A stretch of 28,675 nt of DNA, taken from positions 16,886 through 45,560 of IMG/VR virus record IMGVR_UViG_3300030060_004001. One strand, written 5' to 3'. This stretch comes from a virus. Below are positions 1 to 28,675 of the stretch, in pieces. The position numbers and the translations under genes were made by a program. The stretch's first letter is position 1, and each line of letters starts with the position of its first letter. The notes under the pieces were generated by a model, which saw only the letters and a program-made list of their open reading frames with translations, made no database searches and was not told the origin of the DNA.

Positions 1-84
1 GACGAAGAAGATTACGAAAGGTGTGCTGTATTGGATAAAATGTTAAGAGATGGAATTAAGAACGTACCAAAAACAAATAAGTAA
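1..84 (+). CDS. 3' end of an upstream gene (partial, unknown)
   Basis: Frame 1 is open from the window edge and ends in TAA at 82-84, giving 27 C-terminal residues that begin DEEDYERCAVLDKML. It overlaps the start of the helicase gene by 35 nt, an overlap size that recurs in this block, so it is probably the real end of the preceding gene in the same operon. Too little is visible to name a function. Confidence 0.5.
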   Translation, partial: DEEDYERCAVLDKMLRDGIKNVPKTNK

Positions 85-1285
85 AAAAGCAACAAGCATA
101 TTAAATCATTATAAGTTTGTTTACTTAGCAATGGAAGTAAGAACAGGCAAAACATTAACAAGCCTGGATATAGCAAATAATTTTTTAAAAATTCACAATG
201 TATTGTTTATAACTAAAAAGAAAGCTATACCATCCATTGAAGAGGATTATGAAAAGTTAAATCCCAAGTATAGTATTCGTGTAACTAACTACGAACAGCT
301 TCATAACATTGACAAAAGGGCGTGGGACGTGGTTATAGTTGATGAAGCACATTCATTGGGCGCTTTTCCTAAACCAAGTAAAAGAGCGAAACAAGTAAAA
401 GATATTATAATCACATCAAACCCTTACGTAATATTTTTATCAGGCACTCCTACTCCTGAAAGTTTTTCGCAATTTTATCACCAGGTGTATGGTTGCCCGA
501 ACAACCCTTTCAGCAAGTATAAAAACTTTTATCGCTTTGCTGATGATCACGTAACTAAAAGAGATAGAATGATAAACGGGTTTAGGGTAACTGACTATAG
601 TAAAGGAAGAGAAACTATAAAGCATTTGATGCAACCATTTACGATATCTTACACTCAAAAAGAAGCTGGATTTACATCCGAGATAAAGGAAAGGTTTTTG
701 AATGTAGAGATTGATGAATACATTTATGCGATGTGTGAGGAGTTAAAACGTGAAAGAGTAGTCCAGGTAGGAGAAGAGTTTATATTGGCTGACACACCGG
801 TTAAATTAATGTCTAAGCTGCATCAAATGTATAGTGGCACGGTTAAATTTGAAAGTGGAAACACAATGGTGTTAGATACCAGCAAGGCTGAGTACATAAA
901 AAAAACATTTCAAGGTAAAAAGATTGGCGTGTTTTACAAGTTTAAAGCAGAGCTTGATGCACTTAAAAATATTTTTGGCGATAATCTTGTTACTGATCTG
1001 CCTTCTTTTGATGATAATAAAGGGAATGTTATAGCACTTCAAATAGTAAGTGGAAGGGAAGGTATATCTCTTCGTAATGCAGACTACATTGTCTATTATA
1101 ACATAGACTTTAGCGCGACTAGCTATTGGCAAAGCAGAGACAGGATGACTACTAAGACAAGGCTAAACAACAAAGTATATTGGGTGTTTTCAAAAAAAGG
1201 TATTGAGCCTAGAATATACAAGGCGGTTTCTAACAAAAAGGATTATACCCTCAGACACTTTAAAAGAGATTTATTAAGTTTGTAA
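50..1285 (+). CDS. Compact SNF2/SF2-type DNA helicase
   Basis: This 411-aa protein has the two RecA-like domains of a superfamily 2 helicase, with little else attached. The visible motifs are a Q-like element near residues 4-9 (RTYQKQ), Walker A as EVRTGKT at 29-35, a DEAH Walker B at 98-101 preceded by DVVIV, motif III as SGTP at 131-134, motif V as GREGISL near 335, and motif VI as QSRDRM near 361 supplying the arginine finger. The small size and the spacing of the C-terminal motifs resemble phage SNF2-like helicases, which are ATP-driven DNA translocases used in replication, recombination or remodelling. The ATG at 50 overlaps the previous gene by 35 nt and lies only 27 residues before Walker A, so the domain is complete. 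It heads a run of DNA-processing genes with two or three nucleases, which suggests work on phage DNA intermediates. The substrate is not evident. Confidence 0.88.
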   Translation: MELRTYQKQISKKATSILNHYKFVYLAMEVRTGKTLTSLDIANNFLKIHNVLFITKKKAIPSIEEDYEKLNPKYSIRVTNYEQLHNIDKRAWDVVIVDEAHSLGAFPKPSKRAKQVKDIIITSNPYVIFLSGTPTPESFSQFYHQVYGCPNNPFSKYKNFYRFADDHVTKRDRMINGFRVTDYSKGRETIKHLMQPFTISYTQKEAGFTSEIKERFLNVEIDEYIYAMCEELKRERVVQVGEEFILADTPVKLMSKLHQMYSGTVKFESGNTMVLDTSKAEYIKKTFQGKKIGVFYKFKAELDALKNIFGDNLVTDLPSFDDNKGNVIALQIVSGREGISLRNADYIVYYNIDFSATSYWQSRDRMTTKTRLNNKVYWVFSKKGIEPRIYKAVSNKKDYTLRHFKRDLLSL

Positions 1286-1287
1286 TT

Positions 1288-1434
1288 ATGAAAGACGTAA
1301 GAGACATAGCTGATAAAATATCTTTTAAGTTGTTAGCAACTAATAAACATCCTGATTATGAGTGGCTTGTAAGTTATTTAATAAAACAATTAATAGATGA
1401 AAGAGAAAGAGATCAAATTTATAGAGAACCTTAA
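1288..1434 (+). CDS. Small hypothetical protein (48 aa)
   Basis: A 48-codon frame starts at ATG 1288, two bases after the helicase stop, and ends in TAA at 1432-1434. It encodes a charged peptide starting MKDVRDIADKISFKLL and ending DERERDQIYREP, predicted to be mostly helical and soluble, with no signal or membrane segment. It fills what would otherwise be a 111-nt gap and overlaps the next gene by 38 nt, in line with the packing of this block. I do not recognise a family. The evidence is position and an open frame only. Confidence 0.5.
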   Translation: MKDVRDIADKISFKLLATNKHPDYEWLVSYLIKQLIDERERDQIYREP

Positions 1435-1795
1435 TAAAAGATTCAATAAGTATTTAGTACCATCTGAAGATGATTTCGATGTGTATGATGCATACAACGA
1501 AAACTCGATTCTGGAAATAAAGATAAGAGATAAAGCATATGACACTAAATTTCTACAAGTAGACAAATGCTTTCAACTCTTAATGGTAGGTGAAGCAAAC
1601 AATAAAAGACCATTTTATGTGGTGAGTGATCCTGAAGGTATATACGTGTACGACCTGTTTGATCTGAAAGAAAATTTGCTAAATAAACCAATCCATAAAA
1701 TAAAATGTCCTTACAGAACAGAATTTGCAAATAATATTTTTGTAGAGAAATATTTTTATGAATTAACAAAAGAGGAGGGGAGGTATTTTAAGTGA
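1397..1795 (+). CDS. Hypothetical protein, possible PD-(D/E)XK nuclease-like fold
   Basis: This is a 132-aa soluble protein. Residues 32-42 contain D-x(7)-E-I-K (DAYNENSILEIK), and further lysines follow in KAYDTKF and QVDK. A short strand carrying ExK after an upstream acidic residue is the core signature of PD-(D/E)XK restriction-type nucleases. The following segment (CFQLLMVGEANNKRPFYVVSD) could be the next helix and strand of that fold. This is a weak motif reading and not a family match, so nuclease activity is an inference. It lies between a helicase and a VRR-NUC nuclease, and a DNA-processing role would fit. The ATG at 1397 overlaps the 48-aa frame. Its stop codon overlaps the GTG of the next gene (GTGA), so the two are probably translationally coupled. 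Confidence 0.75.
   Translation: MKEKEIKFIENLNKRFNKYLVPSEDDFDVYDAYNENSILEIKIRDKAYDTKFLQVDKCFQLLMVGEANNKRPFYVVSDPEGIYVYDLFDLKENLLNKPIHKIKCPYRTEFANNIFVEKYFYELTKEEGRYFK
1771..1783 (+). promoter_or_regulatory. Strong Shine-Dalgarno for the 49-aa gene
   Basis: The purine run GAGGAGGGGAGG ends 8 nt before the GTG start at 1792. It is the clearest Shine-Dalgarno in the window. Nearly all other starts have only A/T-rich leaders, the usual state in Bacteroidota. It lies inside the end of the preceding gene and supports GTG 1792 as a real start. Confidence 0.6.
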
Positions 1796-1941
1796 AAAAA
1801 AGATCATTAAACGAGTATCGACAATCAAAAGATTACGGTTATAAAAATCCAAAACGTAAGAAACTATCAATCAAAGAGTTATGTAAGATGTATCCAAACA
1901 ATGCTGATTTGGGAGCTGTAATAAGAGAAATGTTTTTATAA
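1792..1941 (+). CDS. Small basic hypothetical protein (49 aa, GTG start)
   Basis: This 49-codon frame starts at GTG 1792 and overlaps the previous stop as GTGA. It ends in TAA at 1939-1941. The N-terminal half is strongly basic (KKRSLNEY, KNPKRKK) and is followed by an amphipathic segment (SIKELCKMYPNNADLGAVIREMF) that could be a small helical domain. The GTG start is chosen because a purine-rich Shine-Dalgarno sits 8 nt upstream. The basic charge suggests nucleic-acid or phosphate contacts, but I recognise no family. The next gene follows after a short gap that contains a promoter-like box. Confidence 0.6.
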   Translation: MKKRSLNEYRQSKDYGYKNPKRKKLSIKELCKMYPNNADLGAVIREMFL

Positions 1942-1947
1942 TTTTCA

Positions 1948-1955
1948 TAACTTTG
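1948..1955 (+). promoter_or_regulatory. Candidate Bacteroidota -7 promoter element (TAACTTTG)
   Basis: TAACTTTG matches TAnnTTTG, the -7 element of the primary sigma factor in Bacteroidota, and lies in the 19-nt gap before the VRR-NUC gene. Only 5 nt separate it from the ATG at 1961, so a transcript from here would be leaderless or nearly so. I see no clear -33 TTTG partner at the usual spacing, so the call rests on one box. Confidence 0.4.
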
Positions 1956-1960
1956 TTTTT

Positions 1961-2209
1961 ATGAAAGAATCTGAGATTCAGAATAAAAGAATAAAAGAAT
2001 TAGAGCAGAAAGGATATTACGTAATCAAATTAAAATTAACTAACAAAAACGGGATACCAGATATATTAGCTATTCCGAAGGGATCAAATGTTTTGTTCTC
2101 TGAAATAAAAAAACCTGGTAAAAAATTATCTGGACTTCAAAAGTTTAGATTGCAAGAGCTAGAACGTTATGGATTTAGAACAGAAGTATACACAGGAGAT
2201 GATCTATGA
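1961..2209 (+). CDS. VRR-NUC domain nuclease
   Basis: This 82-aa protein is essentially a bare VRR-NUC domain. It has the family's metal-binding core: GIPD with Asp34 (residues 31-34), FSEIK with Glu48 and Lys50, and a following LSGLQ with Gln60. The C-terminal pattern RLQELERYGFRTEVYTG is also typical. VRR-NUC is a PD-(D/E)XK-superfamily nuclease domain found in FAN1 and in many stand-alone phage proteins; phage versions are thought to cut structured DNA such as Holliday junctions. The usual length of stand-alone phage forms is about 80-110 aa, so this one is complete. ATG 1961 is the only start that keeps the N-terminal helix, and a promoter-like box sits just upstream. It lies three genes after the SNF2-type helicase, in keeping with junction processing during replication or before packaging. 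Confidence 0.9.
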   Translation: MKESEIQNKRIKELEQKGYYVIKLKLTNKNGIPDILAIPKGSNVLFSEIKKPGKKLSGLQKFRLQELERYGFRTEVYTGDDL

Positions 2210-2600
2210 AGTAGAGGACTACTTTATGAGAAAACTACAAAATGATTTTCAGCTAGATGTTTCTTTAAAAATAGCTGAATTAATTAATCAAACTGTGCAC
2301 CAAATAAAACCAAACTCAAAAGTAGTAGAAGGTCACGATGATTTAAAAACAGCTTTACAAGAAGATATATATACGGTAGATTATTACGGAGGTGTTATCC
2401 ACACTGAAAAAATTCCCACCTTTTTTGAGTTGGAGGTAGAAACTTTACTTACAGAAGACCAGCCTCTTGTTGCTTTAATAGATATAAAAGAAGTGGAATG
2501 TGATAGATACTTAGATTTAATCAACAAAAAAAAATATCTAAATGAATCAATTAAATATAATAAAACAGAAGATAGAAGAGTTATACGATCTCAATCTTGA
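2169..2600 (+). CDS. Hypothetical protein (143 aa)
   Basis: I do not recognise a family. The protein is acidic and mixed alpha/beta. It has an N-terminal helical segment (EVEDYFMRKLQNDF), a central VKTALQED-like helical part, a short beta stretch (YTVDYYGGVIHTEKIPTFFELEVETLL) and a basic C-terminus (KTEDRRVIRSQS). The ATG at 2169 gives a 41-nt overlap with the VRR-NUC gene. ATG 2199 (MIYEVEDYF) is a possible alternative with an 11-nt overlap and an AGGAG directly before it, although that spacing is too short for a normal Shine-Dalgarno. Overlaps of 35-59 nt occur elsewhere in this block, so I keep the longer form. Its last 59 nt overlap the DnaA-like gene, and a perfect DnaA box lies inside it. 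Confidence 0.75.
   Translation: MDLEQKYTQEMIYEVEDYFMRKLQNDFQLDVSLKIAELINQTVHQIKPNSKVVEGHDDLKTALQEDIYTVDYYGGVIHTEKIPTFFELEVETLLTEDQPLVALIDIKEVECDRYLDLINKKKYLNESIKYNKTEDRRVIRSQS
2395..2403 (+). promoter_or_regulatory. Perfect DnaA box (TTATCCACA)
   Basis: The 9-mer is identical to the consensus high-affinity DnaA box. It lies about 140 nt upstream of a gene encoding a DnaA domain IV homologue, inside the preceding reading frame. A partial match on the opposite strand (TGTGGATAT) occurs at 3492-3500. A single exact 9-mer in a window this size could be chance, so origin or autoregulatory function is only a suggestion. Confidence 0.4.
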
Positions 2601-2916
2601 AAAAAAAACTCGAAAAAGAGAATACGTAGAGGCAAGAAGTTTATTTTGTAAAATCTGTAGAGACACACTCAATGTTACTTTTCAACAAATAGGAAATGTT
2701 ATCAATAAAAACCACGCCACAGCAGTTTATTATAAAAAAACTATAGAAAACTTAATGACATACGATAAGGATATCGTAAATAATTACAATGAAATTTTAC
2801 AAAAACTGCATTTGGAAGAAGAAAATTTTGATCATCTTGACAAAGATGAACTAAAAACCTTAATAAAAAGTTTGAAAAAAGAAAATAAATTATTAAAATT
2901 ACAACTACAAAAATGA
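2542..2916 (+). CDS. DnaA domain IV (DNA-binding) protein with C-terminal coiled coil
   Basis: Residues 23-75 of this 124-aa protein match the C-terminal helix-turn-helix domain of the replication initiator DnaA. Visible features are TRKREYVEARSLFCKICRD, then FQQIGNVINKNHATAVYYKK, where KNHATAV corresponds to the (R/K)DHTTV signature that reads the DnaA box. The AAA+ ATPase domain is absent. In its place is a charged tail ending in a leucine-heptad segment (LIKSLKKENKLLKLQLQK), likely a dimerising coiled coil. A DNA-binding part without the ATPase could compete with host DnaA, recognise a phage origin, or repress transcription; the sequence does not decide. ATG 2542 is the only ATG upstream of the domain, which fixes a 59-nt overlap with the previous gene. 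A consensus DnaA box lies at 2395-2403. Confidence 0.82.
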   Translation: MNQLNIIKQKIEELYDLNLEKKTRKREYVEARSLFCKICRDTLNVTFQQIGNVINKNHATAVYYKKTIENLMTYDKDIVNNYNEILQKLHLEEENFDHLDKDELKTLIKSLKKENKLLKLQLQK

Positions 2917-3155
2917 GAGAATTGCCCTACACTTACGATGACATAGAAAAAATAATGAACTTTTCTTCTTGGTCTAGTCGAGAAAAGATTGACGAGATGT
3001 TAAGAATTGATTGTAATTTATATGCTCATTTAGGAAAAGACTCCACCAAAACAGACAAAGAAAATGTAAAGAAAAAATCTCGTAATATATATAGATCTAT
3101 TAAAACCATAGATCATTCAATGGGCGAGAGTTTTTTACAGGCTATGGATAAGTAA
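2913..3155 (+). CDS. Hypothetical protein (80 aa)
   Basis: This 80-aa soluble protein begins MRELPYTYDDIEKIMNF and has a helical, charged composition with a lysine-rich middle (KTDKENVKKKSRN). It starts in an ATGA overlap with the stop of the DnaA-like gene, so translation is probably coupled and the two products may work together. No family is recognised, and no signal peptide, membrane segment or metal-binding cluster is present. Confidence 0.75.
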   Translation: MRELPYTYDDIEKIMNFSSWSSREKIDEMLRIDCNLYAHLGKDSTKTDKENVKKKSRNIYRSIKTIDHSMGESFLQAMDK

Positions 3156-3156
3156 A

Positions 3157-3309
3157 ATGAATCAACACGTGACCTACGTTAACTTCGTTATGAAACAGAT
3201 TAACGATTGCACTGATGCAATATATGAAGATCTTATGGATCAAGAACAGGTGGAGGTCAACAAACATTGTGATAAATTAATTAAACTTTTGCGAGACATT
3301 AAAGAATGA
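3157..3309 (+). CDS. Small hypothetical protein (50 aa)
   Basis: A 50-codon frame starts at ATG 3157, one base after the previous stop, and ends in TGA at 3307-3309 in an ATGA overlap with the HNH gene. It encodes MNQHVTYVNFVMKQIN followed by an acidic then basic helical segment ending KLIKLLRDIKE. The perfect fit between neighbours at both ends, and the otherwise empty 150-nt gap, argue that it is a real gene. Function is unknown. The long predicted helix suggests a small regulatory or adaptor peptide, with no direct evidence. Confidence 0.6.
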   Translation: MNQHVTYVNFVMKQINDCTDAIYEDLMDQEQVEVNKHCDKLIKLLRDIKE

Positions 3310-3680
3310 AAGTCTGCAACACTTGTCACAAAAAAAAACCACTTGATCATTATTGGTCAGCAGGAATTAAAAACGGCAAGAAGCATTACAGAGCTAAATG
3401 TAAAGAGTGTTACAACAAAGTAAAAGCTCATCTTAGATATCGTAACAGAGACTGGCTAACATCTTACAAGGAGGACTTGTCGTGTTGCAAGTGTGGATAT
3501 TCTAAAAAGACTCACCCAACCTTTAGCACCAGGGCTTTAGAGTTTCATCATAGAGAAGACAACAAAGAGTTCGAGGTAAGCAATGGTGTTCACAGCGGAT
3601 TATCAATAAGCACTATCCAAGCAGAAATTGACAAATGTATTGTGGTATGCTCAAGATGTCATATGGAAATCCACTCTTAG
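3306..3680 (+). CDS. HNH endonuclease with N-terminal zinc ribbon-like motif
   Basis: This 124-aa protein has two parts. Residues 4-36 carry CxxC (CNTC) and a second CxxC (CKEC), consistent with a zinc knuckle; the same N-terminal motif occurs in many phage HNH proteins. Residues 60-123 form the HNH (beta-beta-alpha metal) nuclease: CCKCG, then ALEFHH with the catalytic-type histidine pair, and C-terminal KCIVVCSRCHMEIH supplying structural cysteines and the last histidine. The HH, N-rich loop and CxxCH-x3-H order fits the family. Such enzymes nick or cut DNA and in tailed phages can be homing endonucleases or packaging partners of terminase. It is the last gene of the rightward block and ends 3 nt from the convergent giant virion gene, a position where a mobile homing gene could also have inserted. 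Confidence 0.88.
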   Translation: MKVCNTCHKKKPLDHYWSAGIKNGKKHYRAKCKECYNKVKAHLRYRNRDWLTSYKEDLSCCKCGYSKKTHPTFSTRALEFHHREDNKEFEVSNGVHSGLSISTIQAEIDKCIVVCSRCHMEIHS

Positions 3681-3683
3681 TTT

Positions 3684-6600
3684 TTACTTATATCCTTCTA
3701 ATTGTTTTTGATAACCTTTAACCCAAGTTTTATATTGTTCCTCTGCATCATCAGATTTTGGATCTATACTTAGATCTCCCATCATTCTTTGTTTAAATTG
3801 AATAGCAGTTTCTCCTTGTCCATAATCCATTAATAAACGATCATTTCTTGATTTTAATATATCGTAAGTTTCTTTTTCATCGTCTGTCAACCCTTTTGTT
3901 TTTTGTTTTTCTGCATAATTTTTCTGCAAATTTTTATAGAAAGATCTATGGAAAGAAGTTTCTAAATTAGGTGGATCAAAATTATTTCCTTGTTTAGATC
4001 CTTTCATAATTATTTGAACATCCCTAGCTGGTATACCTTTGTTTATTAATATCGTTACTACATCTCCTCCGGGAACTTTACCCACTTCCATCATAGCGTT
4101 AACTTTTAAAGCTAATGTTTTAAGTTCCTCTTTGTACACTTTATTACGACTGTCATAATATTCTCGTAGTTCTACAGGCATTATATTTTTATTATTTACC
4201 CCTTCAGCAACTATATTTTTTAATCTTATATCTCCCTTTTTTCTTTCAATTATTCCTTTTAAATCTTTTTCTGTTTTTAATAAATTTTCTCCATTATTAT
4301 CATTAAAGAACTGGTCGTAATTGTTATATCCTAAATCTCTAATTGCTGATAAATTATTTCTGTCAACTGCATAACTTAATTCATTTTCTTTTTGTTCAGA
4401 TTCAAAAACAGTGTATTCTAAATTCTTTCTCATATCTAATTCATACGGCTTAAGTCCTATTAAAGCCATACCAATATCACCACTATACCCTTCATTTCGA
4501 AGTTTCTTAACATATTTAGCCATACTAGGAGTAAATCTCTTCAGAGCATACTCAAGAGATTTCATTCCTTTTACAAAATCAGAATCTCCTTTTAAATATA
4601 TAGGATTTCCATAGTTGTTTTTCCCCGATGTTATTTCAGTCGCTACTTGAACACCAATGTCCCCTGCAAAAAATTGAGTTGATAATTCATCTACAATATT
4701 TAATGTTACATCAGTAAATGACTCACCATTGCTTATTGCATTAAATAATTTTTCCTTAGCTCCAAAAGGATTTGACGCTGATAAATCAAAATATCTATAT
4801 ACTCCACCTTGTAATTTTTTATTTTTCGCAATCGCGTCAGCAGCCGCATCAGATATATATGGATTTTCTTCTTTTTGTTTTTCGATAATTTCTTTTTCTG
4901 AAATAGCATCATCCACTGAGATAGGTAATATGTTTGAGTTGGTTTGCCAAGGAGCGCGGAATACTCTCATTTTATCTAAAGCTATTTCTCCTTCAGGAGT
5001 TTTTGGATCTAACTCATCATCGTCTGATCCTAACGTTGAAAGAACAGAGGCTATCAAACCTTGAGAGACAGCAATAGCAGCTAATCTTTTACTTCCAATT
5101 TTTCTTATGTTAGGATTATCACTATTGAGTTCATCATATGCTAATTTTAAATTTGAAAATTGAACTCTGTATGATTCATAAGTAAAGGAAACGAATGGAG
5201 ATATAATTGGTAAATATTTAGTGGCCTGCACTAATTGTGGTATTTTATTCCAATTAGGGTATATTTCTGAGGCATTTTCAACGGCTTTATCAAATACTAT
5301 TTTCTTTTCTTCTTCAGTTAATTCAGAAACTTTTTTATTGTATAAAGCTTTAGCATAGGATTCAGCTTCATTCCAAGCTCCGTATATTTTCCAGAAATCA
5401 TCTTCCATTTGGTAAAGGCTTTGAGCTTTTTTACCAATTTTAAATTTATCATATATTCGTTGCCAAGTAGTTTTACGAGAAGTTTCATCAACTAAGCTTT
5501 GCTCAGGACTTTTATTAAGTAAACTTTTTATTTCTCCAAATTGAGCATCAGCGCCTAGTAATCCTTTTTCAGACATTACTTTATAAAAGTCTTCATCAAA
5601 ATTATTTTTTAAACTATTGTAAGTATCTTTAAATTTAGCAATGTTTATATGACCATTATTCAATGCTATACCTGTGTTACCAAAAAAGTTTATAGCGTGA
5701 GTAGGTAAATTGTATACAGTAAATATTTGTTTGTAAAACGCTTGAAACTTTTTATAACCATTAACTAAAGTTGTAAGTACGTCTTTTGTATTTTCTTGTA
5801 AATTTTTTCCATTCAGTTCATTTTTCACTTCTTCAGTGGTATAATATTTTTTACCCCCTATTTCAACTTCTGCCGTGTACACATCTCTTCCTTTATCACC
5901 AAAATCTTTTAGCCCTTGTTCAATAGCTTGATCTTCGGAATCAAACATAAAGCCATTCTTTTTTCCATATTCTACAACATCGTTTATCTTTTCTGCATTT
6001 TTTATTAAATTAGCTTGAGTCATTATAGTAGTTATAAACACACTAGAAGGGTCACCAAACTGACCTAAAGCCATTCTCATTTCAACGCTCAAATCTCCTT
6101 TAGATTTTACCTTTGGATTTCTAATGCCATTGCTAATTTCATTAGTAGGAGTTTTAGTCATTATGTCATCCAATATGTTTCTTGCTTTTGCCATAGCAAC
6201 CTCATCAGACATTTCAGGATTAGTTCTTTTTATTTCTTGATATATTTCTTGAGCGGCTTGATCTTTTAATTCTTCCGTTACTTCATCAGCCCAGTTTTTG
6301 TCAGTAAAGTTTTTATACTTTCTAGCAACATAAGTACCTAAATTTTCTTCTACTGCTTTACGCTGTTCATCGGAAAGTATATTTGCGTTTTGATCCGCTA
6401 CTAATAAATAAACACTTAACTGATCAATCATATTCCTCATCTCATTTACATTGTCCAGTATCTCTTGATCAATTGGAATAATTTCATCATTGTTTATTTG
6501 ATCTTGCACCCTAGAAATTCTTTCCATAGAATCTTCCAAGTTTATTAAGTTTCTTTTTGCAAACTCAATAGCAGATTCCATTTCTTTTAATTCCTTTTCT

Positions 6601-9600
6601 TCACTTATTAATTCTTCTTTAGAATATGTATCTCGAGCTTCATTTAAATCTTTTTCTAAATCAGAGATTAATTTTTTCTTTTCGTTTATCTTTTTTTGAA
6701 GTTCAGATTTCTTTTCATTTACGTTTTCTATTAACTCATCTTTAGACATTTCGCCTTTAGCGTATTTCTGTGGAACGATTCCCTCTAATATAGCCATTGA
6801 TGTAGTGTCGGTGTTTTTTGCTGTTACCGCATCTTTTATCTTAGCTATAGCCTTTTGGTATTTTTTAGCAATCTTTTCAGATTGTTTCAGGATGGAAGAA
6901 AATTTAAAACCAGGTGCATCCATTAACTTTCTAAAAGCTTTTGGCATTAAACCTTTAGCGGTAAACATTCTTCTTCTTAATTGCTCTGCAAATTTTGCCA
7001 GCTTGTTGCTAAAAGATTTACCAATAAACAAATCATCTTTTCCTTTCTTTTCTAAAAAGAAAAAGTCAAATACTTTTTTAGCACCTGGAATAGATTTTAC
7101 TTTATCGAATATAGTTTCAATTATAACTTGAGGCTGAAAACCAGCTTCCCTTTCTTCAGTGGTGTCGGGATCTTCGTCTATCGGTTTTTCATCTTGGACT
7201 TCTTCTTGTTGCTGTGACACTTCCATCTCACTGGTCGTCCCGCTTTCTTGTCCTTCTTCTCCTGTATCTTGCACGCTATCAGCTGTTTCCCTTTGTACGG
7301 CATAATCATTAATTTTAGTTAGTAATTCATCTGCTTTAATATCTCTGTCTGTACTAATGTCAATATCTAAATCAGGTATTAATTCAGAAACCTGACTGAG
7401 TTCTTCTAAGGTTAAGTTATTATCTCTAGATATAGCATAAGCAGCAATCTTTCTTGCTTCTATAATACCGTCTTCTGGAGTTTGTTCTACTTCTTCTACT
7501 TGTTCTAACTCTTCTACCTGCTCAGTTTCTCGTTGAGTTTCTTTGTCTTTGAGGGCTCTTTCTTTTAAAGCGGATACTTCTTTTTCAGATTGGTCAATTA
7601 TATCATCTATTTCTTGTTGCTTTGCTTTTATTAACCCATCGTACCCTCTTTGCATTCTTTTATTAGTAGCATTAGATTTTTGTTCTTCCAGCTTATTAAG
7701 CTCTAATATTTTTCTTGCAATGTCTAATTTCTGTTCTGGATCTAACCCAGGATAGGCGTTAGTTTGTTCGTAGGCATTTTTAATATCCTCAATGCGTTGC
7801 ATTATATCGTTAGCCTCATCAGCAGTTAATTCTCCTTTTGCAATTTTTACTTTTAACTTAGTTTCAAAACCTTGTTTTATATCTTCGTCTTCAGCAATAA
7901 TTAAAGCCGCAGCTATTTGTTCGTCTGTCGCTATGTCTGACGGACCATTTTGAGCTAGAGTAACTGCGGTGCTTACGATACCACCCGCTGCAAAACCTAA
8001 GCTACCTTCTAAAGCAGTGTCTTTCCAAAACTGTTTAGTAGATGGATTAAACTGTTCTCTTTCAGTAAACAACTCTCCTTCAGTGTTGGCTGCGAGCTTT
8101 TCCATTTCATTAAATATTTCCTGAAGTCCTTTTTGAGTCCACCCCTGTGATATTTCTGTAACAGCTTCTCCAGTTGCTCCAGTAAAAAGTTTTGCAACTT
8201 TGTAAGGATTGCTAAATATTTCTTCAACGTGTCTAAAAAATCCACGTAAGGTAGATTTCTTTCCAGCATCCATAAAGTATTTCTTTAAAAGCTTTTCTAA
8301 TACAGCACCTATTTTACCAGTAGAAAATTTAAGACCTAACCTGTCTAAATAAAAAATAGCAATACCAACTGCTGTTTTTAAAGCTAACTTGTGACTTTCT
8401 GGAATATCGTCAAATAAAGGATCTGTATCCATTCTTTCTGACAACCTTTCATAAACCATTGCTGCCGAAGAAGCAGGTAATGCATTCATCATAATACCCG
8501 CACTTGATGGCCCTAATACTAAAACAGCAGCGGTTATGTTACCAGCTAATTCATCAAGAACAGTTAGTAGTTGTCTTCCCCAATTGCCTTGTCTTCTTAT
8601 AGCTTCTATTTTTTCTTTTGGTATATCTCCTTCTAGTCCTAAAAAATCTCTTAAATCATCTGCGTCTTTTCGTATTTGATTTCTTTGATCTTCATCTAAC
8701 CCGCCAAAGGGAGTCTGAAGTAAATCCAACATATGTATGTAAGCACCAAGCAAAGGATCTTCAATGGCGTCTATAAAAATTTGCGTCCAATATGAGTATT
8801 CATCAGACAAGTTCATTTCATATGGTCCTGTTTGAATTTGATACTTTCTATAGTACTCTATTTTTTGAGCAATCAAAGCAGTGGATTCATCTTGAAGCTC
8901 ATCCATCACCTCTGCTTTAGCAATAATTTTTCTGCTAGTTTCTTCAATTTCTTCTTGCAGTTTTAAATAATCATCAGCAGCTTGGTTTATTTCTTCAAAA
9001 GTTGAGTTAGGATCTCCAACAATTTTTTTTAATTCTTCTGCTTGTGTTGTTTGATCTTCTAGTTTTTTAATGTAATTTTCTCTTAAAGTGAGTAGTTCTT
9101 TTTCTAATTGGACAATGTTTTTTCTAATTGCTTTTATCTCCTCTAAGTCTATTTGCTCATCTACTTCACTTCTTACTTTTTGTATTTCTGTTTTTTCTGA
9201 ACGAGCATTTTTTTCAATGAATTTTTTTAACTTCTCTTTTTCTTTTTTTATTTTTTCTCTTTGCTTGTCTGGATCAAGTATTTGAATGCCTAAATCACCT
9301 TCACCACCTCCAGTAATAGATTTTAAGCCTAAATCAATGTCGGTTCTAGATACATCTAAATCAATTGTTATTTCATCCGTTACATTACCATCTTCATCAA
9401 CCGCCTTTACAATCATTGAGTCTCCCACACCTGATTGCTCCGCTTCAATACCATAGTCGTTATAAATAGAGTTTACAAATGGAACTGAGTCTTCTTCGTT
9501 GCTTGTTATTATTTGATCTCCAATAGGTGTATCTAAAACTTTTGTTGGGGCCTCACCCGATTCGGTTTCCTCAAAAGCTTTATCAATTTCAGCTGTACTA

Positions 9601-10931
9601 TATCTAGTGGTTATGTCTGAGTTAGGGTGTAATCTACGATGGGAATTTACTTTTTCTTTAAACTCATCTTTCTTTACTTCTTTGTCTACTCTTTTCGTTT
9701 CTTCTAATACTGTTTTCTGCAGCTCTGTAGGTTCTTTTCCTTCTGCAGTAGGTAATACTATAGACTCCTCAATGACAACTTCTTTTTCATTTCCCTCTGG
9801 GTCGGTGTATGTAGCTTTAACTACATCTTTCATTTCTTCAACTTCACTAACGTCTTTATAAAGTTCTAACTGTTGTTTCTTATCTTCTCTTCTGACTATT
9901 TGTTGTTGTAACCCTGGATCTGTATTTGGATCTTTTCCTAATGCTGTTTCATTTTCTATAACTACATCTAAGTCTTCAATTTCTTTTTCCAGTTCTTGTA
10001 TTTCTTGACTAGTTGTTTTACCTGTTTCTGTTTCTGGGTCAATAGCAGTAGGTACACTAAAATCTCCTGTAGTTGTTTTACCTGTCTTTTCTTGTGTCTT
10101 GGTAACAACTACTACTTCATCTAACAATATACCATCAAAAGATGGGTCTTGCTCTTTGATTTTGTTTAAGACTTTTTGTTGGTCTTCATCTTTTAATTCA
10201 GATGGTTTGGTAGGGGTATTTTGATCTATCTCAAAAATTGTTTTGCGATCATCTGCCTCTGCGTCTGGAGTTGGTGTTGGTGCTGGGGCTGCTGGAGGAG
10301 GTGTTTTTGTAATTTCCTCTTTTAAAGATTCTTGAGCAGCTTCATAGTTTTCTTTATAGTATATCCCGCCTTTAGCAAATATTTCTCCACCTGGAGACTT
10401 AGATGCTCTTTTTAAATCATTTCGGGCTTTTCGATTAGTGGTTTTATATGAATACTTACCTATGTCATATCCAATTCCTTTAAATTTTACATTCGTAGGA
10501 ATATATCCTTTCTCAGCTTGTTCAAAAGTAATACCTTCTACGTCTGGGTCTAAGCCAGTTATTCGCTTATACTTCTCTTTCCATTTATCATCTGTGGGTT
10601 GTTGAGCAGCAGGTGGTTGTTGAGCAGCAGGTGGTTGTTGAGCAGCAGGGGAAGAAGCTTCTTCATCATTATCAACGGGAGAAGGTGGTTCAACCTCCGT
10701 TGGAGAAGACTCCGATGAGGTAGGCTCTTGACTCTCCTCTGTAGTGGACTCCGTATCTACCTCTAGTGAAGTAGAAGTTGAATCTTTTTTTTTTAAGATA
10801 GAGTCTTTTAGCTGATTTAATTCAGCTTTATCATTTATATCAGTAAACCTGTCCAGTAAATCTTGATCTGAAACATTTGGATTTGATTTAAGTTGACTCT
10901 CCAGTCTTCGTAATGTTTTTTCACTAGCCAT
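3684..10931 (-). CDS. Giant internal virion (ejection) protein, 2415 aa
   Basis: The last and largest gene of the structural block, preceded by two other presumed ejection proteins, occupies the place of the T7 gp16-type inner-core protein. I see no lysozyme or transglycosylase signature. Residues 40-120 are a disordered Ser/Thr/Glu/Pro-rich stretch with a PAAQQP tandem repeat. Charged coiled-coil-like segments lie near 560-690, 1060-1170 and 1400-1485, and a Glu/Gln-rich linker near 1217-1264. Hydrophobic or glycine-rich stretches that could insert in membrane lie near 794-820 (AAVLVLGPSSAGIMM), 847-863, 974-992 and 1949-1967. Near 1735-1755 it has YNLPTHAINFFGN, similar to the NPxTHxxNxxGN motif in the large polyvalent and ejection proteins of other phages. 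It is probably packaged in the capsid and injected with DNA. The start lies 1 nt after the upstream stop. The exact role is inferred. Confidence 0.8.
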   Translation of the reverse strand: MASEKTLRRLESQLKSNPNVSDQDLLDRFTDINDKAELNQLKDSILKKKDSTSTSLEVDTESTTEESQEPTSSESSPTEVEPPSPVDNDEEASSPAAQQPPAAQQPPAAQQPTDDKWKEKYKRITGLDPDVEGITFEQAEKGYIPTNVKFKGIGYDIGKYSYKTTNRKARNDLKRASKSPGGEIFAKGGIYYKENYEAAQESLKEEITKTPPPAAPAPTPTPDAEADDRKTIFEIDQNTPTKPSELKDEDQQKVLNKIKEQDPSFDGILLDEVVVVTKTQEKTGKTTTGDFSVPTAIDPETETGKTTSQEIQELEKEIEDLDVVIENETALGKDPNTDPGLQQQIVRREDKKQQLELYKDVSEVEEMKDVVKATYTDPEGNEKEVVIEESIVLPTAEGKEPTELQKTVLEETKRVDKEVKKDEFKEKVNSHRRLHPNSDITTRYSTAEIDKAFEETESGEAPTKVLDTPIGDQIITSNEEDSVPFVNSIYNDYGIEAEQSGVGDSMIVKAVDEDGNVTDEITIDLDVSRTDIDLGLKSITGGGEGDLGIQILDPDKQREKIKKEKEKLKKFIEKNARSEKTEIQKVRSEVDEQIDLEEIKAIRKNIVQLEKELLTLRENYIKKLEDQTTQAEELKKIVGDPNSTFEEINQAADDYLKLQEEIEETSRKIIAKAEVMDELQDESTALIAQKIEYYRKYQIQTGPYEMNLSDEYSYWTQIFIDAIEDPLLGAYIHMLDLLQTPFGGLDEDQRNQIRKDADDLRDFLGLEGDIPKEKIEAIRRQGNWGRQLLTVLDELAGNITAAVLVLGPSSAGIMMNALPASSAAMVYERLSERMDTDPLFDDIPESHKLALKTAVGIAIFYLDRLGLKFSTGKIGAVLEKLLKKYFMDAGKKSTLRGFFRHVEEIFSNPYKVAKLFTGATGEAVTEISQGWTQKGLQEIFNEMEKLAANTEGELFTEREQFNPSTKQFWKDTALEGSLGFAAGGIVSTAVTLAQNGPSDIATDEQIAAALIIAEDEDIKQGFETKLKVKIAKGELTADEANDIMQRIEDIKNAYEQTNAYPGLDPEQKLDIARKILELNKLEEQKSNATNKRMQRGYDGLIKAKQQEIDDIIDQSEKEVSALKERALKDKETQRETEQVEELEQVEEVEQTPEDGIIEARKIAAYAISRDNNLTLEELSQVSELIPDLDIDISTDRDIKADELLTKINDYAVQRETADSVQDTGEEGQESGTTSEMEVSQQQEEVQDEKPIDEDPDTTEEREAGFQPQVIIETIFDKVKSIPGAKKVFDFFFLEKKGKDDLFIGKSFSNKLAKFAEQLRRRMFTAKGLMPKAFRKLMDAPGFKFSSILKQSEKIAKKYQKAIAKIKDAVTAKNTDTTSMAILEGIVPQKYAKGEMSKDELIENVNEKKSELQKKINEKKKLISDLEKDLNEARDTYSKEELISEEKELKEMESAIEFAKRNLINLEDSMERISRVQDQINNDEIIPIDQEILDNVNEMRNMIDQLSVYLLVADQNANILSDEQRKAVEENLGTYVARKYKNFTDKNWADEVTEELKDQAAQEIYQEIKRTNPEMSDEVAMAKARNILDDIMTKTPTNEISNGIRNPKVKSKGDLSVEMRMALGQFGDPSSVFITTIMTQANLIKNAEKINDVVEYGKKNGFMFDSEDQAIEQGLKDFGDKGRDVYTAEVEIGGKKYYTTEEVKNELNGKNLQENTKDVLTTLVNGYKKFQAFYKQIFTVYNLPTHAINFFGNTGIALNNGHINIAKFKDTYNSLKNNFDEDFYKVMSEKGLLGADAQFGEIKSLLNKSPEQSLVDETSRKTTWQRIYDKFKIGKKAQSLYQMEDDFWKIYGAWNEAESYAKALYNKKVSELTEEEKKIVFDKAVENASEIYPNWNKIPQLVQATKYLPIISPFVSFTYESYRVQFSNLKLAYDELNSDNPNIRKIGSKRLAAIAVSQGLIASVLSTLGSDDDELDPKTPEGEIALDKMRVFRAPWQTNSNILPISVDDAISEKEIIEKQKEENPYISDAAADAIAKNKKLQGGVYRYFDLSASNPFGAKEKLFNAISNGESFTDVTLNIVDELSTQFFAGDIGVQVATEITSGKNNYGNPIYLKGDSDFVKGMKSLEYALKRFTPSMAKYVKKLRNEGYSGDIGMALIGLKPYELDMRKNLEYTVFESEQKENELSYAVDRNNLSAIRDLGYNNYDQFFNDNNGENLLKTEKDLKGIIERKKGDIRLKNIVAEGVNNKNIMPVELREYYDSRNKVYKEELKTLALKVNAMMEVGKVPGGDVVTILINKGIPARDVQIIMKGSKQGNNFDPPNLETSFHRSFYKNLQKNYAEKQKTKGLTDDEKETYDILKSRNDRLLMDYGQGETAIQFKQRMMGDLSIDPKSDDAEEQYKTWVKGYQKQLEGYK
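10598..10651. repeat. Three tandem 18-bp repeats in the giant virion gene
   Basis: Three adjacent copies of GTTGTTGAGCAGCAGGTG (+ strand reading) lie at 10598-10615, 10616-10633 and 10634-10651. The third differs at one base near its end. They encode the hexapeptide AAQQPP repeat near residues 94-114 of the 2415-aa protein. The unit is a multiple of 3, so copy changes keep the frame. Near-identity at DNA level suggests recent slippage expansion. Confidence 0.9.
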
Positions 10932-10932
10932 A

Positions 10933-12885
10933 TTATTGATTTATACTAATGTTGTTGTTTGGTAATGCAGTATCTATTAAGTCATTTATTTTCCCTAAAA
11001 GAGCTCCATTAGTTTTTAAACTTGTATCCCATAAAGCTTCTGTAACTGCTTCTAAAATTACTTGATGATCATCAGAAGAAATTTTATAAGGATTGTTTAC
11101 AGCATCAAATGGTTGGTTTGGATTTGTTAATTCTGAAGGACTTGGTATGTTAATTGTTATTCCTTTATTTCCGTCTGAATGTCTAAATCTAGTTTTGTCT
11201 TTTATAGATATAACTAAATCTCCATTATTGTTAGTGCTGATTTTATGATTGTTTGTTATGCTTTTAGGTACTCTATATTTTTGTTGAGTAGATGATCTTG
11301 GGCCTTTAAAATGTTTTTCATAAAATCTAACTAAATTCTTGTCTAGGCTATAGTCACCTTGTGTATCTGAAAAATCTAAAACATTAGACAGTGAAGAAGT
11401 TCTACCTCCCGCAGATTGTGCAACAGCATCTCCAAAATAACCAGTAAATACACTCACTTCAGTATCTGTGTCTTTGTCTCCAGCATCTGTGGTGAAATAA
11501 TCACTAGCCTCTGTTTTATATTGATCGCCTGAAATATTTGTTAATCCCGTTGCTTTCCATTCGTCACTAAAAGCAGCTTTAGGTTTTTTTATAGAATAAA
11601 AATCAGAAATTACTTCTTGAGTGGATCTTTTCTTTCCTGCTTGATCATATAAATCTACGGTAAGTGGATTTTGATTTGGCAGTTTTATTTCGTATTCAGT
11701 GATTACTTCTTGACCATTAATGGTTTTTGTTTTAAAATCTATGTCTTCTGCTCCTATAGCTTGTGCATAAGCAAACATACCTGTTTGTCTGGTAGAGGAA
11801 TTTGTTGATGTTAAAAAATTATTAATATTTCTAATTCTGTCTCTAGCATCATTTTGATCTTGAGTCACTTTAGGAGATGTTTGTCCACCTTTATTTTTTT
11901 GAGTTTGTTTAACACCAAAAGAAGCATCTAATGACTTATAAAATTCATCCCTTGCTTTTTGTTGTATACCATCTTTTTGTTGAGAAACCACAACAGGTTG
12001 GTTTGTTACAGGATCTATTTCTAAAAATATAGTTCCTGTAGACGCTCTGTTGGCATCATAAGGATCAAAAGAAACTTCTGTGTTAAGACCATTTTGAACA
12101 AGATAATTTGCAGCTTTAATAGATCCAACACTATTAAACTCTGCTTCGGCTGACTTTTTTAAAGTGGGTTCAAAATTTGGATTTTGTCTAGGGTCTACTG
12201 TTGTAACCAGACCACCTGCGCTAGTGGTTGTGCTAGGTAGTTTTTGTTTTAAAGCAGTAGTTACATTTTTTAATCTCTCATTAAAATCAACAGATTCTTT
12301 GTTGTGATAAGTTAAAGCGTTTAAATCTGTAATGCTAAGTGGCTTGGCTTGGTTCCCTCCAATTCTTGCACCGGTGGGTGAGTTTGGATCGTATTTGTAA
12401 AACTTTAATTGACCATCTTCCCAAGTAGGTTCTAAATCACCTACAAAGTCATAGCTTTGCATTAAAGCAGCAGAAGCTTGACTAACAGGAGATGGATTTG
12501 TTAAAGCTTCATATCCAGCATATCTTTTCGCATAGTCTGAGCTCCACACATTAAATAATTCTAGCTGTCCTTTCAAGGCATCTTGTTGAAGCACTAAATC
12601 TTTAGCCCCTATTTGTCCAGTTTGTGCAGCTAATTTTAACTGTTCATTTACATCTCCCAGTAAATACCCTACATTTCCTACAAAGTTTCTTCCTGATGTT
12701 CGATTTGATGCTTTTAAGTTCTTTATGTCATCAGCAATATTTTTAGAACCTTTTAAAGCAGCAGCTGTTTCGGTAGCTTTTTTTTGTTCTGCTTCGTCTA
12801 GCTTGGTTGTTATCTGTTGAGTTACTTTAGACCAATCAACCGCAATAGGCTTGTCTCTTTCTACATATCCAAAATATTCAGCCAT
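10933..12885 (-). CDS. Presumed internal virion/ejection protein (650 aa)
   Basis: This 650-aa protein lies between the small coiled-coil protein and the giant protein, with gaps of 6 nt and 1 nt. That is the position of the second of the three ejection proteins in T7-like and related podoviruses. The N-terminal ~130 residues are Lys/Ala/Gln-rich and helical (TTKLDEAEQKKATETAAALKG). The remainder is Thr/Asn/Gln-rich and mixed, with alternating strands (for example KTKTINGQEVITEYEIKLP). No enzymatic motif, signal peptide or membrane helix stands out. It starts MAEYFGYVERDKPIAVDW. The name is inferred from position and size; I do not recognise a specific family. Confidence 0.65.
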   Translation of the reverse strand: MAEYFGYVERDKPIAVDWSKVTQQITTKLDEAEQKKATETAAALKGSKNIADDIKNLKASNRTSGRNFVGNVGYLLGDVNEQLKLAAQTGQIGAKDLVLQQDALKGQLELFNVWSSDYAKRYAGYEALTNPSPVSQASAALMQSYDFVGDLEPTWEDGQLKFYKYDPNSPTGARIGGNQAKPLSITDLNALTYHNKESVDFNERLKNVTTALKQKLPSTTTSAGGLVTTVDPRQNPNFEPTLKKSAEAEFNSVGSIKAANYLVQNGLNTEVSFDPYDANRASTGTIFLEIDPVTNQPVVVSQQKDGIQQKARDEFYKSLDASFGVKQTQKNKGGQTSPKVTQDQNDARDRIRNINNFLTSTNSSTRQTGMFAYAQAIGAEDIDFKTKTINGQEVITEYEIKLPNQNPLTVDLYDQAGKKRSTQEVISDFYSIKKPKAAFSDEWKATGLTNISGDQYKTEASDYFTTDAGDKDTDTEVSVFTGYFGDAVAQSAGGRTSSLSNVLDFSDTQGDYSLDKNLVRFYEKHFKGPRSSTQQKYRVPKSITNNHKISTNNNGDLVISIKDKTRFRHSDGNKGITINIPSPSELTNPNQPFDAVNNPYKISSDDHQVILEAVTEALWDTSLKTNGALLGKINDLIDTALPNNNISINQ

Positions 12886-12891
12886 ATTGTT

Positions 12892-13548
12892 TTATGTTGC
12901 AGGTTTATATATGTAAGGATTAGTTAGAGGGTCGTAAGCTTTATTCGTGTCTTGCAATTCAAAAGTGCCGTCCCCAAAATCAAAAACACCTGTTTTTTTA
13001 CCCATCAAGAAAGCTCCTGTAGTTCCTAACCCTTCCCCAACAGCTTCTGCTCCTGCTTGTCTTTGTTGAGTAGCTAACATCTCACTTTGAGCAGCAACTT
13101 GTTGTGCACCTTTTGCTCTTTCTTCAGCAATGGTTTGTAGTCTTTTAGCTACATTTTGTTCTTCCCCAGCTATGTCAGCTTCTAAATCTTGAATCTGTTT
13201 CATTCTTCTTACACTAGCTTGTCTTTGTTGCTGACTAAATTGCTGACCTAATATACCTCCCGCTGACAATGCTGTGCGATAATCTCCTCCAAAATTCTCT
13301 AAAGCTGTTGCTAAATTCTGAGAAATAGTTTCAGACTCTAACTTGAAAGGTTCATCAGAAACGCTTCTCATTTTTTCAGCATTTATTTTAGCTTGCTTTA
13401 TTGCGTCTTCTACATATCTTTGAGCATCTAATTCTGCTTGTCTTTGAATGTCTGCGGTTTTTTTAGCTTGAATAAAATTAAACCTACCTTCTACAGCTCC
13501 TATGCCTAGTTCAATTAAAAGCTTTTGTGTCATTGGATCCATTGCCAT
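12892..13548 (-). CDS. Small coiled-coil internal virion protein (T7 gp14-like position)
   Basis: This 218-aa protein is Ala/Gln/Glu-rich and almost wholly helical. It starts MAMDPMTQKLLIELGIGAVEGRFNF, continues with a long heptad-like region (residues ~30-160: QAKKTADIQRQAELDAQRY, then QQQRQASVRRMKQIQDLEAD) and ends in a short Gly/Asp-rich tail (GVFDFGDGTFELQDT). Short Ala/Gln-rich coiled-coil proteins placed before two much larger ones are typical of the first ejection protein of podoviruses (T7 gp14 or P22 gp7 type), which form the channel base in the cell envelope. The region from about residue 165 (AGAEAVGEGLGTTGAFLMG) is glycine/alanine-rich and may be membrane-active. It appears to have its own promoter, with a TTATCTTTG box 36 nt upstream. 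Confidence 0.65.
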   Translation of the reverse strand: MAMDPMTQKLLIELGIGAVEGRFNFIQAKKTADIQRQAELDAQRYVEDAIKQAKINAEKMRSVSDEPFKLESETISQNLATALENFGGDYRTALSAGGILGQQFSQQQRQASVRRMKQIQDLEADIAGEEQNVAKRLQTIAEERAKGAQQVAAQSEMLATQQRQAGAEAVGEGLGTTGAFLMGKKTGVFDFGDGTFELQDTNKAYDPLTNPYIYKPAT

Positions 13549-13584
13549 ACCTGTACTATTGTTTTTTAGGTGAATGTATTATTG

Positions 13585-13592
13585 CAAAGATA
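13585..13592 (-). promoter_or_regulatory. Candidate Bacteroidota -7 promoter element (TATCTTTG)
   Basis: On the minus strand TTATCTTTG directly follows the stop codon of the 266-aa gene and lies 36 nt before the ATG of the 218-aa gene. It matches TAnnTTTG. It would start transcription of the three ejection-protein genes. No obvious -33 TTTG is seen. Confidence 0.45.
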
Positions 13593-13593
13593 A

Positions 13594-14394
13594 TTAATTT
13601 TTGCGTAAAATAGGGTTACTCATCATTGTGTCTGAGATAACTGAGAACAATTCAGAAGCAAACCTATCATCACTTGTTAGTGTATATTTCATATAATGAC
13701 CCCTTATTCCGTGTGATTCAGCCACTGTATTTTTAACATACATTATAAAATCTCCATTATTCGGAGGAGTTATAGGTAAAGTAGCATTAATCGTAATTAC
13801 ATTGGTTGCTCTATTTACAGCTGTTACAGTTCCAGAATCTTTTACTCCAGAGGGGCCTATTCCCGGAGAGAAGATAGTGTCTCCTACGCTTAAAATAGAA
13901 TCTATTTCAACGCTAGAGGCAAAAGCAATATCAAAAACATTAGGCGCTGTATTAGTAACAGTAGTGCAATTAGCAATACCATTGGCGTATCTAATTAAAA
14001 AATTAATATCAGTACTCACATAACGGATAAAAGAAAATTGATTACCTTCCTTTGTTTCAAAATAAGTTTTATCAATTGAAGCTACTTGCGGTAATCCGCT
14101 AGCTCCCAATAAATCTGTTTCCAAATCCACTTTCCATTTGGTATCGGATTGTATTTCTATGGTCTTAAAAAGTTTATTTTCAAGAGGAGATTTATTAAAT
14201 ACACTCGTTACCTTAGATTCATATTGTACGCCATAAAAATTAGCTCTATTTGTATTAGTATTATGCCTGTATAGTTGTCCATTTTTAAATGAATAAAAAT
14301 AATTATTTAAACCAACCATTGACTCAGGTATAAAAGAATAAAAAGAAGGCCATCCTTTATCGCTAGGGCTGTATGTTAAAGTATATTCTGACAT
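13594..14394 (-). CDS. Tail structural protein, probable partner of the large tail-hub protein
   Basis: This 266-aa protein starts in a TAATG overlap with the stop of the 1621-aa tail gene, so the two are translationally coupled. Its N-terminus KGWPSFYSFIPESMVGLNN followed by FYSFKNGQLYRHN is a motif I associate with tail proteins of crAss-like and marine Bacteroidota podoviruses, where it may also occur fused to the large hub protein. Residues ~170-205 contain SVGDTIF then GTVTAVNRATNVITI, a beta-type segment also seen in the capsid and 168-aa proteins. Composition is beta-rich, with no signal peptide or catalytic motif. It probably forms part of the tail hub or spike base. The exact role is not shown by the sequence. 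Confidence 0.7.
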   Translation of the reverse strand: MSEYTLTYSPSDKGWPSFYSFIPESMVGLNNYFYSFKNGQLYRHNTNTNRANFYGVQYESKVTSVFNKSPLENKLFKTIEIQSDTKWKVDLETDLLGASGLPQVASIDKTYFETKEGNQFSFIRYVSTDINFLIRYANGIANCTTVTNTAPNVFDIAFASSVEIDSILSVGDTIFSPGIGPSGVKDSGTVTAVNRATNVITINATLPITPPNNGDFIMYVKNTVAESHGIRGHYMKYTLTSDDRFASELFSVISDTMMSNPILRKN

Positions 14395-17300
14395 TATGAA
14401 AAGTAATCATATATAATATAAAGATAATTTAATGCTGGTGGTGGAGCTGAAGGGTTAAAATCAAAACTACCCGAGTAAACTCCCGTGCTAGTGGGTGACA
14501 CAGTAGTAATGTTGTTAGCAGCTGTAAGCAAAGCATTAATGTTTGATGGGTTATTTTGATACAATATATTGCTCCAAAAATACATCAGTCTATTGTTAGC
14601 AGTATCAAAATTATAAGTATCAGAATTAGATTTAACTGATTTAATATTTACTAACGAACTTAAAGAACCCAACGAAGCAGGTAGGCCACTTGTAGGAATC
14701 ATACCCTCTCCTTGTCCTCCTGATATTAATTCATATTGAGCCACATAATTGCCTGCGGTTTTGCCAGGGATAACATCAGTATCAAATAAAATTGTTTTAG
14801 AGTACAACGGGCTGTTAAAAGGTTCCTGATTACTCCAACTAAATTCATTAGTAATTTGTTTTCCTGCATCAGCCGGATCATAAACACAAACCAATACCAC
14901 TGTTAGTTGCTCTGGAGTTAAACACTTGTTTTCTAAAGTAAAACTAGCTGGTGTTACCGAACCATTTACTATTTGAACTTCTACTGAAGCATTCTCTACT
15001 GATGATTTGTTTTTATTAAAATTAAGTGTACCACTTCCTGTTACATTTCCTGTAGTAACAGAGATACCCCCATAATTTAAACTTAAATTTATTTCTCCTG
15101 AAGTAATATTATAATCTAATTCTCCTACATCTACACCTGTGCCATAGTCTACGGTGTAGTTTACTGTATCTTTTTGATTAGTAAATGTGAGTATATTACC
15201 GCAGTTATAAAGCAATGCTTCTTGAGGTAGTTTAACTTGATTCGAAGATAAAACATATTCATCTATAAACGGATCGTAAGCTCCTACTTTTTGAGTGTCG
15301 GGATAATCTACAAATAAATCTCTAAACCAACTTCTTAATCCAAATTCAGATACTACTTGTAATTGTTCATTGCTGTAAGCATCTCCTCTTAGCTCTATAA
15401 CAGCTCCTCGAGCTCCGTCTGTAAAGTATTTTCCAATACCATATTGAACATAGCTTTCTGGATTTCTACTAATTCCATATTCTTCAACTCTTGCAATTTG
15501 AGTTCCCAATACATTAGTAGAGGCAGATATATTCGCACTTCCATCTGCATTTAATAGTTGTGTTTTACCAGACAAAACATAAGAAATTTTATTTTCTTGC
15601 AAAGAAAGTAAATCAGATTTTCTACCATCTAATATTTGTATGTCACCATACCTATTGTCTAAATCTTTAAAATTTAAACTTCCTAAATTAAAAGAATTTA
15701 AACGATTTATATTTCCTTCCAAACTAAATAAACCACTATAAGTAATAGAAGATCCTCTTCTTGTTTCTTTATATTCTTGGTCTGAAATAGCATATATTCT
15801 ATTGCCAATAGTAAAGTTTGGTTTTTTTACAGAATCTAAAATGTTAATACTTTCTACACCATTTCCAAAAGAAAAACAATTATAAAAATCGTTTATAATA
15901 ATAGCTGGTGAATTAGCTGTACCCGGTTGAACTGGAGTTGAACCAGCAAAAGCAAGTTCGATACAAATTGTGTAAACATCTGGCACTTCTACCACAGTAT
16001 GTTCTCCTTGATAAGCCGTGTGTGTAAAAGGTAAATTCTGATTTATAATTACAGTGTCTCCCACAGTATAAGAGTGTGGTGTGTTAGAGCCGCCAAATAT
16101 AGAGTTATCTGTAAACACTACATTGTTTCCATACCCATTGGGTGAAGCAGGTAATCCAACAGCAGTTCTATAAGCGTTGTTTTGACCATTATCAGCAAAG
16201 TTCCAATCAAATTGATTTTGAAAATTACCTTGATGTTTGTTATTAATTATTTCATAAGACTCTTCTCCTTCAAAAAAGAAATCTGGATTTGAGTCTAATG
16301 CTTCTGTTTCAAAAACCAATGGCACACTTAATTGACTATTAAAAGTGATGTTCGACCTAATTTGACTTGGCGCGTTTCCATTTTCATTTCCGCTAGTCCC
16401 TAATCCTATAGCAAAACAACCATTAAATCTACTTCTAATCCCTAAACCAGGCCCCCCCGCAATAGATGCATTTAAACTTATTTCGTGATAATCTCCTGTG
16501 GGCTTAATGTCGTCTCCATCTACTATAACACTGTTAGTAAATTTTATGGGATAAACGGTTTCGGTGTTTGGCCCCAAACTAACGTTTCCAGCAGGAAAGT
16601 TGTCACTAGAATCAACAAATTGAGTTTGTATAAATGCTGCTAAATTTGTTCTTAAATCATTTACTGCAGAACCAGTGCTTGTATTGTAATTTTGATTAGC
16701 TGTTCTGCTGATTTGTAATCTTTGATACCCAATAAAATCACAACCAGCAAACAATCCTGAATTTCTATCTCTATAAAATAAAATATCTAAAGTAACTATC
16801 GTGCCACTTGGAATAGCTCCTGTCGAAAAAGCAGTTGCTGCCGTAACATCGCTTAAGTCTACAACTAAATTAGCAAAACTATCACCAATATTTCCACCTA
16901 AATCCTCCTCCCCAAAAACTTCAACCCTAACGTTGTTAACAACAGGAACAAAACCAGGTGTTTCTTTTATCTTCATATAAGCTCCTGCAGGAGGATTTAA
17001 AGTAGAAACAATATTAGGTGTAACAGATTTTTCTAAAACAGAAATTTCTTCGTAAGAAGATAACGCACTAACTGAATCTCTTTTTGGTATTAAAAGCTGA
17101 CCCGCTGTTACTTTAGCAGCTTGCTCTCCTTCTAAGTAACACCAGTAGTAACTGGAGTCATTTTGATCTTCAAAAACTTGAGATGAGTAAATAGTGTCAT
17201 AAGTTAACGCAGAAGGTTTTATAGCAAACTTATACCGTTTTGCCCAAAAAGGAGCATTCATAGAGGGAGGTATAGTGGTTCTAGCTTTATTAATTAAAAT

Positions 17301-19259
17301 TGATGAAGAAACAGGAACATTAAAACTACTATTTAAACTTAATAAAGGAGTGGTAGATCTGTTATATTCATCCATATATATAATACCAATGTCATAGTCT
17401 CTGTTACTATGTAAACTTTTTTTATCTCCTGTAGGATTAACATTAAATGAAGGAGGAGCAGCAGACCAAAATCTAATACCCTCATAAGAGTAAGAACCTC
17501 CAGCAGACCCAGGTGTACTATAATAAACTGGTAAAGGAAGTTGTATGGTTAATAAATTAGAATCATTACTTGGAGGGGCGAAAGTAGTAATGTTAAAACC
17601 TGTTTGCCCAGTGGGGTAGCTAAGCGGAGGTGGATTAAAAAGTGCAGCACTTGCGTCAGGTGCAGCTGAGTTAACAGGAGTTGCCGCTGAACTCGTTACT
17701 GTGTTTGTAGCTGGGTTTAATGTTATAGCATCATTTATAAGGTCGGTTGCAGTTAAAGGTGAAGCCGCTGATGCTGTGCTAAATGGGTTGAAATAAGTTG
17801 GTGGAGTGCTTGCTGCTCCAATACCTAATGCTCTTTTAAACTCATTACTATTAAAAAAAGAATATGCATTTGCATAAGAATCATTTAAGACAATAAGAAA
17901 CCCCGATCTTATTATTATAGGGTCTGTTCTTGTAACATCTAAGTTTAAAACTGCCGGATTATCGTTTACTACTTCGCTTTGTACACCAGCATAAATAGAA
18001 AAGTTAAAAGCAATTTCAGTTCCGGAAACAAACTCAACTCCTGTAAAATCAAAAGTAGCTTGAGATCCTGTGATAGTAGCAGCAGCTGGAGAGGTATTAC
18101 TTAAAGTGTAGGTAGAATCATTAATTGTTCCTACAATTGTTGATGATAAAGCTTGATTAGTTAAAGGATCAACTTGATTTGGTTCATAAATTTCAGAAAC
18201 ATAGTCTAATGGTATTTTATTACCTGCAGCATCTTTTATATCATAACCATCTACATAGTTACCATACATTAGTCTATTATCTTGAAATGTTTGAGCTTTA
18301 GCTAATTTAGGAACATTGTCAAAAACTCTTAATATTTCCGCGCTAGATAAAATAGTTTTTATTTTTTTATCTTTAAAAAAAACGTTTTGCGTAATATTAT
18401 TAGACCATCCGTTATCTTTTTTATTATATGTGTCTATAACTTTTATTACATCATTACTAGAATCTTTAAAACACAAATCAATATCTGTTACTCTTTTATC
18501 TCCAGTATTAAATCCTATAGTAAGAGAATTAAATTTGTTTTGCATTGCGTTATTTAAACTCTTGGAAAAGTCAAAATCAAAATCACTTTTAGGAAGAAAA
18601 GTAGGAGAAGTAAACTGAGATAAGGCACTATATTCACCGTCAATGTACTTATATCTATAAGCGAAACATAAAAAATTATCAAATAAAAAACCTTCTTCAA
18701 GAGGAGGAGTATTTGTTAAAATAATAGTGGGCTTTTCTTTTGGAGGTTTTACAATTACAGATAAATCGTCTTCTACAATTGTATCAACTCCACCAGTAGG
18801 TAAACCATAAGTTTTTTTAACATTTATTTTTCGAGGAGGATTGTAGTTATCAGTCCAAAAAAGTAAATCTCCAATTAAGTTAACTCCTGTAATGTGATAA
18901 GTTTTATTGAAATTCAAAACACTTACCGATACTACGTGGTAAATTAAATTTTCTGATACTACATTGTAAGATAGAATTAAGTCCCCATTGTTAGGGTCAT
19001 TGATAAACCAATAAATATTATTGTCAATAGGGTCAGCATAACTTCCTATACATACTGCAGCCCCAGATAGTGTAGTTCCTAAAAAATCAACATCTGTTAA
19101 TTTAGTATTTCCTTTGGCTTTTTCTAATGATCCAACTTCAGATACAGTGCTGGAACCAGTTCTTAAATTTAACGCATCAATGTATTCTCCCTCAGCTAGA
19201 ATCCTTTCATCATCGGACTTGTTCATTTTGCCCTTTAAAAAACTACTAATGGTTTTCAT
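14394..19259 (-). CDS. Large tail-hub protein (muzzle/stabilization-protein type), 1621 aa
   Basis: The N-terminus carries KGKMNKSDDERIL followed by GEYIDALN (residues 9-31), the hallmark I associate with the large tail stabilization or muzzle protein of crAss-like and many marine podoviruses. The rest is Ser/Thr/Asn/Gly-rich and beta-strand-dominated, with no coiled coil, as expected for a beta-propeller or beta-barrel tail hub closing the DNA channel. One segment near residues 120-160 (TYHITGVNLIGDLLFWTDN, then PPRKINV) matches this N-terminal module in other phages. The gene follows the two adaptor genes with a 1-nt gap and overlaps the 266-aa tail gene as TAATG. No lytic or peptidase motif is evident. 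A family-level role in tail assembly is well supported; precise placement in the virion is inferred. Confidence 0.75.
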   Translation of the reverse strand: MKTISSFLKGKMNKSDDERILAEGEYIDALNLRTGSSTVSEVGSLEKAKGNTKLTDVDFLGTTLSGAAVCIGSYADPIDNNIYWFINDPNNGDLILSYNVVSENLIYHVVSVSVLNFNKTYHITGVNLIGDLLFWTDNYNPPRKINVKKTYGLPTGGVDTIVEDDLSVIVKPPKEKPTIILTNTPPLEEGFLFDNFLCFAYRYKYIDGEYSALSQFTSPTFLPKSDFDFDFSKSLNNAMQNKFNSLTIGFNTGDKRVTDIDLCFKDSSNDVIKVIDTYNKKDNGWSNNITQNVFFKDKKIKTILSSAEILRVFDNVPKLAKAQTFQDNRLMYGNYVDGYDIKDAAGNKIPLDYVSEIYEPNQVDPLTNQALSSTIVGTINDSTYTLSNTSPAAATITGSQATFDFTGVEFVSGTEIAFNFSIYAGVQSEVVNDNPAVLNLDVTRTDPIIIRSGFLIVLNDSYANAYSFFNSNEFKRALGIGAASTPPTYFNPFSTASAASPLTATDLINDAITLNPATNTVTSSAATPVNSAAPDASAALFNPPPLSYPTGQTGFNITTFAPPSNDSNLLTIQLPLPVYYSTPGSAGGSYSYEGIRFWSAAPPSFNVNPTGDKKSLHSNRDYDIGIIYMDEYNRSTTPLLSLNSSFNVPVSSSILINKARTTIPPSMNAPFWAKRYKFAIKPSALTYDTIYSSQVFEDQNDSSYYWCYLEGEQAAKVTAGQLLIPKRDSVSALSSYEEISVLEKSVTPNIVSTLNPPAGAYMKIKETPGFVPVVNNVRVEVFGEEDLGGNIGDSFANLVVDLSDVTAATAFSTGAIPSGTIVTLDILFYRDRNSGLFAGCDFIGYQRLQISRTANQNYNTSTGSAVNDLRTNLAAFIQTQFVDSSDNFPAGNVSLGPNTETVYPIKFTNSVIVDGDDIKPTGDYHEISLNASIAGGPGLGIRSRFNGCFAIGLGTSGNENGNAPSQIRSNITFNSQLSVPLVFETEALDSNPDFFFEGEESYEIINNKHQGNFQNQFDWNFADNGQNNAYRTAVGLPASPNGYGNNVVFTDNSIFGGSNTPHSYTVGDTVIINQNLPFTHTAYQGEHTVVEVPDVYTICIELAFAGSTPVQPGTANSPAIIINDFYNCFSFGNGVESINILDSVKKPNFTIGNRIYAISDQEYKETRRGSSITYSGLFSLEGNINRLNSFNLGSLNFKDLDNRYGDIQILDGRKSDLLSLQENKISYVLSGKTQLLNADGSANISASTNVLGTQIARVEEYGISRNPESYVQYGIGKYFTDGARGAVIELRGDAYSNEQLQVVSEFGLRSWFRDLFVDYPDTQKVGAYDPFIDEYVLSSNQVKLPQEALLYNCGNILTFTNQKDTVNYTVDYGTGVDVGELDYNITSGEINLSLNYGGISVTTGNVTGSGTLNFNKNKSSVENASVEVQIVNGSVTPASFTLENKCLTPEQLTVVLVCVYDPADAGKQITNEFSWSNQEPFNSPLYSKTILFDTDVIPGKTAGNYVAQYELISGGQGEGMIPTSGLPASLGSLSSLVNIKSVKSNSDTYNFDTANNRLMYFWSNILYQNNPSNINALLTAANNITTVSPTSTGVYSGSFDFNPSAPPPALNYLYIIYDYFS

Positions 19260-19260
19260 T

Positions 19261-20193
19261 CTACTTAATTATTTTGTCCTGTCCTCTAAGATTCATTAAC
19301 AATCTACCAGGGTGAATGTTGCTCATTCTTATTTTCGCATTTCTTAATAACGCACTTTTGTTTCTTCTAGCTCTTTGCACTTGGTATTCAGGAATACCTA
19401 ATTTAGAATTTAACAATGAATATGTAATATAAGCATATATAAATTCTTCAAATAATTTATTGACCGTTATTAAAGAGTTATCTCCATTTTCCATACCATC
19501 AGAAACATACTCTAATATAACTATTTTACCACCAGCTCCACTGCTGAAATTTATCACACCTCCTTTATTGTCAATTCTAAAAGTAGGTAAAGCATTAGCA
19601 GTTTCTGTATTCAATCCAAATCTTTTTCCAAAAGCATAGTCAAACGCCCAAAACCCAGCTTCCTCAATATACCATCCGTAGTATCCGTGAAAAGGACTAG
19701 ATTCGTTTAGATATATGCTTTTCTTTCTTTTTTTAATTCTATCCATATCAATGTTAGAATCATTTGGTTTTAATACGTTTCCGTTTTGATCAAATAAAAT
19801 ATTACAATCGTTATCTTGAAGATAAGCTTCTGCATAATTTGTTTGTATATTTTCTGTTAAAGGAAATAAAACACCGTCATAATAAATAGAAACACGAACC
19901 CAGTTTACATAGTCAGGAGGTAATATATATTTTAAAGTATCATCACATACCTCAAGTTCTAATATTTTAATTTCTTTAAAAGCATCATAATTTAATTCTT
20001 GAATAGCTCGTTTTGCGTGAAATAATATTTTGTATCTTTCTTCATTAGTAGTTAAATTATTATTGTCGTGATACATCAACATATAATTATTAACCACATC
20101 CTTTAAAGAAACATATTGATAAGATCCCCAGTTTTTATCAAGAGGTAAATTACCACCGTTTTCGTAATATTGGTATTGAGAAATATAAGCCAT
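19261..20193 (-). CDS. Head-to-tail adaptor / ring protein
   Basis: This 310-aa protein starts MAYISQYQYYENGGNLPLD. Residues ~60-110 contain ERYKILFHAKRAIQELNYD and then TLKYILPPDYVNWVRVSIYY, a pattern of the P22 gp4-like and crAss-like tail tubular or ring proteins that connect the portal to the tail. The first part is a helical bundle and the later part is beta-rich. The conserved basic C-terminus (VQRARRNKSALLRNAKIRMSN) is also common in such adaptors. It overlaps the preceding gene as TAATG and is followed after 1 nt by the tail-hub gene, so the three are one translational unit. Assignment comes from motif memory and gene order. Confidence 0.7.
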   Translation of the reverse strand: MAYISQYQYYENGGNLPLDKNWGSYQYVSLKDVVNNYMLMYHDNNNLTTNEERYKILFHAKRAIQELNYDAFKEIKILELEVCDDTLKYILPPDYVNWVRVSIYYDGVLFPLTENIQTNYAEAYLQDNDCNILFDQNGNVLKPNDSNIDMDRIKKRKKSIYLNESSPFHGYYGWYIEEAGFWAFDYAFGKRFGLNTETANALPTFRIDNKGGVINFSSGAGGKIVILEYVSDGMENGDNSLITVNKLFEEFIYAYITYSLLNSKLGIPEYQVQRARRNKSALLRNAKIRMSNIHPGRLLMNLRGQDKIIK

Positions 20194-20918
20194 TAAGTTT
20201 CAGTTTGAGTGTTTAATATTTCCGAAGCGTTTGCGTCAGCTACAATCTCTTGCTCTCTTATAGATAAACCACTATATTTTAATATTCTAGTTACCAATTC
20301 AGCATAGTCCGACATTGGTAATTCAAAGTCTTGATAGTCAGGTTGTGATTGGTCAAATATTGGCTCTCCTAAAGTAAGGGTATTAAAGGTCCATTTAGGA
20401 TCTTTAGGGTATCTAATATATTGTAGCGTTAAGTTTCCTACTATAGTGTTTGGATAAACTCTTAATGAATTAGATAAGTTTGAAGCAGGTGATGGAGTGG
20501 GTTGAAAAACGTAAGCTGGAAACTCAGCAGAAGGGGCAGTTAGTAATGAAGAGTTTAATAAATTTATTTTAGACTCATTTACTCTTTCGACTATTGTACT
20601 TCCATTTAATAAATCTAATAACGTGTACCAGTCATTAGGAAGCGGGTATACACCTCCAGCTTGAGCAATGCTAATTTGCATAGTAAAAGTGTCTATAACT
20701 TCTGCTAATTGCTTTTTAAGATCAGCTAAACCACTACCAGACAATCTACCTAATCTATTGTTTTCTTTGTTTATTTGTCTATTGTAACCATAAAAATATT
20801 GTTCGAATATGTCTAGTTGAGCTTGTTTTGCAAACAAGTTGAAATCAGAGGGTGAAATATATCCGTAATTATTTTTATTTAAAATAGATAATACTGTGTT
20901 TCTTACTTCATTGATCAT
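20193..20918 (-). CDS. Tail tube / ring structural protein
   Basis: This 241-aa protein starts MINEVRNTVLSILNKNNYGYISPSDFNLFAKQAQ, where the GYISPxxFNLFAxxAQ pattern recurs in a structural family of marine Bacteroidota podoviruses and crAss-like phages annotated as tail tubular or ring proteins. The C-terminal third has YIRYPKDPKWTF, then FDQSQPDYQDFELPMSDYAELV, a second typical block. It is the first gene after an intrinsic terminator and a promoter-like TTATCTTTG box 16 nt upstream of the ATG, so it probably starts a new transcription unit that includes the adaptor and tail-hub genes. A ring at the portal-tail interface is the likely site. No enzymatic motif is present. Confidence 0.7.
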   Translation of the reverse strand: MINEVRNTVLSILNKNNYGYISPSDFNLFAKQAQLDIFEQYFYGYNRQINKENNRLGRLSGSGLADLKKQLAEVIDTFTMQISIAQAGGVYPLPNDWYTLLDLLNGSTIVERVNESKINLLNSSLLTAPSAEFPAYVFQPTPSPASNLSNSLRVYPNTIVGNLTLQYIRYPKDPKWTFNTLTLGEPIFDQSQPDYQDFELPMSDYAELVTRILKYSGLSIREQEIVADANASEILNTQTET

Positions 20919-20934
20919 CTAATTCTCTTTTTTA

Positions 20935-20942
20935 CAAAGATA
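20935..20942 (-). promoter_or_regulatory. Candidate Bacteroidota -7 promoter element (TATCTTTG)
   Basis: The minus-strand box TTATCTTTG lies directly after the U-tract of the terminator at 20945-20975 and 16 nt before the start of the 241-aa ring protein gene. It would restart transcription for the ring, adaptor and tail-hub genes. No clear -33 element is visible because the terminator hairpin occupies that place. Confidence 0.5.
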
Positions 20943-20944
20943 AA

Positions 20945-20975
20945 CAAAAAAAAAGAGCACTCATAAAGTGCTCTT
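20945..20975 (-). terminator. Intrinsic terminator after the 168-aa gene
   Basis: Read on the minus strand, AAGAGCACT and AGTGCTCTT form a 9-bp stem around the 5-nt loop TTATG, followed by an uninterrupted run of T. It begins about 20 nt past the stop of the 168-aa gene at 20997. Confidence 0.88.
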
Positions 20976-20996
20976 GTAGATAAAGTAAATGTAAAA

Positions 20997-21503
20997 TTAT
21001 CCTATAGATATTCCAATAACTCTAAATGGATCAATTGTAATATCGTGAGCCACGTCTTTCCAATGTGTTTGTAAAGCAGTTACAACAAAATCTTCTATTT
21101 GATCTCTTACATATTCGCTTCCAGCTGCCACAGGAGTATGAACTAAAGTGACTACATCAACAGCTGCTACATCATCATAAGTGATAGTAACGGTAGATGT
21201 ACTAGCTTGCTCAATTAAACCAATGTTTCCACAAGAAACTAATTGATTATTACTAAGAGTGTCTGAGTGAATAAAATATGCTTTAGAAGTGGGAACTGTA
21301 GTTCCTACAGATAAAACTGTTTCGCTGTCTACAGCGGTAACAGTGGTGTATGTGTTGTCAGTAGAGTTGTGAACTATATCACCTACTTGAACATTATTAG
21401 TGACAAAAGTAGCACTACTATCGGTTAGCTTGTTAGCTGTTCCAGCAGTAGTAGTTCCATTGGCTAATAATTTGAATACAGGTATGCTTAAAAACTTTTC
21501 CAT
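20997..21503 (-). CDS. Small virion-associated protein with inserted beta domain (168 aa)
   Basis: This protein is a paralogue of the 99-aa protein encoded just upstream. Both begin MxKFLSIPV and both carry NQLVS...LIE, then V(A/x)(A/S)GSE..RD, then a final (Q/T)xWxDV..(x)I segment. Between residues 10 and 84 this copy has about 75 extra residues (KLLANGTTTAGTANKLTDSS... to YFIHSD) with the pattern VGDIVHN...TTVTAVDSETVLSV, a beta-type module seen in other phage structural proteins. It ends just before an intrinsic terminator. Position after the capsid gene suggests a capsid-decorating or head-associated protein, but that is inference. The ATG at 21503 is chosen because the leader and first codons match the 99-aa gene at DNA level. 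Confidence 0.75.
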   Translation of the reverse strand: MEKFLSIPVFKLLANGTTTAGTANKLTDSSATFVTNNVQVGDIVHNSTDNTYTTVTAVDSETVLSVGTTVPTSKAYFIHSDTLSNNQLVSCGNIGLIEQASTSTVTITYDDVAAVDVVTLVHTPVAAGSEYVRDQIEDFVVTALQTHWKDVAHDITIDPFRVIGISIG

Positions 21504-21519
21504 AATTGTAAAAATTAAG
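21480..21519. repeat. Direct repeat (copy A) spanning leader and start of the 168-aa gene
   Basis: This 40-nt stretch is identical at 34 positions to 21791-21830, which spans the same part of the 99-aa gene. Each copy contains the A/T-rich leader and the codons for the first residues of MxKFLSIPV. It is the DNA trace of the gene duplication. Confidence 0.85.
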
Positions 21520-21814
21520 CAATTACAATAGCACTTACTGCTTTTGGCAGTTTATCGACTTCTTTTACAACGTCTCTCCAGGGTTGTTGTAAAGCTAATA
21601 CAACCTCATTTTGAAACAAATCTCTCATCTCTTCACTTCCTGACGCAACTGTTGCGTGAGTAAGAGTGATTTTTTTGCCTCCTCCATAAAAAATAGTAAC
21701 ATTGTCTAAAGGATCAGATCCTGAAGCATCTCCTACTTCGATCAACTTAACATCTGATGCAGAAACCAACTGGTTTTGCTCACCTGTTACGGGTATACTT
21801 AAAAACTTTTGCAT
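21515..21814 (-). CDS. Small virion-associated protein (99 aa), paralogue of the 168-aa protein
   Basis: A longer frame opens at 21868, but the start at ATG 21814 (MQKFLSIPVTGEQNQLV) is preferred: its leader and first codons match the paralogue, and the extra 18 residues would lie over the terminator and promoter box. The protein is 99 aa, with the core NQLVSASDVKLIE, a beta stretch (NVTIFYGGGKKITLTHATV), ASGSEEMRDLFQNEVVLAL and a final PWRDVVKEVDKL. No catalytic residues or membrane segments stand out. It is compact and soluble. A head or capsid accessory role is suggested by position between capsid and tail adaptors, without direct evidence. The gene has its own promoter-like box 31 nt upstream and runs into the 168-aa gene after 11 nt. 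Confidence 0.8.
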   Translation of the reverse strand: MQKFLSIPVTGEQNQLVSASDVKLIEVGDASGSDPLDNVTIFYGGGKKITLTHATVASGSEEMRDLFQNEVVLALQQPWRDVVKEVDKLPKAVSAIVIA

Positions 21815-21830
21815 AGTTAAAAAAATTAAG
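21791..21830. repeat. Direct repeat (copy B) spanning leader and start of the 99-aa gene
   Basis: This is the partner of 21480-21519, with 34 of 40 positions identical. The identity includes non-coding leader sequence (CTTAATTTTT on the minus strand), which argues for duplication or selection on the translation start region as well as on the protein. Confidence 0.85.
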
Positions 21831-21845
21831 TGGGTTAATAAAAAA

Positions 21846-21853
21846 CAAAGGTA
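21846..21853 (-). promoter_or_regulatory. Candidate Bacteroidota -7 promoter element (TACCTTTG)
   Basis: The minus-strand box TTACCTTTG lies at the end of the U-tract of the terminator at 21855-21886, 31 nt before the ATG of the 99-aa gene. It fits TAnnTTTG and would drive the 99/168-aa pair. Confidence 0.5.
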
Positions 21854-21854
21854 A

Positions 21855-21886
21855 TAAAAAAACCCCACTATAAGAAGCGGGGCTTT
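21855..21886 (-). terminator. Intrinsic terminator before the 99-aa gene
   Basis: On the minus strand AAAGCCCC pairs with GGGGTTTT (four G-C pairs, one G-T and three A-T) around a 12-nt loop, and a T-run follows. It lies between the 244-aa gene (stop at 21950) and the 99-aa gene. Confidence 0.82.
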
Positions 21887-21934
21887 AACTTAGGATAAGT
21901 GTTGAGTGATTATAAACAAACAATTAAATTACCA

Positions 21935-21942
21935 CAAATATA
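21935..21942 (-). promoter_or_regulatory. Weak candidate -7 element (TATATTTG) upstream of a terminator
   Basis: The minus-strand box TTATATTTG sits just past the stop of the 244-aa gene. No open frame separates it from the terminator at 21855-21886, so a transcript started here would be about 70 nt and non-coding. The region is very AT-rich, so the match may be chance. Confidence 0.25.
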
Positions 21943-21949
21943 ATAATTT

Positions 21950-22684
21950 TTATTTTAACATTTTAATTAATGCTTCATATATTTCTACATTATTTTCTTT
22001 TTTGAAAAAATCAGCTAACACTGTAGAAGGAGTTTCACCAAAAGGAATACTACATAATTTAGTTTTTTTAGATTTTAAATTATAGTAAATCTCTTTATCA
22101 TTGTTTCTGGTCTTTAATAAAGATTGACCAAACATTTTATCAATATTATCAAATAAATCTAAATCCGGATCTTCTAATGCATTTAAAAAGTCTTCTGGAT
22201 TATTTCTTGCAAACAACAAAACATCTCTTTTTATTTCTGAAGAAGCTGCTATTCTAGTGTCTACATTTAAATACACTCTAGCTAAAGATTCCATTTTATC
22301 AAAACTCAGTCCTGCGGCTTCTTTTTGTGCTTTAGCTTCTAATTCTAAATACTGCACCTCTTCTTGAGCATCTTTCTCTCTATCTATTTCCTCAAAAATC
22401 TGTCCGTTTGCTGGGTGATAATACAAAAACTCTTGCAATACTGGATTTGTTTTTGGAACAAACAACATACCATCTTCAAAAACAACTGGCTCTAAAACTG
22501 AAGTAGCATCTTGCTCATCTTCAAAAGGTGATTTTTGATTTGAAGCATACCTAAGTGGTCTACTTGTTGTTCCATCAAAATGTAAAAGGGGTTTTCTTCG
22601 ACTGTTTCTTGAGTTAAGAGTATAACTCAAAGGCTTTACATTATTACGTAGCCTATATGTTCTATCTTTTATTTCTTTTTTCAT
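21950..22684 (-). CDS. Hypothetical head-module protein (244 aa)
   Basis: A longer frame opens at 22774, but its first 30 codons overlap the capsid gene end and the intrinsic terminator. The start is taken as ATG 22684 (MKKEIKDRTYRLRNNVKPL), giving 244 aa. The basic N-terminal part contains SRNSRRKPLLHFDGTTSRPLRY and NQKSPFEDEQD, followed by an acidic region (FEEIDREKDAQEEVQYLELEAKAQ) and a helical C-terminal half (SSEIKRDVLLFARNNPEDFLNALEDPDLDL). The pattern R(x)KPLLxFD...LRYxxNQxSPFxDEQD seems familiar from marine Bacteroidota phages, but I can give no function. It directly follows the capsid gene beyond a terminator, and a head or cargo protein is plausible. No promoter-like box is seen upstream, so it probably depends on readthrough. 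Confidence 0.75.
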   Translation of the reverse strand: MKKEIKDRTYRLRNNVKPLSYTLNSRNSRRKPLLHFDGTTSRPLRYASNQKSPFEDEQDATSVLEPVVFEDGMLFVPKTNPVLQEFLYYHPANGQIFEEIDREKDAQEEVQYLELEAKAQKEAAGLSFDKMESLARVYLNVDTRIAASSEIKRDVLLFARNNPEDFLNALEDPDLDLFDNIDKMFGQSLLKTRNNDKEIYYNLKSKKTKLCSIPFGETPSTVLADFFKKENNVEIYEALIKMLK

Positions 22685-22701
22685 TATATTAAATTTGATT
22701 A

Positions 22702-22732
22702 AATTAAAAAAAGGGGGGCTAAAACACCCCCC
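22702..22732 (-). terminator. Strong intrinsic terminator after the major capsid gene
   Basis: On the minus strand GGGGGG and CCCCCC form a 6-bp all-GC stem around an 8-nt loop, followed by TTTTTTT. It begins 14 nt past the capsid stop codon at 22746. It probably sets a higher capsid mRNA level relative to downstream genes. Confidence 0.92.
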
Positions 22733-22745
22733 TCTTAAGTTACTA

Positions 22746-24167
22746 TTACTTAAATAACAAGAAGTTATTTGCACCCATAGTACAAAGTGCTCTTTCAGAT
22801 AAGAAGTTAACAGTCATAACATCTTTATCGCTAGTAGCAGCACCACCAGCAGATCCAGTTATCCAAGACTTATATCTTCTATCTTCAGTTTCTGACGCTC
22901 TATATCTTACGTGTAAGAATGGTCTTTTAGCATTTCTACCTAATACTTGATCGTAAACATTAGTTGAACCAGCAGGTACTAATACACCTTCAACAGCTCC
23001 ACCAACTAAACCACCTCGCATAGTAGGATCGTTTAGATATTTCCAATCTGATTTGTAGAAATCATAACCTCTTCGGAATCCAGTGAATCCTAGGTTAAGT
23101 GCCATTTCTTCGTCATTGTCAAACAATCCGTAAGAAGTACCACCTGCACCGTAAGAGTTCTGAGCAGCTAACATATCATCAATAGCAAATGAAGTAGATC
23201 TATTTAAGAAAAGTACATTCTCTTCAATAGCTCCTTGCTTATCTAATCTTTCAACGATATCGTCAAAATCAGCTAATGCAGCTAAAGCTCCAGTCCAAAC
23301 GTTTCCTCTTTGCTCTATAGCGTGGAAAAGACCTTCTGAACCTTTGAAAGAATCTCCAATAGCTCCTGATGCAGCTTGAGCTGGTACAGCTTCGATCATT
23401 GCTGATTCTAAATAATCATCAAATCTCATTCTTGTTTCGTGCTCTGCTTTTAAATACCAAAGGTATCCATCAGCACCATCTTCAGTAGATACTTCGATCC
23501 ACCCGATTTGTGCCATATCAGATCCATTTACTTCATAAGTATCTTTTAAGATAATAGGATTGTTTTCTAAAATAGTGTCAAATGGCTCAAGAGATCCTGA
23601 CATTCCATTTTGACCTTTTTTAAATTCAGATCCATAAATCCAAACAGTTACTTTTTCATTTGCATCAACTCCAGTACCAACACCAGTATATCCACCACCT
23701 TCGTAAAACTTAACAGTGAAAGTAGTAGCGGTAACTGCAGTTACGATACCTTTGTTAGAAATACCAGCGAAACCTGTGTTACCAGAAATCATAACTGTGT
23801 TTCCTATTCTAATAGCAATATTAGAAGCATCAGCAGGATTATAAACCTGGTTAGCAGGAATCAAAACATCAGCTACAGTAAAAGTAGCAGTGTCGTCAGC
23901 AGCAGCAGCTGGTGTAGATACGCTTGTATATTTAATATGCAATCTTCCTTGCTCTGCCCATTTGATAAGGTCAGAGTTAGAAGGCATTTCAGCTCCCGTC
24001 ATTCGAAGGAAGCCGCTTATTGTTCTATTCCCATATCTTTCAAACTCCTTTTCATAAGTATCAGGAAGATATTGGTTTAAGAAATTAAAATTGGCTAAGT
24101 AGTTAGTAGCACTAGGTACTTTAGTAGCACTAGGCTGTAACGCAAAGCCAGGTACATTTAAACTCAT
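22746..24167 (-). CDS. Major capsid protein
   Basis: This 473-aa protein has the N-terminal signature of the capsid family in marine Bacteroidota podoviruses and crAss-like relatives: NQYLPDTYEKEFERYGNRT followed by SGFLRMTGAEMP and IKWAEQGRLHIKY (residues ~31-80). This corresponds to the N-arm and first part of an HK97-like fold. Residues ~115-155 hold a beta-rich insert (IRIGNTVMISG...GIVTAVTATTFTVKF) similar to modules in two other proteins here. The C-terminal half (FRRGYDFYKSDWKYLND, then RPFLHVRYRASETEDRRYKSWITG) is typical. The gene lies between a scaffold-like protein (gap 12 nt) and a strong terminator, the usual setting for high expression. No Shine-Dalgarno precedes the ATG. The leader is A-rich, as in Bacteroidota. 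Confidence 0.88.
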   Translation of the reverse strand: MSLNVPGFALQPSATKVPSATNYLANFNFLNQYLPDTYEKEFERYGNRTISGFLRMTGAEMPSNSDLIKWAEQGRLHIKYTSVSTPAAAADDTATFTVADVLIPANQVYNPADASNIAIRIGNTVMISGNTGFAGISNKGIVTAVTATTFTVKFYEGGGYTGVGTGVDANEKVTVWIYGSEFKKGQNGMSGSLEPFDTILENNPIILKDTYEVNGSDMAQIGWIEVSTEDGADGYLWYLKAEHETRMRFDDYLESAMIEAVPAQAASGAIGDSFKGSEGLFHAIEQRGNVWTGALAALADFDDIVERLDKQGAIEENVLFLNRSTSFAIDDMLAAQNSYGAGGTSYGLFDNDEEMALNLGFTGFRRGYDFYKSDWKYLNDPTMRGGLVGGAVEGVLVPAGSTNVYDQVLGRNAKRPFLHVRYRASETEDRRYKSWITGSAGGAATSDKDVMTVNFLSERALCTMGANNFLLFK

Positions 24168-24179
24168 TTTTTTATGTTT

Positions 24180-25253
24180 TTATTTTCGGTTTGACTTTAT
24201 TACTAAACCTCGCCTTGAGGTCGGAGTCACCGCTTTAATTTTGAGCCCTTGTTTTACTGTGGTTTCTGGAGCAGATCTCATCTTCAAATCAATGTTTTTC
24301 ATTTTTTTATTTTGATTATCTAATGCTTCACTTTTTCCTGCATCATAGAAAAACTTTGCAAACTTATCAGGGTTCATAGCTAAAGCTAATGACCGGTGAT
24401 ATCCATTCACATCAGAAAGCTCTCCTTGATCATTAGTAAATTTGTTTAAAAAATTACCAATATCAGATTGAGATTTCATTAGTTCATTTCTATCTCCTGG
24501 AGTAAAAACATAATCCTTGTCTTCAATTTTGAACTTAAAACCTTTAAACTCTTCTCCGAAAAGATTGGTTGTTTTGTCTTTAAAAGTTTCTGATCTTTTT
24601 TTAAGTAATTCAGAATTTTTTAAATTCTCCTCTTTATATTCTAAAAAAGCTTTGTAGTCATCTGAAGATTTAAAAGAAGTTTCTTCTGTTGACTCAACAG
24701 GAGATTTATACTTACTTTTTTGGTCTTCAAAATACTTCAATGCTTTTGAAAGCTCTTTTTTCTTTTCAATGCCTTTTTGTTTTATAGCATATTCTGAATC
24801 AACATTTTCATCAGCTCTAAATTTAGAATCAATTAAAAACTTAATTTCTTCGTTATCTAATTCTGGCTCTTGTTCAGCATAATATTTAAATAAAACACTT
24901 TCTGGATCTTCCTGAGAGTAATCTTTATTTAAAGCCATAAAATCATCGTATCCTCTACCGGTTTCTTTTTTATAGTCTAAATAAGCTTTTATGTCTCCAG
25001 GCAATTCTTCATTGTTGTTTTTTTGATCCATAAGGTCATTTAAAGAATTAATCTCTTTATCGTACCTTTCTTTAATAAATGAAAGAACTTGTTCTTCTGC
25101 CAATTCAGGAGTAGTGTTTTCTACTACTACTTCCTCTTTTGGTTCTTCTATTTTTTCTTCTACCTGTTCTTCGTGTTTTTGAAGTAACTCTTCTTCCACT
25201 TGTTGAACAGATTTTTGTGGAACATCCTCCACGGCTTTTACTTTAATTTCCAT
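24180..25253 (-). CDS. Scaffold-like protein (capsid assembly)
   Basis: This 357-aa protein is strongly charged and mostly helical. It has an acidic Glu/Val-rich N-terminal region (residues ~15-60: QQVEEELLQKHEEQVEEKI), a central helical region with many Lys and Glu, and a basic C-terminus (residues ~330-357: LKIKAVTPTSRRGLVIKSNRK). Acidic helical body with a basic C-terminal tail is the arrangement of phage scaffolding proteins, whose C-terminus contacts the capsid N-arm. It lies directly upstream of the capsid gene and downstream of the portal. No protease motif is visible. A promoter-like TTAACTTTG box is 17 nt upstream, so it may be expressed with the capsid as a separate unit from terminase and portal. 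The role is inferred from composition and position. Confidence 0.7.
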   Translation of the reverse strand: MEIKVKAVEDVPQKSVQQVEEELLQKHEEQVEEKIEEPKEEVVVENTTPELAEEQVLSFIKERYDKEINSLNDLMDQKNNNEELPGDIKAYLDYKKETGRGYDDFMALNKDYSQEDPESVLFKYYAEQEPELDNEEIKFLIDSKFRADENVDSEYAIKQKGIEKKKELSKALKYFEDQKSKYKSPVESTEETSFKSSDDYKAFLEYKEENLKNSELLKKRSETFKDKTTNLFGEEFKGFKFKIEDKDYVFTPGDRNELMKSQSDIGNFLNKFTNDQGELSDVNGYHRSLALAMNPDKFAKFFYDAGKSEALDNQNKKMKNIDLKMRSAPETTVKQGLKIKAVTPTSRRGLVIKSNRK

Positions 25254-25270
25254 TTAATTTAATTTTTTTA

Positions 25271-25278
25271 CAAAGTTA
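25271..25278 (-). promoter_or_regulatory. Candidate Bacteroidota -7 promoter element (TAACTTTG)
   Basis: The minus-strand box TTAACTTTG lies in the 42-nt gap between portal and scaffold genes, 17 nt before the scaffold ATG. It matches TAnnTTTG. A TTTG further upstream is about 28 nt away, longer than the usual -33 spacing. Confidence 0.5.
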
Positions 25279-25295
25279 ATAAATATTTTATTATC

Positions 25296-27740
25296 TTATC
25301 GCGGTTCAAACTCAGCAAAATCAAAACCATCTAATGTATCTTCATTAGACTCAAAGTTAATAGGAGCTGAATTATCTTTACGTTGTTGTATTAATTTTGA
25401 TTGTTGGGTGTTTTGTTGGCTAATTCTTTTTGATTTACCTTCTTCTCTTTCTTTTTCTCTTTTATCTATAGCTTGTTCTTCAACGCCTTTTAATTGCATT
25501 TGCAAATTAAATTCGTGATCCATAAGCTGTTTTTTAAGGTCCGCTTCATTTTTAAGTTTTTCAATTTCAAATGCGGCTTCAGCTTGTTTTTCTTGCATTT
25601 TGATTTGCCCTTCCATCTGCATTTTTTGTTGCGCAGTTTCTGCTGCCATTTGTTGAGACTGAAACTGTGTTTGTGCTTGCATTTGTTGCTCTCTAGCTTT
25701 TTGCTCTTGTTCTCGTTGTTGCTTTTTCTTTCTTTTTAATTTAAGAAGTTGATTAGCAACTTTAATATTTTTAACTTCTCTTACATCAATAGCATCCTCT
25801 AAACTAATATCTCCTTTAGATAATGCCATTTGAATATTTGCTTCTAATTGAGTTTTTTGTTCTTCATCTGGAGCTATTTCTATAAATATTCCAAAATCAA
25901 ATAAATACAAATCTTTTATATCATTCAGACGAGATACATTGTATTTACCTATTTGGTTAATAAACTCTTCTGTAAACTCTGAATACTCTAATATATCGGA
26001 TATTCTCATTGATATATTTTCAACCATTGTTTTTGTCATATAAAGAGTAGCATCTAAAATATGTCTAGTAGCTGTATTAGAATTTAAAGCAGCCAACTTT
26101 TGTAAACCAACCAGTGAGTTTGGATCTGGAGTAGTGCCGTCTCTCGCTTCATTTAATCCCGTTACGGTTCTAATCATATTTAAATAATGATTGTAGTTCT
26201 GGATTAAAGCCGCCATCTTTCGTTCACCAGTATTACCTGTAAGTGGTTGAATAGGGACTCTAGCATTATTAAACTCTCCATCTTGCGTATAGCTTCTACC
26301 AACTACACTACCAGTTTGAAAATATAACCTAAGCGCATCCTCTGGATTATAGGCTTGACCTGTTCCTAAATCAACTTCGTTTAATCCATCTGCATCAATA
26401 AACACCCCATCTGGAACCATTTTAGCTACAACTTGTTGCAGTTTTAAATGAGTTATTTGTATTTGATCTGCAAAAGGAATCATTCTTCTAACTAAAGATT
26501 CTATATTCCCTTTGTACATTCTTGGAGCACAAGCAACAAAAGATGGTCTAGCGTGTTGTGAAGCAGACTTTGGTCTAACCATATTTTTAGCCAACTCCCA
26601 TTTTAACATAATATTAGAACCCATCACCATTATCCCTTCATACCAAACTTCAATCTTTTTTTCTACTCTTTCAAAATTTCCCTCATCCATCATTTCTTCT
26701 GGAGGATTAAAATCTTCTTGCTTTTCTATTATTTTATATTGACCATTTTCGAATTTCTTTTTCTTATATACAAACTTTTTAAATGTTTTGTAATTAAAAT
26801 AAAGAAGTGTAGCAGTGTTTTTCTGAAATAAAGTATTGTCATAAAATCTATTGAGGTTATAATAGTCATACCATAACTGACTGTGTTTAGCAATAGTTTC
26901 AAGTTCGTCATTTGTTAGAGATGGATCTATTTTTAATAATTCAGCAATAGGAACTGTTTTTACTTCTCCCCAATAAAAACAATCTTTAAAATAAGGATCT
27001 TCAGTGTAGCTGTACACTACATTGGCAGGGTCTACATAATCAATTGTTATTCCCTCTCCGGGTAAAAACTGTTGTTTCATAACTCCAATACCCAACACTG
27101 TCATATCGTAATTTACTCTTTTCTTTATGTCTAGGTAATGGTTTTCTTCTAGTATAGTATTTATGGCTTCTTCTTCTGCTATTTCAATGGATGGTTTATA
27201 ATTAAGTTGCATATGAAGTTCCATCTCTGTGTCGTTTTCAGGCAAGTCTTCCACACCACTTAACGATAATCCTACTCCGAAGTTTTTTTGTATTTCATCA
27301 AAAATAGGCTTGTTCAACATATCATATTCTACTTCCCTCTGATACTGACTTCTCATATCCATAGAAAGTGCGTCTTGAGCATATGCTTTAACAGCAAACA
27401 ACCTGTCTGACATTCCGTTGACGACAATGTCTACAAACTTAGGTAAAACCGGAATGGGTGTCCAATCTAAATTTAAATAAGATAAATCACCATCAACTGC
27501 TAATTCATTTTTATATTTAGCAACTGATTGTTCTCCTCTTGCGTAAAGACGTAATTGTAAAAATTTATTATATTGGTCATAAAAACGACAAGAGTAAACT
27601 CCTGCTCCTCCATTTCTAAACCATTCATATTGTATGGCTTGACCTATTTTTAAACCATATTCTTGCGTTTCTTTTTCTGCGTCTGAAGCAAATTGATTAG
27701 GAAAACTTGTAGACTGTACTTGTATTTCAATGTTTTTCAT
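25296..27740 (-). CDS. Portal protein
   Basis: This 814-aa protein follows terminase with a TAATG overlap and precedes the scaffold and capsid genes, the portal position in tailed phages. The N-terminal 600 residues contain typical portal blocks: YNKFLQLRLYARGEQS, then DWTPIPVLPKFVDIVVNGMSDRL, VDPANVVYSY, and RTVTGLNEARDGTTPDPNS. The last ~140 residues (from ~672) are a long Gln/Glu/Lys-rich coiled-coil-like tract (QQREQEQKAREQQMQ) ending in an acidic tail (SNEDTLDGFDFAEFEPR). A long C-terminal helical extension could be a portal barrel like that of P22 or crAss-like phages. It forms the dodecameric DNA channel at one capsid vertex. Its length is large compared with HK97-type portals but normal for podoviruses of this kind. 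Confidence 0.88.
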   Translation of the reverse strand: MKNIEIQVQSTSFPNQFASDAEKETQEYGLKIGQAIQYEWFRNGGAGVYSCRFYDQYNKFLQLRLYARGEQSVAKYKNELAVDGDLSYLNLDWTPIPVLPKFVDIVVNGMSDRLFAVKAYAQDALSMDMRSQYQREVEYDMLNKPIFDEIQKNFGVGLSLSGVEDLPENDTEMELHMQLNYKPSIEIAEEEAINTILEENHYLDIKKRVNYDMTVLGIGVMKQQFLPGEGITIDYVDPANVVYSYTEDPYFKDCFYWGEVKTVPIAELLKIDPSLTNDELETIAKHSQLWYDYYNLNRFYDNTLFQKNTATLLYFNYKTFKKFVYKKKKFENGQYKIIEKQEDFNPPEEMMDEGNFERVEKKIEVWYEGIMVMGSNIMLKWELAKNMVRPKSASQHARPSFVACAPRMYKGNIESLVRRMIPFADQIQITHLKLQQVVAKMVPDGVFIDADGLNEVDLGTGQAYNPEDALRLYFQTGSVVGRSYTQDGEFNNARVPIQPLTGNTGERKMAALIQNYNHYLNMIRTVTGLNEARDGTTPDPNSLVGLQKLAALNSNTATRHILDATLYMTKTMVENISMRISDILEYSEFTEEFINQIGKYNVSRLNDIKDLYLFDFGIFIEIAPDEEQKTQLEANIQMALSKGDISLEDAIDVREVKNIKVANQLLKLKRKKKQQREQEQKAREQQMQAQTQFQSQQMAAETAQQKMQMEGQIKMQEKQAEAAFEIEKLKNEADLKKQLMDHEFNLQMQLKGVEEQAIDKREKEREEGKSKRISQQNTQQSKLIQQRKDNSAPINFESNEDTLDGFDFAEFEPR

Positions 27741-28675
27741 TATCTTATTAATTCACTTAAATTTCCTTTATTTGTGTATCTTGCAAAGTTAATGCTTATT
27801 TTTGACTCTTTCACCACCGGCTGATACAGATGTTTTTGATTAGCCATTATAGCTAATCCTGAGCTAATTGTAGCATCAAACTTAGTTCTTTTATTTATAT
27901 CAAATCGAGCCCAATCTTCAAGGGTTCTTGTAAAGTACATAGAACCAATACAATCAGATTCTCGATGTATTCCTTCCAAATCGAAACCTACATATTTTTC
28001 AATATAAGCTTCAATGGCGGCTGCGTGAGCTTGCTTTACATCTTCACTAGTATTTGGAATACCGCCTAATTCTTTTTCCGACACGGAGAGTTTTGTATAT
28101 CTTTTATCTGGTCTATTCATACAATATCCTCTGTAGCCTCTGTTTTTAAAATGATATAATAACCTAGGCTTGTTGTTTTCTACGAGTATAGGCATACCAT
28201 AAAAAACGCAAGCCATTAAAACTTCTTCAAAAAATATCTCTGCTGTTTGAGGTCTAGCTACGTATTCTAAAAAAAATTCATTAGTAGGTGCTTCATCCAT
28301 ATGGTACTTCGTCATTCCGTGTAAAGCACCGTTAGATCCACCTCCTCCTACTGTTCCAGAGATATCATAACTGTCACAACCAAAAGCGCCTAAGTGCTCA
28401 TTACCAGGAAAATACCTTCCGTTACGACTTTCTTTTTTATTTCTTAAATTATTTTTAGGAACCCAACTTACTAAAAATCTACCTTTTGGATCGGGTGACC
28501 AAATTACTTTGGTGTCTTTAACTCCGTTCTGCCAATGAAAAGACCCTCTCGTTAAAAAATGTTCTTTAATTAAAGAATCATTATAATCTATTTGTTGATA
28601 TATTTTCGTTAAATTGAAAAGAGATTGTTTGCTTTCGTCTCTAAATGCGTGGGATTCAGTTCTAGGAAACTGACG
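27740..28675 (-). CDS. terL: Terminase large subunit, C-terminal part (5' truncated by the window)
   Basis: The frame is open from the right edge (28675) to the stop at 27740, giving 311 residues without the N-terminal ATPase domain. ATG 28315 is only an internal methionine, because the frame continues upstream with conserved sequence. It begins RQFPRTESHAFRDES, the QxPRTxxEAF block that follows terminase ATPase motifs. The RNase H-like nuclease domain then shows its three acidic positions: the Asp of GCD (codon at 28373-28375), the Glu of VENN (28178-28180) and the Asp of FDAT (27875-27877). The protein cuts concatemeric phage DNA and drives it into the capsid through the portal. It overlaps the portal gene as TAATG. 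The C-terminus carries a candidate promoter box. Confidence 0.88.
   Translation of the reverse strand, partial: RQFPRTESHAFRDESKQSLFNLTKIYQQIDYNDSLIKEHFLTRGSFHWQNGVKDTKVIWSPDPKGRFLVSWVPKNNLRNKKESRNGRYFPGNEHLGAFGCDSYDISGTVGGGGSNGALHGMTKYHMDEAPTNEFFLEYVARPQTAEIFFEEVLMACVFYGMPILVENNKPRLLYHFKNRGYRGYCMNRPDKRYTKLSVSEKELGGIPNTSEDVKQAHAAAIEAYIEKYVGFDLEGIHRESDCIGSMYFTRTLEDWARFDINKRTKFDATISSGLAIMANQKHLYQPVVKESKISINFARYTNKGNLSELIR
27784..27791 (-). promoter_or_regulatory. Weak candidate -7 element (TAACTTTG) inside terL
   Basis: The minus-strand box TTAACTTTG lies inside the last codons of terL, 43 nt before the portal ATG. It matches the intergenic boxes, but similar matches also occur by chance inside AT-rich genes (for example at 17225-17232), so it is only tentative. 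Confidence 0.25.

Follow-up and report, generated by a model that had tools for sequence, protein, structure and literature searches.

Ig-like and BACON domains are promiscuous accessory domains of phage virions, with one and the same family grafted into many unrelated virion proteins. Decoration proteins of the T4 Hoc type (PMC10385173) join a constant particle-binding domain to variable beta domains, have Ig-like folds arranged as a terminal string and are missing from some relatives. In crAss001, the outer layer is the capsid auxiliary protein gp36, which coats the capsid's hexamers and pentamers and packs onto the insertion domain of MCP; its PH domain (residues 1-74 and 238-333) is interrupted by a second domain, a FliD/FliC-like FD domain, and its gene lies between MCP and other ring genes (PMC10172136). 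The tail hubs, which sit on R1/R2, include the small proteins gp38 and gp39, encoded beside ring genes (PMC10172136).

Here we describe a common protein family encoded next to the capsid genes in aquatic crAss-like phages, with a small member (S) that consists of a core only and a longer one (L) whose core holds an inserted beta-barrel, and we find the same barrel grafted into several virion proteins. Comparison of relatives indicates that phages exchange the insert of L regardless of what surrounds it. S and L are probably optional accessory virion proteins that display this exchangeable barrel, analogous to T4 Hoc. Because the exchange takes place at a fixed site, recombinant domains allow a direct test of what is varied on the surface of these phages, and against what.

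The window, that is, the whole stretch of 28,675 nucleotides analysed here, spans positions 16886-45560 of a 45,560-base virus record. It holds a crAss-type structural module, all on the minus strand, in the order portal, a 357-aa protein (g357), MCP, g274 (about 245-275 aa), S, L, r241, r310 and muzzle genes. We base this assignment on the crAss muzzle C-terminal domain (PF25729, E 2.7e-13), present in a separate protein of 266 aa, and on MCP, portal and ring proteins that match Pervagoviridae, Pachyviridae and Elemovirus, a likeness at the level of the module and not formal membership of Crassvirales. The closest deposited phages are a Manatee Spring contig, Maribacter phage Panino, Flavobacterium elemo phages and Cellulophaga phages phi38:1 and Calle, and the carriers of S and L are aquatic crAss-like phages related to Flavobacteriia podoviruses. 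The muzzle C-terminal domain forms its own gene (window 13594-14394) after that of a large muzzle-like protein of 1621 aa (14394-19259); crAss001 has a single gp44, whereas the window virus splits this domain off. The module ends with one ORF of 2415 aa (window 3684-10931), probably a cargo or ejection protein. The genes and segments around S and L are as follows.

22746..24167, minus strand: MCP (phrog_13704).
21950..22684, minus strand: g274, a conserved gene flanked by MCP and S (phrog_34748; the ATG of 22684 is used as its start).
21515..21814, minus strand: S, 99 aa, core-only family member (family profile; model pLDDT 88.7).
20997..21503, minus strand: L, 168 aa, core plus inserted barrel (family profile; model pLDDT 91.3).
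21477..21503, minus strand: L residues 1-9 (MEKFLSIPV), which form core strand beta-1 and the left edge of the cassette (model; near-fixed codons).
21246..21476, minus strand: L residues 10-86, exchangeable beta-barrel cassette in the beta-1/beta-2 hairpin (model; comparison of relatives).
21000..21245, minus strand: L residues 87-168, remaining core common to S (family profile; model).
20193..20918, minus strand: r241, ring/adaptor-type neighbour protein (SU10_adaptor, E 0.002, below the curated cut-off).

An earlier note on this DNA had read 20997-21814 as tandem paralogues, the longer with a beta-type domain of about 75 residues inserted, and both points are borne out. A search within the genome aligns S with the core of L (43% identical over residues 12-93 of the query, E 1.9e-10), the family profile matches both proteins (E 2.8e-34 and 4.5e-30), and 77 residues of L (10-86), modelled as a barrel, replace four in S (TGEQ). 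In AlphaFold2 models built on family alignments, the shared core of about 95 residues consists of four strands followed by a helix and another two strands; the first two strands are residues 4-9 and 12-18 in S and are longer in L (4-17 and 75-90), with the barrel between them. The nine N-terminal residues, for which the earlier note had suggested a role as a docking tag, are not a free tag in either model: they make up the first strand (beta-1) of the core and are its most conserved part. The shared parts agree in fold, as BFVD viral proteins of S size (91-94 aa) match the L model, and with it the L core, at a TM of 0.76-0.81 of their length and one 174-aa relative matches the entire L model (TM 0.94, 41% identity).

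By sequence, neither core nor barrel appears to be covered by a Pfam or PHROG family, and both are unnamed. No convincing match to S, L or the insert came from Pfam, PHROGs or the PDB sequences. A tblastn search of 50,697 phage records, for which the queries were S, L, a consensus S and an insert hybrid made by hand, returned no relative, and neither did a scan of genome contigs for a host or provirus. Weak matches to an Arthrobacter 'capsid decoration protein' (E 2) were dismissed after hhalign, and profile comparison gave no support for the insert as a homologue of the MCP insertion domain. At the level of predicted structure, the S core weakly resembles PH domains, which rank first in VIA-align (Z 5.4, rmsd 4.2, 70 aligned), where a Z below 8 may reflect a common arrangement and permits fold analogy, not family assignment. 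Neither protein shows the FliD/FliC-like FD domain that interrupts the PH domain of gp36: S has no insert, and the matches listed for the insert of L are small barrels (from phage tail proteins, Uba1 and F1-ATPase, Z 6-8). Foldseek against the PDB gave no match with E < 0.001 for either model; gp36 is absent among the PDB matches listed, an absence that is not informative.

With S or L as the query, the loci retrieved place S between g274 and r241 in more than 100 environmental contigs, in the arrangements S, S+L or S+S+XL (XL being a family member with two barrels), within a conserved order portal-g357-MCP-g274-S(-L)-r241-r310-muzzle. About 60 loci carry S+L, many more S alone and others S+S+L/XL; a scan for XL yields 53 loci with tandem arrays up to S-S-XL-S-S, and 402 candidate IMG/VR contigs encode a relative with the S motif. 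Because many divergent phages share S/L pairs, the pair is old, and the duplication followed by insertion that the earlier note had proposed is not a local event. No member was detected in the examined regions of Maribacter, Flavobacterium, Cellulophaga and Tenacibaculum phages and crAss001, and none was found in Pervagoviridae, elemo phages, the Manatee Spring phage and Panino; in the elemo, phi38:1, Calle and Manatee Spring phages the ring gene directly follows the g274-like gene. The isolated relatives examined do without S and L, and particles of this kind may therefore not need the proteins, which could even have no structural role.

A profile built from the L inserts finds the same barrel family in 42 of 138 related r241 ORFs (residues ~111-180; the window's r241 is without it), in the muzzle of one locus (L071), in SU10_adaptor proteins of other phages and in proteins of 160-170 aa with a phrog_12296 C-terminal domain. 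Homologues of r241 have or lack the barrel depending on the phage (for example L035 4440-5387 and L175 4565-5512). The window virus itself encodes, outside the window, a 157-aa fibre-like protein with the phrog_12296 C-terminal domain and a barrel of this family (contig 1:1417-1893, minus strand; locus L003), of which elemo phages have the C-terminal part and no matching insert. Like Ig-like and BACON domains, the barrel is thus grafted widely, but it is without a matching Pfam or PHROG model and its allele exchange at a fixed site is visible. In a FastTree phylogeny (midpoint rooting, branch support not considered), the L inserts group with the first XL barrel and the second XL barrel with ring and muzzle barrels, for which the simplest reading is that a barrel entered the hairpin once and was then exchanged, the second XL barrel being gained separately.

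Signals around S and L, and the regions in which their starts are alike, are the following.

21859..21886, minus strand: terminator-like hairpin between g274 and S (hairpin scan).
21844..21853, minus strand: TACCTTTGTT, TAnnTTTG box of the Bacteroidetes promoter type, upstream of S (similar box visible in most relatives).
21788..21830, minus strand: start-region DNA of S that is alike to that of L (43 nt, 86%).
21477..21519, minus strand: start-region DNA of L that is alike to that of S (43 nt, 86%; compared across relatives).
20953..20975, minus strand: terminator-like hairpin after L (hairpin scan).

With terminator-like hairpins on both sides and a promoter-like box before S, S-L looks like a two-gene unit that is transcribed separately. 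Such hairpins occur at 11 sites in the scanned stretch against 3.6 expected, the TAnnTTTG pattern alone is only slightly above chance in the window (14 versus 8.7), and the S leader is kept in relatives as a TAnnTTTG box followed by a TATTAACC.CTTAATTTTTT-like stretch. The likeness of the two starts pointed out before is real and includes the 5' leader, but it does not look like a trace of the original duplication: comparison of the relatives' leaders confines it to the window's lineage, as other L genes mostly begin '...TTAAGAT ATG' with MEKFLN[VI]PV and the window's L has the S-type FLSIPV, and the leader likeness was accordingly rejected as evidence of a recent duplication. Because this likeness is so restricted, the start of the window's L looks like the product of a later exchange between S and L starts.

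As for function, the shared core would anchor S and L to the particle and L would display its barrel of about 75 residues from the beta-1/beta-2 hairpin, XL relatives displaying two. Gene position makes a capsid-surface location plausible, and we lean slightly towards the head surface, ahead of a neck collar. As in the T4 Hoc type (PMC10385173), a constant core is combined with variable beta domains (0, 1 or 2 barrels per core) in proteins that some relatives do without; the differences are that S and L have a PH-like core and a barrel in place of Ig-like folds, that the insert of L sits inside a hairpin and not in a terminal string, and that the capsid link of S and L is a putative one, drawn from gene position.

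S and L could instead belong to the tail collar or dock fibres on the ring barrel, in the manner of THA and THB of crAss001, with the barrel positioning fibres. We regard this as unlikely, even though the ring gene r241 comes directly after S and L, the same barrel occurs in ring and fibre-like proteins of these phages, THB (gp39) is likewise small with 114 aa and hubs sit on R1/R2 (PMC10172136). Against it, profile comparison does not relate S to gp39 (hhalign aligns a single column at a probability of 0.7%), S-L is set apart from r241 by its own terminator-like hairpin, and elemo and phi38:1 phages have ring genes without S. The other hub protein, gp38, is matched by no family profile.

A further proposal, that S and L are size-reduced homologues of gp36, overlaps with the accessory-protein reading as to location and adds common descent. 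It would accord with PH domains as the best structural matches of S, albeit at low Z, and with the gp36 architecture and gene position (PMC10172136). Common descent is nevertheless rather unlikely, given that hmmsearch against crAss001 loci and hhalign found no meaningful match, that gp36 is two to three times the size (333 aa), with its insertion after residue 74 instead of 9 and another inserted fold, and that relatives do without S. The accessory-protein reading has points against it as well: the PH likeness is weak, S and L showed no sequence relation to known crAss auxiliary, hub and fibre proteins, and within one clade S did not covary with the MCP insertion domain (Mantel r 0.02), so that a contact between them is unsupported. 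In the same clade S covaries with the L core (partial Mantel r 0.45, p 0.002), which adjacency explains equally well.

S and L might also act inside the cell and not belong to the virion, for example in counter-defence or assembly, and lie within the structural module by chance. This fits their absence from the relatives examined, but is decidedly improbable in view of their conserved position between capsid and ring genes and of a barrel family otherwise seen in ring, adaptor, fibre-like and muzzle proteins.

Other inserts at the same point were sought in relatives with a strongly positive result, and the proposed variable domain on a constant base holds, with inserts that differ between relatives while the core stays. 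Across L proteins, insert identity hardly tracks that of the neighbours (rho 0.17 with r241 and 0.21 with MCP); core and S identity do track them (rho 0.57-0.67), as does r241 with MCP (0.81). Some pairs are 92-95% identical in the core, 95-97% in r241 and 92-97% in MCP yet only 31-39% in the insert (L010/L035: 95%, 97%, 93% and 37%), and the reverse is also found (L008/L052: insert 89%, core 51%, r241 54%). Among 166 pairs with backbones at least 85% identical, inserts fall below 50% in 84, and core and S below 70% in three each. Where backbones are less than 60% identical (463 pairs), inserts reach at least 80% identity in 35, S in three and the core in none.

At the DNA level, the switch in identity is sharp. 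In windowed comparisons of the gene, a block of 26-76% identity extends from about nucleotide 30 to 250 of the L gene between flanks mostly above 85-90%, reverse pairs show a 90% block in a background of ~50%, and the breakpoints coincide with the hairpin that holds the insert. Tree tests on a reduced sequence set point the same way: insert data reject the core and ring trees, and core and ring data reject the insert tree. With branch lengths re-optimised, the insert data reach a log-likelihood of -2084 on their own tree, of -2826 under the backbone topology and of -2925 to -3104 when the tips are shuffled, so the backbone topology fits only little better than shuffled ones. Core and ring trees also conflict, more mildly, and some recombination therefore reaches the core.

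Ordinary fast divergence or metagenome mis-assembly is very improbable as the source of this pattern, even with every S/L locus on a metagenome contig and the insert as the least conserved part of L, because near-identical inserts (85-90%) that recur on backbones with ring proteins about 53% identical cannot arise from divergence, several cassette types recur in independent contigs of one clade (three in one 18-locus backbone clade) and mis-assembly would need a ~230-nt double chimera recurring at the same two points.

The barrel is thus a cassette swapped among phages that have the remaining structural module in common. The probable route is homologous recombination, acting on conserved DNA at the start of the gene and at the insert's FIHS end. 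Codons at the cassette edges are nearly fixed (Leu5 is TTA in 43 of 44; Ile-His-Ser is ATT-CAT-TCA in 86-100%), whereas an equally conserved Leu at alignment column 110 has its commonest codon in only 43%; as other fixed codons exist, the arms are suggestive only. It is conceivable, though we hold it as doubtful, that the L locus is a cassette-exchange diversification system, in which short, codon-fixed arms at the gene start (common to S and L) and the FIHS end serve as anchor points for recombination, so that barrels from a pool shared across the population are placed on a constant virion anchor, with an effect comparable to a diversity-generating element but by recombination between phages. 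With cassette exchange, the displayed domain varies and the anchor stays constant, the purpose of which may be to vary what the particle surface touches, the ligands being perhaps host glycans or particles, or to track changes of the host surface.

Variation is also seen in MCP itself, where a putative insertion domain (residues about 75-185) is far more variable than the rest, at about 80% identity versus 96-99% elsewhere in pairs with backbones at least 95% identical, and covaries with g274.
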